Source: Aestuariivirga litoralis
GTDB lineage: Bacteria > Pseudomonadota > Alphaproteobacteria > Rhizobiales > Aestuariivirgaceae
Length of the DNA: 64,000 nt
NCBI RefSeq assembly: GCF_003234965.1
Contig: NZ_QKVK01000001.1
Location: 682,001 to 746,000 of the forward strand
Direction: 5' to 3'
The notes under the pieces: generated by a model
What the model was told of the DNA's origin: nothing
Seen by the model: the letters and a program-made list of their open reading frames with translations, nothing else
The model's database searches: none
Made by a program: the position numbers and the translations under genes
In this document: positions 1 to 64,000 of the stretch, in pieces
Position numbering within the stretch: the stretch's first letter is position 1
How the letters are laid out: each line of letters starts with the position of its first letter

Positions 1-143
1 CGATCGGGCCGGATGCGCTGGCATCGGAGGCGCTGGAGCAGCTGAACTCGCTGAAGATCACCAGCCTTTTCGTGATCGATGGCGAGAAGAAGCCGGTGGG
101 GCTGGTGCATATCCACGACCTGCTGCGGATCGGGCTGGTCTGA
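1..143 (+). CDS. kdsD: Arabinose-5-phosphate isomerase (KdsD/KpsF-like), C-terminal fragment
   Basis: Only the last 46 codons lie in the window, and the gene continues off the left edge. The frame reads into a typical CBS-domain end (SLFVIDGEKKPVGLVHIHDLL, closing in RIGLV and TGA at 141-143). A GLVHIHDLLR-type ending is characteristic of KdsD/KpsF/GutQ isomerases, which convert ribulose-5-phosphate to arabinose-5-phosphate for Kdo and lipopolysaccharide synthesis. The SIS catalytic domain would lie upstream and cannot be seen. Another CBS-domain protein is possible, so the name rests on the C-terminal motif alone. It converges on nfeD, with a palindromic repeat between them. Confidence 0.7.
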   Translation, partial: IGPDALASEALEQLNSLKITSLFVIDGEKKPVGLVHIHDLLRIGLV

Positions 144-164
144 CCGTCATCCCGATCTCTCCTT

Positions 165-240
165 CATCATCGCCGGGCTTGTCCCGGCGATCCTTTTGGT
201 GGCGACCGCAAATTATGCCCGGGACAAGCCCGGGCATGAA
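165..240. repeat. Palindromic intergenic repeat, family A (copy A1)
   Basis: This is an imperfect palindrome of about 76 bp. Its left stem-loop is GCCGGGCTTGTCCCGGC and its right is GCCCGGGACAAGCCCGGGC. The short and long stems are in the opposite order from copies A2, A4 and A5, so the element is inserted in the other orientation. It lies between the convergent kdsD and nfeD genes. Confidence 0.85.
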
Positions 241-280
241 GAGCATTGAGACTTGTGCGAGAGGGTGCGTGGAAACCCGC

Positions 281-727
281 TCAGTTCGCCGCCACCACCA
301 GCGTCATGTCGTTCACCGCCGTCACCTTCACGCGCGTGCCCGCGTCCATGTCCGGGCCCTCGATCTGCCAGACCGTGTCCTCGATCGTCAGCTTGCCGCG
401 GCCGTTCACGATCGGCTGTGCGAGCGTGAAGCTGCGGCCGACATAGCCGAACTGGCGGCGGTTGAGGTGGGGGTTGTCCTTGGGCTCCATCGCCGGGCCC
501 TTGTAGAAGCGGCGGCCCACCACCACGGCGATGACCGATAGCACGGCGAAGACCACGAGTTCGCCCTGCCAGGGAAGGTCATGCAGATTGTCGATGACGC
601 CGGTGAGCGCCGCGGCGATGCCGAGCCAGATGAAGAAGACGCCGGGCGAGAGAAGCTCCAGCATCAGGAAAATGCCCGCCGCCACGAACCACACCCAGTT
701 GCCGAGCAAGGGGAAGAGCTGCTCCAT
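281..727 (-). CDS. NfeD-like membrane protein
   Basis: This 148-residue protein begins with hydrophobic helices at about residues 10-45 and 55-72. A soluble C-terminal domain (about 90-148) matches the OB-fold of short NfeD proteins: FGYVGRSFTLAQPIV, then GKLTIEDTVWQI, then GTRVKVTAV. NfeD proteins partner with stomatin/prohibitin-type SPFH proteins in membrane quality control. Here the gene starts 9 bp after the stop of a QmcA-like SPFH gene on the same strand, the classic arrangement. It is the short form without a ClpP-like protease domain. The exact substrate or partner process is unknown. Confidence 0.88.
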   Translation of the reverse strand: MEQLFPLLGNWVWFVAAGIFLMLELLSPGVFFIWLGIAAALTGVIDNLHDLPWQGELVVFAVLSVIAVVVGRRFYKGPAMEPKDNPHLNRRQFGYVGRSFTLAQPIVNGRGKLTIEDTVWQIEGPDMDAGTRVKVTAVNDMTLVVAAN

Positions 728-736
728 GGCGCGCGC

Positions 737-1714
<978 letters not shown>

Positions 1715-1807
1715 CGCTCGTCCCCCGTGATGCCGCTGTCCCGCGGTCAATCAAAGATGGCGATATCGGCGTGGGAGTGCAAGTGGCGCGGCGCGAACCC
1801 TCCGACC

Positions 1808-1882
1808 CATCATGCCCGGGCTGGTCCCGGGCATCCTTTGTGCCGCCCCCAAAACATCGCCGGGACGAGCCCGGCGATGATG
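1808..1882. repeat. Palindromic intergenic repeat, family A (copy A2)
   Basis: The left stem-loop is GCCCGGGCTGGTCCCGGGC and the right is GCCGGGACGAGCCCGGC. Outer CATCATG and GATGATG ends give the whole element dyad symmetry. It lies between hemH and qmcA, which are in tandem on the minus strand. Confidence 0.85.
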
Positions 1883-1919
1883 CCTCAGAGAGTGGAGTTG
1901 GCGGCAAGACCGGAAGTCT

Positions 1920-2942
1920 TCACACCCAGCCCTTCAGTTCGTTGCGCACGATGGCATCCAGCATGGCGATCGAGGGCTCGCTGTCATTGAGGCAGGGCAC
2001 GACCGAGAATTTCTCGCCGCCGGCCTCCTCGAAGGTCTCCTTCAGGCCGATCGCCACTTCCTCCAGCGTCTCCACGCAATCGCTTGCGAAGCCGGGGGTG
2101 ATCATCAGGAGCTTCTTCACACCCTTGGAGGGGAGCTCCTCCACCGTCTGCTGGGCATAGGGCTGCAGCCACTCGGCCTTGCCGAAGCGCGACTGGAACA
2201 CGACCTGCAGCTTCTCGCGCGGCAGCTTGAGGCGTTCGGCGAGCAGCCGCGCCGTCTTCATGCACTGGCAGTGATAGGGATCGCCCGCCATGAAGTAATC
2301 CTTCGGCAAGCCGTGGAATGAGGCGAGGATGACGTCCGGTTCCCAGTCCAGCGTCTTCAGGTGCGCGTCGAGCGACAGGGCCAGCGCCTCGATATGGGCC
2401 GGATTGTCGAAATAGGGCGGCACGGTGCGGATGGCGGGTTGCCAGCGCATGGTCTTCAGCGCGTCGTAGGCCTTGTCGAGCGCCGTCGCGGTGGTGGACG
2501 CCGAGTATTGCGGATAGAGGGGAAACAGCAGGATCCGGTCGCAGCCCTGGTCCTTCAGCGCCTGGATGCGCTCGGCAGTCGGCGGCAGGCCATAGCGCAT
2601 GCCCCAGTCGACGATGACGTTGGGAAGGTCGGCAAGCCGCGCCGCCAGCTTCTCGGCCTGGGAGCGCGTGATGGTCTTCAAGGGCGACTCGTTCTTCTCC
2701 CGGTTCCAGATCTGCTCATAGGCATGGCCGGATTTCTTCGGGCGGGTCGACAGGATGATGCCGTTGAGCAGCACCCACCAGAGCACCGGGTTCACCTCGA
2801 TCACCCGGCGGTCGGAGAGGAATTCCTTCAGGTAGCGCCGCATCGGCCAGTAGGACGTGCCCTCCGGCGTGCCGAGGTTGATCAGCAACACGCCGAGCTT
2901 GCCCACCTTGAACGGGGGGTGGCCCTGGGGAAGTACATTCAT
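1920..2942 (-). CDS. hemH: Ferrochelatase
   Basis: Ferrochelatase inserts ferrous iron into protoporphyrin IX in the last step of heme synthesis. The 340-residue protein starts with the family signature KVGKLGVLLINLGTPEG, followed by MRRYLKEFLSDRRVIE. It has the catalytic-histidine region ILASFHGLPKDYF and the glutamate region PGFASDCVETLEEV, and the length is normal for the family. The reading frame is open to 3125, but the ATG at 2942 places the conserved N-terminus at the right distance, so the longer version is rejected. The gene diverges from the putative sensor gene at 3074. HemW at 15.8 kb is a second heme-related gene in the window, but not in the same operon. Confidence 0.95.
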   Translation of the reverse strand: MNVLPQGHPPFKVGKLGVLLINLGTPEGTSYWPMRRYLKEFLSDRRVIEVNPVLWWVLLNGIILSTRPKKSGHAYEQIWNREKNESPLKTITRSQAEKLAARLADLPNVIVDWGMRYGLPPTAERIQALKDQGCDRILLFPLYPQYSASTTATALDKAYDALKTMRWQPAIRTVPPYFDNPAHIEALALSLDAHLKTLDWEPDVILASFHGLPKDYFMAGDPYHCQCMKTARLLAERLKLPREKLQVVFQSRFGKAEWLQPYAQQTVEELPSKGVKKLLMITPGFASDCVETLEEVAIGLKETFEEAGGEKFSVVPCLNDSEPSIAMLDAIVRNELKGWV

Positions 2943-3073
2943 GGAAATCTCGAAATCGTCCTGTTGGCCGAAGCTGCCGCCTGAGGGAGTGACTACCCTG
3001 CCGTTAACGGCTTGAAAATGCCAAAAGATCATATTGGGCGGGAATTTGCCTTTTGGCAGGGATATCACGTCCG

Positions 3074-4030
3074 ATGCGCCTTCCAGCCGGGATCGAACCG
3101 GAAAAACTGCCTGTTCTGGCGGCACTTGCCGCCGCGGCGGGCTTCACCCTGCTGCTGGCGGGGGCCGTGGCCGTCTATGCCACGGTGGACGGGCTGGGAG
3201 CGCTGCTGATCGCGGTGTTCGTGCTCGCCGCCCTGGGGCTGGCGGCGTCCGGCTGGTTTGCCTACTGGCGATCGCTTGCATCCTCATCCCCGTCACACTT
3301 CACGGTTGAGCGGCGCTCGCCGCTGCGCAATGCCGGGCAGGACTCCCCCAGCCACCGGCTGCTGGAGGCCGTGGCGGTGGAGGTCAGGTCATCCGCCACC
3401 ATGCTCAATGGCTTCGCCGAGGTGCTGCCGGCCGCCGGCGATGACGAGGCCCGGCGGCAGCTGGTGGAGGGCAGCCGTTCGCTCCTCGCCTTCGCGGCGC
3501 AATTGCATGACTTCATCCGCTTCGAGCGCGGGCGGCTCCGGCTCAAGACCGACCAGGTGGACGCCGCCGAGCTGGTGGAGGCCGCACTTGCCAGATGCAA
3601 TGGTGCAGCCGAGGCCGCCGGAACCAGCATCGACACCCGCATTCCCCCTGGGATCGAACTCTCCTGCGATGCCGCGCGCATCGGCCAGGCGGTGGAAAGC
3701 CTCGTCACCTGGGCCCTGCGCAGCTCCGCGCCGGGAGGATTGATCGACGTGTCCTTTGCCCGGCTTGCCGATGGGGGACTGGCCATCGACATCGCCAGCC
3801 GGGCCGAAGCGGCAGGCGCCGCGCAGCCGCGCGACAGGCTGTTCGAGCCGCAGCTGTCGATCACCGGCCTCAAGGGCTTCGCCCTGCCCATTGCAAGGCG
3901 GGTGGCCCTCCTGCATGCTGGCGAGGTGACGGCGGTTTCCAACCCCGGCGAGGGCACCAGGGCCCGTCTCACGCTTCCGGCCGCGCGCGTGGCCTGGCCG
4001 GACCAGCACCGCACCGCCCGCGCCGCCTGA
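3074..4030 (+). CDS. Membrane-bound degenerate histidine kinase (pseudokinase)
   Basis: The 318-residue protein has two hydrophobic helices (about residues 13-35 and 41-66), a DHp-like helical region (about 93-150) and a HATPase-like region (about 165-303). The DHp segment AVEVRSSATMLNGFAEVL aligns with the usual SHELRTPLNAIIGFSEVL, but Val102 replaces the phospho-accepting His. In the ATP domain Trp213 stands where the N-box Asn is expected, and the DxGxG motif is not recognisable. The late G2-like stretch (GLKGFALPIARRV, then NPGEGTRARLTLP) is kept. It therefore looks unable to autophosphorylate and may act as a scaffold or allosteric partner. No response regulator is adjacent. The ATG at 3074 is chosen over TTG at 3053. 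speB-like follows 19 bp downstream. Confidence 0.7.
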   Translation: MRLPAGIEPEKLPVLAALAAAAGFTLLLAGAVAVYATVDGLGALLIAVFVLAALGLAASGWFAYWRSLASSSPSHFTVERRSPLRNAGQDSPSHRLLEAVAVEVRSSATMLNGFAEVLPAAGDDEARRQLVEGSRSLLAFAAQLHDFIRFERGRLRLKTDQVDAAELVEAALARCNGAAEAAGTSIDTRIPPGIELSCDAARIGQAVESLVTWALRSSAPGGLIDVSFARLADGGLAIDIASRAEAAGAAQPRDRLFEPQLSITGLKGFALPIARRVALLHAGEVTAVSNPGEGTRARLTLPAARVAWPDQHRTARAA

Positions 4031-4049
4031 AGGACTGGTTTCGCCGAGC

Positions 4050-4967
4050 ATGACCGCCCTCACCGCCGTTCCACCCTTCATGGGCGCCGCGCGCGCCACC
4101 GGTGCCGCAGGCTTCGATGCCGCGATTTTCGGCGCGCCCCATGGCACCCCCTACCCCGAGATCGACAATTCCATCCACCGCGGCGCCCCCGATGCGTTTC
4201 GCAACGCGCTGGCAGTTGACGCCGAATGGCTTGACCATTGGGATTTCGACCTTGGCGGCCCGCTGCTGCGCCATGGCCAGAAGATCTGCGACCTCGGCAA
4301 CCTGAAGACCAGGCCCTCGGACGGAGCCCACAACCGTGCCCTGATCGAGCAGACGACGCGGCAGATCCTGCAGGCGGGCGCCGTGCCCATCATGTTCGGC
4401 GGCGACGACTCCGTGCCCATTCCCTTCATCGCCGCCTATGCGGAGCAGCCTGCAATCGTCATCCTGCAGATCGATGCCCATATCGACTGGCGCCAGGAGC
4501 GGCGCGGCGAGCCGATGGGGTTTTCCTCCACCATGCGGCGCGCCTCGGAACATGACCATGTCTGGCGCATCGTGCAGGCGGGCATGCGCGGCATCGGCAG
4601 CGCGCGCGAACCGGAACTGCGCGATGCGCTGGCATGGGGCGCGCATATCGTCACCGCGCGCGAGGTCCACCACAAGGGCGCGGGCGAAGTGTTGCGCCAC
4701 ATCCCCGAGGATTGCGACTGCGTCATCTCCTTCGACTGCGATGCGCTGGACGCGGCGGAGATGCCGGCGGTGGCCTATCCCACACCCGGCGGCCTCACCT
4801 ATACGCAGGTGACGGACCTGATCGCCGGTGTGGCCGCCAAGGCGCGCATCGCCGGCTTCTGCATGGTGGAATTCGTGCCCGGGCGCGACAAGTCGAAGAT
4901 CGCCGCCTTTACCGCCGCGCGGATTGCGGCGAACGTGGTGGGGCGGATCGGGCGGCGGCAAGGCTAA
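4050..4967 (+). CDS. Ureohydrolase (agmatinase/arginase family) with altered metal motif
   Basis: The 305-residue protein has the arginase-fold landmarks: an N-terminal GAPHGTPYPEIDNSIHRGAP, the DAHID motif at 142-146 and SFDCDALD at 227-234. These enzymes hydrolyse guanidino compounds such as agmatine to urea with a binuclear Mn centre. The first motif is GGDD at 117-120 instead of GGDH, so one of the six usual metal ligands is Asp120 rather than His. The other five (Asp142, His144, Asp146, Asp229, Asp231) are present. The usual HGT-type segment after DAHxD is also altered (GEPMGFSST). The substrate may therefore not be agmatine, and no symbol is given. It lies 19 bp downstream of the pseudokinase gene. 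Confidence 0.82.
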   Translation: MTALTAVPPFMGAARATGAAGFDAAIFGAPHGTPYPEIDNSIHRGAPDAFRNALAVDAEWLDHWDFDLGGPLLRHGQKICDLGNLKTRPSDGAHNRALIEQTTRQILQAGAVPIMFGGDDSVPIPFIAAYAEQPAIVILQIDAHIDWRQERRGEPMGFSSTMRRASEHDHVWRIVQAGMRGIGSAREPELRDALAWGAHIVTAREVHHKGAGEVLRHIPEDCDCVISFDCDALDAAEMPAVAYPTPGGLTYTQVTDLIAGVAAKARIAGFCMVEFVPGRDKSKIAAFTAARIAANVVGRIGRRQG

Positions 4968-4979
4968 CTCCCACCGCAC

Positions 4980-5054
4980 CATCATGCCCGGGCGCGTCCC
5001 GGGCATCCTGTGACGGCGCTCGAAAAGGATAAGCGGGTCAAGCCCGCGCATGAT
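4980..5054. repeat. Palindromic intergenic repeat, family A (copy A3)
   Basis: The left stem-loop is GCCCGGGCGCGTCCCGGGC and the right is GCGGGTCAAGCCCGC, with CATCATG and CATGATG at the outer ends. It sits between the convergent ureohydrolase and IorAB genes. Confidence 0.8.
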
Positions 5055-5077
5055 GGTAGACTGATCGGCGAAAAACC

Positions 5078-8000
5078 CTATTCAGCCGCTCTCCGCACCG
5101 GCTCGCCATCCAGCATCGCGAGCAGCTCCGCCTCGCGGGCCTTCGCCTTTGCGACATTCGCATCCTTCACATGGCCGAAGCCGCGGATCATGTCCGGCAG
5201 GTTGGCCAGTTCCAGCGCCGTGTTGCTGTGGGCCAGCCCGGGATTGCCGATGAGGCGCTCGACCAGCGCGCGATAGTCGGCGATGAGCCGGCGCTCCATC
5301 CGGCGCTCGGCCGTGCGGCCGAAGATGTCGAGCGAGGTTCCGCGCAGGCGCTTCATGCGCGCCAGCAGCCTGAAGGCGCCCATCATCCACGGGCCGTAAT
5401 CCGATTTCACCGGCTTGCCGCTGAAGCCATCGACACGGCCGCGGATGGGCGGGGCGAGGTGGAAGGTGAGCCTGTAGTTCCCGGTGAACTGCTTCGCGAG
5501 CCTTTCGGCAAAACTGCCATCGGTGTAGAGGCGGGCCACCTCATACTCGTCCTTGTAGGCCATGAGCTTGAACAGGTTTCGCGCCACGGCAAGGGCGAGC
5601 GGCTCCGACACCGCACGCACCCGGGCCACGACATCGCGGTACTGCGCGGCATAGGCCGCATCCTGGTAGGCGGTGAGGAAGTCGACGCGCCGTGCGATCA
5701 CCTCGTCCAGCGTTTCGGCCTTCTTCTCCAGCTTCGCACCGATGACGGCGCGCACGGCCGCCTCGTCCACCGCGGCGCGGCGGCCCCAGGCGAAGGCGGC
5801 GAGGTTCATCTTCACCGACACGCCATTGAGCTCCACCGCCTCTTCGATCGCCTCGCGCGACAGCGGCACGAGGCCCTTCTGCCAGGCAAACCCAAGCGTG
5901 AAGAGATTGGCGGCAATCGAATCGCCCATGAGCTTCGTGGCGATGTCGGTGGCATCGATGGCGGAAAGCCCGCCCTGCTTCACCGCAGCGGCGATGCGCA
6001 GCGTGAGGGCAGCACCCTGCACGTCGAAATTCGCATCATGGGTGAAATGCGCGGGCATCACCTCATGGCTGTTGATGACGGCATGGGTCTTGGTGCGCGA
6101 CGCCGCCGCGAGGATGCGCTCGGAGGCGCTGGTGACGAGGTCGCAGCCGAGGATCAGGTCGGCATGGCCCCGCGCCACGCGTACCGCCGAGATGGCCTCG
6201 GGGCTGGCGCCGATCTTGATGTGCGTCACCACCGTGCCGTTCTTCTGCGAGATGCCCACCATGTCGATCAAGGCCGCACCCTTGCCCTCGATATGCGCCG
6301 CCATGCCGAGCAGGTGGCCGATGGTGACCACACCCGTGCCGCCGATGCCGGTGACGAGGATGCTCCAGGGCTTCTCGAGCGCGGGCAAGGCGGGCTCGGG
6401 AACGGGCGGGAAGGGCACCTTCTCCGCATCGATCGCCGGGCCGCTGCTGCCCTTGACCAGTGTGCCGCCCTCCACCGTCACGAAGCTGGGGCAGAAGCCC
6501 TTGAGGCAGGAGAAGTCCTTGTTGCAGCTCGACTGGTCGATCTTGCGCTTTCGTCCGAACTCGGTTTCGACCGGCTGGATCGCCACGCAGTTCGACTGCA
6601 CACCGCAATCGCCGCAGCCCTCGCAGACGAGCTCGTTGATGAAGACCCGCTTCTGCGGATCGGGGAATTCGCCCTTGCGGCGGCGCCGACGCTTCTCCGC
6701 CGCACAGGTCTGGTCATAGATCAGGACGCTCGTGCCCTTCACCCCCATCAGCTCCGTCTGCACCGCCTGCAGCTCGCTGCGGTGGTTGAAGCTGGTGAAG
6801 GGCGGGAAGGCGGACCGCGCGGGATATTTGTCCGGCTCGTCGGAGACGACGGCGATGCGCTTCACGCCGATCGCCTGCATCTGCTGGGCGATCTGTTCGA
6901 CCGTCAGCCCGCCGTCATTGCGCTGGCCGCCGGTCATCGCCACGGCATCGTTGAACAGGATCTTGTAGGTGATGTTGGTGCCCGTGCCCACCGCATGGCG
7001 GATGGCCATGAGGCCGGAGTGATTGTAAGTGCCGTCGCCGATGTTCTGGAACACGTGGCCGCGCTTCGAGAAGGGTGCCTCGCCCACCCAGTTCGCGCCC
7101 TCGCCGCCCATGTGGGTGGCGCCTTCCGTCTTGCGGCCGGGCACGAACTGGGCGAGCCAGTGGCAGCCGATGCCGGCATAGCCGCGCGCCCCCTCGGGCA
7201 GCACGGTCGATGAATTATGCGGGCAGCCGGCACAGAAATAGGGAACGCGGGCCACGAGGTCCGCCTGGTTGCGCGCGGTCGACTGGTCCTGCAGCGCCGC
7301 CGCGCAGTCACGCGTTGTGCGGTCCTCGATGCGCGCGGCGATGGCCAGCGCGATCTGGTTCGGCTCCAGCACGCCATGCGGCGCGAACAGCGTGTTGCCC
7401 TGCTCGTCACGCTTGCCGATCACCGACGGGCGATTGGCCTCGGCATAGAGGATGTCGCGGAGCTGCGCCTCGACCAGCGCGCGCTTCTCCTCCACCACCA
7501 TGATGGTGGAGAGGCCCCTGGCGAAGTCCTTCACCACCGTCTCTTCCAGCGGCCAGACCATGCCGATCTTGAGAAGCCGGATGCCGAGGCGGGACGCCCT
7601 GACCTCGTCGATGCCGAGGTCGTCCAGCGCCTGGCGCACGTCGAGCCAGGCCTTGCCCGCGGCGACGATGCCGAGTGTGGGCACCTCACCGCCGCGCAGC
7701 ACGATGCGGTTCAACCCGTTGGCGCGCGCGAAGGCCTTCACCGCGGGGATCTTGTGCATGTGCAGGCGCTCTTCCTGCACGATGCGGTCATCGCTGGGAC
7801 GGATCGAAAGGCCGCCGGGCGGCGGCGGGGGTTCGGCGGGCGTGACGAAAGCCGCGCGGTCGGGACCCGCTTCGACGACGGCCGAGGATTCGACCGTGTC
7901 ATGCACGCATTTGAGGCCCATCCACACGCCGGCATGGCGCGACATGGCGAAACCAAGGAGGCCGTAGTCGATGATCTCCTGCACGCCGGCGGGGCTGAGC

Positions 8001-8509
8001 ACCGGGATCAGCGCATCCATCAGCGCCACGTCGCTGGCATGGACCACGGTGGAGGATTCGCCCGAGTGATCGTCGCCTGCGATGGCCAGCACGCCGCCAT
8101 GGGGCGAGGTGCCGGCCATGTTGGCGTGGCGGAACACGTCGCCCGTGCGGTCAACGCCCGGGCCCTTGCCATACCAGACGGCGAAGACGCCATCATGCCT
8201 GCCCTCGCCGCGCATCTCGGCCTGCTGGGTGCCCCAGCAGGCAGTGGCGGCGAGGTCCTCGTTGAGGCCGGGCTGAAAGACGATATGGCGCGGCTCGAGG
8301 ACCTTCCTTGCCGCAACGAACTGGTTGTCCACCGTGCCCACCGGCGAGCCGCGGTAGCCCGAGACATAGCCCGCGGTATCGAGCCCCGCCTGCCGGTCGC
8401 GCTCGGACTGCATCAGCACCATGCGCAGGATGGCCTGCGGGCCGGTGAGGAAGAGGCGGGTGACCGAAAGGTCGTAAAGATCTGCAAGGCTGTGGGTCGA
8501 CTTGGACAT
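5078..8509 (-). CDS. Indolepyruvate ferredoxin oxidoreductase, fused alpha-beta chain
   Basis: This 1143-residue single chain joins the two halves of archaeal-type IorA and IorB. It oxidatively decarboxylates aryl pyruvates (from Trp, Phe, Tyr) to acyl-CoA with ferredoxin as acceptor. The N-terminal part contains GYRGSPVGTVDNQF and DDHSGESSTVVHASD (2-oxoacid oxidoreductase alpha type). A thiamine-diphosphate segment NIGDGTYNHSG lies near residue 490. A cysteine-rich iron-sulfur region (CEGCGDCGVQSNC, then CNKDFSCLKGFCPSF) is at about 625-665. The IorB-type gamma domain starts near 715 with VTGIGGTGVVTIGHLL. The full length is typical of the proteobacterial fused form. It is monocistronic as far as the window shows. 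Confidence 0.93.
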   Translation of the reverse strand: MSKSTHSLADLYDLSVTRLFLTGPQAILRMVLMQSERDRQAGLDTAGYVSGYRGSPVGTVDNQFVAARKVLEPRHIVFQPGLNEDLAATACWGTQQAEMRGEGRHDGVFAVWYGKGPGVDRTGDVFRHANMAGTSPHGGVLAIAGDDHSGESSTVVHASDVALMDALIPVLSPAGVQEIIDYGLLGFAMSRHAGVWMGLKCVHDTVESSAVVEAGPDRAAFVTPAEPPPPPGGLSIRPSDDRIVQEERLHMHKIPAVKAFARANGLNRIVLRGGEVPTLGIVAAGKAWLDVRQALDDLGIDEVRASRLGIRLLKIGMVWPLEETVVKDFARGLSTIMVVEEKRALVEAQLRDILYAEANRPSVIGKRDEQGNTLFAPHGVLEPNQIALAIAARIEDRTTRDCAAALQDQSTARNQADLVARVPYFCAGCPHNSSTVLPEGARGYAGIGCHWLAQFVPGRKTEGATHMGGEGANWVGEAPFSKRGHVFQNIGDGTYNHSGLMAIRHAVGTGTNITYKILFNDAVAMTGGQRNDGGLTVEQIAQQMQAIGVKRIAVVSDEPDKYPARSAFPPFTSFNHRSELQAVQTELMGVKGTSVLIYDQTCAAEKRRRRRKGEFPDPQKRVFINELVCEGCGDCGVQSNCVAIQPVETEFGRKRKIDQSSCNKDFSCLKGFCPSFVTVEGGTLVKGSSGPAIDAEKVPFPPVPEPALPALEKPWSILVTGIGGTGVVTIGHLLGMAAHIEGKGAALIDMVGISQKNGTVVTHIKIGASPEAISAVRVARGHADLILGCDLVTSASERILAAASRTKTHAVINSHEVMPAHFTHDANFDVQGAALTLRIAAAVKQGGLSAIDATDIATKLMGDSIAANLFTLGFAWQKGLVPLSREAIEEAVELNGVSVKMNLAAFAWGRRAAVDEAAVRAVIGAKLEKKAETLDEVIARRVDFLTAYQDAAYAAQYRDVVARVRAVSEPLALAVARNLFKLMAYKDEYEVARLYTDGSFAERLAKQFTGNYRLTFHLAPPIRGRVDGFSGKPVKSDYGPWMMGAFRLLARMKRLRGTSLDIFGRTAERRMERRLIADYRALVERLIGNPGLAHSNTALELANLPDMIRGFGHVKDANVAKAKAREAELLAMLDGEPVRRAAE

Positions 8510-8611
8510 GGCTGCAACTATACTGGAACGTAGCCGTTCGGAAATAGCTTCCCCTGCAGGGGTCCCATCCGTGCAACCCTGGCGCCGCGGGTCCTTGTCC
8601 TGCGTTGAGGC

Positions 8612-10534
8612 CTATTGCGGGCTGGCCAGGCGGAAACCGGCGTCGGCCCCTTCGCGCAAGGGCGAGACCTGCGCGAAGGTGACGCTCTGGATCGAGGCGG
8701 CCCCGGCGAAGAAGAAGCCGCCGCGCAGGCCGCGCGAGGCAGAGGCGCTGCCGTCGAGGTCATTCCAGTTGTAGACCGCCCCGCTCTGGTCGAAGGTGCC
8801 ATAGTGGCTGGGGCTGGCCGAATAGGCCCCGACGTCGAACAGGTAGTTCTGGCCAAGGTCGATGTAGCGCGCCTGCGGCACCGCGTAGAAGTAGGTTCCG
8901 TTGTAGTCGTCGATGTAGTTGGCCATGTTGGGCGCAGCGCCGACCTGGTTGCCCGGTGCCGTGTCGCTGGCCGTGGCATAGCGATAATAGCCACCCTTGT
9001 TGCCGTTGCGGCGCGGATCGTAATAGGCGGCCTTGTACCATTCGTTCTCGGTCGGCAGCCAGAAGCTGGGCGCGCCGCCGCGGTTGGGGTTCACCCGGTT
9101 GCGCGCCACCGCGGCGCCGCCGGTGGCGCCGAGCAGCCGGTAGGCGCCATCCTCCGTCGTCGCCGGACCCTGCGCGCCCGTGGGCTGGCCATTGGCCATC
9201 CAGTTGGCGAAGCGCGCCACGTCGAACCAGTTCACATAGGTGACGGGGCGATTCGCGCTGTCGCCTGCATTGTCGAGCGGGGCATAGCTGTAGGAACCAT
9301 CGGAACCGAGCCGCTCGATCCCCGCGCTGTTGGTCACGAGAGACATGGCCTGGTCATAGAGGCCATGGGGATCGCTCCGGGCGACGGCATTGAGGAAGTC
9401 GCAATACTGCCCGATGGTGACCTCGTAGGTGCCGATCCAGAAGGTCCGGCCGACCGCGCCGAAGCCCGTGCTGTCGCGCCGGTTGCCGGGATTGCCGATG
9501 CGGCTCAGTGCATAGTCGATGCTGGAGGCATGGCTGCCGCTGGCCGCGAGGCGGAAGCCGACATTGGAACTCGCCGCCGTGGTGGCATTGCCGAGCCGGT
9601 AGTCGGACTGCAGGTAACTGTAGTAGGACGTCCAGCCGCCGCCGCGGATGGTGCGCACCACGCCCGGCCGGGCATCCATGTCGGTCAGCTCCCACACACT
9701 GCCATTCATGTCATAGGTGCCATAGGGGCCGGGCGTGGCGGTGAAGGCGCCCACATCGGTGAGATAGTTCTGCGCCGGATCGAGGCTCAGCGTCTGGGTC
9801 ATGGCGAAGAGGCCGCCCCCGGCAACGTAATTGGCCTGGTTGGGACTGCTGCCGGCACTGTTGCCGGGCGTGCTGCTGCTGGCCGTGGCATAGAGCGTGT
9901 ATCCGCCCACACCCTCATTGAGCGTCGGGTTGTAATAGGCAGCCTTGTACCACTCGTTCTCGGTGGGAATGTAGTGGCTGGGCTTGCGGCGGGTGTTGGG
10001 GTTGACGGCGTTGCGCCGCACGGCGATGCCGGCCGCTGCCTTGCGCCCGGTCAGGTCATAGGCGCCATTCTCGGTGGTGCGCGGCGACTGCGGGCCGGTG
10101 GGCTGCCCGTTCGCCATCCAGTTGGCGAAGCGCGCCGCATCGAACCAGCTGACATAGGTGACGGGGCGGCCGCCAGCCGTGGCCGCGGCGGACTGCACGG
10201 CGCCGGCCGGTTCCATGGCGGTGTAGACATAGCTTCCGGCAGCACCCTCGCGGCGGATGCCCGCCACCATCAGGTCACTCGCCATCAGTGGATTGTAGAG
10301 CTGGTGCGGATCATCCTTGGCGACGGCATTGAGGAAGGCCACATAGTCGGCGATCGTCACGTCATGCTTGCTGATCGCGAAGGCCCGCGCCACGCGGCCG
10401 AAACCCGTCGCAGGATCAGCGCTGTTGGCGGCATCGCCCACGCTGACCATGTCGAAGGCCAGCGGGTCGGCCGCGGCGACCCCATGAGAGGCGGCGAGGA
10501 TGGCAATGCCGGAGAGAATGTGCCTGATGTTCAC
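8612..10534 (-). CDS. Secreted protein with two tandem FGE-sulfatase (SUMF1-like) domains
   Basis: The protein has about 640 residues, with a signal peptide (hydrophobic run ILSGIAILAASHGVAAA, then DPLAF). Two copies of a formylglycine-generating-enzyme fold follow (about 25-305 and 310-640). Each copy has the same landmarks: VTIADYVAFLNAV or VTIGQYCDFLNAV, then RPVTYVSWFDAARFANWM or RPVTYVNWFDVARFANWM, then PTENEWYKAAYY, then RGGGW or RGGFF and a closing GFRLA. The Cys pair needed for FGE copper catalysis is absent. The only cysteine after the signal region is in IGQYC, so a binding or structural role is more likely than oxidase activity. The GTG start at 10534 is inferred because it opens the signal peptide with GAAAG upstream, while the open frame to 10831 runs into the neighbouring gene. 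Confidence 0.8.
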   Translation of the reverse strand: MNIRHILSGIAILAASHGVAAADPLAFDMVSVGDAANSADPATGFGRVARAFAISKHDVTIADYVAFLNAVAKDDPHQLYNPLMASDLMVAGIRREGAAGSYVYTAMEPAGAVQSAAATAGGRPVTYVSWFDAARFANWMANGQPTGPQSPRTTENGAYDLTGRKAAAGIAVRRNAVNPNTRRKPSHYIPTENEWYKAAYYNPTLNEGVGGYTLYATASSSTPGNSAGSSPNQANYVAGGGLFAMTQTLSLDPAQNYLTDVGAFTATPGPYGTYDMNGSVWELTDMDARPGVVRTIRGGGWTSYYSYLQSDYRLGNATTAASSNVGFRLAASGSHASSIDYALSRIGNPGNRRDSTGFGAVGRTFWIGTYEVTIGQYCDFLNAVARSDPHGLYDQAMSLVTNSAGIERLGSDGSYSYAPLDNAGDSANRPVTYVNWFDVARFANWMANGQPTGAQGPATTEDGAYRLLGATGGAAVARNRVNPNRGGAPSFWLPTENEWYKAAYYDPRRNGNKGGYYRYATASDTAPGNQVGAAPNMANYIDDYNGTYFYAVPQARYIDLGQNYLFDVGAYSASPSHYGTFDQSGAVYNWNDLDGSASASRGLRGGFFFAGAASIQSVTFAQVSPLREGADAGFRLASPQ

Positions 10535-10649
10535 CGGGGTTGCTTTCAGTTGTTCAGGCAACCAACTTAGCCTGTGCGGCGACCGGCAGACAGCAGTCTT
10601 TGAGGACAATGCGAAGCCTCGCGCCGGACAATCACTGCTTGCGGAATGG

Positions 10650-11855
10650 CTAACCCCAGCCCCAGAAATCATTGCCCTCCTTGGCGAGGCTCCGCGCCAG
10701 GACCATCTTGTGCACTTCCGAGGCGCCGTCCACCAGCTTGGCGCAGCGCGCATAGCGATAGATCCATTCGAGCACCGTGTCCTTGGAATAACCACGCGCG
10801 CCGCAGAGTTGCACGCCGACGTCCGCCGCACGGTTCAAGGTATCGGCGACGTGGATCTTGGCCATGGAGATGTCCTTCTGGGCCTTTGAGCCCTGGTCGA
10901 GCTTCCACGCCGCATGCATGGTGAGGAGGCGCCCCTTCTCGATCTCGGCCGCCACCTCGCCCAGCATGATCTGCACGCTCTCGTGCTCGGCAAGCGTCGA
11001 GCCGAAGGCCTTGCGCTCCTTCACATAGGCCTGCGCGATCTCGAGGCAGCGCTTGGCGAGCCCCGTCCAGCGCATGCAGTGGGTGAGGCGCGCAGGGCCC
11101 AGGCGGATCTGGGTAAGGCGCAGGCCATCGCCCTCCGCCATCAGCCGGTTCTCCTCGGGAATCTCGAGCCCGTCGAACTCCAGTTCGCAGGTGCCGCCCA
11201 GTTCATCCGGCCCCATGGTGGAAATCCGGCGGATGATGCGCCAGCCCGGCTGGTCCTTGTGGAAGAGGAAGGCGGAGAGGCCGTTGCGCGGATCATCCGA
11301 GGTGCGCGCGACGAGGATGAAGTGGGTGGCGCCATCGGCACCGGAAATGAACCATTTGCGCCCGTGCACGACGTATGTGCCGCCGCGCTTCTCGGCTCTT
11401 GTCAGCATCATGCCGCCGGGATCGGAGCCGGAACCGGGATGCGGTTCCGTCATCACGAAGGAAGAGCGGATCCTGCCGTCGATGATGGGCTGCAGCCACT
11501 GGTCCTTCTGCGCCTCGGTCTTCAGCACCTTGTTGAGGACGTTCATGTTGCCGTCGTCGGGGGCGGCACAGTTGAAGGCCAGCGGGCCGAAGATCGAGCG
11601 GTTCGCCTCCTCGTAGAAGGCGGCCCAGCCAACCATGGGCAGGCCGAGGCCACCGCGTTCCTTCGGCATCTGCGGCGCCCAGAGGCCGGCGGCCTTCGCC
11701 TTCTCGCGCAGGGGCGCCAGCACCTCGAGGCGGATGTTCTCATGCGCGTCGTAATTGGCGCGGTCGGCCTCGAGCGGTATCACCTCGCGCTCCACGAAGG
11801 CGCGGACCTTCAGGCGCAGCGCGTCGATCTCGGGCGGCAGGGTGAAATCCATCAT
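10650..11855 (-). CDS. Acyl-CoA dehydrogenase family protein
   Basis: The 401-residue flavoprotein has the three acyl-CoA dehydrogenase regions: an N-terminal helical part (LPPEIDALRLKVRAFVEREV), the middle beta domain with the FAD/substrate signature MTEPHPGSGSDPGGM and KWFISGADGA, and the C-terminal helical domain (YVKERKAFGSTLAEHESVQ, ending KLVDGASEVHKMVLARSL). The family removes two hydrogens from acyl-CoA thioesters and passes electrons to ETF. The overall pattern resembles ACAD10/11-like members, but the chain length of the substrate cannot be told. An SDR gene ends 6 bp away on the same strand just upstream of this start, so they are probably one transcript for lipid or acid degradation. 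Confidence 0.92.
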   Translation of the reverse strand: MMDFTLPPEIDALRLKVRAFVEREVIPLEADRANYDAHENIRLEVLAPLREKAKAAGLWAPQMPKERGGLGLPMVGWAAFYEEANRSIFGPLAFNCAAPDDGNMNVLNKVLKTEAQKDQWLQPIIDGRIRSSFVMTEPHPGSGSDPGGMMLTRAEKRGGTYVVHGRKWFISGADGATHFILVARTSDDPRNGLSAFLFHKDQPGWRIIRRISTMGPDELGGTCELEFDGLEIPEENRLMAEGDGLRLTQIRLGPARLTHCMRWTGLAKRCLEIAQAYVKERKAFGSTLAEHESVQIMLGEVAAEIEKGRLLTMHAAWKLDQGSKAQKDISMAKIHVADTLNRAADVGVQLCGARGYSKDTVLEWIYRYARCAKLVDGASEVHKMVLARSLAKEGNDFWGWG

Positions 11856-11861
11856 CTCTCC

Positions 11862-12632
11862 TCAGGCCAGTGCGTGGCCGCCATCGACATTGATCTCCGC
11901 CCCGGTCATGAAGCCCGATGCCTTGGAAGATGCGAGCAGCAGCAGCGTGGCATCGAGGTCGGAGGGCTGGCCGGAGCGGCGCTGCGGCACGCGCTTGATC
12001 ATCTCCTGCCCCGCGGGGCTCGCCAGATAGTCGTCCGTCATCTCGCTGGAGATGAAGCCGGGCGAGATGGCGTTGACCCTGATGCCGAAGCGCGCCCATT
12101 CCATGGCCTGGGCCTTGGTCATGTGCAGCACCGCGGCCTTGCTGATCGCATAGCTCGCCGACGACATGCCCACGCGGCCCGCGACGAGCGAGGCGATGTT
12201 GATGATCGCGCCCCCGCGCTTCGCGTCGACCAGGCGCTGCGCGAAGGCGCGGGAGAGATGCCAGACGGAATTGACGTTGGTGTCCATCACGCGGTCCCAC
12301 TCGGCATCGGGCGTGTTGACGATGCGCCCGCCGCCGGCGATGCCGGCATTGTTGACGAGCAAGGTGAGAGGACCGAAGGCGCGCGCGGCCTCGTCCAGCG
12401 CGGTTCCGATGGATGCCGTGTCGGTGACATCCAGCGCCAGCGCCGCGATGTTGGGCGAAGAGGCTGCGAGGTCCTGCAGCCTGTCGGTGCGGCGGGCGGC
12501 GGCCACCACCTTGGCGCCATGGGCGGCCAGCACCTCGGCAAAGCGGCGGCCGAGGCCGGAGGAGGCGCCGGTGACCAGGGCCACCTCGCCCGTCAGGTCG
12601 AAAAGCTGTTGCGCGGGCGTGATTTGGCTCAT
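11862..12632 (-). CDS. Short-chain dehydrogenase/reductase
   Basis: The 256-residue classical SDR has the cofactor motif TGASSGLG near residues 21-28, NNAG for core stability, the catalytic Ser in INIASLV and the Tyr/Lys pair in YAISK. After that comes the usual PGFISSEM segment and a C-terminal INVDGGHALA, as in 3-oxoacyl reductase-like or hydroxyacyl-CoA dehydrogenase-like SDRs. It sits 6 bp upstream of an acyl-CoA dehydrogenase gene, which suggests a shared acyl-chain catabolic role. The exact substrate is not readable from sequence. It diverges from the amidotransferase-like gene at 12700, with a 67-bp intergenic region. Confidence 0.9.
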   Translation of the reverse strand: MSQITPAQQLFDLTGEVALVTGASSGLGRRFAEVLAAHGAKVVAAARRTDRLQDLAASSPNIAALALDVTDTASIGTALDEAARAFGPLTLLVNNAGIAGGGRIVNTPDAEWDRVMDTNVNSVWHLSRAFAQRLVDAKRGGAIINIASLVAGRVGMSSASYAISKAAVLHMTKAQAMEWARFGIRVNAISPGFISSEMTDDYLASPAGQEMIKRVPQRRSGQPSDLDATLLLLASSKASGFMTGAEINVDGGHALA

Positions 12633-12699
12633 CGGTTGGACTTTCCCCCCATGTCCTTGCTATCTAGACGGCAAATCAGCTTTCCCACAAGGTTCGGAA

Positions 12700-13476
12700 A
12701 TGTCCTACCTGCCCCTCGTCGGCCTGCCGGCGGATACCTATGAAAGCCACGGCTTCCAGTACCACTCGATCGGCGACAAATATGTGCGCGCAGTGGCCGA
12801 GGTGGCGCTGTGCTCACCCGTCATGATCCCCTCGATGATCGACGCGCTGCAGCTCGACGACCTCCTGGAGCATTTCGACGGCATCGTGATGACCGGGGCC
12901 GTCTCCAACGTCCACCCGCCGCATTACGGCGAGCAGCCGACGGTGGCGCATGAGCCCTATGACCATGGCCGCGACGCCACCACGCTGAAGCTGATCGAGA
13001 AGGTGCTGAAGAAGGGCCTGCCGCTGTTCTGCATCTGCCGCGGCTTCCAGGAGCTGAACGTTGTGCTCGGCGGCACGCTCGAAACCGAGCTGCAACAGGT
13101 GGAGGGCCGCCTCGACCACCGCGCCCCCGACCATGACGACGTCGACGTGCGCTATGCGCCGTCGCATGCCATCAACATCCGCCCGGGCGGCCTGCTCGAA
13201 CAGATCCTCGGCAAGCGCGAGACCATGGTGAACTCGATCCACCGCCAGGGCATCAAGCGGCTGGCCAAAGGCCTGCAGGTGGAGGCCACCGCCCCCGATG
13301 GCATCATCGAGGCGGTATCGGTGCGCGATGCCAAGAGCTTCGCCATGGGCACCCAGTGGCACCCGGAATTCAGGGCGCTGAACAATCCGGATTCGGTGAA
13401 GCTGTTCACCGCCTTCGGAAACGCCGTGCGGGGCTATGCCGCCGCGCGCGGCAAGACGCTCAGAACGGTGGCCTGA
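12700..13476 (+). CDS. Gamma-glutamyl-gamma-aminobutyrate hydrolase family protein (PuuD-like)
   Basis: The 258-residue class-I glutamine-amidotransferase-like hydrolase has the nucleophile elbow FCICRGFQELN (Cys in CRG) and the His-Glu pair in GTQWHPEF. PuuD-type enzymes split gamma-glutamyl-GABA or related gamma-glutamyl amides in polyamine and amine catabolism. The N-terminus PLVGLPADTYE and the HSIGDKYVRAV segment fit the peptidase C26 family. The ATG at 12700 is chosen because the family starts here, although the frame is open further upstream inside the divergent SDR gene. The likely partner ligases, the two glutamine-synthetase-like genes, are 34-41 kb away. The link to them is inference. 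Confidence 0.88.
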   Translation: MSYLPLVGLPADTYESHGFQYHSIGDKYVRAVAEVALCSPVMIPSMIDALQLDDLLEHFDGIVMTGAVSNVHPPHYGEQPTVAHEPYDHGRDATTLKLIEKVLKKGLPLFCICRGFQELNVVLGGTLETELQQVEGRLDHRAPDHDDVDVRYAPSHAINIRPGGLLEQILGKRETMVNSIHRQGIKRLAKGLQVEATAPDGIIEAVSVRDAKSFAMGTQWHPEFRALNNPDSVKLFTAFGNAVRGYAAARGKTLRTVA

Positions 13477-13482
13477 AGCCGC

Positions 13483-14421
13483 CTATCGCCGCGCTTCGAT
13501 CGCATCCCAGATGAGTGATGCGATATCGGCACCCCCGAACCGTTTCACTTCACGGATGCCGGTGGGCGAGGTGACGTTGATCTCGGTGAGATAGTCGCCG
13601 ATCACGTCGATGCCGACGAAGATGAGGCCGCGCGCCTTGAGGTCCGGTCCCAGTGCCTCGCAGATCTCGTGCTCGCGCCTGGTCATGTTGGTCGGTTCGG
13701 CCTTGCCGCCCACATGCATGTTGGAGCGGTTCTCGTTCACCGCCGGCACGCGGTTGATGGCGCCCGCCGCCTTGCCGTCGACGAGGATGATGCGCTTGTC
13801 GCCCTTCCTTACGTCCGGCAGGTATTTCTGCGCGATGAAGGGTTCGCGGAACGTCTGGGTGAAGAGTTCGAGCAGCGACGAGAAGTTCTGGTCGCCCTCG
13901 CCCAGCCTGAACACGCCCGCGCCGCCATTGCCGTAGAGCGGCTTCAGGATGATGTCGCCATGCTCGCGGCGGAAGGCGGCGAGTTCCACGGGGTCGCGCG
14001 TGATCAGCGTCTCCGGCATGAATTGCGGATAGTTGAGGACGAAGAGCTTCTCCGGCGCGTTCCGCACCTCCTTCGGATCGTTCACCACCAGCGTCCTGGG
14101 GTGGATCGTCTCCAGCATGTGGGTGGCGGTGATGTAGCCCATGTCGAAGGGCGGGTCCTGGCGCATCAGGACGACGTCCTCCTTGCCGAGGTCGCAGCGG
14201 CGCTCGTCACCCAGCGTATAGTGGTTGCCTTTCTCGTCGCGCACGGTGACGTCATTGCCGGTGGCGAACAGCGAGCCGCCGCCCAGTGCCAACGCCTTCG
14301 TCTGGTAATAGAACAGCTGGTGCCCGCGGCGCTGGGCTTCCAGCATCATGGCGAAGGTCGAATCGCCCGCGATGGTGATGGACTGGATCGGGTCCATCTG
14401 CACTGCAACCTTCAGGGCCAT
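13483..14421 (-). CDS. gshB: Glutathione synthetase
   Basis: This ATP-grasp ligase joins gamma-glutamylcysteine and glycine. The 312-residue protein starts [12 protein letters not shown] and contains the family segments [42 protein letters not shown] (glycine-rich nucleotide loop) and the metal/ATP-binding end [20 protein letters not shown]. The length is normal for bacterial GshB. The start codon directly abuts the stop of yraN, and the order rsmI-yraN-gshB on one strand is a well-known conserved alphaproteobacterial arrangement. It converges on the PuuD-like gene with only 6 bp between. Confidence 0.96.
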
Positions 14422-14787
14422 CTAGCCGTCTCCCTCGAATGCGTTCTCGATATGCCGGGGCCAGTGGTAGGGGGTCACCGCGACGATGTCAAAACGGCAG
14501 GCCTGCAGGGCAGCCCTGCGGTCCTCGGCCATGAACTGGCGCGCGGCGACAGCGATGCGCCGGGCCTGGCGCGGGGTGACGGATTCCACCGCGCTGTCGA
14601 GGTTCCTGCGCGCCTTCACCTCGATGAAGGCGGTGACCTCGCCGCGGCGCATGATGAGGTCCACCTCCCCGCCGCGCGTCTTGTAGCGCCGCGCCAGCAG
14701 CCGCCAGCCCTTCAGGCGCAGCGCCCACAGGGCGATCAGTTCCGCGCTGCGGCCATGTTCCTCGGATTTGCGCCGGTCATTCGCCAT
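14422..14787 (-). CDS. YraN family (UPF0102) nuclease-like protein
   Basis: The 121-residue protein has the YraN signature: GRSAELIALWALRLKGW, LLARRYKTRGGEVDLIMRR, then TAFIEVKARR. The GEVDLI...EVK pattern matches the PD-(D/E)xK / Holliday-junction-resolvase-like nuclease core, but the cellular role is not established. The ATG at 14787 is preferred over 14805. It overlaps the end of rsmI by 11 bp, and the protein ends where gshB begins, so the three genes form one transcription unit. Confidence 0.9.
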   Translation of the reverse strand: MANDRRKSEEHGRSAELIALWALRLKGWRLLARRYKTRGGEVDLIMRRGEVTAFIEVKARRNLDSAVESVTPRQARRIAVAARQFMAEDRRAALQACRFDIVAVTPYHWPRHIENAFEGDG

Positions 14788-15673
14788 CGCCCTGCCGGCG
14801 CGCAAGTATGCGCTGGTAGACGTCGGAGCGGCCCAGGTGGAAACGCTTGGCCACCTCGGAGGCCGCCTTGCTGGCGGGCATCGCGGCGAGTGCTTCCGTG
14901 ATGGCCGCGTCGAGATCGGCTTCCGAGACGTCCTCTTCGCCCTCGGGCGGGCCGACGAGCAGGGTGATCTCGCCCTTGACGCTGGCGCGGGACTCGAGCT
15001 CGGCGGCGATCTCCTCCGGCGTCCCGCGCAGCACCTCCTCGTGCAGCTTGGTGAGTTCGCGCGTCACCGCGACGTGGCGGCCCGGCAGCGCGGCGGAAAG
15101 ATCATGCAGCGTCTCGATGATGCGGTGCGGGCTTTCGAAGAAGATCAGCGTGGCCTTCAGCCGGGCGAATTCCGCGAAGAGGCGGTTCCGTTCGCCCTGC
15201 TTCTGCGGCACGAAGCCGGCGAAGAGGAAGCGGTCGGTGGGAAGGCCCGAAAGTGCGAGGCCGGTGAGCACCGCGGAGGGCCCGGGGCAAGCGGTGACAG
15301 GAATGCCCATGTCGACGGCCTCCTTCACCAGCCGATAGCCGGGATCGGAGACGAGCGGCATGCCGGCATCCGAGATCAGCGCGATGGTGGCGCCCTGCTT
15401 CAGGCGTTCGAGGATTTCGGGGCGAACCTTCTGGGCGTTGTGCTCGTGGTAGGGAGCAAGGCGGGTCTTGATGGCGAAGCGCTCCATCAGCTTGCCCGAT
15501 GTGCGCGTGTCCTCGCACAGCACGGTCTCGGCGGCGGCCAGAGTGGCCAGCGCGCGGATCGTCATATCGCCGAGGTTGCCGATGGGCGTTGCGACGACAT
15601 GGAGGCCGGGCGCCAGGGGCTCCGCATCGAAGCGGTGGGCGCCGATGATGTAGCTGGGTTGGCCGTCGGTCAT
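14777..15673 (-). CDS. rsmI: 16S rRNA (cytidine-1402-2'-O)-methyltransferase
   Basis: RsmI methylates the ribose of C1402 in the decoding centre of 16S rRNA. The 298-residue protein has the tetrapyrrole-methylase-like fold: GLHVVATPIGNLGDMTIRAL, then LCEDTRTSGKL, ISDAGMPLVSDPGYRLV and CPGPSAVLTGLALSGLP. A C-terminal helical part ends in HLGRSDVYQRILARR. The open frame extends 35 codons upstream to 15778, but that extension is the translation of a palindromic repeat (RHPGESRGPALP-type), so the ATG at 15673 (MTDGQPS) is the sensible start. It heads the rsmI-yraN-gshB unit. Confidence 0.95.
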   Translation of the reverse strand: MTDGQPSYIIGAHRFDAEPLAPGLHVVATPIGNLGDMTIRALATLAAAETVLCEDTRTSGKLMERFAIKTRLAPYHEHNAQKVRPEILERLKQGATIALISDAGMPLVSDPGYRLVKEAVDMGIPVTACPGPSAVLTGLALSGLPTDRFLFAGFVPQKQGERNRLFAEFARLKATLIFFESPHRIIETLHDLSAALPGRHVAVTRELTKLHEEVLRGTPEEIAAELESRASVKGEITLLVGPPEGEEDVSEADLDAAITEALAAMPASKAASEVAKRFHLGRSDVYQRILARRQGDGE

Positions 15674-15696
15674 GTGTGCCGCCTCCCCATAGAGGC

Positions 15697-15772
15697 CGTC
15701 ATCCCGGCGAAAGCCGGGACCCCGCTTCCTTGGGGCCGGCAAAGCGGGGCCCCGGCTTTCGCCGGGGTGACG
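15697..15772. repeat. Palindromic intergenic repeat, family B (copy B1)
   Basis: This element of about 76 bp begins CGTCATCCCGGCGAAAGCCGG and ends CCGGCTTTCGCCGGGGTGACG, an inverted repeat around a GC-rich centre. It lies between hemW and rsmI on the minus strand. It adds a false 35-residue N-terminal extension to the rsmI reading frame. Confidence 0.85.
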
Positions 15773-15814
15773 GAACAAGTGGGAGCGGTTGACGCCATTG
15801 AACGAAGCGTAGTG

Positions 15815-16963
15815 TCAGCTCGCCAGTTCCGCAATCACTGCATTGAGCAGCTTGCGGCCATCGGCGGTGGCCATCAGCTGCTGGCCATGCCGCTTGATCA
15901 GCCCCATCGATTTCATGCCTGCGAGCTTGGAGGAATCGATCTCCCGGCCGGCCAGCGCGGCATAGCGGTCCATGTCGATCCCCTCGGCAATGCGCATGCC
16001 CATCAGCAGATATTCGCCCGCCTGGTCCACTGGCGGCACCACCGTGTCGGACACCATGCCCTGCCCCTGTGTCCGCACCAGTTCGCGCCAGGTTTCGGGG
16101 TGGCGCTCGGCGATCAGCGCGCGGCGGTTCTCGCCATCGGCGATGCGGCTGTGGGCGCCTGGGCCCACCCCGGCATATTCGCCATAGCGCCAGTAGAGCA
16201 GGTTATGGCGCGACTCCTGACCGGGGGCCGCGTGGTTCGAGACCTCGTAGGTGGCGAGGCCCGCGGATTCCGTCAGTTCCTGCGTGATGTCGTAGAGGTC
16301 GGCGGCGCGGTCATCGCTGGGCGTCTGCAGGCGGCCCTTTTCGTAGAGGTCGAAATAGGTGGTGCCTGGCTCAATGGTGAGCTGGTAGAGCGACATGTGA
16401 CCCTGCTGCTCGGCAAGCGCGCGGGTCAGTTCGGCGCGCCACTGCTCCGGCGTCTGGTTGGGCCTGGCATAGATCATGTCGAAGGAGCAGCGCGGGAAGA
16501 TTTTCGCTGCGAGGCGGAAGGCGGCGATGGCCTCCTCGGAAGAGTGCTGGCGGCCCAGGGCCTTCAGGTCATCATCGTTCAGGGCCTGCACGCCGACCGA
16601 GACGCGATTGACGCCGGCCGCGCGATAGCCGCGGAAATTCTCGGCCTCGATCGAAGTGGGGTTTGCTTCGAGCGTGACCTCCACGTCCGGCGACACCGCC
16701 CACAGCTTGCCGATCGTGTCGAGCACATGGCCCACGGCCTGTGGCGGCATCAGCGAGGGCGTGCCGCCACCGAAGAAGATCGAGGTGACGGTGCGGCCCG
16801 GCGTGCGCTCCGCGAACCATGCGAGTTCGCTGCCGAGCGCCTCGGCGAAGGACATGGTGTCCACCGCTTCGTGGCGCACATGGCTGTTGAAGTCGCAATA
16901 GGGGCACTTGGCCTTGCAGAAGGGCCAGTGAACGTAAATGCCGAAGGCGTCAGAAGAGGTCAC
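15815..16963 (-). CDS. hemW: Radical SAM heme chaperone HemW (coproporphyrinogen III oxidase-like)
   Basis: HemW is a radical-SAM relative of HemN thought to bind and deliver heme rather than oxidise coproporphyrinogen. The 382-residue protein starts VTSSDAFGIYVHWPFC and has the cluster motif Cys16-x3-Cys20-x2-Cys23 within FCKAKCPYCDFNSH. Further landmarks are SIFFGGGTPSLM, VTLEANPTS and a C-terminal HemN-type domain (GMRIAEGID to the end). The GTG at 16963 is chosen because it places the cluster at the usual distance. It overlaps the end of rdgB by 14 bp. The frame is open to 17350, but that extra part is the shadow of rdgB. Gene order rph-rdgB-hemW is conserved in the class. Confidence 0.94.
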   Translation of the reverse strand: MTSSDAFGIYVHWPFCKAKCPYCDFNSHVRHEAVDTMSFAEALGSELAWFAERTPGRTVTSIFFGGGTPSLMPPQAVGHVLDTIGKLWAVSPDVEVTLEANPTSIEAENFRGYRAAGVNRVSVGVQALNDDDLKALGRQHSSEEAIAAFRLAAKIFPRCSFDMIYARPNQTPEQWRAELTRALAEQQGHMSLYQLTIEPGTTYFDLYEKGRLQTPSDDRAADLYDITQELTESAGLATYEVSNHAAPGQESRHNLLYWRYGEYAGVGPGAHSRIADGENRRALIAERHPETWRELVRTQGQGMVSDTVVPPVDQAGEYLLMGMRIAEGIDMDRYAALAGREIDSSKLAGMKSMGLIKRHGQQLMATADGRKLLNAVIAELAS

Positions 16964-17555
16964 GGACGAGGAGTTCCAGCGCGCGGGCGCGGTGCGAGAT
17001 GCGGTTCTTTTCCTCAGGCGCCAGTTCGGCGAAGGTGCGCGTCTCGCCATCCGGCACGAACATCGGGTCATAGCCGTGGCCCAGGGCCCCGCGCGGCGGC
17101 CAGGCGAGCGACCCTTGCGCACGGCCCTCGAAGACGCGCTCCGTGCCATCCGGCCAGATGACGCAGAGGGTGCAGGCGAAATAGGCACGGCGCTTGTCGG
17201 GCGTGGTGGCGCCCTTGGCCTGCAGCTTCTCTTCGACGAGGCGCATGGCGCGGTTCCAGTCACGGTCCGGCCCCGCCCAGTCGGCGGTATAGACACCCGG
17301 CTCGCCGCCCAGCGCCTCGACGCAGAGGCCGGAATCGTCCGACACCGCAATCAGCCCGCTGGCCTTCATGGCGGCGAGCGCCTTGATGCGGGCATTGCCG
17401 GCGAAGGTGCTTTCGGTTTCCACCGGCTCCGGCAGGCCAAGCGCCCCGGCACTCACCGCCTCCACGCCATAGGGCTTCAGCAGCGCGGCGAATTCCTCGA
17501 GCTTGCCCTTGTTGTGCGTGGCGATGACGATCTTCTGATCGCGCAGCGTGCGCAT
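16950..17555 (-). CDS. rdgB: XTP/dITP diphosphatase (non-canonical purine NTP pyrophosphatase)
   Basis: The enzyme hydrolyses dITP, XTP and related deaminated purine nucleotides and keeps them out of DNA and RNA. The 201-residue protein shows the family signature IVIATHNKGKLEEF at the N-terminus, then FAGNARIKALAA, VSDDSGLCVEALGG and GHGYDPMFVPDG, and ends in KNRISHRARAL. Its ATG overlaps the TGA of rph (ATGA at 17552-17557 read on the minus strand), which suggests translational coupling. hemW starts inside its last codons. Confidence 0.96.
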   Translation of the reverse strand: MRTLRDQKIVIATHNKGKLEEFAALLKPYGVEAVSAGALGLPEPVETESTFAGNARIKALAAMKASGLIAVSDDSGLCVEALGGEPGVYTADWAGPDRDWNRAMRLVEEKLQAKGATTPDKRRAYFACTLCVIWPDGTERVFEGRAQGSLAWPPRGALGHGYDPMFVPDGETRTFAELAPEEKNRISHRARALELLVRDLF

Positions 17556-18268
17556 CAGGCGATGGCCTCTTTCTGCTTCGCCACGAGCTCGCCGATGCCC
17601 TTCTTGGCCAGCGCGAGGAGTTCGCCCAGCGTCGCCTCGGAGAAGGGCTCGCCCTCCGCCGTGCCCTGGATCTCGACGATGCCGCCGGAGCCGGTCATCA
17701 CGAAGTTCGCGTCGGTACCGGCGGAGGAGTCTTCGGGATAATCGAGGTCGAGCACCGGGGTGCCTCCATGGATACCGCAGGAGATGGCGGCGACGTGGTC
17801 CTTCAGGGGCCAGGTCTTGAACATCGACCTCTGCTCCATCCACTTGAGGCAGTCGAAGAGCGCGACCCAGGAGCCGGTAATGGCGGCGGTGCGGGTGCCG
17901 CCATCGGCCTGCAGCACGTCGCAGTCGAGCGTGATCTGGCGTTCGCCCAGCGCCACCAGGTCGACGACGGCGCGCAAGCTACGGCCGACGAGGCGCTGGA
18001 TTTCCTGGGTGCGGCCCGACTGCTTGCCGGAAGCCGCCTCGCGCCTTGTGCGCTCATGCGTGGCGCGCGGCAGCATGCCGTATTCGGCGGTGACCCAGCC
18101 CTTGCCGCCGCCCTTCAGCCAGGGCGGAACCCGCTCTTCCAGCGAGGCGGTGCACAGCACATGCGTGTCCCCGAAGCGCACGAGGCAGGAGCCCTCGGCA
18201 TGGCGGGTGAAGCCGCGGGTGAAGCTGACAGGGCGCAATTCATCGGGTTTCCGTCCGGAGGGACGCAT
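17555..18268 (-). CDS. rph: Ribonuclease PH
   Basis: RNase PH trims the 3' ends of tRNA precursors by phosphorolysis. The 237-residue protein begins [20 protein letters not shown] and contains [20 protein letters not shown], the phosphate/RNA-binding stretch [21 protein letters not shown], and [20 protein letters not shown]. The ATG at 18268 is chosen over the one at 18277 (MTRM...) because GAGGA lies 9 bases before 18268 but touches the earlier ATG. The gene is divergent from hrcA and overlaps rdgB. Confidence 0.96.
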
Positions 18269-18311
18269 TCTGGTCATTCCTCGTCTGAAAGCGGGCCTTC
18301 TACCCCTTCGG

Positions 18312-18340
18312 TTGACCCGCGCCAACTTGATTCCTACATT
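18312..18340 (+). promoter_or_regulatory. Sigma-70-type promoter of hrcA
   Basis: TTGACC at 18312-18317 and TACATT at 18335-18340 are separated by 17 bp. The -10 ends only 6 bp before the hrcA ATG at 18347, so the predicted transcription start falls at or next to the start codon. I see no CIRCE inverted repeat here. Confidence 0.6.
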
Positions 18341-18346
18341 GTGGCC

Positions 18347-19438
18347 ATGAGTGTGATCCCGCCCAAGCCATTTACCGAGGAGCGGCTTTCCGGCATCGCC
18401 GGGCTCGACCAGCGCTCGCGCGACATCTTCCGCCGCCTCGTGGACACCTATCTCGCCACCGGCGAGCCCGTGGGCTCGCGCACCATTTCGCGCATCCTGC
18501 CGCACAATCTCTCCCCGGCCTCGGTCCGCAACGTGATGATGGACCTCGAGGATGCGGGGCTGATCTTCTCGCCCCACACGAGCGCCGGCCGCATGCCCAC
18601 CGAGCAGGGCCTGCGCTTCTTCGTCGATGCGGTGATGGAGGTGGGCGCCATGCCCACCGACGAGCGCGCCAAGATCGATGCACAGATCGCCGCGTCCAAC
18701 CGCCAGCGCCGGGTGGAGGACGTGCTGGGCGAGGCGACGATGCTGCTGTCGGGCCTGTCGCACTGCGCCGGCGTCATCCTGGCGCCCAAGATGAACGCGC
18801 GGCTGAAGCACATCGAATTCGTGAACCTCGGGCCGGGGCGGGCGCTGGTCATCCTCGTCGGCGAGGATGGCAGCGTCGAGAACCGGGTGATCGAGGTGCC
18901 GCGCGGGCTACCGCCCTCGACCTTCGCGCAGGCGTCCAACTATCTCTCGACCCGCTTCCAGGGCCGGACCATCGACGAGGTGCAGCGTTTCGTGCGCCAG
19001 GAGATGACACAGCTGCGCACCGAGCTCGACGAGATCTCGGCGCGCATCGTCGAGGCCGGCATCGGACAATGGTCGGGCGAGGGTGACAGCGAGGACAAGA
19101 CCCTGATCGTGCGCGGCCAGGCCAACCTGATCGAGAACGCCACCGCGGCGGAAGACCTGGAGCGCATCCGCAAGCTGTTCGAGGATATCGAGAACAAGAA
19201 GGAGCTGGTGCAGCTTCTGGGGGCGGCCGAGGTGGGCGAGGGCGTGCGGATCTTCATCGGCTCCGAGAACCGGCTGTTCTCGCTCTCCGGAAGTTCGATC
19301 ATCGTGACGCCCTTCCGCAATGCCGAGGAGAAGATCGTCGGCGTCATGGGCATCATCGGGCCGACCCGGATGAACTATGCCCGCATCATCCCGATGGTCG
19401 ACTACACCGCCAAGGCGATCGGGCGGCTGCTCACTTGA
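18347..19438 (+). CDS. hrcA: Heat-inducible transcription repressor HrcA
   Basis: HrcA represses chaperone operons by binding CIRCE elements and is itself folded by GroEL. The 363-residue protein has an N-terminal winged-helix region ([22 protein letters not shown], then [29 protein letters not shown]), the [18 protein letters not shown] linker typical of the family, and a GAF-like and dimerisation body ending in [22 protein letters not shown]. No CIRCE site is visible in this window, so its targets (probably groESL) are elsewhere. grpE follows 67 bp downstream on the same strand, the usual hrcA-grpE pair. Confidence 0.96.
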
Positions 19439-19505
19439 TTTTTTGCGCCGGGCGGCCGATATGCCTGCCAACCCGACAAATCCCAAGGACTGGAAAGCCC
19501 TTAGC

Positions 19506-20057
19506 ATGGCCGAAGACAAGAATCCGACCGACGAGCCGAACCCCGACATCGCGCTGGAAGAGGCGCTGGTGGCAGAACTGGACGAGCGCGACCTGGAGAT
19601 CGCCAGGCTCAAGGAAGAGGCCGCCCAGTTCAAGGACCGGCTGCTGCGCACCGCCGCCGAGATGGACAATCTGAGGAAGCGCGCCGAGCGCGAGAAGGCG
19701 GAGGCAACGCTTTATGCCGCCACCAACTTCGCCCGCGACCTGCTGAGCGTCTCCGACAACATGCAGCGCGCGCTCGCCCACCGGCCGGCGGAAACCGCCA
19801 GCGACGAGACCAAGAACCTGTTCGCCGGCATCGAGATGACGGAGCGCGAGCTCCTCAACATCTTCCAGCGCTACAACATCCGCAAGGTGGAGACGGTGGG
19901 CGCCAAGTTCGATCCCAACTTCCACCAGGCCCTGTTCGAGGTGCCGACCAGCGAACATCCGCCGGGCACGGTGGTGCAGGAGATGCAGTCCGGCTTCGCC
20001 ATCGGCGACCGCTGCCTCAGGCCCGCCATGGTGGGCGTCGCCAAGGCCGAAGGCTGA
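19506..20057 (+). CDS. grpE: Nucleotide exchange factor GrpE
   Basis: GrpE releases ADP from DnaK. The protein has 183 residues from ATG 19506, or 198 from ATG 19461. It has an acidic N-terminus, a long coiled coil (LDERDLEIARLKEEAAQFKDRLLRTAAEMDNLRKRAERE) and the C-terminal beta domain signature: GAKFDPNFHQALFEVPTSEHPPGTVVQEMQSGFAIGDRCLRPAMV read in sections. The 19506 start is chosen for GGAAAG 8 bases upstream. The upstream ATG has no clear ribosome-binding site but would give the common family length. It works with DnaK and DnaJ, encoded 3-6 kb further on. Confidence 0.95.
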   Translation: MAEDKNPTDEPNPDIALEEALVAELDERDLEIARLKEEAAQFKDRLLRTAAEMDNLRKRAEREKAEATLYAATNFARDLLSVSDNMQRALAHRPAETASDETKNLFAGIEMTERELLNIFQRYNIRKVETVGAKFDPNFHQALFEVPTSEHPPGTVVQEMQSGFAIGDRCLRPAMVGVAKAEG

Positions 20058-20082
20058 GCGGCGCGCCTCACGACAATCGTTT

Positions 20083-20157
20083 CATCATGCCCGGGCTCGT
20101 CCCGGGCATTTTTTTGGGCCGCCGAAAACGAGGGCCGGGTCGGGCCCGGCCATGATG
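20083..20157. repeat. Palindromic intergenic repeat, family A (copy A4)
   Basis: The element starts CATCATGCCCGGGCTCGTCC and ends GGGCCCGGCCATGATG. The central spacer carries a run of seven T. It lies between grpE and the VOC gene, both on the plus strand. Confidence 0.85.
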
Positions 20158-20229
20158 AAGGAGAGGCGCCACCGCCATGGAAGTGACGCCAAGGTTGTGT
20201 TATCCTCCCGCCATTCCACGGAGGCCCTC

Positions 20230-20607
20230 ATGAGCGAGAATGGCACTGTCGTCTGGTCGGAACTGATGACCACCGAGGTCGAGAAGGCCAAGGCCTTCTA
20301 CGGCAAGACCCTCGGTCTGACCTTCGAACCCTTCGGTGAGACGAACCCCGGCTACTGGATCGCCATGCGCGACGGCCGCCCGGTCTGGGGCATCATGGAC
20401 ATGACGGATCGCCCCGGGGGGCCGACCGCCTGGTTCACCTACATGGCGGTGGACGACGTCGATGCGAAGGTGACGGCAGCACTGGAGGCCGGGGCAGACC
20501 TCTGCATGCCGGTCTTCGATATCCCCACGGTGGGCCGCATCGCCATCCTGCAGGACCCCACAGGGGCGATCATCGGCTGGATGAAGCCAGAGCCGCGCCC
20601 CTCCTGA
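20230..20607 (+). CDS. VOC (glyoxalase/bleomycin-resistance fold) family protein
   Basis: This 125-residue protein is a two-module vicinal-oxygen-chelate fold. It starts VVWSELMTTEVEKAKAFYGKTLGLTFE, continues with GGPTAWFTYMAVDDVDAKVTAALEAGA and ends GRIAILQDPTGAIIGWMKP. The family includes dioxygenases, glyoxalases and binding proteins. The short sequence does not show a convincing metal triad that would fix the activity. The ATG at 20230 is used because the translation upstream (20152-20229) runs through repeat sequence. Function is unknown beyond the fold. Confidence 0.85.
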   Translation: MSENGTVVWSELMTTEVEKAKAFYGKTLGLTFEPFGETNPGYWIAMRDGRPVWGIMDMTDRPGGPTAWFTYMAVDDVDAKVTAALEAGADLCMPVFDIPTVGRIAILQDPTGAIIGWMKPEPRPS

Positions 20608-20730
20608 CATTCGTAACGATTGCTTTTGGCCAGTCGCACAAGCAGGTAGCCCCCTACATGGGGGCCGTTAAAAGCCACTCTCCGGTCCGCTCCGGGGCTC
20701 CAGCAATGGTCTGGATGCTCGACCCAAAGA

Positions 20731-20761
20731 AAGCTGGGCCCCGGCTTTCGCCGGGGTGACG
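20731..20761. repeat. Half-copy of palindromic repeat, family B (copy B2)
   Basis: Only the right arm (ccccggctttcgccggggtgacg) is well preserved. The left arm is degenerate. It lies between the convergent VOC and amine-oxidase genes. Confidence 0.65.
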
Positions 20762-20778
20762 TGCTGATCGGGACGAAC

Positions 20779-22032
20779 TCAGGCGGCGGCCAGCGACAGG
20801 GCCTTCTCCGCCGCGGCGATGCCCGAGAGATGCGCGCCATGGACCGTCGAAAAGAACGGGATGGAGCAATGCTCGCCGGCCAGCACGATGCGGTCGCCCA
20901 CCGGCTCCGAGAACCTCAGCCGCGAGACCGCCCTGCCCGGCTTCGCATGTGAATAGCCGCCCAGCGTGTAGGGATCCGAGGCCCAGTGGGTGCGCAGCGT
21001 CTTCACCACGCGCGTCCGCATGCCTGCCCCGAAAGCCTCGACCAGCGCCTCCATGGCGAGGTCCATCATCGCGGCGTCGCCGAGCTTCTCCAGTGCGGCC
21101 CCATGCGAGCCGCCGAAATGCGAGACCAGCAGGGGGCGGCCGAAGGGATTGAGATGGAGGTTGAAGGGAGCCTTCGACGCGTCCTCGAAGATCACGTCGC
21201 CATAGACATGGCCGAAGCCATCGACGGGCCGGTCGAGCAGGATGGCGAGTTTCTCGGAGACGCCCATCGGGCAGTCGTGGAAGGCCTCGACCAGCGTTGC
21301 CGGCAGGGCGGGATCGAAGCGGATGCCCCCAGCGATCAGCACGTTGACCGGCACGGCGATGACGATGGCCGAGGCCGTGACCGTACCCCGCCCGGTTTCC
21401 ACGCGGACCTCGCGCCCCGACCAATCGATGCGGGTGACGGGGGTCGAGAGCGTCACCGGCAGGCCCGCCGCGTGGCGGGCGACCAGCGCGCCGTAGCCGT
21501 CCCTGACGGGGAAGTCGCCGCCGTCATAGTCGTAGCGCGAGCCGTCGAGCGTGGAGCACAGTTCGGGGTCGCTGGAGGTGATCTGGCCGATGAGCTGGCG
21601 GGTGAGGCTGTTCCATCGGTTCTTCGGGTCCATGACGTCGCTGAAGGCCACGTCGCGGCCGGCGGCACCCGCGCCGATGGCCGCGTTCAGCACCGTTTCG
21701 ATGTAGTCCGACGCCTCGGCCTGTGCCGCTGCGGGCAGCAGGCCGCCCCTGCCCAGCCGCGTGGCGTGGTCGGGACCGAAGTCGATGTCGGACTTGTAGG
21801 CAATGCCGAGCGTGTCGGCGATGGCGGTGAAGGGATTCTGGCGTGCCGAATGCAGCCAGTGGGCGCCCATGTCGAAGGGCAGGCCCAACGTCGCGGTGTC
21901 GGTGAAGGCCCGGCCGCCGATCCGGTCGCGCGCCTCCAGCACGATGAAGCTCCTGCCCGCTTTCTGGAGCGTCAGCCCGGCGGCGAGGCCCGCCGCGCCT
22001 GCGCCGATCACGGCAACGTCGTAGTGGCTCAT
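20779..22032 (-). CDS. FAD-dependent amine oxidase / protoporphyrinogen-oxidase-like flavoprotein
   Basis: The 417-residue flavin amine oxidase starts with the dinucleotide-binding motif [21 protein letters not shown], followed by [14 protein letters not shown] and FDMGAHWLH. The C-terminus has the flavin-binding end [30 protein letters not shown]. The family oxidises primary or secondary amines (polyamine or monoamine oxidases). The substrate cannot be told from sequence, and no signal peptide is seen. The ATG overlaps the TGA of the AlkB gene (TCAT at 22029-22032 on the plus strand), so the two are translationally coupled, although no functional link is obvious. Confidence 0.88.
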
Positions 22033-22631
22033 GGTTTGGTCACCCGTCTGAGTGTCAGGTTGATTCGCCCGCCGTCCTTCAGCAGGGTGGAGGTGCCGGA
22101 CAGCACCCGGTCGATGCCATGGTAGCAGAGGCGGGAGGCCCCGCCCATGACGAGCACGTCGCCGGAGGCAAGTTTCAGCGTTTCGGTCTTCCCGCCGCGC
22201 TCGGGCCCGCCGATGCGGAACACCGCCGTGTCACCCAGCGACACCGAGACCACCGGAGCCGAGAAGTCCTCCTCGTCCTCGTCCCGGTGCAGGCCCATCC
22301 TGGCGCCGCCGGAGTAGAAATTGACGAGGCAGGCTTCCGGGTCGTGGGGGTAGCCCGACACCTGCCGCCACAGCCCCAGCAGAGGATCGGGGATGGCGGG
22401 CCAGGGCTGGCCGGTGTCCGGATGGGTGGACTGGTAGCGGTAGCCTGCGCGGTCCGACACCCAGCCGAGCGGGCCCAGATTGGTCATGCGTACGGTGAAG
22501 GGCCGCCCCGTCCTCGGCATGACGGGGGTGAACAGCGGCGCTGCGGCCACGGCGCCGCGCAGGCTCCCCACCAGCTGGCGCTGGGCCTCGGCGCCCAGGT
22601 GGCCGGGCAAATATCGCAGTCCGGGTTGCAT
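22029..22631 (-). CDS. alkB: AlkB-type alpha-ketoglutarate-dependent dioxygenase
   Basis: AlkB removes methyl groups from 1-methyladenine and 3-methylcytosine in DNA and RNA by oxidative demethylation. The 200-residue protein has the 2-His-1-carboxylate iron site: His115 and Asp117 in [12 protein letters not shown] and His171 in LCYHGIDR. The 2-oxoglutarate-binding arginines are in GRINLTLRR (Arg189, Arg195). The middle segment [17 protein letters not shown] is typical of AlkB itself rather than distant ALKBH members. It is slightly shorter than the E. coli enzyme. No LexA or Ada-type site was recognised upstream. Confidence 0.93.
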
Positions 22632-22751
22632 TGGCCGCTCTTCCTAGCCGCCCCGTCCATCGGGGCAAGGCATTTCTCGCGCGGTTGGCGGTACAATCGT
22701 TCCCGCCCTGCCCCGACGACGGCGGCCGATCACTTTTGCGTGGGCGAACCG

Positions 22752-22780
22752 CTTGATAGCCCCGAACCCCCTGCCTATAT
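22752..22780 (+). promoter_or_regulatory. RpoH (sigma-32)-type promoter of dnaK
   Basis: CTTGA at 22752-22756 and CCTATAT at 22774-22780 are separated by 18 bp counted from CTTG. This matches the alphaproteobacterial heat-shock consensus (CTTG, 17-18 bp, CYTAT-T). The start point would be near 22787, leaving a leader of about 135 bases before dnaK. Confidence 0.75.
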
Positions 22781-22844
22781 AGCCCTCGACAGCCGGTCAG
22801 CCTGCGGAATCGGGCAGCCGGGACCTAATCTTAATCAGGAGGCG

Positions 22845-22868
22845 GACCCTCCCCAGCCAAGGGGGGTC
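22845..22868 (+). other. Hairpin in the dnaK mRNA leader
   Basis: GACCCTCC (22845-22852) can pair with GGGGGGTC (22861-22868), giving an 8-bp stem with one G-U pair and an 8-base loop. Further on, CTCC at 22897-22900 can pair with GGAG of the ribosome-binding site at 22912-22915, which might mask it. A role in heat control is only a possibility. Confidence 0.4.
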
Positions 22869-22922
22869 GGGCAAGTGCCTAAAGGGCTTTCCCAAGCTCC
22901 GCCTGCCAATTGGAGGATCAAG

Positions 22923-24836
<1,914 letters not shown>

Positions 24837-24850
24837 GGCCTGTGACTTGA

Positions 24851-24907
24851 GGAACCCCGCTTCACGTCGCGGCGCCCGAAAGGGGGCCGCAGCGCGGGGC
24901 GGGGTTC
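24851..24907 (+). terminator. Possible hairpin between dnaK and dnaJ
   Basis: GGAACCCCGC (24851-24860) can pair with the GCGGGG...GGGGTTC stretch ending near 24907, with a further inner stem (gcgcccgaaagggggc). No run of T follows directly, so this is either a weak terminator or a processing hairpin that lowers dnaJ relative to dnaK. Confidence 0.4.
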
Positions 24908-24985
24908 TGCTCTATTCCCTTTCAATTCGTTCCGGTCCTGACGCGTGTCGTGACGCGGAACGGCAAACCACAGCGGTACGCATTC

Positions 24986-26143
24986 ATGGCCAAGCGTGAC
25001 TATTACGATGTTCTGGGCGTTGGCCGGTCGGCTGACGAGAAGGAACTGAAGGCCGCCTATCGCAAGCTCGCCAAGCAGCTCCACCCCGATGCCAACCCGG
25101 GCGACGCCAAGACCGAGGCCAAGTTCAAGGAACTGAACGAGGCCTATGACGTGCTGAAGGACCCGCAGAAGCGTGCGGCCTATGACCGGTTCGGCCACCA
25201 GGCTTTCGAGAACGGCATGGGCGGGCGCGGCGGTGCGGGCTTCGGCCCGGATTTCAATTCCTCGATGTCCGACATCTTCGAGGACCTGTTCGGCGATTTC
25301 ATGGGCGGCGGCGGCGGTGGCCGCGGCCGCCGCGGCGGCGGGCGCAGCAATGGCGCGACGCGCGGCGCCGACCTGCGCTACAACATGGAGATCAGCCTCA
25401 CCGAGGCCTTCACCGGCAAGAACGCGCAGATCCGCGTTCCCTCCTCGGTGTCCTGCGAGGTCTGCAGCGGCTCGGGCGCCAAGCCCGGCACCTCACCCAA
25501 GACCTGCTCGACCTGCGGCGGCCACGGCGCCGTGCGTTCGCAATCCGGTTTCTTCACGGTGGAGCGCACCTGCCCCTCCTGCCAGGGCCGCGGCCAGGTC
25601 ATATCGGATCCCTGCAACGCCTGCTCGGGCCAGGGCCGCGTCACCAAGGAGCGCACCCTGTCGGTCAACATTCCGGCGGGCGTCGAGGACGGCACGCGCA
25701 TCCGGCTGGCCAGCGAGGGCGAAGCGGGCATGCGCGGCGGACCGTCGGGCGATCTCTACATCTTCCTGTCGGTGAAGCCGCACGAGTTCTTCCAGCGCGA
25801 CGGGGCGGACCTGTTCTGCAAAGTGCCCGTCTCGATGACGGCAGCCGCCATGGGCGGCGAGATCGAGGTGCCGACGATCGACGGCAAGAAAGCCCGCGTC
25901 GCGGTGCCCGAAGGCACCCAGACGGGCAAGCAGTTCCGCCTGAAGAACAAGGGCATGCCGGTGCTGCGCTCATCCCAGATGGGCGACATGTACATCCAGG
26001 TGGCGGTCGAGACCCCCGTCAACCTGTCACGCCGCCAGAAGGAGCTTCTGCGGGAGTTCGAGACGGAAGCGAAAAACAACAGTCCCGAGTCGGAAGGTTT
26101 CTTCGCCAAGGCCAAGGCCTTCTGGGACGGGTTCGGGAGCTGA
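24986..26143 (+). CDS. dnaJ: Co-chaperone DnaJ (Hsp40)
   Basis: DnaJ stimulates DnaK ATPase and delivers substrates. The 385-residue protein has a J-domain (residues 1-70; HPD in [11 protein letters not shown]), a Gly/Phe-rich linker (about 76-125), four CxxCxGxG-type zinc repeats ([32 protein letters not shown]) and the C-terminal substrate-binding beta domains ([20 protein letters not shown]). The ATG at 24986 gives the conserved [12 protein letters not shown] start. The frame is open to 24950, but that part has no family match. Confidence 0.99.
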
Positions 26144-26166
26144 GGCTCCGCATCGCTTCAGACATC

Positions 26167-26243
26167 CATCATGCCCGGGCCTGTCCCGGGCATCTTTTTG
26201 CGGCCACCAAAAAAGGATGGCCGGGACAAGCCCGGCCATGATG
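26167..26243. repeat. Palindromic intergenic repeat, family A (copy A5)
   Basis: The left stem-loop is GCCCGGGCCTGTCCCGGGC and the right is GGCCGGGACAAGCCCGGCC, with CATCATG and CATGATG ends and a T-run in the spacer (catctttttg). It lies between the convergent dnaJ and SH3-protein genes. Confidence 0.87.
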
Positions 26244-26269
26244 AATTCTCGGGGGTGAGACCTACCGCC

Positions 26270-26878
26270 TCAGTCCACCTTCTCGCCGGGATAGACGCCC
26301 CACAGCTGCGTCTGCTGCACATAGCCGTCATACCCGCCGGCGCTGAGTTCGCACCACTCGCCGTCGCAGTGCTCGACTTCGGCCACCACGCCGGAGCCGA
26401 CCTGCGCCACCACGCCGGCCGCCGGTTTCGGGCCGCTCATCAGCGGCACGTTCTGCCCCTGCTTCCACGGCGCGATCTCCGCCGTGCGCTTGCCGGCCAG
26501 CATGTTCTGCAGGATCCAGCCTTCCTCGCCGTCCGAATCGCGGATGCGGCGCCAGTTCTCGAATTCGGCGACGATTTCGACCGGCAGGCCCTTGCGCTGG
26601 AACACCCAGGCCACCGGATGATCGCTGGAGGGGCCGCGGCGCACATTCACCTTTTCGGCCTTGAGGGACACGAAGCGCGGAATGGGCAGGCCCGACGGGC
26701 CGACCGGCTTGGCGGCCTCCTTGCCGATCGAGCCGGTGACGGCGCCCTTCTCCGCATTGGCCTGCGAATCAACCCGCTTGGCAAACAGCGACCAGCCCAC
26801 TGCGCCCGCCACGCCGATACAGGCCAAGCTGAGGATGATAGAGCCAAAACGCCGTTTTTTGGCAGGACCTGCCGCCAT
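26270..26878 (-). CDS. Membrane-anchored SH3-domain protein
   Basis: The 202-residue protein has one N-terminal membrane helix or uncleaved signal (GSIILSLACIGVAGAVGWSLF, about residues 12-32). A low-complexity linker follows, then two bacterial SH3-like modules: about 70-130 (AEKVNVRRGPSSDHPVAWVF, then GWILQNML) and about 140-200 (VPLMSGPKPAAGVVAQV, then GYVQQTQLWGVYPGE). Such modules bind peptidoglycan or proteins in the periplasm. The ATG at 26878 is preferred to 26911 because it opens the basic stretch before the membrane helix. It is a conserved type of Rhizobiales periplasmic protein of unknown job. The gene is convergent with dnaJ and divergent from the 2-hydroxyacid dehydrogenase. Confidence 0.85.
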   Translation of the reverse strand: MAAGPAKKRRFGSIILSLACIGVAGAVGWSLFAKRVDSQANAEKGAVTGSIGKEAAKPVGPSGLPIPRFVSLKAEKVNVRRGPSSDHPVAWVFQRKGLPVEIVAEFENWRRIRDSDGEEGWILQNMLAGKRTAEIAPWKQGQNVPLMSGPKPAAGVVAQVGSGVVAEVEHCDGEWCELSAGGYDGYVQQTQLWGVYPGEKVD

Positions 26879-27076
26879 GATATCCGAATTTCCTCTGCAA
26901 GGCCCGGACACCGTCCTCCGGGGAAAGGGCCCCTACGACACAAAGCCAGTTTACACCAGCGACAGCCCCGTGCAAACGAGGGAAACACCGATCATCACCC
27001 CGCACGGACCGGTGGCAGGATTGATCCTGCAGGGTTAAGATTGTGTGAGGATTGAGACCGGAGCCAGGATTCCCGC

Positions 27077-28066
27077 ATGACCAAGCGCAAGCCCCTCGTC
27101 GTCGTCACCCGCAAGCTGCCCGACGTCGTCGAGACCCGGATGATGGAACTGTTCAACACCCGTCTCAACGCCACGGATGAGCCGATGGGCCGCGCCGAGC
27201 TGATCGAGGCCGTGAAGACGGCCGAGGTGCTGGTGCCCACCGTCACCGACCGCATCGACAAGGCCGTGCTGATGCAGGCCGGCGACCAGTTGAAGCTCAT
27301 CGCCAATTTCGGCAATGGCGTCGACAACATCGACGTCGAGACGGCGCTGTCGCGCGGCATCACCGTCACCAACACGCCGGGCGTGCTGACCGAGGACACG
27401 GCCGACTTCACCATGGCGCTCATCATGGCCGTTTCCCGCCGCATCATCGAGGGCGCGAAGGTGATCGGCGCCGACAATTCCTGGGGCGGCTGGTCACCCA
27501 CCTGGATGCTCGGCCACCGCATCTGGGGCAAGCGGCTGGGCATCATCGGCATGGGGCGCATCGGCACCGCGGTCGCCCGCCGCGCCAAGGCCTTCGGCCT
27601 GCAGATCCATTATCACAACAGGAAGCCCGTCCATCACAAGATCGAGGAGGAGCTCGAGGCCACCTATTGGGAGAGCCTCGACCAGATGCTGGCACGCATG
27701 GACATCGTTTCCGTCAACTGCCCGCACACGCCGGCCACCTACCACCTGCTGTCGGCGCGACGCCTGAAGCTGATGAAGCCCGAGGCCATCATCGTCAACA
27801 CCGCGCGCGGCGAGGTGATCGACGAGAACGCGCTGGCCCGCATGCTGGAGAGTGGTGAACTCGGCGGCGCCGGCCTCGACGTGTTCGAGCACGAGCCGGC
27901 GGTCAACCCGCGCCTGCTGAAGGCCAGGAAGGCCGTGCTGCTGCCGCACATGGGCTCCGCCACCATCGAGGGCCGCATCGACATGGGCGAGAAGGTGATC
28001 ATCAACATCAAGACCTGGGTCGACGGACACAATCCGCCCGACCGCGTCCTGCCGTCGATGCTGTGA
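27077..28066 (+). CDS. D-2-hydroxyacid dehydrogenase (D-glycerate/glyoxylate reductase-like)
   Basis: The 329-residue NAD(P)-dependent enzyme has the Rossmann motif GIIGMGRIGTAVARRA and the catalytic triad of the family: Arg in NTARGEVIDENAL, Glu in LDVFEHEP and His in LLPHMGSATIEGR. The N-terminus (VVVTRKLPDVVETRMMELF) and the overall pattern resemble glyoxylate/hydroxypyruvate reductases and D-glycerate dehydrogenases. Such enzymes interconvert hydroxypyruvate and D-glycerate or reduce glyoxylate. Phosphoglycerate dehydrogenase is unlikely because there is no C-terminal ACT domain. It converges closely (21 bp) with the haloacid dehalogenase gene. Confidence 0.9.
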   Translation: MTKRKPLVVVTRKLPDVVETRMMELFNTRLNATDEPMGRAELIEAVKTAEVLVPTVTDRIDKAVLMQAGDQLKLIANFGNGVDNIDVETALSRGITVTNTPGVLTEDTADFTMALIMAVSRRIIEGAKVIGADNSWGGWSPTWMLGHRIWGKRLGIIGMGRIGTAVARRAKAFGLQIHYHNRKPVHHKIEEELEATYWESLDQMLARMDIVSVNCPHTPATYHLLSARRLKLMKPEAIIVNTARGEVIDENALARMLESGELGGAGLDVFEHEPAVNPRLLKARKAVLLPHMGSATIEGRIDMGEKVIINIKTWVDGHNPPDRVLPSML

Positions 28067-28087
28067 TGCCACCCGCGGCGGCGGTGC

Positions 28088-28765
28088 TCACACCAGTGCC
28101 GCCAGCTTGCCGAGATGGGGGATGAGCGCCGCGGGCTTGCCCGGCAGGCGGTCGTCCTTCCAGCCGAAGCGATCGACCCTCACCACCTGCAGGCCGAACT
28201 GCGCGGCGCCATGCGCGTCCCAGGTGTTGGAGGTGACGAAGCAGATCGCCGCCGCCTCGTGGATCTGCAGTTTCTGCATGGCATGACGGTAGACCCGGCG
28301 CGAGGGCTTGTAGATGCCCACATCCTCGACCGACAGCACCATGTTGAACAGCTTGTCGAGGCCCGCATGGCGCACCGCCGCATCGAGCATCGAGGGGCTG
28401 CCGTTGGAGAGGATGGCGGTGAGCTTGCTCCTGGCCTTCACGGCGGCCAGAGCATCGGCCACCTCCTCATAGGCATCGAGCTTCAGGTAAAGCGCCATGA
28501 TCTCGTCGCGCAGCCCCGGCTCGCTGACGCCGAACTGGTCGAGCGCATAGTCGAGCGCATCGCCCGTGACGTGCCAGAAATCGGCATGCACGCCCATGAG
28601 GCTGCGGAGCCAGCTGTATTCCAGCTGCTTCTGCCGCCACAGCCTGGAGATGTCTTCGGCATGGGGGCCGATTTCCGGTGCCAGCTTGCGCATCGGGCCC
28701 TGGACGTCGAACAGCGTTCCATAGGCGTCGAACACGCAGGCCCTGATGCCGGGGAGCTTCTCCAT
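28088..28765 (-). CDS. Haloacid dehalogenase, type II
   Basis: The 225-residue HAD-superfamily hydrolase has the nucleophile motif [10 protein letters not shown] (first Asp), the Thr/Ser motif LSNGSPSML, Lys in [10 protein letters not shown] and the acidic motif [16 protein letters not shown]. This set is typical of L-2-haloacid dehalogenases, which convert L-2-haloacids to D-2-hydroxyacids. The neighbouring convergent gene encodes a D-2-hydroxyacid dehydrogenase. A metabolic link is plausible but not shown. It is divergent from the nitrile hydratase operon, with only about 60 bp for both promoters. Confidence 0.9.
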
Positions 28766-28824
28766 GCCGCTTCCTCTTCCGCCAACCGGCGCTTATGATG
28801 AGCGCAAACCGCGAGGCTGACAAC

Positions 28825-29439
28825 ATGGCGCATGACGGACATCACCACGATCACGAGGAAGGCTCCGAACTTTCGCCCATCGCGCTGCGGGTGAAGGCAC
28901 TCGAATCGCTGCTGGTCGAGAAGGGTTACGTCGATCCCCGGGCGCTCGACGTGCTGATCGACACCTACGAGACCAAGATCGGTCCGCGCAACGGCGCGCG
29001 CGTGGTGGCGAAGGCCTGGACCGACCCCGCCTTTGCCGACTGGCTGAAGCGCGATGCCACCGCGGCCATCGCATCGCTCGGCTATACCGGACGGCAGGGC
29101 GAGCACATGGTGGCGCTGTTCAACACGCCCGACACCCACAACATGGTCGTCTGCACGCTCTGCTCCTGCTACCCGTGGCCGGTGCTGGGCTTGCCGCCGG
29201 TCTGGTACAAGTCGATGCCCTATCGCTCGCGTGCCGTGATCGAGCCGCGCGAAGTGCTGAAGGAATTCGGCGTCGACCTGCCGGACGCCAAGCAGGTCCA
29301 GGTGTGGGACTCCACGGCGGAGCTTCGCTACCTGGTGATCCCCGAGCGGCCCGCAGGCACCGACGGCTGGAGCGAGGAGCAGCTGGCGGAGATCGTCACC
29401 CGCAATGCCATGATCGGCACCGGCCTCGTCACCGCATGA
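28825..29439 (+). CDS. nthA: Nitrile hydratase alpha subunit (cobalt type)
   Basis: Nitrile hydratase hydrates nitriles to amides. The alpha subunit carries the metal. This 204-residue protein has the metal-binding claw [17 protein letters not shown] with Cys110, Thr111, Cys113, Ser114 and Cys115. Thr in CTLCSC marks the cobalt form (iron enzymes have Ser). In known enzymes Cys113 and Cys115 equivalents are oxidised to sulfinic and sulfenic acid. The N-terminus is His-rich (HDGHHHDH), perhaps helping metal loading. ATG 28825 has GAGG 8 bases upstream. The TGA overlaps the ATG of the first beta gene. Confidence 0.96.
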
Positions 29440-30092
29440 ACGGACCGCATGACATGGGCGGCTTCACCGGCTTCGGGCCGGTGCTGCATGAGGCCGACGA
29501 ACCGGTCTGGCATGACGACTGGGAGCCGCGGGCCTTCGCGCTGGTGCTCGCCATGGGCATGACGGGCTCGTGGAACATCGACGAGGCCCGCCATGCGCGC
29601 GAGCGCCTGCCGGCGCTGCAATACTGGCGGTCGAGCTATTACGAGATGCGCCATTATGCACTGGTCCTGCAGCTGATCGAGCTTGGCCTCGTGTCCGCGA
29701 TGGAGGACGAGCAGGGCCGCATGGCCGTTCCGCCGAAGCCGGTGAAGCGTGTGGCGAGGGCGGAGATGATCCCCGCCATTCTCGCGTCAGGCGGGCCGGC
29801 CGACCGGCCGAGCAACCGCCCGCAGGGCTTCGCCATCGGTGAGCGGGTGCGCGCGCGGACGATGAACCCTAGGGGCCACACCCGGCTGCCGCGCTATGCG
29901 CGGGGAAAGACCGGAGAGGTCGTGGCCGTGCATGGTACGCATGTATTCCCGGATTCGAATGCCCATGGTGGTGGCGAAGACCCGCACTGGCTCTACACCG
30001 TGCGCTTCACCGGCGCCGAGCTCTGGGGGAAGGACAGCCGGGATGCCGTCTGCATCGATCTGTGGGAGCCCTATCTGGAGAAAGCCCCGTGA
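29436..30092 (+). CDS. nthB: Nitrile hydratase beta subunit, copy 1
   Basis: The 218-residue protein begins [16 protein letters not shown], the standard beta-subunit start, and ends in the beta-barrel domain [13 protein letters not shown] then LYTVRF and IDLWEPYLE. The two arginines that in known enzymes hydrogen-bond the oxidised metal cysteines are present: Arg52 in [10 protein letters not shown] and Arg156 in RYARG. Full length and intact residues argue that it is a working subunit. Its ATG overlaps the alpha TGA, and its TGA overlaps the GTG of a second beta gene. Confidence 0.93.
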
Positions 30093-30739
30093 ACGGCGCG
30101 CATGACTGCGGCGGCATGATGGGCTTCGGCCCGGTGGTGGCGGAGGCGAATGAGCCCGTCTTCCATGAAGCCTGGGAAGCGCGCATGTTCGCACTGATGT
30201 CGGCGGTTGGCGACGTCGGCGGCTGGACGCTGGACGAAGACCGCGCCGCCTGCGAGGCGATGGAGCCCGGCCACTACATCACATCGAGCTATTACGAGCA
30301 CTGGCTCAGCGGTCTCGAACGGCTGTTGCAGACGCATGGGCTGGCCAGTGCGGAGGAAATCGCCTCTTGCATAGCGTCCGCGCCATCAAGGCCGGTGACA
30401 CCCACGGCGGCGGACGCCGTGTGGCCTGCCGTCACCGCTGCCGGGAGCTATGAACGCCGGACCGGGGGCCAGCCGCTGTTCAGGCCGGGGGACCGCGTGC
30501 GCACGCGGCACCTGAACCCCGCGCACCACACGCGGCTGCCGCGCTACCTGCGTGGCCATGAGGGCGAGATCCTCGCCTGCCACGGCGCCCACGTCTTTCC
30601 CGATTCCAACAGCCGCGGCCTCGGCGAAGACCCCCGCTTTCTCTACACCGTGCGCTTCAGGGCTTCCGACATCTGGGGCAATGGCGCGCCGGACCTGATC
30701 CATGCCGACCTGTGGGAGCCCTATCTTGAAGCTTGCTGA
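30089..30739 (+). CDS. Nitrile hydratase beta subunit paralog, copy 2
   Basis: This is a second complete beta subunit of 216 residues ([16 protein letters not shown] start, HGAHVFPDSNSRG, LYTVRF and ADLWEPYLE end). It also keeps Arg52 (LDEDRAACE) and Arg155 (RYLRG). It differs clearly from copy 1 in the middle (a Cys/Ala-rich stretch at about residues 90-125) and has extra cysteines at 7, 55, 94, 164 and 216, so it is an old duplication rather than a recent one. The start is GTG at 30089, overlapping the copy-1 stop (GTGA). It may form an alternative alpha-beta' enzyme or a mixed one. It is too long to be a thiocyanate-hydrolase small subunit. Confidence 0.88.
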   Translation: MNGAHDCGGMMGFGPVVAEANEPVFHEAWEARMFALMSAVGDVGGWTLDEDRAACEAMEPGHYITSSYYEHWLSGLERLLQTHGLASAEEIASCIASAPSRPVTPTAADAVWPAVTAAGSYERRTGGQPLFRPGDRVRTRHLNPAHHTRLPRYLRGHEGEILACHGAHVFPDSNSRGLGEDPRFLYTVRFRASDIWGNGAPDLIHADLWEPYLEAC

Positions 30740-31052
30740 GTCGGAACGCCTGCCGAAGGATGCCGATGGCCCGGTCTTCGCCGAACCCTGGGAGGCGCAG
30801 GCCTTCGCCATGGCGGTAAAGCTGAACGAGGCCGGCGTCTTCGCCTGGAGCGAATGGGCGGAGGCCCTGGGATCGGAATTGAGGGCCTTTCCGCAGCGTC
30901 CCTATTACGAAAGCTGGCTCGCCGCGCTGGAGAAGCTGGTCGAGGCCAAGGGCGTGATGTCGGAGGTCGAGCGGCTGGCCCGGGTCGACGCCTGGGACCG
31001 CGCGGCCAGGGCCACGCCACACGGCCAGCCGATCGAGCTCAGCCGAGGTTGA
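30726..31052 (+). CDS. Nitrile hydratase accessory (activator) protein
   Basis: The 108-residue protein resembles the N-terminal half of the beta subunit (FAEPWEAQAFAMAVKLNEAG, SEWAEALGSEL, RPYYESWLAALEKLVEAKG). This is typical of the small activators (P14K/NhlE-like) that deliver cobalt to and exchange with the alpha subunit. Start choice: TTG at 30726 has GGGAG 7 bases upstream and lies within the last codons of beta copy 2. An ATG at 30702 is the alternative and would add 8 residues. The end overlaps the 3' end of ccdA on the other strand by 14 bp. Confidence 0.85.
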   Translation: MKLAESERLPKDADGPVFAEPWEAQAFAMAVKLNEAGVFAWSEWAEALGSELRAFPQRPYYESWLAALEKLVEAKGVMSEVERLARVDAWDRAARATPHGQPIELSRG

Positions 31053-31812
31053 GCAGCACGGGGAAGCGCTCGATCAGCCAGTAGGACACGGCCTGCACGC
31101 CACCGGTGATGAACATGATGCCGGAGATGACGAGCAAGGCGCCGGCGATTTTCTCCACCAGGCCGAGGTGCTTCTTGAAGCCCGCAAAGAACCCCATGAA
31201 GGTGCCGATGCCCGCCGCCGCCAGCAGGAAGGGAATGCCAAGGCCCAGCGAATAGACGGCGAGCAGCCCCGCCCCCTTCATCACATCCTGTTCGCTCGCG
31301 GCGATGGTGAGGATGGTGCCCAGCACGGGGCCGATGCAGGGGGTCCAGCCGAAGGCGAAGGCCAGCCCGATGAGATAGGCGCCGAACAGGCCTCCTGGAT
31401 GGGCCTTGTGCTGGTAACGCACCTCGCGCGCGATCCAGAACATGCGGAAGACCCCCAGGAAGTGCAGGCCCATGGCGATGATGATGAGGCCGGCCACGCT
31501 GGTGATCGGGTTGAAGGCGAAGCCGAACAGCGTCACCTGGCGCGCCAGTTCGGACCGCAACAGGCTGCCCAGCCACGAGGCGCTGGCCCCCAGCAGCACG
31601 AACACGGTGGAGAAGCCCAGCACGAACAGCAGCGCGGCGAGCATCACCTGGCGCCGCTCCTCCCGCGGCTTCATCCTGTTGTCGACCAGGTCCTCGAGCG
31701 AGGTGCCGGTGATGAAGCACAGATAGGGCGGCACCAGCGGCAGCACGCAGGGGCTCAAGAAACTGATGGTGCCGGCGAACAGCGCGGCACCGATGGACAC
31801 GTCGAGGCTCAT
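31039..31812 (-). CDS. ccdA: Cytochrome c biogenesis protein CcdA
   Basis: The 257-residue polytopic membrane protein has six predicted helices and the two conserved redox cysteines in LSPCVLPLVPPY and GWTPCIGPVLG. CcdA/DsbD-type proteins carry reducing power from thioredoxin across the membrane to periplasmic thiol pathways such as cytochrome c maturation. The ATG at 31812 (MSLDVSIG) is preferred to 31848 because the longer form adds only a basic, non-conserved stretch. No thioredoxin-like partner is next to it. It is divergent from znuA. Confidence 0.92.
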   Translation of the reverse strand: MSLDVSIGAALFAGTISFLSPCVLPLVPPYLCFITGTSLEDLVDNRMKPREERRQVMLAALLFVLGFSTVFVLLGASASWLGSLLRSELARQVTLFGFAFNPITSVAGLIIIAMGLHFLGVFRMFWIAREVRYQHKAHPGGLFGAYLIGLAFAFGWTPCIGPVLGTILTIAASEQDVMKGAGLLAVYSLGLGIPFLLAAAGIGTFMGFFAGFKKHLGLVEKIAGALLVISGIMFITGGVQAVSYWLIERFPVLLNLG

Positions 31813-31887
31813 TCCCCCTCCTCTGGCAGGTTGGCGGCGGAATCGCAATTCGCTGCGGGGCCGCAGGCGATCACCTGTGCGTCAGGC

Positions 31888-31928
31888 TTGACGGGCCGGA
31901 CGGCGACCGGTATGTTATATTATAACAT
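31888..31928 (+). promoter_or_regulatory. znuA promoter with overlapping Zur box
   Basis: TTGACG (31888-31893) and TATGTT (31911-31916) form a 17-bp-spaced promoter. The palindrome ATGTTATATTATAACAT (31912-31928; 8-bp perfect arms around one base) covers the -10. It matches the Zur operator known from rhizobia, so zinc-loaded Zur should block transcription of znuA and what follows. Confidence 0.85.
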
Positions 31929-31946
31929 TACATTCGAGAGGTCCTG

Positions 31947-32903
31947 ATGCGCCGCCTGTCCGCCCTGCTCGCCGCCACCCTGCTGACCGCTGCACCAGGA
32001 CTGGCCGCTCCCAAGGTTGTGGCCTCGGTCGTTCCGCTTCATTCCATCGTGGCCTCGGTCATGGGCGATGCGGGTACGCCGGAGCTCCTGCTGCAGGGCA
32101 GCATGTCGGAACACCGGGCTGTCTTCACCCCGGCCCAGATCGCCATGCTGGGCAATGCCGACCTGGTGTTCATCGTGGGCCACGGGCTGGAAGCCAAGCT
32201 GGCCCAGATCAGCGGGTCGGATGCGGTGAATGGCAAGCGCTTCGTGGAACTTTCCGATGCGCCCGGTGTCAGGACCCTGCCCGTCCGCCAGGGCGGCGCA
32301 TGGGAAGCCCACGATCACGCGCATGAGGAGGATGGCGGCACGGAGGCGGAAGGCCACGACCACGATCATGCCGCCGAGGGCGTCCTCGCCTTCGATCCCC
32401 ATGTCTGGCTCGACCCGGACAATGCCAAGGCCATGGCGCGGCAGGTGGCGGACGACCTGTCGAAGGCCGATCCGGCCAATGCCGCCGCCTATGCCGCCAA
32501 CGCCCAGGCCTTCGCCACCCGGATCGACACGGCTTCGGCGGGGATTGCCGCCGAGCTGGCACCGGTGAAGGACAAGCCCTTCATCGTCTTTCATGATGCC
32601 TACCAGTATTTCGAGAAGCACTTCGGCCTGTCGGGAGCGGGCTCCATTTCGGACGTGTCCGCCCAGGCCCCGTCGGCGGAGCGCCTGGCCGAGGTTCGCA
32701 ACAAGATCATTGCGGTGAAGGCCGCCTGCGTGTTCCGCGAACCGCAGTTCGACGGCAAGGTCGTGGCCGCCGTGACCGAGGGGACCGGCGCCCGGGAAGG
32801 TGTGCTCGATCCGCTGGGGGCGGGCCTGACGCCCGGCCCCGATGCCTACCAGCAGCTCCTCGCCAATCTGTCCACCGCCCTGAAGGACTGCCTCGGCAGC
32901 TAG
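31947..32903 (+). CDS. znuA: Zinc ABC transporter substrate-binding protein ZnuA
   Basis: The 318-residue periplasmic protein has a signal peptide (LSALLAATLLTAAPGLAAP), the cluster-A-I fold (VVASVVPLHSIVASVMGD, SEHRAVFTPAQI, FDPHVWLDPDNAKAMARQV, FIVFHDAYQYFEKHFGL) and a His/Asp/Glu-rich loop (AHDHAHEED, then GHDHDHA) typical of zinc-specific members. A Zur box covers its promoter. The permease and ATPase genes znuB and znuC are not adjacent. Instead a DUF1007 gene and a NicO-type transporter follow 63 bp downstream, so the protein must use a transporter coded elsewhere. Confidence 0.95.
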   Translation: MRRLSALLAATLLTAAPGLAAPKVVASVVPLHSIVASVMGDAGTPELLLQGSMSEHRAVFTPAQIAMLGNADLVFIVGHGLEAKLAQISGSDAVNGKRFVELSDAPGVRTLPVRQGGAWEAHDHAHEEDGGTEAEGHDHDHAAEGVLAFDPHVWLDPDNAKAMARQVADDLSKADPANAAAYAANAQAFATRIDTASAGIAAELAPVKDKPFIVFHDAYQYFEKHFGLSGAGSISDVSAQAPSAERLAEVRNKIIAVKAACVFREPQFDGKVVAAVTEGTGAREGVLDPLGAGLTPGPDAYQQLLANLSTALKDCLGS

Positions 32904-32966
32904 ACGGGCCTTCACGATTTTGCCGCATTGGCCCATCATTCCTCGCCTGATTCAGAAGGATGGACA

Positions 32967-33635
32967 ATGCGAACTGCACGCCGGGCGGCCTTGGCCGCCC
33001 TTGCCTTTGCTTCCGCGGCCGCGGCGACACCTGCCTCGGCTCACCCCCACGTGTGGATCCAGATGCAGTCCGGGGTGGTGTTCAATGACCAGGGCCAGAT
33101 CGCGGCCGTGAAACTCGCCTGGACCTTCGATGATGGCTACGCCAGCCTGGCGCTGGACGGCCTCGACAAGAACGGCAACGGCACCTACGAGCCGGAGGAG
33201 CTCGAGCCGCTGACCCGCGAGAACCTCGAGTCCCTGAAGGACTACGACTTCTTCACCCACGTCCGGCTGAACGGCAAGGCGCAGGCCCTGGGCGCGCCGA
33301 CGGCGGCGGGCCAGAGTTACACCGGCGGCAAGCTGCAGCTTCATTTCGAGTTGCCGCTGTCCACCCCGGTGGACCCCACCAGGGGCGAGTTCGTGCTGAA
33401 GGTCTATGACCCCGAATTCTACATCGCCTTCGACTATGCCGGCACCACCCCGGTGACGGTGAGCGGCAACATGCCCCCGGCCTGCAAGCCGGTGCTCAAG
33501 CCGCTGCCGACCGACGCCGAGCTCGAGCAGACCCGCGCCATGCTCTCCACCAAGGGGCCGGACTGGAAGCCCGACGAGGAAGAGGATTTCGGCGCCCTCT
33601 TCGCCCAGCCCATGACCATTCAATGCCAGGCCTGA
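32967..33635 (+). CDS. DUF1007 family periplasmic protein
   Basis: The 222-residue protein has a signal peptide (AALAALAFASAAAATPASA) followed by HPHVWIQMQSGVVFND, the usual mature start of DUF1007 proteins with two His close together that could bind metal. Other landmarks are KLAWTFDDGYASL, TRENLESLKDYDFFTHV and the closing YDPEFYIAFDY segment. DUF1007 genes are commonly found next to NicO/RcnA-like transporters, as here, and a role in metal handling in the periplasm is inferred. The next gene overlaps by 13 bp. Downstream position suggests control by the Zur box in front of znuA. Confidence 0.88.
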   Translation: MRTARRAALAALAFASAAAATPASAHPHVWIQMQSGVVFNDQGQIAAVKLAWTFDDGYASLALDGLDKNGNGTYEPEELEPLTRENLESLKDYDFFTHVRLNGKAQALGAPTAAGQSYTGGKLQLHFELPLSTPVDPTRGEFVLKVYDPEFYIAFDYAGTTPVTVSGNMPPACKPVLKPLPTDAELEQTRAMLSTKGPDWKPDEEEDFGALFAQPMTIQCQA

Positions 33636-34753
33636 TCAGGCGGATCGCCCTGGGCGTCGCGGCCCTGCTGATCCTGCTCCTCGCGGCGGCGCCGCAACTC
33701 GCCGCGCAAACCGCGGGCACCACCGCGCAACAGGCCCAGCCCGAGGTGAAGATCGACCGCCGCAAGCTGCTGGTCCCGCCACGCAATGCCGATGGCACGA
33801 TCGAGGTCACCCCCTTTCTGGAAGACCCGGTGCTGTGGGCGCGCGACGAGCAGCAGAACTTCTATCGCAGGATGTCGGCCACGCTGAAGGCCATGCGCGG
33901 CCCCGATGCCTGGGCCTCCGGCTGGATGCTGATGCTGCTGAGCTTCGCCTATGGCATTTTCCATGCCGCAGGCCCGGGCCATGGCAAGGCGGTGATCTCC
34001 ACCTGGCTGCTCGCCACCGAAAGCGAACTGAAGCGCGGCGTGCTGATCTCCTTCATGAGCGCCATCATCCAGGCCCTGACCGCCATCGTGCTGGTGAGCG
34101 TGCTGTTCCTCGTGGTGGCGAGCGTCGGCTCCACCGCGCGTGACGTGGCCGGTGTGCTGGAGAGTGCCAGCTATGCGCTGATCGGGCTGCTCGGGCTTTA
34201 TCTCATCTGGACGGCCCTGCGGCTCTTCGCGGCACGGCGTGCCCTGTCCGCACCGGTTGCTGCCAGTGCCGGGGTCAGCACGCGCCAGTCGATCGCACTC
34301 TCGGACTTCGCCAGTTTCGAGCCGAAGCGCAGCGCTGCCGCGGTGCCACATGTGCATGGCCCCGATTGCGGCTGCGGCCACGCCCACCTGCCGGAGGCGA
34401 GCGACCTCACGGGCGAGTTTTCCTTCGCACGCGCCTTATCGCTTGCCTTTGCGGTGGGCATCAGGCCCTGCACCGGCGCCATTCTCGTGCTGGTCTTCGC
34501 CAATGGCATCGGGCTCTATTGGGCGGGCATTGCCTCCACCTTCGCCATGGCGGTGGGGACCTTCATCACCGTCTCGGTCATCGCCGCCATTGCCGTCTAT
34601 GGCAAGAAGCTGGCCGCCCGGCTGATGCGCGGCAATTCCCGACTGCTCGACTGGGCCGGCATCGGCTTGCGCTTTGCCGGAGGAACCGTGATAGCCTTTC
34701 TGGGAACGATTCTGTTCCTCGGCTCGTTGGGCTCTTCCAACGCCATGATGTGA
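33623..34753 (+). CDS. NicO/RcnA-family nickel-cobalt (metal) transporter
   Basis: The 376-residue membrane protein has an N-terminal signal/anchor, a first metal-transport motif FHAAGPGHGKAVIST in a transmembrane helix, and about six membrane segments. A His/Cys-rich cytoplasmic or periplasmic loop (VPHVHGPDCGCGHAHLPEA, near residues 240-258) is followed by a second helical bundle with GIRPCTGAILVLVFA. These are features of the NicO/RcnA family of Ni/Co carriers. Position behind a Zur-controlled znuA and a DUF1007 gene suggests zinc-linked use, so the true metal is open. It overlaps DUF1007 by 13 bp. tspO follows after 6 bp. Confidence 0.88.
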   Translation: MPGLIRRIALGVAALLILLLAAAPQLAAQTAGTTAQQAQPEVKIDRRKLLVPPRNADGTIEVTPFLEDPVLWARDEQQNFYRRMSATLKAMRGPDAWASGWMLMLLSFAYGIFHAAGPGHGKAVISTWLLATESELKRGVLISFMSAIIQALTAIVLVSVLFLVVASVGSTARDVAGVLESASYALIGLLGLYLIWTALRLFAARRALSAPVAASAGVSTRQSIALSDFASFEPKRSAAAVPHVHGPDCGCGHAHLPEASDLTGEFSFARALSLAFAVGIRPCTGAILVLVFANGIGLYWAGIASTFAMAVGTFITVSVIAAIAVYGKKLAARLMRGNSRLLDWAGIGLRFAGGTVIAFLGTILFLGSLGSSNAMM

Positions 34754-34759
34754 GCACCC

Positions 34760-35239
34760 ATGCAGACCGACGTTCCTCGCCACCAATGGCTCGTTCTGGC
34801 GGGCCTCGTCCTGCTCTGCCTTGCGGTCGGCTCCATCGGCGGCTTCGCCACGCAGGACTCGATCGACACCTGGTATGCCACCCTCAACAAGCCGAGCTGG
34901 AACCCGCCCAACTGGGTGTTCGCGCCGGTATGGACGCTGCTCTACATCATGATGGGCGTTGCCGCCTGGCTGGTGTGGCGGACGAAGGACCGCATCGGCC
35001 CGGCCATGGCCTTGTTCGGCGCACAGCTCGGCTTCAACCTGCTCTGGTCGCTCATCTTCTTCGGACTGCGCTCGCCCGGCTGGGCGCTGGTGGAGGTGGT
35101 CTTCCTGGTGGGCTCGGTGGGACTCACCATGCTGGCCTTCTTCGGGCGCCAGGCCACGGCGGGCTGGCTCTTCGTGCCCTATCTTGCCTGGGTGAGCTTT
35201 GCCGCCATTCTGAACTTCGCCATCTGGTCCCTGAACTAG
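34760..35239 (+). CDS. TspO/MBR family membrane protein
   Basis: The 159-residue protein has five hydrophobic helices and the family-typical stretch WYATLNKPSWNPPNWVFAPVWTLLYIMMGVAAWLVW (read in parts), plus the loop FGLRSPGWALVEV. TspO proteins bind tetrapyrroles and act in porphyrin/stress signalling in alphaproteobacteria. The gene starts 6 bp after the NicO-type transporter, so it may belong to the same transcript as znuA. Whether it is zinc-controlled is not shown. Confidence 0.9.
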   Translation: MQTDVPRHQWLVLAGLVLLCLAVGSIGGFATQDSIDTWYATLNKPSWNPPNWVFAPVWTLLYIMMGVAAWLVWRTKDRIGPAMALFGAQLGFNLLWSLIFFGLRSPGWALVEVVFLVGSVGLTMLAFFGRQATAGWLFVPYLAWVSFAAILNFAIWSLN

Positions 35240-35297
35240 GGGTTGCTGTTTGCGTCCGGCCCGCTGCGCTAGGCTTCGCGGCGGGAAAGACGAAGCG

Positions 35298-35567
35298 ATG
35301 GCAAGAGTGTTCTTCACCGCCAACCTGCGCCGCCACGTCGACTGCACCAGCATGGAGGCGGAGGGAGAGACTGTGCGTGCGGTTCTCGCGCGCGTCTTTG
35401 CGGTGCAGGACCGGCTCGGCACCTATGTCCTCGACGACCAGGGTGCACTCCGGAAACACATGACCATCCTCGTCGATGGCCAGCGCATCCGCGACCTCGA
35501 AGCACTCTCCGATGCCGTCGGTCCCCACAGTGAAGTCTGGGTGATGCAGGCCCTTTCGGGAGGATGA
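35298..35567 (+). CDS. Small ubiquitin-like protein (MoaD/ThiS-type) with C-terminal Gly-Gly
   Basis: This 89-residue protein ends in ALSGG, the di-glycine tail that E1-like enzymes adenylate in MoaD/ThiS/ubiquitin-like proteins. The beta-grasp pattern is visible (ARVFFTANLRRHV, a Val/Leu-rich helix VRAVLARVFAV, HMTILVDGQRIRDL, SEVWVMQALSGG). Start ATG 35298 follows the basic non-conserved leader. No moaE, thiG, or E1-type gene is near. The next gene, 3 bp away, encodes a BNR beta-propeller, a pairing seen for uncharacterised proteins. It may be a sulfur carrier or a protein modifier. The function is unknown. Confidence 0.82.
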   Translation: MARVFFTANLRRHVDCTSMEAEGETVRAVLARVFAVQDRLGTYVLDDQGALRKHMTILVDGQRIRDLEALSDAVGPHSEVWVMQALSGG

Positions 35568-35570
35568 TCG

Positions 35571-36674
35571 ATGGCAGATCGCATGATGGTGTCGACCCGC
35601 AAGGGCCTGTTCGACGTGGAGCGCGGGCCCTCGGGCTGGGAGGTGGCGCAAGGCGCATTCCTTGGCGACAACGTGACACTCGCGCTGCATGACGCGCGTG
35701 ACGGCACGGATTATGCCGCGCTGAACCACGGTCATTTCGGCGTGAAGCTGCACCGCCGTGACAGGGGCGGGGCGTGGCAGGAAATCGCCGCCCCCGCCTA
35801 TCCGCCCAAACCCGAGGGCCTCGACGACCGTGACGGCTGGGGCAAGCCGGTGAAGTGGACGACGCAGATGATCTGGTCACTCGAAGCGGGCGGTGCCGAC
35901 GAGCCCGGCACGCTGTGGGCCGGCACCATGCCGGGCGGCCTGTTCCGCAGCCGCGACAGGGGCGAGACATGGGAGATGATCCGCCCCCTGTGGGACATGC
36001 CGGAGCGCAACATGTGGCTGGGCGGCGGTGCGGATATTCCCGGCATCCATTCGATCTGCGTCGACCCGCGGTCGTCGGAAACCGTGCGCGTCGCCATTTC
36101 CTGCGGCGGCGTGTGGGTGACCCATGACGGCGGCGAAAGCTGGAAGCAATCGGCGCATGGCATGCATTTCGACGACGGCCCTCCTGAGATGGTGAACAAC
36201 CCCGACACCCAGGATCCGCACATGATGGTGCAGTGCCCCGCCGCACCCGAGCGCTTCTGGGTGCAGCACCATTGCGGCATCTGGCGCTCCTCGGACGATG
36301 CGAAGAGCTGGCAGCGGGTGCACGCCGAACCTTCGAGCTTTGGCTTCGGCGTGGTGGTGCATCCGAAGGACCCCGACACCGCCTGGTTCGTGCCCGGCAT
36401 CAAGGACGAGAAGCGCTACCCCGTGGATGGCAAGCTGGTGGTGACGCGCACGCGTGACGGCGGCAAGAGCTTCGACGTCCTGTCGAGGGGCCTGCCGCAG
36501 AACCACGCCTACGACATCGTCTTCCGCCACGCGCTGGCGGGCGACGACACGGGCGAGCGGCTGGCCTTCGGCTCCACCACCGGGAACCTGTGGGTGAGCG
36601 AGGACCAGGGGGAGTCATGGGAGACGGTGAGCACCTCGCTGCCGCCGGTCCATGCGGTGCGGTTCGCGAGCTGA
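35571..36674 (+). CDS. BNR/Asp-box beta-propeller (exo-sialidase-like fold) protein
   Basis: The 367-residue protein without a signal peptide has five Asp-box-type repeats: SRDRGETW, THDGGESW, SSDDAKSW, TRDGGKSF and SEDQGESW. They are spread over about residues 125-360, as in the sortilin/VPS10 and sialidase-like propellers. The N-terminus MMVSTRKGLFDVER is also typical of this group, sometimes labelled exo-alpha-sialidase, but no sialidase catalytic Arg triad or Tyr/Glu pair could be identified. It begins 3 bp after the ubiquitin-like gene, suggesting one transcript and a shared role. The function is unknown. Confidence 0.82.
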   Translation: MADRMMVSTRKGLFDVERGPSGWEVAQGAFLGDNVTLALHDARDGTDYAALNHGHFGVKLHRRDRGGAWQEIAAPAYPPKPEGLDDRDGWGKPVKWTTQMIWSLEAGGADEPGTLWAGTMPGGLFRSRDRGETWEMIRPLWDMPERNMWLGGGADIPGIHSICVDPRSSETVRVAISCGGVWVTHDGGESWKQSAHGMHFDDGPPEMVNNPDTQDPHMMVQCPAAPERFWVQHHCGIWRSSDDAKSWQRVHAEPSSFGFGVVVHPKDPDTAWFVPGIKDEKRYPVDGKLVVTRTRDGGKSFDVLSRGLPQNHAYDIVFRHALAGDDTGERLAFGSTTGNLWVSEDQGESWETVSTSLPPVHAVRFAS

Positions 36675-36697
36675 CTGCCGTCATGCCCCATTTACCT

Positions 36698-36773
36698 CAT
36701 CATGCGCGGGCTTGACCCGCGCATCCTTTTGCCGGCTCACAAAGGATGGGCGGGACAAGCCCGGCCATGATGA
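36698..36773. repeat. Palindromic intergenic repeat, family A (copy A6)
   Basis: The left stem-loop is GCGCGGGCTTGACCCGCGC, the right is GGCGGGACAAGCCCGGCC, with CATCATG and CATGATG ends. It lies between the convergent BNR gene and dnaE2. Confidence 0.83.
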
Positions 36774-36802
36774 GAGTGATCAGCAGGCTGCCGGGTCTAC
36801 CC

Positions 36803-39800
36803 TCAATGAAAATCCCGGCTCTTGGGGATCACCCGCGCCTGGCGCGGGTGTCGTGCCGGGGGCTGTTGCTGGTGCGGGTCGGGTCCCGGCCTTGCCACCT
36901 CGTCGGCCCGCGCCAGCGGGTTGCGCAGGAGTGCCCCCTCCTCTGTCAGCAGCGCCAGCCAGTCCGAATGATCCTCGATGCTGCTCGCCACCACGTGGAT
37001 GATGTCGCCCGTGCGCTGCACGCGGCCCCTGATGAGCATCAGACGGGCGCCCATCACCACCGCGCGGTGCGTTTCCAGCACCTGCGGCCAGATCACCGCA
37101 TTGCACACCGAGAACTCGTCCTCGAGCGTGAGGAAGACGACACCCTTGGCCGAGCCCGGCCGCTGCCGCACCAGCACCACGCCCGCCACGGTGACGGCGG
37201 CGCCATTCCTCAGCGTCTTGAGCTTCGCCGTGTCCGTCACCCTGCGCTCGTTGCAGAGCCGGCGGAGGAACTGCATCGGATGCGCCTTGAGCGACAGCTT
37301 CAGCGTCTGGTAATCATTCACCACATGCTCGGAAAGCGGCATATCGGGAAGCGACACGTGCCCCTCCTCCCCCTGCTCGCGCGTGTCGGCGAAGGCGAAG
37401 AGCGGCAGCGCCTTGGCCTTGGTCAGGGCCTTCACCTCCCACAGCGCCGCACGCCGGTCGAGGCCGAGCGAGCGGAAACAGTCGGCGGCGGCGAGCTTCT
37501 CCAACCCCGCTACGGGCACGCCGAAGCCATGAAGAGCGGCGATGGTCATGGGCTTCTTCTGTAAACGGTATTGCAGCAGCAGGGCTGCATCCTGCGCCTT
37601 CAGCCCGTCGACTTCGCGCAGGCCCAGCCGCATCGCGGCCCGTTCGCCCCGTGAGGGTGCTTCCATGATCGAATCCCAGCGCGAATGGTTGATATCCACC
37701 GGCCGCACCTCCACCCCATGCTCGCGCGCATCGCGCACGATCTGGGCCGGGGCGTAGAAGCCCATGGGCTGGGAGTTCAGGAGTGCCGCCGCGAAGACCT
37801 CCGGATAGTGATGCTTGAGCCATGACGAGACATAGACGAGATGCGCGAAGCTGGCGGCATGGCTTTCGGGAAAGCCATATTCGCCGAATCCCTTGATCTG
37901 GTTGAAGCAGCGCGCCGCGAAAGCGGCATCATAGCCACGCTCCACCATGCGGCTCACCATCTTCTGCTCCAAGCGCCCGATGGTGCCGCGCCGCCGGAAG
38001 GTGGCCATGGCCTTGCGCAATTCATTGAGCTCGCCCGCGGTGAATTCGGCGGCGACCATGGCGAGCTTCATGGCCTGTTCCTGGAACAGCGGCACGCCCT
38101 TGGTGCGGCCCAGCACTTGGCGCAGTTCATCAGGCGGGCCGAAATCGGGATGCGGGGCCGGATAGTCCTCCGCCTCAAGCCCGTCGCGCCGCCGCAAATA
38201 GGGATGCACCATGTCGCCCTGGATGGGGCCGGGGCGCACGATCGCCACCTCGATGACGAGATCGTAGAAGCAGCGCGGTTTCAGCCGTGGCAGCATGTTC
38301 ATCTGCGCACGGCTCTCGACCTGGAAGACGCCCACCGAATCCGCCTTGCACAGCATGTCGTAGACGGCCCCGTCCTCGCGCGGCAGGCTGGCGAGCGAGT
38401 ATTTGAGGCCGTACCACGCCTCCATCATCTCGAAGCTCTTCTGGATGCAGGTGAGCATGCCGAGTGCCAGCACGTCGACCTTGAGAATCCCCAGCGTGTC
38501 GATATCGTCCTTGTCCCATTCGATGAAGGTGCGATCCTCCATCGCGGCATTGCCGATGGGCACCGTCTCGTCGAGGCGGCCCTTGGTCAGCACGAAACCG
38601 CCAACATGCTGCGAGAGGTGGCGCGGGAAGCCCTGGATGTCGTCGGCGAGCTCGATCACTTTCGCCAGCAGCGGGTCGTAGGGGTCGAGCCCTGCCTCCT
38701 GAAGCCGGCCATTGTGCATCTCTTCGCGCATCTGGCCCCAGACGATGCCGGCGAGCGTGGCGGTGACGTCCTCCGACAGGCCCATCACCTTGCCCACCTC
38801 GCGCATGGCGGAGCGGCCGCGATAGGTGATCACCGTGGCGGCGAGCCCCGCCCGCTCGCGGCCATAGCGCTGGTAGATGTACTGGATCACCTGCTCGCGC
38901 CGCTCATGCTCGAAGTCGACGTCGATGTCGGGAGGTTCCTTGCGCTCCTCCGAGATGAAGCGCTCGAACAGCAGCTCGATCTGGTTGGGGTCGACCGCCG
39001 TGATCCCGATGACATAACAGACAGTGGAATTGGCGGCCGACCCCCGCCCCTGACAGAGGATCGGGGGATCCTGCGTCCGGGCGTAATGGACGATGTCGTG
39101 CACGGTGAGGAAATAGGGCGCATAGTTGAGTTTCTCGATGAGCACGAGTTCCTTCGCGATGTTCTCCTTCACCTTTTGGGGAATGCCCTCCGGGTAGCGC
39201 TCCTTGGCGCCCTCCCAGGCGAGATGCGTCAGGTGCTGCTGCGGGGTGGAGCCCTGCGGGATCGGCTCTTCCGGATACTCGTATTTCAGCTCCTCCAGCG
39301 AGAAGCGGCAGGCCTTGGCGATGGCCAGCGTGTTGGCGATGGCAGACGGATGGTCGCGGAACAGGCGCGCCATCTCGTCCGGCGTTTTCAGGTGACGCTC
39401 GGCATTGGCTTCGAGCAGGTAACCCGCTTCGGCGATTGTGACGCCCTCGCGGATGGCCGTCACCACGTCCTGCAGCACGCGGCGGGAGGCATGGTGATAG
39501 AGCACGTCATTGGTGGCCAAGAGGCCCGTCTGGTTCTTCTGCGCGAGGTCTGCCAGCCGGTTGATGCGCTCGCGGTCATCACCGCGATGATGGTGGCTGA
39601 CCGCGAGGTAAAGCGGCGCCTTGAGGCGCTTGCGGATCTCGGAGAGATGATCGGCGCCATCAGACACCAGCGCGAAGACCATGCCCGGGGCATGGGCATA
39701 GACGTCATCGAGGGTGATCAGGCACTGGCCCTTCTCCGCCCGGCGCTGTCCGAGGCTGATGAGCCGGCAGAGCGCACCATAGGCCTGTCGGTTGGTGGGC

Positions 39801-40039
39801 CAGGCGAGAAGCGAGAGGCCGGGCTCGGCGAGGTCGAGCCTTGTGCCGACGATGAAGGGCAGCTCCGCATCCTTCGCCGCCGCATGGGCGCGCACCACGC
39901 CGGCCAGCGTGTTGCGGTCGGTCACCGCCAGCGCGGCGATGCCCAGGTGCTTCGCCTGCATGGCGATCTCCTCGGGATGGGAGGCCCCGCGCAGGAAGGA
40001 GAAATTCGTGGTACACTGCAGCTCGGCGTAGCTGGTCAT
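36803..40039 (-). CDS. dnaE2: Error-prone DNA polymerase DnaE2 (ImuC)
   Basis: The 1078-residue C-family polymerase does translesion synthesis with ImuA and ImuB in the SOS response. It starts with the PHP domain (MTSYAELQCTTNFSFLRGAS) and has the catalytic-core segments CQGRGSAANSTVCYVIGIT and PPDIDVDFEHERREQVIQYIY. It lacks the long C-terminal parts of DnaE1 and ends PKSRDFH, as DnaE2 proteins do. The ATG overlaps the TGA of imuB (TCAT on the plus strand, 40036-40039), which implies coupled translation. The frame is open 49 codons further upstream, but that is the shadow of imuB. Confidence 0.97.
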   Translation of the reverse strand: MTSYAELQCTTNFSFLRGASHPEEIAMQAKHLGIAALAVTDRNTLAGVVRAHAAAKDAELPFIVGTRLDLAEPGLSLLAWPTNRQAYGALCRLISLGQRRAEKGQCLITLDDVYAHAPGMVFALVSDGADHLSEIRKRLKAPLYLAVSHHHRGDDRERINRLADLAQKNQTGLLATNDVLYHHASRRVLQDVVTAIREGVTIAEAGYLLEANAERHLKTPDEMARLFRDHPSAIANTLAIAKACRFSLEELKYEYPEEPIPQGSTPQQHLTHLAWEGAKERYPEGIPQKVKENIAKELVLIEKLNYAPYFLTVHDIVHYARTQDPPILCQGRGSAANSTVCYVIGITAVDPNQIELLFERFISEERKEPPDIDVDFEHERREQVIQYIYQRYGRERAGLAATVITYRGRSAMREVGKVMGLSEDVTATLAGIVWGQMREEMHNGRLQEAGLDPYDPLLAKVIELADDIQGFPRHLSQHVGGFVLTKGRLDETVPIGNAAMEDRTFIEWDKDDIDTLGILKVDVLALGMLTCIQKSFEMMEAWYGLKYSLASLPREDGAVYDMLCKADSVGVFQVESRAQMNMLPRLKPRCFYDLVIEVAIVRPGPIQGDMVHPYLRRRDGLEAEDYPAPHPDFGPPDELRQVLGRTKGVPLFQEQAMKLAMVAAEFTAGELNELRKAMATFRRRGTIGRLEQKMVSRMVERGYDAAFAARCFNQIKGFGEYGFPESHAASFAHLVYVSSWLKHHYPEVFAAALLNSQPMGFYAPAQIVRDAREHGVEVRPVDINHSRWDSIMEAPSRGERAAMRLGLREVDGLKAQDAALLLQYRLQKKPMTIAALHGFGVPVAGLEKLAAADCFRSLGLDRRAALWEVKALTKAKALPLFAFADTREQGEEGHVSLPDMPLSEHVVNDYQTLKLSLKAHPMQFLRRLCNERRVTDTAKLKTLRNGAAVTVAGVVLVRQRPGSAKGVVFLTLEDEFSVCNAVIWPQVLETHRAVVMGARLMLIRGRVQRTGDIIHVVASSIEDHSDWLALLTEEGALLRNPLARADEVARPGPDPHQQQPPARHPRQARVIPKSRDFH

Positions 40040-41538
40040 GCGGATAATCCGTGTACGTACCACTTGGGCTGCTCTTCGCCCGGCTCGCCATAAAGCCCCT
40101 CGCGATAGAGCCAGTAGCGGCGGCCCTGCTCGTCCTCGATCACATAGTAGTCGCGCGGCCGCTCGCCGGCGGTGAGCCGCCACCATTCCGGTGCCACGCG
40201 TTCCGGCCCCTGCGCCTTGACGACGCGCCGGGTGACGCGCCGCCAGGTGAGGCGCATCGGCGGGCCATCCGGCACGGCGGCAACGACCTTGGCCGGTTCC
40301 GGCGCCTCGAAGATCAACAGCGGCCGCGCCGTGGGCGCAGGGCGGGTTGCCTTGGGTGGCAAGGGGCGCGCCGAGGGACGCGGCATCTCGGCGCGTTCGG
40401 GGATATGGCTTTCGACATCCTCCAGCGCCAGGAACTGCTGCTCGTGGCGGTTCAGCACGCGGTCATTGAGCTGTTCCAGCGCCAGGGTGCTGTCATCCTC
40501 GAGGAAGCCGTGCTGCTGCACCATGGCCCCCGCCGTCTCGCGCGCCTCCAGCGTCATGGCGTCGATGCCGAAGCCGGCATCCACCGTCTCGAGCTTGGGC
40601 TTCAGCACGCGCAGCATGTGGCGCGGATCATGGCTCGCCACCGAGAAGCCCGCCGGCAGGTTGGCGCGCGAGCCATCGACGCGGAACAGCTTGAGGATCA
40701 GCCGCAGCGCACCCTTGCCCGCCTTTTCGAGGTCGCGGCAGAGCTGGTTGACAATACCTTCAAGAACGATTTCCAGCCCCTCCGCATGAATGACCGGCTC
40801 CATCAGCGCGCGATGCGCCATGAAGGAGGTGGGCGGATTGAGCGGGTTCAGCGGCTCGTCACGCACGCCCATCATCTCGTCCAGCCGGATCAGCACATTC
40901 TCGCCGATGGTCTCGCCGCGGAAGCGCCGGGCCAGCGAGGCGCGGGGAATGGCAAGCAGTGCACCCACCGTCTTGAGGCCGAGGCGGCGCAGCGTCTTCG
41001 CCGCCATGCCGTCGATGCGCAGGGCCTCGACGGGAAGCGATTGCAAATCCTTCGCCTCATAGCGGGCCAGCGCCCAGGCCGCCCCCAGCGTGGCGCCCTG
41101 GCCGATCCTGACGCTGAAGCCATATTGCGCGAGGCGCTGGCGAATCTCCGCCATCATGCGCTGCTCGCCGCCGAAGAGATGGGGAACACCGGTCACGTCC
41201 AGCAGGATGCCATCGGGCTGGTCGGGCGCCACCCAGGGGCTGTAGCGCTCCATCCAGCGGCACAGCCCCAGGAGGCTGTTCATGTCCTCCTCCGGCTCAT
41301 GCGGCTCCGTCAGCAGTTCCGGCAATTGGGCACGCGCATCCGCCAGCCGCATGCCGCGCATCAGGCCGAAGCTCCTCGCGGTGGCATTGACGGCGATCAG
41401 GCGCAGGCCGGACTTGGACGTCTCAACCAGCGCGAAGGGCAGGCCCTTGGCGGGCGGCTTCCGACCCATCTTGATCCGTGAACGGATGAAGCGCTCGACG
41501 GGAAAATCCGGGAACCAGAGAGAAACAAGACTGCGCAT
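40036..41538 (-). CDS. imuB: ImuB, Y-family polymerase-like mutasome subunit
   Basis: The 500-residue protein starts MRSLVSLWFPDFPVERFIR and has the palm-and-fingers pattern of Y-family polymerases (MRLADARAQLPEL, PHLFGGEQRMMAEI, LGLKTVGALLAIPRASLARRFRG). The carboxylates needed for polymerisation are not in place (for example FPDFPVER at the usual DxD region), as in all ImuB proteins. ImuB bridges ImuA, DnaE2 and the beta clamp. A clamp-binding motif was not assigned. Start ATG 41538 is followed by the conserved N-terminus. The frame open to 41820 is the shadow of imuA. It overlaps imuA by 116 bp. Confidence 0.93.
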   Translation of the reverse strand: MRSLVSLWFPDFPVERFIRSRIKMGRKPPAKGLPFALVETSKSGLRLIAVNATARSFGLMRGMRLADARAQLPELLTEPHEPEEDMNSLLGLCRWMERYSPWVAPDQPDGILLDVTGVPHLFGGEQRMMAEIRQRLAQYGFSVRIGQGATLGAAWALARYEAKDLQSLPVEALRIDGMAAKTLRRLGLKTVGALLAIPRASLARRFRGETIGENVLIRLDEMMGVRDEPLNPLNPPTSFMAHRALMEPVIHAEGLEIVLEGIVNQLCRDLEKAGKGALRLILKLFRVDGSRANLPAGFSVASHDPRHMLRVLKPKLETVDAGFGIDAMTLEARETAGAMVQQHGFLEDDSTLALEQLNDRVLNRHEQQFLALEDVESHIPERAEMPRPSARPLPPKATRPAPTARPLLIFEAPEPAKVVAAVPDGPPMRLTWRRVTRRVVKAQGPERVAPEWWRLTAGERPRDYYVIEDEQGRRYWLYREGLYGEPGEEQPKWYVHGLSA

Positions 41539-42322
41539 GATGCCATTCCAGAATCCAGGCGCCGGGGCGGCCGCCCCTTGCGCGGGTGAGTTCGACGCTC
41601 CAGCACGGCGCACCGGGTGCGCTCGCGTCATGTGCGGGGCTGAGCGAGGGCACGGCCGCCGCCGTCCAGCGCGTGTGGCTGGCAGTTGCCGCACAGTCCG
41701 GCTTCGCGAAGGTGAGGATCGCCGCCGACTTTCCCGCCCCTGCCGCCAGCGCCAGGCGGCGCGTGGTGGTGAGGTCGGCGTGTGCCGCCTCCGCATCGCC
41801 CAGCACGGCGGCGACGGCACCGGACTTCAGTGCCTCCTCCATGGTCCAGAGCAGGCTTGCGGGCTTCTTCAGCGTGATGGTCACGAAGCGGTGGCGCGGC
41901 AGGCCGAGGCGCTCGAGGCCATGGCCATAGAGCCGCCCATGCTCGCGTTCATGCGCGGCCAGCCGGCACCACAGCAGCGGCCGGCGTTCGCCCGCGTCAG
42001 TGAGCCGCCGGAGCGCCAGCGCCAGCGCGAAGCCCATGGCCGCCGGCTGGTCGCCATAGGCGCGGGGCGACACGTCATGGAGCCCCGCCCGCTGCAGCCC
42101 CTGTGCCGGCAGGTGCCGGTCAAGCTCGGCAAGCCCCGTCAGCCAGGGTGCCGCGCGGCTCTTCTGGTGCTCGAACTGCGCATGCCCCTGCTCCAGCCGC
42201 GCGATGTGGTCGCGCAGCGTGGCGAGCAGCCGGGAGGCGTCTCCACCACCCGGGCGAAAAGGCGTGACCGCAGCGCAAGCGTTCCCGCTCCGCGCAGCCT
42301 GATGTGCCGGTCCCATACGCAT
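41423..42322 (-). CDS. imuA: ImuA, RecA-like mutasome subunit
   Basis: The protein has about 299 residues, with the ImuA pattern LRDHIARLEQGH, LTGLAELDRHLPAQGLQRAGLHDVSP and a degenerate RecA-like core. It inhibits or modulates RecA in the SOS mutasome. The ATG at 42322 is chosen because the promoter/LexA site at 42344-42380 places the transcription start near 42345, which excludes the GTG at 42361. A later start is possible. The reading frame extends 116 bp into imuB, an unusually long overlap, ending with a non-conserved tail (FSRRALHPFTDQDG to the stop). Confidence 0.85.
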   Translation of the reverse strand: MRMGPAHQAARSGNACAAVTPFRPGGGDASRLLATLRDHIARLEQGHAQFEHQKSRAAPWLTGLAELDRHLPAQGLQRAGLHDVSPRAYGDQPAAMGFALALALRRLTDAGERRPLLWCRLAAHEREHGRLYGHGLERLGLPRHRFVTITLKKPASLLWTMEEALKSGAVAAVLGDAEAAHADLTTTRRLALAAGAGKSAAILTFAKPDCAATASHTRWTAAAVPSLSPAHDASAPGAPCWSVELTRARGGRPGAWILEWHHAQSCFSLVPGFSRRALHPFTDQDGSEAARQGPALRAG

Positions 42323-42343
42323 GACAACAACATGATCCAGATT

Positions 42344-42380
42344 GTTCCCTTTTTGTTCCACAAGCCCGGCACAGAGTCAA
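42344..42380 (-). promoter_or_regulatory. LexA box and promoter of imuA
   Basis: GTTC at 42344-42347 and GTTC at 42355-42358 with 7 bp between form the alphaproteobacterial LexA operator. On the minus strand, TTGACT (42380-42375) and AACAAA (42357-42352) are spaced 17 bp apart, so the operator covers the -10. SOS induction of the imu cassette follows. Confidence 0.85.
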
Positions 42381-42446
42381 GCGGAACGGAATCGAAGGTT
42401 GGTGCGGAGTCGCAAATCTGCCACAGCGGCCACGCGTAAAGAGGCC

Positions 42447-42887
42447 ATGTTGCACAGACGCCACCTGATCCTCGGCCTCGCGGGGCTCGCCGCCTGCCCC
42501 ACCCTCGCCCGCGCCCATTCCTATCGCCTGGGCGACATCGCCATCGGCCATGCCTGGACGCTGCCGGCGCAGGTCTCGCGCGAGGGGCAGGCCTTCGTGC
42601 CGCTGGTCAACAATGGCAAGCTGGCGGATGAACTCGTCGCGGCGCGTTCGTCCGTATGCGGAACAATCGAGTTGCGGCGGAACAACCGTTACGATGATCC
42701 GCCGCTCAGTTCCTTCCTGCTCGAGCCAGGCCAACCTTTGCCGATGAGACCCACGGCGCGGCACCTCCGGCTTATGGGCCTCTCCGCCCCGCTTCTGCTC
42801 GACCAGCGCTTCACCATCATCCTGGATTTCCTGAATGCGGGTGAAACAGAAGTCGAGTTCCACGTCGAAGCGGCGCCCGGCGAGTGA
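42447..42887 (+). CDS. PCu(A)C-like periplasmic protein, altered copper motif
   Basis: The 146-residue protein has a Tat/Sec-like N-terminus (HRRHLILGLAGLAACPTLARA, then HSYRLGDIAIGHAWTLPA) and the fold of PCu(A)C copper chaperones: EPGQPLPMRPTARHLRLMGL, then FTIILDFLNAGETEVEFHVE. The usual copper site H-x-M/Met-x21-H-x-M is not intact. Arg replaces Met after His106 (HLRLM), and no HEM-type pair precedes. It may therefore bind metal weakly or not at all. The start at ATG 42447 is followed by TTG in frame. GAGG stands only two bases upstream. It is divergent from imuA, with 124 bp between the start codons. Confidence 0.75.
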   Translation: MLHRRHLILGLAGLAACPTLARAHSYRLGDIAIGHAWTLPAQVSREGQAFVPLVNNGKLADELVAARSSVCGTIELRRNNRYDDPPLSSFLLEPGQPLPMRPTARHLRLMGLSAPLLLDQRFTIILDFLNAGETEVEFHVEAAPGE

Positions 42888-42889
42888 CT

Positions 42890-43285
42890 TCAGACCAGTT
42901 CGTGAACCTCGGTCTTAACCTCGTCGGCCACTTCGGCGAAGGGCAGCTTCACCGGCTCCATCGGAACGAGTTCCATCGCCACGCCCACGGGGATCTGCTG
43001 CAGCGACAGCTCGATGCCATTGGCAAAGCGCAACCCGTCGCGATAGACGCCGGAGTCGAGGCGCATGAACACCGCCTCCTCGCGCTCGGCGAAGCCATGG
43101 CGCGCCGCAAGCTCGGCCGGAATGTCGGAGATGGCGAGCCTGGTATCACACGCCATGCACACCGCCGTTCCGGGCTGTCCAGGAGCGGTCAGACCCATCG
43201 ACCCGCTCGGGAAGCGCGTCGTCACGTAGCGCTCGCCCTCACGGGCGGGGCGCGAGCTGTACATTTCCAGTGAGTAATCACACAT
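42890..43285 (-). CDS. Conserved small protein of unknown function (MCDYSL-type)
   Basis: The 131-residue protein starts MCDYSLEMYSSRPAREGERYVTT. The strong ribosome-binding site AGGAGGAAG lies just upstream of ATG 43285. It has a C-x-x-C pair (Cys43, Cys46 in AVCMACDTRL) and a Cys at position 2, which could bind metal. The remainder is compact and acidic. I recognise similar small proteins in Rhizobiales but no assigned function. It converges on the PCuAC-like gene, with 2 bp between them, and is divergent from the HerA-like ATPase gene. Confidence 0.75.
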   Translation of the reverse strand: MCDYSLEMYSSRPAREGERYVTTRFPSGSMGLTAPGQPGTAVCMACDTRLAISDIPAELAARHGFAEREEAVFMRLDSGVYRDGLRFANGIELSLQQIPVGVAMELVPMEPVKLPFAEVADEVKTEVHELV

Positions 43286-43498
43286 AGCTTCCTCCTGAAG
43301 CAGCCGCTTCAACGCCAACCAGCCCTGGTTGCCACTCGCTCTAATGCACCGCGGCGAGCTTCCGTTCCCGGCTTTCGCATTCCCTGCCGATGCCGCTTCT
43401 GCGCATCGCCGGCGTGGCGCCGCCGCCAAAGTGCTTTGACGCGGCGGCGCCACGCGCTATCGAAGCAAGGAAACCATCACGATGACGGCAGGGAACGC

Positions 43499-45109
43499 GT
43501 GACGACTGATCTGGTGCTGGGAAAAATCGCCGCCGTGAACGGCACGACAGCCACGGTGCGCCTCGGCGATGACATCGCAGGGCGGGAAAACCGGCCCGCG
43601 CGGGAACATACGGTTGTAAATAGCGCGGCCGTCGGTTCCCTGGTGAAAATCAAGGTTGAGAAGCTCGTTCTGTTCGGTTCGGTTGGCCGCATTTCGCCCC
43701 GCGGCCCGGGCGATGTGATCGAGGCGGAGATCAGCTTCATCGGCGAAGGCGCTGTGTCGGACAGTGGCGAGCTTACGGAGTTCCGCCGCGGCGTCTCGCG
43801 CTATCCCTTCCCGGGCGACGATGTCTACGGTACCTCCTATGACGACTGGGCCCGCATCTTCCGGCCGGACGGCAAGTCCACCATCCCGCTCGGCATCGTC
43901 CACCCGACGGTGGACATCACGGCGCTGCTCAGCCTCGACCAGCTGCTGAGCAAGCACTTCGCCGTGCTGGGCTCCACCGGTGTGGGCAAGTCCACCTCGG
44001 TGGCCGCCCTGCTGCACAAGGTGCTGGAGGCCGCGCCCAACGGCCACGTGGTGCTGATCGACCCGCATGGCGAATATGCCAGCGCCTTCCGCACCAACAG
44101 CATCCACCTCGACGTCGACTCGCTGAAGCTGCCCTACTGGCTGATGAACTTCGAGGAACATGCCGAGGCCTTCCTCACCGGCGAAGGCTCCTCGCGCGAG
44201 CGTGACCGCGACATTCTCGGCAAATGCCTGCTCACGGTGCGGCAGAAGAACTACCTCAACATCAAGATCGACAAGGTCACAGCCGACAGCCCCATCCCCT
44301 ATTTCATCAGCGACCTGCTGGAGGAACTGGAAAAGGAGGCGGGCAAGCTGGAGAAGGCGGCCGATGCCTCGCGCTACATCCGCCTCAAGCTGAAGATCGA
44401 GGAAATGGTGCGCGACCCGCGCTATGGCTTCATGTTCGGCGACAACCTCATCACCGACTCGATGGGCGACCTGCTCTCCACCATCCTGCGCATTCCCACA
44501 CAGGCAAAGCCGCTCACCATCATCGATGTCTCGGGCATGCCCTCCGAGATCGTCAGCGTCGTCGTCGCCATGATCGCGCGCCTCGTGTTCGACTATTCCA
44601 TCTGGTCGCGGGGCGAGCGGCAGGTGCCCATCCTGCTCGTCTGCGAGGAAGCGCAGCGCTATCTGCCGCGCGAGGACTCGGTGATGAAGCCCGCTGCCCA
44701 GCGAAACTTCGAGCGCATCGCCAAGGAGGGCCGCAAGCACGGCATTTCGCTGGGGCTGATCTCCCAACGCCCGTCGGACCTTTCGGAATCGGTGCTTTCG
44801 CAATGCGGCACGCTGCTGGTGCTGCGCCTCACCACCGAGCGCGACCAGAACTTCATCAAGAGCGCGGTGCCGGACTGGGCCCATGGCGTGGTCAGCAGCA
44901 TCTCCTCGCTCAGGAACCGCGAATGCATCGTCTTCGGCGAGGCCGTGCCGATTCCGGTTCGCGTCGGCATCGCCTTCCTCGAGGAGTCACGCCGTCCCAG
45001 CTCCAACGACCCGCGCTTCACCGAGGCCTGGAATGCCCCGCAGGACGCCGACGGCATGGTGGGCCGCGTCATCCAGCGCTGGCGCAACCAGCGTCACGAA
45101 CTGGAGTGA
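43499..45109 (+). CDS. HerA/DUF87-type ATPase (FtsK-HerA superfamily helicase-like)
   Basis: The 536-residue protein has an N-terminal beta-barrel region (LVLGKIAAVNGTTATVRLG), Walker A GSTGVGKSTSVAALLHK near residues 160-176, a DPHGEYASAF segment, Walker B ILLVCEEAQRYLP and a C-terminal arginine-finger-like region (RIAKEGRKHGISLGLISQRPSDLSESVL). HerA-like ATPases are hexameric DNA translocases, often paired with NurA nuclease in archaea or with SIR2, nuclease or other partners in bacterial defence. No such partner gene is adjacent. GTG 43499 with AGGGA upstream is preferred over the longer frame from 43436. Confidence 0.88.
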   Translation: MTTDLVLGKIAAVNGTTATVRLGDDIAGRENRPAREHTVVNSAAVGSLVKIKVEKLVLFGSVGRISPRGPGDVIEAEISFIGEGAVSDSGELTEFRRGVSRYPFPGDDVYGTSYDDWARIFRPDGKSTIPLGIVHPTVDITALLSLDQLLSKHFAVLGSTGVGKSTSVAALLHKVLEAAPNGHVVLIDPHGEYASAFRTNSIHLDVDSLKLPYWLMNFEEHAEAFLTGEGSSRERDRDILGKCLLTVRQKNYLNIKIDKVTADSPIPYFISDLLEELEKEAGKLEKAADASRYIRLKLKIEEMVRDPRYGFMFGDNLITDSMGDLLSTILRIPTQAKPLTIIDVSGMPSEIVSVVVAMIARLVFDYSIWSRGERQVPILLVCEEAQRYLPREDSVMKPAAQRNFERIAKEGRKHGISLGLISQRPSDLSESVLSQCGTLLVLRLTTERDQNFIKSAVPDWAHGVVSSISSLRNRECIVFGEAVPIPVRVGIAFLEESRRPSSNDPRFTEAWNAPQDADGMVGRVIQRWRNQRHELE

Positions 45110-45184
45110 GGCCGCCCCGGCGCCCTGCCGGGTTTCGCCTGCACCGGGCTTCCGGCGAAGCCTTCCGGGACGACTAAGGCAAAC

Positions 45185-45213
45185 TGCCCGGGTCAAGCCC
45201 GGGCAGGGTGACG
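45185..45213. repeat. Palindromic intergenic repeat, partial family A (copy A9)
   Basis: Only one stem-loop is clear (TGCCCGGGTCAAGCCCGGGCA), followed by GGGTGACG. It lies between the convergent HerA-like and alcohol dehydrogenase genes. Confidence 0.6.
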
Positions 45214-45230
45214 TTCGAACCCCAGGCCCG

Positions 45231-46391
45231 TCACAGGTCGCCGGTGACGCACTTCTTGGCCAGCGCCTTGTACTGCTTTTCTGTGAACTGGATCGGGTTG
45301 CCGCCGGCGGAAGGATCCTTGATCGCCATCTTCGCCACCTCGTCGAGGCGCTTGGTGTCGATGCCGATGTCCTTCAGCGCATGGGGGATGCCGATCTCCT
45401 TGCGGAGTGCGAGAACCCACTTGAGGAAGCCGTTGAAGCCACCCTTGATCCCCAAGTAGGCCGCGGCGCGCTCGATGTCCTTCTCGATCTTGCGGCGGTT
45501 GGCCTTCAGCACATAGGGCATGATGATGCCGTTCAAGAGACCGTGATGCGCGTCGTAGAGACCGCCGAAGGGGTGCGCGAGGGCATGGATGCCGCCGAGG
45601 CCGCGCTGGAAGGCGGTGGCCCCCATGGCGGAAGCGACCAGCATGTTGCCGCGCGCATCGAGGTCCTTTGGCTTCTTCACCGCCTTCGCCAGATTGTCCT
45701 TGACGAGCCGCATGCCTTCCAGCGCCACGCCCTGCGACCAGGGGTGATAGAAGGGCGCGCAATAGGCTTCGAGGTTGTGGGCAAGCGCATCCATGCCGGT
45801 GGCGGCCGTGAGCTTCGGCGGCAGGCCCACGGTGAGCTCGGGATCCAGCAGTGCGATCTTCGGCATGATCGCCGGGTGGAAGATGATCTTCTTCTCATGC
45901 GTGATCGGATGGGTGATGACGCCGGCGCGGCCCACTTCGGAGCCCGTGCCCGCCGTGGTCGGCACGGCGATGATGGGCGAGATCAGCGAGGCGTCGGCAC
46001 GCGTCCACCAGTCGCCGATGTCCTCGAGTTCGAAGATCGAGATCTTCTGCGAATGCATCAGCGCGATCATCTTGCCGGTGTCGAGGCCCGAGCCGCCGCC
46101 CAGCGCCACGACGCCGTCATGCTTGCCGTCCTTGAAGGCCTTGCAGCCGGCGAGCACGTTCTCCTCCACCGGGTTCGGGCGCACGTCGGCGAAGAGCGCC
46201 GCCTTGAGGCCCGCCGCCTTCAGGTCGGCCATGATCTCGGCCACCATCGGCATGGCGGCGAGGCCCTTGTCGGTGACGACCAGCGGCCGCTTGATGCCAT
46301 TGGCCTTGCAGAATTCCGCGAGCTCCTTGATGCGGCCCGCGCCATACTTGATGGCGGTGGGGTAGTTGATGTTGCGGTTCGGAATGGCCAT
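45231..46391 (-). CDS. Iron-containing alcohol dehydrogenase
   Basis: The 386-residue group-III dehydrogenase has the nucleotide-binding GGGSGLDTGKMIALM and the family signatures LLDPELTVGLPPKLTAATGMDALAHNLEAY and HPFGGLYDAHHGLLNGIIMPY, with the Asp/His ligands for Fe(II) (or Zn) in these segments. It oxidises small alcohols or related compounds to aldehydes. Position upstream of a glutamine-synthetase-like gene on the same strand suggests that it acts on an amino alcohol or diol used by the nitrogen island, although the substrate is not fixed. A family-B repeat lies between them. Confidence 0.92.
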   Translation of the reverse strand: MAIPNRNINYPTAIKYGAGRIKELAEFCKANGIKRPLVVTDKGLAAMPMVAEIMADLKAAGLKAALFADVRPNPVEENVLAGCKAFKDGKHDGVVALGGGSGLDTGKMIALMHSQKISIFELEDIGDWWTRADASLISPIIAVPTTAGTGSEVGRAGVITHPITHEKKIIFHPAIMPKIALLDPELTVGLPPKLTAATGMDALAHNLEAYCAPFYHPWSQGVALEGMRLVKDNLAKAVKKPKDLDARGNMLVASAMGATAFQRGLGGIHALAHPFGGLYDAHHGLLNGIIMPYVLKANRRKIEKDIERAAAYLGIKGGFNGFLKWVLALRKEIGIPHALKDIGIDTKRLDEVAKMAIKDPSAGGNPIQFTEKQYKALAKKCVTGDL

Positions 46392-46450
46392 GTCGTGTCT
46401 CCTGAGTGCCGTAAGTCAGATGTTACGTCCAGAACCTCACCCTTTGATGC

Positions 46451-46522
46451 CGTCATCCCGGCGAAGGCCGGGATCCCGCTGTGGGCGCCCGAAGCGGAAC
46501 CCCGGCCTTCGCCGGGGTGACG
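46451..46522. repeat. Palindromic intergenic repeat, family B (copy B3)
   Basis: The element starts CGTCATCCCGGCGAAGGCCGG and ends CCGGCCTTCGCCGGGGTGACG. It lies between the ADH and glutamine-synthetase-like genes, both on the minus strand. Confidence 0.85.
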
Positions 46523-46566
46523 CCACGAGGGGACGAAAGGGTCAGGCTCAATTCAAGTCTCGTACC

Positions 46567-47946
46567 TCAATACCTCTCGAAGCCGCGCTTCAGCTCGAGG
46601 TCGGTGATGCGGCGGTCGAATTCGAACTGTTCCCACTGCGCGGTGTGGACGTAGTGGTCGATCACGTCGTTGCCCATCACCTTGCGCAGGAAGTCGGACT
46701 CATCGAGGATCCGTGTCGCCTCGCGCAGTGTCTTGGGGATTTCGCGCAGCTTGCGCGAAGTGTCGTAGATGTCGCCCGACACCACGGGTTCGAGCTCCAT
46801 CTTCTTCTCGATGCCGTCAAGGCCTGCCGCGATCAGCGCGGCGAAGGCGAGATAGGGATTGAGGTCCGCGCCGCCGATGCGGCACTCCACGCGGATCGCC
46901 TTGGTGTCCGCCCCGCAGATGCGGAAGCCCGCCGTGCGGTTGTCGAAGCTCCACACCGCGCGGGTGGGCGCGAAGGTTCCGGCCATGAAGCGCTTGTAGG
47001 AGTTGATGTAGGGCGCGAGGAAGTAAGTGATCTCGCCCGCATGCGCCAGCTGGCCCGCCAGATACTGCTTCATCAAGGGCGACATGCCGTGCTCGCCCTT
47101 CTTGTCCATGAACAGGGGCTTGTCGTCGAGCGACCACAGCGACTGGTGGATATGGGAGGAATTGCCCGCCATGCCATAATCCCACTTCGCCATGAAGCAG
47201 ACGGCCTTGCCGACATTGTAGGCGATCTCCTTGGCGCCGTTCTTGATGATGGCGTGGCGATCCGCCATCTCGAGCGCCTCGGCATAGCGGACGTTGATCT
47301 CCTCCTGCCCGGGGCCCCATTCGCCCTTGGAATTCTCGACCGGGATGCCGGCACCGGCGAGGCCGTTGCGAAGGGCACGCATGTAGACCTCCTCCTTGGA
47401 GGTCTGCAGGATGTGATAGTCCTCGATGTAGTAGCCCGCAGTCTTGAGGTTGCGGTAACCCTTCTGGTTCGCCACCTCGTAGCTGTCGTCGAACAGGAAG
47501 AATTCGAGTTCCGAGGCCATGTAGGCCTTCATCTTCAGCTTCTCGAGCCGCTTGAGCTGGGCCTTGAGGATGGCGCGCGGCGAATGCGGCACGTCCTCAT
47601 GCGTGTGGTGATCGAGCACGTCGCAGAGCACCAGCGCGGTGCCGGGAAGCCACGGGGTGCGACGCAGCGTCTTCAAGTCGGGCTTCAGCACGAAATCGCC
47701 ATAGCCCTTCTCCCAGCTCGTCGCCTTGTAGCCGGGCACCGGCTCCATCTCGATGTCGACGCCGAGGAGATAGTTGCAGCCGTGCGTCTCCTCATATCCG
47801 CCGTCGGCGAAATACTTGGCATGGAAGCGCTTGCCGATGAGGCGGCCCTGCAGGTCGACCATGGCGGCCACCACCGTGTCGATGGTGCCGGCCTTCACCT
47901 CGGCCTTCAGTTGTTCGAGTGTCAGCATGCCTTCGCTCATCGTCAT
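46567..47946 (-). CDS. Glutamine-synthetase-family ligase 1 (gamma-glutamyl-amine ligase-like)
   Basis: The 459-residue protein has the GS fold: N-terminal beta-grasp, ASELEFFLFDDSYEVANQKG, GPGQEEINVRYAEALEMADRHAIIKNG, SSHIHQSLWSLDD, then YINSYKRFMAGTFAPTRAVWSFDNRTAGFRIC and VECRIGGADLNPYLAFAALIAAGLDG (metal and ATP/glutamate sites). The Tyr-adenylation loop of housekeeping GlnA is absent, as in PuuA/GlnT/IpuC-type enzymes that join glutamate to an amine or amino alcohol. The start at 47946 or 6-15 bp later cannot be decided. It is followed on the same strand by the ADH gene. N-formylglutamate amidohydrolase lies immediately upstream. Confidence 0.9.
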   Translation of the reverse strand: MTMSEGMLTLEQLKAEVKAGTIDTVVAAMVDLQGRLIGKRFHAKYFADGGYEETHGCNYLLGVDIEMEPVPGYKATSWEKGYGDFVLKPDLKTLRRTPWLPGTALVLCDVLDHHTHEDVPHSPRAILKAQLKRLEKLKMKAYMASELEFFLFDDSYEVANQKGYRNLKTAGYYIEDYHILQTSKEEVYMRALRNGLAGAGIPVENSKGEWGPGQEEINVRYAEALEMADRHAIIKNGAKEIAYNVGKAVCFMAKWDYGMAGNSSHIHQSLWSLDDKPLFMDKKGEHGMSPLMKQYLAGQLAHAGEITYFLAPYINSYKRFMAGTFAPTRAVWSFDNRTAGFRICGADTKAIRVECRIGGADLNPYLAFAALIAAGLDGIEKKMELEPVVSGDIYDTSRKLREIPKTLREATRILDESDFLRKVMGNDVIDHYVHTAQWEQFEFDRRITDLELKRGFERY

Positions 47947-47963
47947 TCTCCCTCAATCTTCTC

Positions 47964-48713
47964 TTATTTCGTCGCGGCCTGGATCAGCGGCACCGAAAGG
48001 CGCTGGGCCCATTCATCCTGGCCCCGCTCGGTGGCGACCAGGTCATTGCGGATTTCGATCATCGCGTGCTGCAGCCCGCGGGCGAAGCCGTGGAGGTTCA
48101 GCGTGTGCAGCACGCCGTCCTTCGGGCCATAGGGCTCGTTGAGCCGCGCATCGATGTTGGGAAAGCTCTTGATGAGCTTCGAGGAGAGCGTCGTGTCCCG
48201 GTCATGCAGGATGCCGAGTTCGACACTCCGCGGCTTGCCCTTGTAGACGGGCGTGAAGGAATGGATGGAGACGACGAGCGAGCGCTGGCCCTCCGCCGCG
48301 CGCTTGTCGAGCACCGCCGAGACGCCGTCATGGAAGGGCCGGTAGATGTCGCGGGCGCGCGCCAGCCTGTCTGCGGCAGAGAGCTTCTTGTTTCCCGGAA
48401 TCGCGGTGAGCTCGCTCACCTCCGGAATCGAGTCGGGCGATTCCGGCGGGCGGTTGCAGTCATAGGCCAGCCGCGAATAGCGCTGGAGAAGAAGGGGAGC
48501 ATCCATCAGGCGCGAGAGCAGGCGCGCCACCTTCTCCGCCCCGATGTCCCAGGCGATGTGGCGGGTGAGATCGGCCTCGGGCAGGCCCAGCGTGCCCAGC
48601 GCCTTCGGCAGGGTGTTCGAAGCGTGTTCGCAGATCAGCACGAAGGGCGAGCGGCCCTGCGCGTTGACGGCAATGAACGGGCTCTCCTCGCCCTGCTGGA
48701 GCAGCGCTCCCAT
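47964..48713 (-). CDS. N-formylglutamate amidohydrolase family protein
   Basis: The 249-residue protein has the family segments FVLICEHASNTLPKALG, HIAWDIGAEKVARLLSRLM, LAYDCNRPPESPDSIPE, HSFTPVYKGKPRSVELGIL and HGFARGLQHAMIEIRNDLV. Members hydrolyse N-formyl-glutamate (end of histidine degradation) or related N-acyl/gamma-glutamyl compounds. No hut genes are near. Its stop lies 17 bp upstream of the GS-like gene, and they share a strand. This suggests a role in the same amine pathway. It is divergent from the RpiR regulator gene. Confidence 0.88.
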   Translation of the reverse strand: MGALLQQGEESPFIAVNAQGRSPFVLICEHASNTLPKALGTLGLPEADLTRHIAWDIGAEKVARLLSRLMDAPLLLQRYSRLAYDCNRPPESPDSIPEVSELTAIPGNKKLSAADRLARARDIYRPFHDGVSAVLDKRAAEGQRSLVVSIHSFTPVYKGKPRSVELGILHDRDTTLSSKLIKSFPNIDARLNEPYGPKDGVLHTLNLHGFARGLQHAMIEIRNDLVATERGQDEWAQRLSVPLIQAATK

Positions 48714-48762
48714 GCACGAATTCTCCGGAAAATCGGTCAGTTGAAGCGATGATTTCAGATTG

Positions 48763-48776
48763 TGACAAGCCTGTCA
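48763..48776. promoter_or_regulatory. Candidate operator between hydrolase and RpiR genes
   Basis: TGACAAGCCTGTCA is a perfect inverted repeat (TGACA, 4 bp, TGTCA) located in the 98-bp region between two divergent genes. It may be the RpiR-regulator site. This is inferred from position and symmetry only. Confidence 0.45.
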
Positions 48777-48811
48777 AATTCGTTACAGTGGTGTCCAGCA
48801 AGGAGAGACGA

Positions 48812-49678
48812 ATGCCACCGCAGCGCGCCACCACGGTTGCCGAACGACTGCGCCTGATGTCGGGCGAACTGACCGCGGCCGAGCGCAAGCTGATGGCCGC
48901 GCTCTTCGCCAACTACCCCATGGCGGGGCTGGGCTCCATCTCCGACTTCGCGCGCGAGGCGGATGTCTCCACCCCCTCCGTGCTGCGGCTGGCGAAGAAG
49001 CTGGGTTTTTCCGGCTTTCCCGCCTTCCAGGAGGACCTGCGCTCCGAACTCTCCGCCCAATTGCAGAACCCGATTTCCAAGCACGACCGCTGGGCGGCGG
49101 AGGCACCCGACACCCACATCCTCAACACTTTCGCCACGGCCGCGATGGAGAACCTGTCGGGCTCCCTCAAGCTCATGGACCACCGGGCCTTCGACGCGAT
49201 CGTGGCCCTGCTGGCCGACCGGAAGCGGCAGGTCCACATCGCGGGCGGCCGCATCACCGGGGCCATCGCCACCTATCTCTACACCCACCTCCAGATGGCG
49301 CGACCGGGGGTGAGCCTCGTGCCCTCCACCCAGTCCTTCTGGCCGCAATACCTGCTCGATATTGGCAGGAACGACGTGCTTCTGTTCTTCGATATCCGCC
49401 GCTATGACGCCCGCATGCTCGATTTTGCCGCTTCCGCCAAAGAGCGGGGTGCGAAGGTCGTGCTCATTACCGACCAGTGGATATCCCCAATCGCGAGACT
49501 TGCCGTGCATTCACTTCCCTTGCGCATCGAAGCGCCGTCGAGCTGGGACTCGAACATCGTGCCGCTGTTCCTGGCCGAGGCCCTGGTAGCCGCGACCGTC
49601 AACGCCTCCTGGCGCGAAACCGAGGCCCGCATCGCGGAACTCGAGGCGCTGTCTGACAGCGGAAAGCGCGGCAAATGA
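48812..49678 (+). CDS. RpiR/MurR-family transcriptional regulator
   Basis: The 288-residue regulator has an N-terminal HTH_6 domain ([57 protein letters not shown], read in parts) and a C-terminal SIS domain (about residues 130-260) that binds phospho-sugar or another ligand. The SIS region contains [23 protein letters not shown]. It is the first gene of a run reading rpiR-GMC oxidoreductase and is divergent from the amidohydrolase/GS unit, so it probably controls both sides. ATG 48812 follows AGGAGAG at 6 bases. TGA overlaps the start of the next gene. Confidence 0.92.
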
Positions 49679-51333
49679 GCGAAACCTTCGACTTCGTGAT
49701 CGTCGGCGCGGGCTCGGCCGGCTGCGCCATGGCCTATCGCCTGGCGGAGGACGGCAAGAACTCCGTCTGCGTGCTGGAATTTGGCGGCAGCGACCGCGGC
49801 CCCTTCATCCAGATGCCCTCCGCCCTCTCCTACCCGATGAACATGAAGCTCTATAACTGGGGTTTCGAGTCCGACCCGGAGCCGGGCCTCGGCGGCAGGC
49901 GGCTCGCCACGCCGCGCGGCAAGGTGGTGGGCGGCTCCTCCTCGATCAACGGCATGGTCTATGTGCGCGGCCACGCCAAGGATTTCGACACCTGGGAGGA
50001 GATGGGCGCCAAGGGCTGGGGCTTCCGCCATGTGCTGCCCTATTTCAAGCGCCAGGAATCCTGCCCCGACGGCGAGGACGGCTGGCGCGGCACCAAGGGG
50101 CCGCTCCACATCAAGCGCGGCCCCCGCGACAACCCGCTCTACCAGGCCTTCGTCGAGGCCGGCCGCCAGGCGGGCTACCCCGTGACGGACGACTACAACG
50201 GCCGCCAGCAGGAGGGCTTCGGCCCCATGGAGATGACGGTCCACAAGGGCATCCGCTGGTCCGCCGCCAATGCCTACCTCAAGCCGGCGCTGAAGCGCGG
50301 CAACGTGAAGCTCATCACCAGGGCATTCGCGCACCGCGTGATCCTCGAGGGCAAGCGCGCCGTGGGCGTCGAATATGACGTGGGCGGCCAGGTGAGGGAG
50401 GTCCGGGCGCGGCGCGAGGTGATCGTGGCGGCTTCCACCATCAACTCGCCGAAGCTCCTCCAGATGTCCGGCATCGGCGCGCCGGAGGTTTTGAAGAAAG
50501 CAGGCATCGCGGTGGCGCATGCGCTGCCGGGCGTGGGCGAGAACCTGCAGGACCATCTCGAAATCTATTTCCAGATCAAGTCCAAGGAACCGGTGACACT
50601 CTATTCGAAGCTCAACTGGTTCTCCAAGGGGCTGATCGGTGCGGAGTGGCTGTTCTTCAAGACGGGGCTCGGCAGCACGAACCATTTCGAGACCTGCGGC
50701 TTCATCCGCTCGGCTGCGGGCATCGAGTACCCGGACATCCAGTATCACTTCCTGCCCGCCGCCATGCGCTATGACGGGCAAGCCGCCTTCCCCGGCCATG
50801 GCTTCCAGGTCCATGTCGGCCCAATGCGCGCCAAGTCGCGTGGCTTCGTCCGGGTGCGGAGCGGGCAAGTGCGCGAGGCGCCGCAGATCCTGTTCAACTA
50901 CCTCACCCACCCCGACGACCTGCCGGAATGGCGCCGCGCGGTGCGGCTGACGCGCGAGCTGTTTCAGCAGCCCGCCATGCAGCGCTTCGCGGCGGAGGAA
51001 ATCCAGCCCGGGCGGAAGGTGAACGCGGACGCGGAGATCGACGCCTTCATTCGCGAGCACTGCGAGTCCGCCTACCACCCCTGCGGCACCTGCAAGATGG
51101 GCGACGCGAAGGACCCGACCGCCGTGGTCGACCCAGAGTGCCGGGTGATCGGCATCGAGAACCTGCGCGTGGCGGATTCCTCGATCATGCCGCAGGTGAC
51201 CAACGGCAACCTGAACGGCCCCACCATCATGATCGGCGAGAAGGCGTCAGACCACATCCTCGGCCGGCAGCCGATGGCGCCGTCGAACCAGGAGCCGTGG
51301 ATCAATCCGGACTGGAAGATCAGCCAGCGGTAG
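49675..51333 (+). CDS. GMC-family oxidoreductase (choline dehydrogenase-like)
   Basis: The 552-residue flavoprotein has the FAD motif [21 protein letters not shown], the GMC signatures [29 protein letters not shown] and [23 protein letters not shown]-like, and the C-terminal active-site region [10 protein letters not shown] with the closing [22 protein letters not shown]. BetA-type choline dehydrogenases have this pattern, but the family also oxidises other alcohols, so choline is not proven. No betB or betI is near. The ATG overlaps the stop of rpiR, so it is controlled with it. It is followed by a hairpin. Confidence 0.92.
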
Positions 51334-51341
51334 GACAGGAA

Positions 51342-51371
51342 CATCCTCTCCCGCTTCAGCGGGAGAGGATG
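51342..51371 (+). terminator. Hairpin after the GMC oxidoreductase gene
   Basis: CATCCTCTCCCGC (51342-51354) can pair with GCGGGAGAGGATG (51359-51371), giving a stem of 13 bp with a 4-base loop. It is followed by an A-rich stretch instead of T, so as a terminator it is non-canonical. Confidence 0.5.
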
Positions 51372-51385
51372 AAAGAAAAAATTCC

Positions 51386-51413
51386 TTGACTTTTAATCCT
51401 AGGTGTGTTACAT
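51386..51413 (+). promoter_or_regulatory. Candidate promoter in an AT-rich intergenic island
   Basis: TTGACT (51386-51391) and TTACAT (51408-51413) are spaced 16 bp apart in a stretch that is strikingly AT-rich for this genome. It would drive rightward transcription of a short region with no annotated gene. Confidence 0.45.
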
Positions 51414-51510
51414 GCAGGACCGGAAGTGCTTCCTGCTGATTGACATTGTGAATCTGGTTTCAGGGCCCCATGGGTCCGTCATTCCGGCATTCATCGGGGT
51501 AGCGGGATGA
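51412..51510 (+). other. Possible 32-residue small ORF
   Basis: Starting ATG CAG GAC CGG AAG at 51412, the frame reads 32 codons (MQDRKCFLLIDIVNLVSGPH and on to GVAG, TGA at 51508-51510). The ATG overlaps the -10-like hexamer, so it would need another start point or leaderless translation. No ribosome-binding site is clear. It might be a true small protein, the trace of a longer RNA, or chance. Confidence 0.25.
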
Positions 51511-51531
51511 GGGATGTCATGCCCAACCGTT

Positions 51532-51607
51532 CATCATGCCCGGGCTTGTCCCGGGCATCCTATGTGCCGCCGCCAAAAGGATCGCCGGGACGAGCCCGGC
51601 GATGATG
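51532..51607. repeat. Palindromic intergenic repeat, family A (copy A7)
   Basis: The left stem-loop is GCCCGGGCTTGTCCCGGGC and the right is GCCGGGACGAGCCCGGC, with CATCATG and GATGATG ends. It lies between the convergent GMC and aminotransferase genes. Confidence 0.87.
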
Positions 51608-51630
51608 AATTATGGGGGCGCGCTAAGTCC

Positions 51631-52476
51631 CTAAGCCGTTGCTTCCTTCAGGAACAATTCCCGCAGCTTCCTGACCACGGGGCCTGGCTGGCCGCCGCCG
51701 ATGCGCTTGCCGTCGATTTCCACGATCGGCATCACGAATTGCGAGGCTGAGGTGAGGAAGGCTTCGTCCGCCGCCAAGGCTTCCTCCACCGTGAACTTGC
51801 GCTCGATGATCTCGACACCCTCTTCCTTCGCCAGCCGCATGAGCGCCCGCCTCGTGCAGCCGGCGAGGATCTCGTTGGAGAGGTGCCGCGTGATGACCTT
51901 GCCGTCCTTGACGATATAGGCATTGGACGAGGTGCCCTCGGTGACGAAGCCATCTTCCACCATCCAGGCTTCCTGCGCGCCCTTTTCATAGGCCTCCTGC
52001 TTGCCCAGCGCCGGGGCCAGCAGCATCACCGTCTTGATGTCGCGCCGCGCCCAGCGCAGGTCAGGCGTGGTGATGACCTTGATGCCTGTCACTGCATTGG
52101 GGTTGCTGACGAGGCTCATGGCCTGGGTAAATGCGATGAGGGTGGGCGTCACCTCGCCCTTGGGGAAGTTGAAGGTGCGGTCCGCGGCACCCCGCGTCAC
52201 CTGCATGTAGATGATGCCTTCCGTGAGCGCGTTGCGCTTGATGAGTTCCGCATGCATCACGTCCAGCTCGTCCCGCGTGCAGGGCCAGGCCATGCGGAGT
52301 TCCTTCAGCGACCGGCCGAGGCGCTCCATGTGGGCGGCATAGTCGACCAACTTGCCGTTGATCACCGCGCTCACTTCGTAAACCCCGTCGGCGAACAGGA
52401 AGCCACGGTCGAAGATCGATATTTTCCCTTCTGATTCAGGAAGATACTCGCCATTCACGAAGACGGTGCGGACCAT
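51631..52476 (-). CDS. D-amino-acid transaminase (class-IV aminotransferase)
   Basis: The 281-residue PLP enzyme of fold type IV has the start MVRTVFVNGEYLPESEGKIS, the catalytic lysine in RRDIKTVMLLAPALGKQ and the phosphate-binding segment VTEGTSSNAYIV. This pattern fits D-amino-acid transaminase more than branched-chain aminotransferase. The ATG at 52476 is chosen since AAGGAG lies 9 bases upstream. The ATG at 52494 lies just before that site. It is divergent from the class-III aminotransferase gene and may supply or remove D-amino acids in the same pathway. Confidence 0.88.
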   Translation of the reverse strand: MVRTVFVNGEYLPESEGKISIFDRGFLFADGVYEVSAVINGKLVDYAAHMERLGRSLKELRMAWPCTRDELDVMHAELIKRNALTEGIIYMQVTRGAADRTFNFPKGEVTPTLIAFTQAMSLVSNPNAVTGIKVITTPDLRWARRDIKTVMLLAPALGKQEAYEKGAQEAWMVEDGFVTEGTSSNAYIVKDGKVITRHLSNEILAGCTRRALMRLAKEEGVEIIERKFTVEEALAADEAFLTSASQFVMPIVEIDGKRIGGGQPGPVVRKLRELFLKEATA

Positions 52477-52600
52477 GGAAACGGGCTCCTTCATGCTGCA
52501 CCGCTCTAAGCATGATTCCGGCAATCAAATCCATGGGGGTTGTGGCCGCCATGCCGGGCGGCTAGGAGAGTGGCCAACGTCAACAGTCCAGAAGGATATC

Positions 52601-53956
52601 ATGCCGCGCACCATTCCGGAGCAAGCGATACAGGCCATGCTGAAGCGCGAAGAGGCCCTCTTCACCCAGCGCAACCCCATTTCGAAGCAACTCTCGGAAG
52701 ACGCGGCACGGAACTGGCTGAAGGGCGTTCCCATGCACTGGATGGTGGACTGGGGCACGCCCTTCCCGCTGTTCATCGCCCGCGCCAACGGCGTGGACGT
52801 GACCGACGCCGACGGCAACCACTACATCGACTTCTGCCTCGGCGACACCGGCGCCATGTTCGGCCATTCGCCGCCTGCCGTGGTCGATGCGCTCCAGCGC
52901 GAGGGTGCGAATGGCTTCACCACCATGATGCCGTCTCCCGATGCTGCCGTGGTGGGCAAGCTCCTCGAAGACCGCTTCGGCCTGCCCTGCTGGCAGGTGA
53001 CCGCCACCGCGTCGGATGCCAACCGCGCCGTGATCAAGTGGTGCCGCGCCATCACGGGCCGCAAGAAGATCCTGGTCTTCAACCATTGCTACCATGGCGC
53101 GGTGGACGACACCTATGTGACCATCGATGGCGGCACGCCCCATGCCGACCCTGCGCTGATCGGCGAGGTGCGCGATCTCACGCAGTTCACCAAGGTCGTC
53201 GAGTTCAACGACATCCCCGCGCTCGAGAAGGCACTTGCCGATCGCGACGTCGCCTGCGTGCTGGCCGAGCCGATCATGACGAACGTGGGCATGGTACTGG
53301 CGGATGACGGCTATCATTCCGCCCTGCGCGAGCTCACCCGCAGGACCGGCACGTTGCTGATCATCGACGAGACGCATTGCATGTCCTCCGGCCCCGGCGG
53401 CTATACCCGCGAGTATGGGCTGGAGCCCGACGGCATGGTGCTGGGCAAGCCCATTGCCGGCGGCATTCCGGCCGCGGTCTACGGCTTCACGCAAGGTGTG
53501 ACGGACCGCATTCGCAAATTCCTCGAGACGCGCACGCCCGGCCATTCCGGCATCGGTACCACGCTGTCCGGCTCCAAGATCCAGCTGGCGCTGATGCGTG
53601 CCGTTCTGGAGAACTATTTCACCGCGGAGGCCTTCGGCCCCCTCGTGGCGCTGGCCAAGCGCCTCGAGAAGGGGATTGCCGATGTCATCATCAAACATGG
53701 CGTGGCGTGGCACGTCGTCCGTGTCGGCGCCCGGGTGGAGTTCATGTGCACTCCCGACAGGCCCCGCAACGGCGGCGAGGCTGCAAGAGTGATCCACCGG
53801 CCGGTCGACGAAGCCGTGCATCACTATCTTCTCAATCGCGGGGTGATCGTCACCCCGTTCCACAACATGATGCTCATCTGCCCGGCGACGACCGAGGCGC
53901 ACGTGAACCAGCTGGTCGAAGGTCTCGACCGCTGCCTCACGGAACTGATGGGCTGA
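52601..53956 (+). CDS. Class-III aminotransferase (GSAM-like)
   Basis: The 451-residue PLP enzyme of the aspartate aminotransferase fold, subgroup III, contains FIARANGVDVTDADGNHYIDFCLGDTGAMFGHSPP, FNHCYHGAVDD, LLIIDETHCMSSGPGG (PLP-binding Asp) and LGKPIAGGIPAAVYGF with the Schiff-base lysine. It most resembles glutamate-1-semialdehyde-like and omega-aminotransferases, so it may move an amino group between an amine or amino acid and a keto acid. The start at 52601 has AGAAGGA a few bases upstream. It precedes the second GS-like ligase by 12 bp, pointing to one operon. Confidence 0.9.
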   Translation: MPRTIPEQAIQAMLKREEALFTQRNPISKQLSEDAARNWLKGVPMHWMVDWGTPFPLFIARANGVDVTDADGNHYIDFCLGDTGAMFGHSPPAVVDALQREGANGFTTMMPSPDAAVVGKLLEDRFGLPCWQVTATASDANRAVIKWCRAITGRKKILVFNHCYHGAVDDTYVTIDGGTPHADPALIGEVRDLTQFTKVVEFNDIPALEKALADRDVACVLAEPIMTNVGMVLADDGYHSALRELTRRTGTLLIIDETHCMSSGPGGYTREYGLEPDGMVLGKPIAGGIPAAVYGFTQGVTDRIRKFLETRTPGHSGIGTTLSGSKIQLALMRAVLENYFTAEAFGPLVALAKRLEKGIADVIIKHGVAWHVVRVGARVEFMCTPDRPRNGGEAARVIHRPVDEAVHHYLLNRGVIVTPFHNMMLICPATTEAHVNQLVEGLDRCLTELMG

Positions 53957-53968
53957 GGAGTAAACAGA

Positions 53969-55348
53969 ATGACACTCGTGTTCCCCCGCCGCGAAGCCGA
54001 AGCGCAGGCCTTCCTCGACCAGAACCCGGACATCGAAAGCGTTCATGTCGTGTGGACCGACATGTGCGGCGTTGCCCGCGGCAAGATCCTGCGGCGTGAC
54101 GAGGTGGTGCCGGCCTGGAAGGACGGCCGCTTCATGCCGATTTCCGCCCTCGTGCTCGACGTCACCGGCCAGGACGTGCCGGAAACCGGCCTCGTCTTCG
54201 ACGAGGGCGACCGCGACATGCTGCTGTGGCCGGTGCCCGGCTCCATGGTGCGCGTGCCATGGGCCGAGGTGCCGACCGCGCAGTACATTGCCACGGTTCA
54301 CGACCTCGACGGCACGCCGCATTATGCCGACCCGCGCAACGCGCTGGAAAAGATCGTCAAGCGCTTCGAGCTGGAACTCGGCATGAAGCCGGTGGGCGCG
54401 GTGGAACTCGAGTTCTTCCTGATGGATCGGGCCTCCGCACTGGCCGGAAAGCCGACAGCCCCCACCTCCCTCATCAACGAGGCGAAGCCGCAGCACTACC
54501 AGGCCTATTATCTTCAGGATACCGAGGATTTCGCGCCCTTCTTCCAGGACCTCTATGCCATGTGCGAGGTCCAGGGCCTGCCCGCCAAGACGCTGATCTC
54601 GGAATATGCGCCGGGGCAGATGGAGATCGTGCTGCGCCACCGTGCCGATGTGCTGAAGGCCTGTGACGAAGGCATCATGCTGAAGCGGCTGATCAAGAAC
54701 GTGGCCGAGAAGCACGGCCTTGCCGCCACCTTCATGGCCAAGCCCTATTCCGCCTGGACGGGATCGGGCATGCACATCCATGTCTCGCTCGGCGACGAGG
54801 ACGGCAACAACCTGTTCGCGGCGGAGGACCCGACGCAGAACGAGCTCCTCATGCACGCGATCGGCGGCCTCAAGGCGGCGATGGCGGAATCGATGCTGAT
54901 CTTCGCGCCCAATGCGAACAGCTACCGCCGCTTCCGCCGCAACTCCTATGCGCCGGTCTCGGCCAGCTGGGGCATCAACAACCGCACGGTGTCGCTCCGC
55001 ATTCCCGCCGGCCCGCCCAAGGCCTGCCACATCGAACACCGGCCGTCGGGTGCCGATGCCAACCCCTATCTCGTGATGGCGGCAATCCTCGCCGGCATGC
55101 ATTACGGCATCACCGAGAAGGCGGACCCCGGCAACCCGGTGACGGGCAATGGCTATGAACGCCGCGCCAAGTACATCCCGGGCAACTGGTTCGACGCCAT
55201 CGACGCCTTCTGGCGCGCCTCGATCCTGAAGGAGTATTTCGGCAAGGAATTCGTCGACACCTACTGCACGCTGAAGGAGGTGGAGGCGGACCGCTTCTAC
55301 GCCGAGCCGACGGCGCGCGACTTCGAATGGTATCTCCGCACGGTCTGA
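53969..55348 (+). CDS. Glutamine-synthetase-family ligase 2 (gamma-glutamyl-amine ligase-like)
   Basis: The second GS-type ligase is also 459 residues long. It has VELEFFLMDRASALAGKPT, the metal-binding YAPGQMEIVLRHRADVLKACDEGIMLKRLIKN, SGMHIHVSLGDEDGNN, SYRRFRRNSYAPVSASWGINNRTVSLRIPAGPP and IEHRPSGADANPYLVMAAILAGMHYGI. It resembles PuuA-type gamma-glutamylputrescine synthetases more than GlnA, and no adenylation Tyr is seen. It differs much from ligase 1 at 46.6 kb, so the two probably use different amines. A class-III aminotransferase gene precedes it by 12 bp. The DUF4239-like gene follows after 14 bp. Confidence 0.9.
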   Translation: MTLVFPRREAEAQAFLDQNPDIESVHVVWTDMCGVARGKILRRDEVVPAWKDGRFMPISALVLDVTGQDVPETGLVFDEGDRDMLLWPVPGSMVRVPWAEVPTAQYIATVHDLDGTPHYADPRNALEKIVKRFELELGMKPVGAVELEFFLMDRASALAGKPTAPTSLINEAKPQHYQAYYLQDTEDFAPFFQDLYAMCEVQGLPAKTLISEYAPGQMEIVLRHRADVLKACDEGIMLKRLIKNVAEKHGLAATFMAKPYSAWTGSGMHIHVSLGDEDGNNLFAAEDPTQNELLMHAIGGLKAAMAESMLIFAPNANSYRRFRRNSYAPVSASWGINNRTVSLRIPAGPPKACHIEHRPSGADANPYLVMAAILAGMHYGITEKADPGNPVTGNGYERRAKYIPGNWFDAIDAFWRASILKEYFGKEFVDTYCTLKEVEADRFYAEPTARDFEWYLRTV

Positions 55349-55362
55349 GTTAAACAGGGCCG

Positions 55363-56145
55363 ATGCGCGTCCCGCCCGACTTCATCTATGAGCTGTCACC
55401 GCCGGTGCTCTTCCTGGTGGTGCTGGCGGCTGTCGGTGCGGTGGCGCTGGCGATCCAGCAGGTAATCCGCCTGCCGCGGGTGGCGAAGGCAGCGCCGCAG
55501 CTGGCACAGATGTCGACGGCGGTCTCCACCATCGCCGGCGCCATCTTTGGCCTGTCGATGACCTTCCTCGCCAACTCCGTATGGAACACCGAGGACAAGG
55601 CCCATGACGCGGTGAACGGCGAGGCGCGCGCCGTTCGTGTCATGGACCTTTACATGGATTCGCTCACCGCCCCCGCCTATGACGGCATGGCGAGGCTGAT
55701 CGCCAACTACGGCGAGGCCGTGAAGGCCGAGTGGGATTCGATGACCGAGGACGACTACGGTTCGCCCGCCGAGGTGGCGCTGCGCACCATCTATGGCGCG
55801 GTGATCAAGGGCCTGGCGGAGGGCGAGCAGAACCGCCTTCTCCAGCAGCGTCTTCTCACCTCCCTCGACGAACTTTCCGCAGCGCGGCAGGAGCGGCTGT
55901 CGATCGCCGAGAACTACGTTTCGGTGAGCCAGTGGACGCTGGTGACGGGGCTCGGCATCGTGCTGCTCTTCGTGGTGACGCTGAGCCATGCCGCCTTCCC
56001 GCTGGCGCGGCGCGTGGCCGTGCTGGCCGTGGTGATGGCGATCAGCATCATGCTCTACGTCATCCTGCTGCATGACCGGCCCTTCATCGGCTATGCCGCG
56101 CAGACGGCGGACCCGATCCTCAAGGCCACCGGCGTCGAGCCCTGA
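55363..56145 (+). CDS. DUF4239 (bestrophin-like) membrane protein
   Basis: The 260-residue protein has four hydrophobic helices (about residues 13-35, 50-70, 190-215 and 218-240). Between them lies a soluble helical segment with acidic and glutamine-rich parts. The pattern (VSTIAGAIFGLSMTFLANSVWN, EARAVRVMDLYMDSL, LSIAENYVSVSQWTLVTGLGI) matches DUF4239 proteins. Their function is not known. It starts 14 bp after ligase 2 and ends one base before the MBL hydrolase gene, so it may be co-transcribed. Confidence 0.82.
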   Translation: MRVPPDFIYELSPPVLFLVVLAAVGAVALAIQQVIRLPRVAKAAPQLAQMSTAVSTIAGAIFGLSMTFLANSVWNTEDKAHDAVNGEARAVRVMDLYMDSLTAPAYDGMARLIANYGEAVKAEWDSMTEDDYGSPAEVALRTIYGAVIKGLAEGEQNRLLQQRLLTSLDELSAARQERLSIAENYVSVSQWTLVTGLGIVLLFVVTLSHAAFPLARRVAVLAVVMAISIMLYVILLHDRPFIGYAAQTADPILKATGVEP

Positions 56146-56146
56146 C

Positions 56147-57103
56147 ATGGTGCGCATCGTCAGGCAGGGCGGACGCTACATCCTCGAGGGCCACCGTGGT
56201 GAAGGCTCCTTCCGCGACCTGCTGAAATGGCAGATGGAAGGACAGCGCGCGCGCTGGCCCCGCCGCGTGGAGAACCGCAGCTTTCCGCCGCCGCCCCAGC
56301 GCGTCGAAGGTGACGCGCTGAAGGCCACGTGGATCGGCCATTCGACGGTGCTGCTGCAGACTGCGGGCCTCAACATCCTCACCGATCCCTTCCTGTCGGC
56401 CCGCGCCAGCCCCGTGCCCTTCGCCGGGCCCAGGCGGGTGCGGGCTGCCGCGCTCGGTCCGGAAACATTGCCGCCCATCGACCTGATCCTGCTGAGCCAC
56501 AATCACTATGACCACATGGACCTGCCGGCGCTGCGCCGCATCGCGCGGCGGCACCAGGCGCATGTGGTGACGCCGCATGGCAATGGCCGCTGGGTGAGGC
56601 GCGCCTCATCCGCCTTCACGATCGACGAGCTTGGCTGGGGCGACGCCGTGGAGCACAAGGGCCTGAAGCTCCACCTCACGCCCGCGCTGCACTGGTCGAA
56701 GCGCGGCTTCTTCGACGCCAATGCCGCCCTGTGGGGCGCCTTCGTGATCGAGGCGCCGGGCGGACCCATCTATTTCGCCGCCGACACGGGTTTCGGCACG
56801 GGTTCGACCTTCGCCGACGTCAAGGAGTGCTTCGGCGCGCCGCGCCTGTCGCTGCTGCCCATCGGCGCCTATGAGCCACGCTGGTTCATGCACCCGCAGC
56901 ACATGAACCCCGACGAGGCGGTGAAGGCCCACAAGCTCCTCGGCACACGCGCCAGCCTCGCCATCCACCACGGCACGATACAACTCACCGACGAAGCCAT
57001 CGACGCCCCGGTGGAAGCCCTGAAGCAGGCGCTCACGGAACATTCGGTTGACCCTGCTTCCTTCCTCGTGCCTGATGCGGGCGAAACACGCGAGATCGAC
57101 TGA
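56147..57103 (+). CDS. MBL-fold hydrolase (NAPE-PLD/UlaG-like)
   Basis: The 318-residue metallo-beta-lactamase-fold protein has the zinc motif LLSHNHYDHMD (HxHxDH), WIGHSTVLLQTAGLNILTDPF, FAADTGFGTG and HPQHMNPDEAVKAHKLL, then LAIHHGTIQLTDEAID. These features fit the group of NAPE-hydrolysing phospholipase D-like/UlaG-like hydrolases that open phosphodiesters or lactones. There is no signal peptide. It begins one base after the DUF4239-like gene and is followed 7 bp later by an ion antiporter, so membrane-lipid or salt physiology is a possible context. Confidence 0.87.
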   Translation: MVRIVRQGGRYILEGHRGEGSFRDLLKWQMEGQRARWPRRVENRSFPPPPQRVEGDALKATWIGHSTVLLQTAGLNILTDPFLSARASPVPFAGPRRVRAAALGPETLPPIDLILLSHNHYDHMDLPALRRIARRHQAHVVTPHGNGRWVRRASSAFTIDELGWGDAVEHKGLKLHLTPALHWSKRGFFDANAALWGAFVIEAPGGPIYFAADTGFGTGSTFADVKECFGAPRLSLLPIGAYEPRWFMHPQHMNPDEAVKAHKLLGTRASLAIHHGTIQLTDEAIDAPVEALKQALTEHSVDPASFLVPDAGETREID

Positions 57104-57110
57104 GGACGTG

Positions 57111-58523
57111 ATGACCACGAAACGCGCGGGGCTTGCCGCCGCATTCCTTCTGCTGTCGGCAGCGCCTGCCTTCGCCGCCGAAGGCCTCGACGGCCGCACA
57201 CTGGGCCTGCCCTGGGCCCTTCCCTTCGTCGGCATGCTGCTGTCGATCGCCATCTTCCCGCTGGTGGCCTCCGACTTCTGGCACCATCACCGCGGCAAGG
57301 TGGCGGCCTTCTGGGCGGCTCTTGCGCTGATCCCCATCGTGGTGACGAGGAGCCTCGGCACGGCGGGCGAAGCGCTGGTCCACACGGCGCTGATGGAATA
57401 CATCCCCTTCATCCTGCTGCTGCTGGCGCTGTTCACGGTTGCCGGCGGCATCGTGGTGCGCGGCAACCTGCACGGCTCGCCCGGCACCAATGCGGGCCTC
57501 CTTGCGATCGGCGCCGGGCTCGCCTCGATCATCGGCACGACGGGTGCCGCAATGATCATGATCCGCCCGCTGATCCGCGCCAATGACGACCGCAAGCACA
57601 ATGTGCATGTCTTCGTGTTCTTCATCTTCCTCGTGGCCAATGCCGGCGGCGCGCTGACGCCGCTGGGCGACCCGCCGCTCTTCCTCGGCTTCCTGCGCGG
57701 GGTGAGCTTCTTCTGGCCCACGGTGCACCTGCTGCTGCCCGCACTCCTCATCGTCGGCGTGCTGCTCGCCCTGTTCTACGTCATGGATTCGATCATCTAC
57801 CGCCGCGAGGGCCACCTGCCCAAGGATCCGACACCCGACAGCCCGCCGCTGCGCGTGGTGGGCGGCATCAACTTCCTGCTCATCGCGGCAATCATCGGCA
57901 CCATCCTGCTCTCGGCCTCGGTGGACCTCGGCGAGGTGGTGATCTACGGCACGCATGAGCCGATCACGGCGTTGCTGCGCGATGCGGCCTTCCTCATCAT
58001 CGTCGGCCTGTCACTGGCCTTCACCCCGGCCGAACACCGGGCCGAGAACAAGTTCGACTGGGAGCCCATCAAGGAAGTGGCCCAGCTCTTCGCCGGCATC
58101 TTCATCACCATCATCCCGGTGCTGGCGATGCTCAAGACAGGGATGGGCGGGGTCTTCGCGCCGCTGGTGGCGCTGGTGCAGGGGCCTGCTGGCGAGCCCA
58201 ACAACCTCGCCTATTTCTGGATCACCGGCGGCCTCTCGTCCTTCCTCGACAACGCGCCCACCTATCTGGTGTTCTTCGAGCTCGCGGGCGGCGATGCGCA
58301 GAAGCTGATGACGGAGGGGGCGACGACGCTCGCCGCCATTTCGGCGGGTGCGGTGTTCATGGGCGCCAACACCTATATCGGCAATGCGCCCAATTTCATG
58401 GTCTATGCCATGGCGCGCGACGCCGGCGTGAAGATGCCGGGCTTCTTCGGCTACATGCTGTGGTCGGGCGCCATCCTGCTGCCGCTCTTCGCCGTGGTGG
58501 GCTGGCTGTTCTTCGCGGGATGA
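57111..58523 (+). CDS. Sodium:proton antiporter (NhaD/CitMHS-like, ion-transporter superfamily)
   Basis: The 470-residue protein has a signal-like first helix (GLAAAFLLLSAAPAFA) and about 11 further membrane segments, with the family landmarks IIGTTGAAMIMIRPLIRAN, NAGGALTPLGDPPLFLGFLRG and DNAPTYLVFFELAGG. Such arrangements occur in the arsenite/sodium-proton antiporter (ArsB/NhaD) superfamily. The paired half repeats (each with a GDPPLF- or DNAPTY-like hairpin) are clear. Substrate (Na+, or an organic acid) is not certain. ATG 57111 is chosen over 57048 since it directly precedes the hydrophobic leader. Confidence 0.85.
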   Translation: MTTKRAGLAAAFLLLSAAPAFAAEGLDGRTLGLPWALPFVGMLLSIAIFPLVASDFWHHHRGKVAAFWAALALIPIVVTRSLGTAGEALVHTALMEYIPFILLLLALFTVAGGIVVRGNLHGSPGTNAGLLAIGAGLASIIGTTGAAMIMIRPLIRANDDRKHNVHVFVFFIFLVANAGGALTPLGDPPLFLGFLRGVSFFWPTVHLLLPALLIVGVLLALFYVMDSIIYRREGHLPKDPTPDSPPLRVVGGINFLLIAAIIGTILLSASVDLGEVVIYGTHEPITALLRDAAFLIIVGLSLAFTPAEHRAENKFDWEPIKEVAQLFAGIFITIIPVLAMLKTGMGGVFAPLVALVQGPAGEPNNLAYFWITGGLSSFLDNAPTYLVFFELAGGDAQKLMTEGATTLAAISAGAVFMGANTYIGNAPNFMVYAMARDAGVKMPGFFGYMLWSGAILLPLFAVVGWLFFAG

Positions 58524-58530
58524 TGTGACG

Positions 58531-58595
58531 GGGGCACCCCGCGCATCCTTTTCCCAAGCGTCGAAAGCGGTTGCCCGGATCAAGCCCGGGCAAGG
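58531..58595. repeat. Palindromic intergenic repeat, degenerate family A (copy A8)
   Basis: The right stem-loop (TTGCCCGGATCAAGCCCGGGCAA) is kept, while the left (gggggcaccccgcgcatcctttt) is worn. It lies between the convergent antiporter and yqhA genes. Confidence 0.6.
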
Positions 58596-58626
58596 TGGGA
58601 GGGCTGTGTCGCCGCGCGAAAGCGCG

Positions 58627-59142
58627 TTACTCCCCCTTCGACTTCTTGGTGGTGACCATAAGCTTGTCGATATAGGCCAGGAGCAGCGCCGAGATGACGA
58701 AGGTCAGGTGGATGATGGTCAGCCACATCAGCTGGCCGTCGGTGTATTGCTGGGCGTTCAGGAAGACCTGCAGCAGGTGGATCGACGAGATCGCCACGAT
58801 GGTGGAGGCCACCTTGATCTTGAGCGACGCGGCATCGACCTTGCCGAGCCAAGAGATTTCGTTGCCGTCCGCATTGTCGAAGCGGCTGACGAAATTCTCG
58901 TAGCCCGAGATGATGACCATGACGACAAGGCTCGCCACCAGCGCGGCATCGATCAGCGCCAGCATCTTGAGGATGGTGTCGGTCTCCTGCAGCACGAAAA
59001 GCTTGTCCACGAACTCCCACAGCTTCTTGGCGAAGGAGACGGCATAGAGCAGCAAGGCCAGGGCGAGGCCGAGGTAGAAAACGACCAGCAGCCAGCGCGA
59101 GGCAAGGATGATGGCTTCAATCGCGTGTTCGAGCTTCTTCAT
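58627..59142 (-). CDS. yqhA: YqhA family (UPF0114) membrane protein
   Basis: The 171-residue protein has four hydrophobic helices (about residues 15-38, 58-82, 105-128 and 137-158) and the UPF0114 pattern: ASRWLLVVFYLGLALALLLY, LALIDAALVASLVVMVIISGYENFVSR and AASLKIKVASTIVAISSIHLLQVFLN. Function is unknown. Length is normal. It lies 66 bp downstream of the terC stop and may share a transcript with it. Confidence 0.9.
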   Translation of the reverse strand: MKKLEHAIEAIILASRWLLVVFYLGLALALLLYAVSFAKKLWEFVDKLFVLQETDTILKMLALIDAALVASLVVMVIISGYENFVSRFDNADGNEISWLGKVDAASLKIKVASTIVAISSIHLLQVFLNAQQYTDGQLMWLTIIHLTFVISALLLAYIDKLMVTTKKSKGE

Positions 59143-59208
59143 GAGAGTAGGACCCGCCGTTGGACGGGTCCCCTGATAGCTGATCCTGTGGTTGAGGCAA
59201 GAGCCCCC

Positions 59209-60216
59209 TCATTCCGCCGGGTTGGCGGCTGGCAGCGGCTCCGGCCTGTCGTTGCGGGTTTTCCACAGCGACCAGCCGATGCCGGCAGCCAGCACGCCGA
59301 TGGTGACGGCGAGCGAGATGGCGGTGTCGATCTTCACGCCCAGCGGGACGAGGAAGATCTTGATGCCGACCAGCACCAGGATGACCGCCAGCGAGTACTG
59401 GAGATACTTGAAGCGGTGCATGGCGGCGGCCAGCGCGAAGTAGAGGGCGCGCAGGCCCAGGATGGCGAAGATGTTGGAGGTGTAGACGATGAAGGGGTCC
59501 TGGGTGACGGCGAAGATGGCCGGAACCGAGTCCACCGCGAAGATCAGGTCCACGAACTCGACGATGATGAGGGCCACCAGCAGCGGCGTGATGAACAGCG
59601 CCATCTTGCCGGTCTTGGGGTCGATCTGGCGGATGGTGAACTTCTCGCCATGCAGCCTGTCGGTGACACGGAAGTTCTTCTTGATCAGCTTCAGCATCCA
59701 GTTGTCCTCGAGCGAGGGCTTCTCGTTCGAGGTCTTGAACATCTTGAGGCCGGTGAAGACCAGGAAGGCGCCGAACAGGAACAGGATCCACTGGAAGGAC
59801 ATGACCAGGGCCGCACCCACGCCGATGAGGATGGCGCGGAACACGATGACGCCCAGGATGCCCCAGAACAGCACCCGGTGCTGGTAGAGCCGCGGAATGC
59901 CGAGGAAGGCGAAGACGGTGGCGATGACGAAGATGTTGTCCATCGCCAGCGACTGCTCGATCAGGTAGCCGGTGAAGAATTCGAGGCCGGACTGGGAGCC
60001 GCGCGCGTACCACACCCAGGCGCCGAAGGCGAAGGCGATGGCCATGTAGCCGCCATAGAGGATGAAGCTCTCCTTGGCCTCGATCTCCTTCTGGCCCTTG
60101 TGCAGGAAGCCGAGGTCGAGGACGAGGAGGCCGATCACCACCGAGATGAAGATCAGCCAGAAATAGGCGGGCGTGCCGAGAAAATCGGAGAATAGGAACG
60201 TCTGGAGAATTTCCAT
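59209..60216 (-). CDS. TerC/Alx-family membrane protein
   Basis: The 335-residue protein has nine or so hydrophobic segments and the TerC pattern, for example ISVVIGLLVLDLGFLHKG, GYLIEQSLAMDNIFVIATVFAFLGI, LIIVEFVDLIFAVDSVPAIFAVTQDPFIVYTSNIFAILGLRALYF (read in parts). Acidic residues inside the helices point to metal-ion transport. TerC/Alx proteins export manganese or help load metals onto exported proteins. The ATG at 60216 gives MEILQTFLFSDFLG. No obvious Mn-sensing riboswitch could be matched in its 165-bp leader, but see the hairpin upstream. Confidence 0.9.
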   Translation of the reverse strand: MEILQTFLFSDFLGTPAYFWLIFISVVIGLLVLDLGFLHKGQKEIEAKESFILYGGYMAIAFAFGAWVWYARGSQSGLEFFTGYLIEQSLAMDNIFVIATVFAFLGIPRLYQHRVLFWGILGVIVFRAILIGVGAALVMSFQWILFLFGAFLVFTGLKMFKTSNEKPSLEDNWMLKLIKKNFRVTDRLHGEKFTIRQIDPKTGKMALFITPLLVALIIVEFVDLIFAVDSVPAIFAVTQDPFIVYTSNIFAILGLRALYFALAAAMHRFKYLQYSLAVILVLVGIKIFLVPLGVKIDTAISLAVTIGVLAAGIGWSLWKTRNDRPEPLPAANPAE

Positions 60217-60279
60217 TGCCGGACCCTGCGTTGGAGTTTGTGGTTGGCAGCTCCGACATCGCAGGATGAAAAAATCCCG

Positions 60280-60304
60280 CCAGAGGGGCCCGGCGCCGCT
60301 CTGG
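60280..60304 (-). other. Hairpin in the terC leader
   Basis: On the minus strand CCAGAG (60304-60299) pairs with CTCTGG (60285-60280), with a GC-rich loop. CGGGA and then a run of six T follow at 60274-60269, as in a weak attenuator lying between promoter and terC. This is speculative. Confidence 0.3.
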
Positions 60305-60381
60305 TGAAATATGGCGAAATACGGCAAGTTCAAGTGCTGCGGGCGATAACGAAATCGTGAACTGCCCGGGGAGGACGGAAT

Positions 60382-61419
60382 TTGCGCTCGAAAACGGCAA
60401 TCCAGGTGATCGGCTGCCACGCCGAGGGCGAGGTGGGCGACGTGATCGTGGGCGGTGTTGCCCCGCCGCCGGGGAGAACGGTGTGGGAACAATCCCGCTT
60501 CGTGGCCAGTGACGGACGCCTGCGCGCCTTCGTGCTGAACGAGCCGCGGGGCGGCGTGTTCCGGCATGTGAACCTGCTGGTGCCCGCCAAGGACCCCAGG
60601 GCCCAGATAGGCTTCATCATCATGGAGCCGGAGGATACCCCGCCCATGTCGGGCTCCAACTGCATCTGTGTCGCCACCGTGTTGCTCGATGCGGGGATCA
60701 TTCCGATGACGGAACCCGAGACGCGCATGGTGCTGGAAGCCCCTGCCGGGCTGATCGAGGTGACGGCGCAATGCCGCAATGGCAAGGCGCAGTCGATCAC
60801 GCTGAAGAACGTGCCCGCCTTCGCCGAGCGCATCGGCGTTCCGCTGGAGGTGGCGGGGCTCGGCACGCTCACGGTCGACACCGCCTTTGGCGGCGACAGC
60901 TTCGTGATGGCCAATGCGAAGGCGCTGGGCTTCGCGGTGACGCCGGACGAGGGCCGCGATCTTGCGGTCGCCGGACGCAAGATCGTGAAGGCGGCGAACG
61001 AGCAGCTGGGCTTCACCCACCCTGATCTTCCCGAGTGGCGGCACTTTTCCTTCGCCTTCCTGACGGGCGAGCTCGAGCGCGTGGACGGTGCCTTGTCGAG
61101 CCGCAATGCCTGCGTGGTGAAGCCGGGCAAGATCGACCGCTCGCCCACCGGCACCGGCTGCTCGGCGCTGATGGCAGTGCTCCATGCCAAGGGCCTGCTG
61201 AAGGAGGGCGAGCGTTATATCGGCCGCTCCATCATCGAGAGCCGCTTCATCGGCGAGGTGGCGGGGCTCACCACGGTAGGGAACCACGCGGCCATCATTC
61301 CCACCATCACGGGACGCGCCTGGATCACCGGGCAGTCGACCCTGATGCTGGACCCGGACGACCCCTGGCCCCACGGCTACAAGATCGCCGACACATGGCC
61401 GATCGATGCGAAGGATTGA
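60382..61419 (+). CDS. Proline racemase family protein with Ser/Thr catalytic pair
   Basis: The 345-residue protein has the proline-racemase fold ([65 protein letters not shown]). In this family the two active-site positions are Cys/Cys in racemases and 4-hydroxyproline epimerases, Ser/Cys in some epimerases and Cys/Thr in trans-3-hydroxyproline dehydratases. Here they are Ser90 (PPMSGSN) and Thr256 (RSPTGTG). This pair points to elimination or another chemistry, not racemisation. The start is TTG at 60382 with GGGGAGG 9 bases upstream. It is followed by lactonase and FAH-family genes, so hydroxyproline or a sugar acid is possible as substrate. Confidence 0.82.
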
Positions 61420-61434
61420 GAGGACCCGCACGAC

Positions 61435-62346
61435 ATGAAAATCACCGAGATTCCCGTCACCTGCCTGGTCGAGGCGCAGGACAAGCTGGGCGAAGGCTGC
61501 TTCTGGGATGCGGCCACGCAGACGCTGTGGTGGCTCGACATCATCGAACCCTCGGCCATCCACCGCCTTCACGTGGCAAGCGGCGCGCACCGCAAGTGGC
61601 AGTTCACCGAGAAGGTGACGGCCATGGCCAAGCGCAATGACGGCACGGTGCTGGTGGGAACGCATACCGGCCTGTCGATCTTCAATCCCGAGACCGGTGC
61701 GCTGTCGCCCTGGCGCAAGATCGACCCGGAGACCCCCGGCAACCGCGGCAATGACGGGGCCTGCGATGCGCGGGGCCGCTTCTGGTTCGGCACCATGATG
61801 AACAATATCGGACCCCGCGGCGAAGACTTGCCGATCACCGCCTCGACCGGCAAGCTGTTCCGCATCGGCCCGACGGGCGAGATCGCGGTGATGGAGACGG
61901 GCATTGGCGTTTCCAACGGCCCCTGCTGGTCGCCCGACGGGAAGACCTTCTACTTCTCGGATTCGATGGCGCAGATCATCTATGCCTATGACTTCGATGC
62001 GGAGGCAGGCACCATCTCCAACCGCCGCGTGCTGAACGACACGAAGGACTATGGCTACCCGGATGGTGCCACGGTCGATGCCCAGGGCTTCATCTGGTCG
62101 GCCCGCTGGGAAGGCTCTTGCGTGCTCAGGATCGACCCCAGGGGCCGCATCGACCGCGTGGTGCCGATGCCGGCGAAGCGCGTGACCAATGTCTGCTTCG
62201 GCGGGCCGAAGCTCGACACGCTCTATGCCACCTCCTCGCGCCAGGGCCTGCCGGAGGCCGAGCTGCAGGACCGGCCGCTGAGCGGCGGGCTGTTCTGCTT
62301 CGACCCGCAGGTCACCGGCTTCGAAAAACCCGCTTTCGCGGGCTGA
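61435..62346 (+). CDS. SMP-30/gluconolactonase family lactonase
   Basis: The 303-residue six-bladed beta-propeller has LGEGCFWDAATQTLWWLDI with the metal-binding Glu, GNDGACDARGRFWFGTM and SNGPCWSPDGKTFYFSDS (Asn and Asp near the metal). The family hydrolyses sugar lactones, for example L-arabino- or D-galactono-lactone. Together with araD1 and dgoK just downstream it fits an aldonate route (lactone to aldonate to 2-keto-3-deoxy acid), although the first dehydrogenase and dehydratase are not in the window. It lies 15 bp after the proline-racemase-like gene. Confidence 0.9.
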   Translation: MKITEIPVTCLVEAQDKLGEGCFWDAATQTLWWLDIIEPSAIHRLHVASGAHRKWQFTEKVTAMAKRNDGTVLVGTHTGLSIFNPETGALSPWRKIDPETPGNRGNDGACDARGRFWFGTMMNNIGPRGEDLPITASTGKLFRIGPTGEIAVMETGIGVSNGPCWSPDGKTFYFSDSMAQIIYAYDFDAEAGTISNRRVLNDTKDYGYPDGATVDAQGFIWSARWEGSCVLRIDPRGRIDRVVPMPAKRVTNVCFGGPKLDTLYATSSRQGLPEAELQDRPLSGGLFCFDPQVTGFEKPAFAG

Positions 62347-62393
62347 GCGGACGGGTTATTCATCATACAAATGCAGTGTTGGGAGATGCCGCG

Positions 62394-63395
62394 ATGAACC
62401 TCGTCCAGATCAAAGACCACCTGAAGGGCAAGCGCCGCGTGGGCCTGGTGGCGGCCGACAGGATCGTGCTGCTGAAGAAAGCGGCGACCACGCTGGACCT
62501 CGCCCGCATGGCGCTGAGGGAGGGCGTGAAGCTCTCCGCCATGGCCTCCTCGCTCGCCACATCCGCCACCGAGGACTATGCGGCGGCGCTGAAGGAGAAG
62601 CGGGTGCTCACCCCCGTCGACCATCCAGACCCCGCCCACTGCATCATCACCGGCACGGGCCTCACGCATCTGGGCTCGGCGGCCGCGCGCGACGGCATGC
62701 ACAAGAAGCTCTCGGGTGCCAAGGAAGAACTCACCGACAGCCTGAAGATGTTCAAGATGGGCCTCGAAGGCGGCAAGCCCAAGTCGAAGTCGGAAGCCGG
62801 TGTCCAGCCCGAATGGTTCTACAAGGGCGACGGCTCGTGGCTCGTCGGGCCCGGCCAGCCGCTGCCGCTTCCCGCCTTCGCCAAGGATGGCGGCGAGGAG
62901 CCGGAGCTGGCGGGCCTCTATCTGATCGACGACAAGGGCCGCCCCGTCCGCCTCGGCTTCGCGCTGGGGAACGAGTATTCGGACCACGTCACGGAGCGGC
63001 AGAACTATCTCTACCTCGCCCATTCGAAGCTGCGGCACTCGTCCATCGGGCCTGAGATGGTGGTGGGCAACGTGCCCGCCTCGATCGAAGGCATGAGCCG
63101 CATCCTGCGCGGTGGCAAGGTCATCTGGGAGAAGCCCTTCCTCACCGGCGAGGCCAACATGAGCCACACGCTGGCGAACCTCGAATACCACCACTTCAAG
63201 TATGACGGCTTCCGCCGCCCGGGCGACCTGCACATCCATTATTTCGGCACCGCCACCCTGTCGATCGCCGACAATGTGAAGACCGAGGATGGCGACGTCT
63301 TCGAAATCACCGCCGCCCCCTTTGGCGCGCCGCTCCGCAACCCGCTGAAGGCGGTGAAGGCCGCCCACAAGCCGGGCAGCGTGAAGTCGCTGTGA
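62394..63395 (+). CDS. araD1: AraD1/GguC family protein (FAH superfamily)
   Basis: The 333-residue protein begins MNLVQIKDHLKGKRRVGLVA, the family start, and has the fumarylacetoacetate-hydrolase-like C-terminal half: GLTHLGSAAARDGMHKK, PEWFYKGDGSWLVGPG, GFALGNEYSDHVTERQNYLYLAHSKLRHSSIGPEM and DLHIHYFGTATLSIAD. AraD1-type enzymes act on sugar-acid intermediates in Rhizobiales arabinose/galactose catabolism, often next to gguAB transport genes. The ATG at 62394 has GGGAG 8 bases upstream. It lies between the SMP-30 lactonase gene and dgoK. Confidence 0.85.
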   Translation: MNLVQIKDHLKGKRRVGLVAADRIVLLKKAATTLDLARMALREGVKLSAMASSLATSATEDYAAALKEKRVLTPVDHPDPAHCIITGTGLTHLGSAAARDGMHKKLSGAKEELTDSLKMFKMGLEGGKPKSKSEAGVQPEWFYKGDGSWLVGPGQPLPLPAFAKDGGEEPELAGLYLIDDKGRPVRLGFALGNEYSDHVTERQNYLYLAHSKLRHSSIGPEMVVGNVPASIEGMSRILRGGKVIWEKPFLTGEANMSHTLANLEYHHFKYDGFRRPGDLHIHYFGTATLSIADNVKTEDGDVFEITAAPFGAPLRNPLKAVKAAHKPGSVKSL

Positions 63396-63420
63396 TGTGT
63401 TTCGCTGCCTCCACACGTGG

Positions 63421-63506
63421 CGTCACCCCGGCGAAGGCCGGGGTCCCGCTTCCATGTGTGGCACATGCGGACGCAAAGCTGGATCCCGGCCTTCGCCGGG
63501 ATGACG
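63421..63506. repeat. Palindromic intergenic repeat, family B (copy B4)
   Basis: The element starts CGTCACCCCGGCGAAGGCCGG and ends CCGGCCTTCGCCGGGATGACG. It is longer (86 bp) in the middle than B1 and B3. It lies between araD1 and dgoK, both on the plus strand. Confidence 0.85.
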
Positions 63507-63526
63507 GCATTTAGGGAGTGGGCAAC

Positions 63527-64000
63527 GTGACCGGTTTCATCGCCCTCGACTGGGGCACCACCTCATTCCGCGCCTATCGCGTGGCGGCGGACGGTCGCGT
63601 GATCGAGACCATCTCCGCCCCCGAGGGCATCCTCGCAGTGAAGGGCGGTGGTTTCGAGGCCGCTCTGGAGAAGCAGATCGGCGCCTGGGACGTGACCCTG
63701 CCGGTGATGGCCGCGGGCATGATCACCTCGCGCCAGGGCTGGATCGAATTGCCCTATCTCCCCTGCCCTGCCAGTGCGGCGGACCTGGCGCAGGCGCTGC
63801 ACCATCACACCACCGCGTCGGGCCGCCGCATCGCCTTCGCCACCGGCCTCAGCTACCGCGCGCCCGACGGCATGCCGGACGTGATGCGGTCGGAGGAGGT
63901 GCAGGTCTTCGGCTCGCTCGATCTTGGTGTGAAGCATTTCGTCACACCCGGCACGCATTCGAAATGGATCACCACGGAGGGCGACCGGCTGCTGCGCTAT
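63527..64000 (+). CDS. dgoK: 2-Dehydro-3-deoxygalactonokinase (DgoK), N-terminal part
   Basis: The visible 158 codons start VTGFIALDWGTTSFRAYRVA, the sugar-kinase phosphate-loop type of DgoK, and continue with VMAAGMITSRQGWIELPYLPCPA, FATGLSYRAPDGMPDVMRSEEVQVFG and TPGTHSKWI. DgoK phosphorylates 2-keto-3-deoxygalactonate in the DeLey-Doudoroff route. GTG at 63527 is chosen since AGGGAG lies 8 bases upstream. An in-frame GTG at 63518 overlaps that site. The gene runs off the right end of the window. The aldolase DgoA would be expected beyond. Confidence 0.9.
   Translation, partial: MTGFIALDWGTTSFRAYRVAADGRVIETISAPEGILAVKGGGFEAALEKQIGAWDVTLPVMAAGMITSRQGWIELPYLPCPASAADLAQALHHHTTASGRRIAFATGLSYRAPDGMPDVMRSEEVQVFGSLDLGVKHFVTPGTHSKWITTEGDRLLRY

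Follow-up and report, generated by a model that had tools for sequence, protein, structure and literature searches.

Why is a small ubiquitin-like protein (Ubl) encoded immediately in front of a β-propeller gene, and do the two proteins work together? The question arises in the window, a 64,000-nucleotide stretch of the Aestuariivirga litoralis genome, where the original prediction placed an 89-residue β-grasp protein ending in Gly-Gly 3 bp before an Asp-box propeller gene; the coordinates and the predicted fold both agree with this. The Ubl reading frame opens with an ATG at 35298 and closes with a TGA at 35565–35567, encoding 89 amino acids with the C-terminus VWVMQALSGG. After a gap of 3 bp (TCG), the propeller reading frame runs on the same strand from an ATG at 35571 to a stop codon at 36672–36674, encoding 367 amino acids with no apparent signal peptide by reading. 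The features of the locus are as follows:

35298–35567, + strand: ubiquitin-like β-grasp protein of the predicted CysO/SAMP1 type, 89 residues, ending QALSGG (reading frame, HMMs, AlphaFold, Foldseek)
35547–35564, + strand: codons for the C-terminal tail of the Ubl, Q84-A-L-S-G-G89 (tail conservation in paired Ubls)
35571–36674, + strand: predicted seven-bladed Asp-box β-propeller, 367 residues, ‘3b7f / YP_299179.1 family’ (HMM, phmmer, Foldseek)
35598–35603, + strand: propeller R10-K11, in loop 2-3 (B-C) of blade 1 (conservation and model strand map)
36015–36050, + strand: propeller W149...H160, the loop into blade 4 and the first residues of the blade-4 inner strand (conservation and strand map)
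36219–36272, + strand: propeller H217...Q232-H-H234, blade 5, top-face positions (conservation and strand map)
36414–36416, + strand: propeller R282, in loop 2-3 of blade 6 (conservation and strand map)

On the 5′ side the pair is flanked by genes for a NicO-type transporter and TspO (Pfam), and the 3′ neighbour, on the opposite strand, is by reading a dnaE2-type polymerase gene. The observation that an E1, MoaE, ThiG or a JAMM-type protease is not encoded next to the pair therefore stands. Further out, positions 31039–34753 of the window hold genes for a CcdA-like membrane protein, a ZnuA-like metal-binding protein, a DUF1007-like protein and the NicO transporter (NicO by Pfam), a cluster that recurs in the genus at a varying distance from the Ubl–propeller pair. 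Reading frames at 29175–31052 resemble, by reading, nitrile hydratase β-subunit or accessory proteins; two of them are similar to each other and carry a GFGPV...EADEPV motif, and the third is short. On the minus strand, positions 36803–42361 encode the DnaE2-type polymerase, a DNA polymerase Y family protein and an ImuA-like reading frame, by reading a likely imuA-imuB-dnaE2 mutasome cassette, and the GC-rich palindromic intergenic stretch at 36675–36800 (CATGCGCGGGCTTGACCCGCGCATC ... GGGACAAGCCCGGCCATGATGA) resembles a dispersed intergenic repeat. No PADLOC model for anti-phage defence was matched, and with respect to phage origin, no phage record was found.

The neighbourhood survey shows that the pairing is kept. 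A Ubl gene lies adjacent and on the same strand in 104 of 123 distinct propeller loci from many phyla, upstream in 95 and downstream in 9, and the median stop-to-start spacing of the paired genes is 3 nt. Among 61 related genomes, 26 encode the propeller and the identical 26 encode the Ubl; six genomes that are each at least 98% complete (G014, G015, G018, G025, G027 and G028) lack both genes jointly. A scan with one genome per species turned up at least 543 propeller relatives. The best 80 of these at least 543 propellers came from Pseudomonadota, Planctomycetota, Acidobacteriota, Verrucomicrobiota, Myxococcota, Actinomycetota, Armatimonadota and Chloroflexota, and paired loci were found in all eight phyla except Chloroflexota, which contributed one locus (L111) without a Ubl. 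Because these best 80 propellers are a biased set, an even sample of the phylum (399 genomes) is important: here a full-length propeller was encoded in 28 genomes with a Ubl beside it in 17, and 10 of the 11 propeller genomes lacking an adjacent Ubl belonged to one family (f38). Conversely, every one of the 17 Ubl matches that scored 81 bits or more in these 399 genomes adjoined a propeller. Pairs were also found on Burkholderia, Cupriavidus and Mitsuaria replicons and in a Pseudomonas aeruginosa plasmid record, and the Haladaptatus propeller (H30) had no adjacent Ubl annotated.

A tree of the 123 distinct propellers resolves where the pairing holds and where it lapses. The main clade has 97 members, 93 of them with the Ubl upstream; a contig end cuts it off in 2 others, and 2 (L098 and L105) lack it. 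Of the 26 members of the second clade, 9 have a downstream Ubl, 2 (both actinobacterial) an upstream one and 15 none, these last being f38-type, Streptomyces and other propellers. If the two genes are functionally linked, their adjacency should outlast a change in their order, as it does here, and conservation in about a hundred distinct loci excludes a chance pairing. Across the neighbourhoods of 80 loci no third gene was conserved between phyla; beyond the pair itself there were only lineage-level neighbours, for example the NicO/ZnuA/CcdA-like genes in the genus. Genuine stop-codon read-through from Ubl to propeller was considered and ruled out, since the loci do not consistently keep the in-frame 3-nt gap, and their stop codon may be TGA, TAG or TAA.

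The Gly-Gly end is conserved in orthologues as well. Of the 104 distinct paired Ubls, 102 have [STA]GG as their very last residues, and 90 of the 95 upstream-paired Ubls end in QALSGG. The two exceptions are L078, in which the stop codon is lost and the frame continues for about 65 residues beyond Gly-Gly, and L112, which has four extra residues after it. A near-invariant Gly-Gly tail is as E1 chemistry needs. The original prediction of a functional link within the pair, and of a Gly-Gly end that is important, thus survived both loss of pairing and loss of the tail as tests, and the Ubl and propeller genes very likely work together.

What kind of Ubl is it? The window protein matched Pfam ThiS at 23.3 bits (cut-off 22.5), and its best NCBIfam match was SAMP1 (NF041918) at 42.9 bits, below the cut-off of 60; all 52 Ubls that were scanned matched this NCBIfam model. 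The AlphaFold model was a confident β-grasp (pLDDT 93.9), for which the top Foldseek matches were SAMP1, a MoaD-related protein, CysO, and CysO in its complex with BexX (TMq 0.75–0.83). Profiles and model together predict that the window Ubl is of the CysO/SAMP1 kind, with a propeller in place of CysM. It differs from haloarchaeal SAMP1, which it resembles by sequence model and fold, in scoring below the family cut-off, in being bacterial and in being tied to a propeller gene. The CysO–CysM system of Mycobacterium tuberculosis (with MoeZ and Mec+) is alike in having a β-grasp carrier with a Gly-Gly end and a dedicated acceptor (Foldseek 3dwg_C; PMC3227635), but there the acceptor is a PLP cysteine synthase rather than a propeller; cysM, an E1 gene and Mec+ are not encoded with the window pair, and no JAMM gene is nearby.

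The next-best Ubl matches in the phylum came mostly from one family (f59). The four f59 loci that were read represent the CysO cysteine system: the Ubl gene is flanked by the threonine synthase gene on one side and cysM on the other, and L162 continues with a ThiF-type gene. Their tail is PAIAGG, accompanied by the motif R-x-F, whereas the window Ubl has QALSGG and R-x-H. Other relatives of the Ubl sit with ThiF or JAMM genes. As a side observation, the CysO-like Ubls of L162, L164, L168 and L173 (f59, small-genome proteobacteria) end in GGC or GGG, one residue past Gly-Gly, which would imply trimming of the tail. At a separate locus (L187, genome G075), a Ubl ending TAIAGG lies beside genes for ThiF, a YcaO-like protein, an ABC ATPase and a TfuA-like protein, and the locus reads as a biosynthetic cluster of the thiazole/thioamide type that brings its own sulfur carrier.

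The partner protein matched Sortilin-Vps10 and BNR in Pfam, and no Pfam sialidase family. Its nearest PDB chain was 3b7f (phmmer E 1e-54, residues 5–366), to which its model was also closest in fold (Foldseek TMt 0.88); no other solved structure is a close relative. The blade count of seven comes from the strand map of the model together with homology to 3b7f, and the five Asp-box repeats originally counted are a fair number; 3b7f also has five on seven blades (PMC2716378). By homology and model, the protein is best described as a single seven-bladed Asp-box propeller, homologous over its full length to the ‘3b7f / YP_299179.1 family’. Identity as an exo-α-sialidase (GH33) was rejected on the lack of a sialidase Pfam domain and on seven blades versus six, and identity as a GH74 enzyme on one propeller of 367 amino acids versus two tandem seven-bladed propellers.

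Where on the propeller could a Ubl engage? Residues K11, W149, H160, H217, Q232 and H234 are conserved in all propeller lineages, and R282 in paired and unpaired lineages alike; R10 is conserved in paired propellers (1.00 and 0.70) and less frequent among the unpaired (0.26). With the top face taken as loops 2-3 (B-C), loops 4-1 and the top ends of the inner strands, 30 of the 43 conserved non-Asp-box residues (paired and unpaired) map to this face, a modest enrichment (p about 0.02) on a strand map made by hand from the AlphaFold model. The positions lost only in unpaired propellers, in a small sample, are F125, G197, P226, T294 and partly R10. Known Asp-box glycosidases have their ligand-binding and catalytic residues in loop 2-3, on the top face, and 3b7f has a tunnel of 9 × 11 Å (PMC2716378). 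Asp-box propellers with bound peptides are also represented in the PDB, namely sortilin with neurotensin and YCF48 with a D1 peptide (PDB titles). Sortilin differs from the window propeller in having ten blades. To our knowledge, neither sortilin nor YCF48 pairs with a Ubl.

The pocket residues are kept without an adjacent Ubl in the alphaproteobacterial family f38, in two Streptomyces and in a few others. Since a minority of propeller lineages do without the Ubl, the propeller is more than an accessory to it, and survival of the pocket there argues for an activity of the propeller's own, with the Ubl as co-substrate or regulator. The propeller may therefore have a Ubl-independent activity.

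Activation of the Ubl could be supplied from elsewhere in the genome. The window genome encodes exactly one ThiF-family protein, a stand-alone MoeB, and a ThiF-family E1 was present in all 52 genomes tested. One E1 can serve several carriers, as MoeZR does for MoaD1, MoaD2 and CysO (PMC3227635), so that the missing local E1 presents no difficulty. Among the mycobacterial proteins, MoeZR activates CysO and MoeBR does not (PMC3227635), which makes sharing of MoeB by the window Ubl plausible rather than certain. Other ThiS/MoaD-type genes lie elsewhere in the window genome, one by uvrC and a pgsA-like gene and one by an oxidase-type gene, and the window Ubl is thus a separate carrier. A short MoaD-like reading frame of the same genome, ending RIQGG, lies beside a xanthine-dehydrogenase/CoxL-type subunit gene (L184, G000:C12:377351).

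We propose that the cell's shared MoeB would adenylate the C-terminal glycine of the Ubl, that this glycine would then be converted to a thiocarboxylate, that the tail would dock on the conserved top face or in the channel of the propeller, and that the sulfur would be passed there to a small-molecule substrate, the propeller standing where CysM, MoaE, ThiG or BexX stand in their own systems. The placement of the tail in the channel is suggested by the conserved top face, the loop 2-3 ligand sites, the 3b7f tunnel and the peptide-binding Asp-box propellers. The reading we adopt, with confidence slightly short of even, is that a MoeB-activated Ubl docks by its tail and that delivery of sulfur to the propeller is the most likely purpose. 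In a model of an artificial read-through fusion (TGA as Trp; pTM 0.79), both domains were confident and their relative placement was not, and mean-field DCA of 90 pairs (Neff 53) gave inter-protein couplings at the expected number, with couplings within the Ubl also noisy.

Sequence alone fits either sulfur transfer or protein modification. If the Ubl were joined to lysines in the manner of SAMP or Urm1, the propeller would be its main target or a substrate adaptor. The SAMP1 matches of all 52 scanned Ubls agree with this, as do the conjugates formed by Haloferax SAMPs (PMC2948915), but the window Ubl falls short of the SAMP1 cut-off (42.9 versus 60), the window genome has no JAMM protease above the Pfam cut-off, and the sole lysine conserved across propeller lineages is K11, part of the conserved pocket; modification is accordingly improbable. 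A different possibility dispenses with sulfur chemistry: the Ubl would be a non-covalent regulatory or assembly subunit whose tail fills the channel of the propeller in the manner of a peptide ligand. The peptide-bound sortilin and YCF48 structures provide precedents, conservation reaching from Gly-Gly back to Q84 (QALSGG) is as for a peptide ligand, and the propeller is kept without the Ubl in some lineages. Yet nothing about a pure peptide ligand would require the Gly-Gly end to persist across phyla and in both gene orders, and the closest relatives of the Ubl are sulfur carriers or modifiers, so that we regard a purely non-covalent role as unlikely, though worth keeping in view.

The remaining possibility treats the propeller as a cytoplasmic glycosidase whose gene just happens to be in one operon with that of an unrelated sulfur carrier. 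It draws on the database name ‘exo-alpha-sialidase’ and on a fold search that also returned GH74 enzymes (E about 1e-13), and it is very improbable: gene co-occurrence, tight conserved spacing and the order swap all speak against unrelated genes, no sialidase Pfam family is matched, and the single seven-bladed domain conforms neither to the six blades of GH33 nor to the tandem 7+7 of GH74. Returning to sulfur delivery, the larger proposition that the propeller represents a new class of sulfur-carrier-dependent enzyme, taking the sulfur of the Ubl thiocarboxylate in its central channel, or else forms the core of a SAMP-like conjugation system in bacteria, and that it is widespread and unrecognised, is a possibility that we advance tentatively.

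Few proteins are known to accept sulfur from a Ubl (MoaE, ThiG, CysM, TtuA, BexX and similar), and BexX is not a propeller. A propeller acceptor, if true, would be structurally new and present in many bacterial phyla and in a P. aeruginosa plasmid record. The BexX–CysO complex of 2-thiosugar biosynthesis (4n6e) offers a likeness, in that a carrier docks on an unrelated acceptor enzyme, and BexX borrows carriers of primary metabolism (PMC11323500). In the open-access literature we found no paper on the Ubl–propeller pair, mention in subscription journals being possible, and the words ‘propeller’ and ‘BNR’ are absent from a comparative study of prokaryotic Ubls (PMC1779556). The two genes are a real and widely conserved module, apparently unreported, that varies the theme of Ubl sulfur carrier and acceptor, and their products are very probably an unstudied two-protein machine; the separate ‘exo-alpha-sialidase’ and ‘MoaD/ThiS family’ annotations would become one unit.

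The pairing also bears on the crystal structure 3b7f (Reut_B4987 of Ralstonia eutropha), which shares family and fold with the window propeller. The 2009 paper describing this seven-bladed Asp-box family calls it functionally uncharacterised and nowhere mentions ubiquitin (PMC2716378). The L138 propeller (genome G386) matches 3b7f over its full length (E 3.6e-231), and directly downstream of it lies a Ubl ending QALAGG. Through this close orthologue, the orphan structure, from strain JMP134, is very probably half of a Ubl–propeller pair, which gives it a predicted binding partner. By gene order, the P. aeruginosa pair is presumably PA1355/PA1356 of PAO1. In the one paper found for either locus tag, PA1356 is mentioned in passing as promoting adhesion and biofilm formation (PMC11538994), a remark on which we place no weight.
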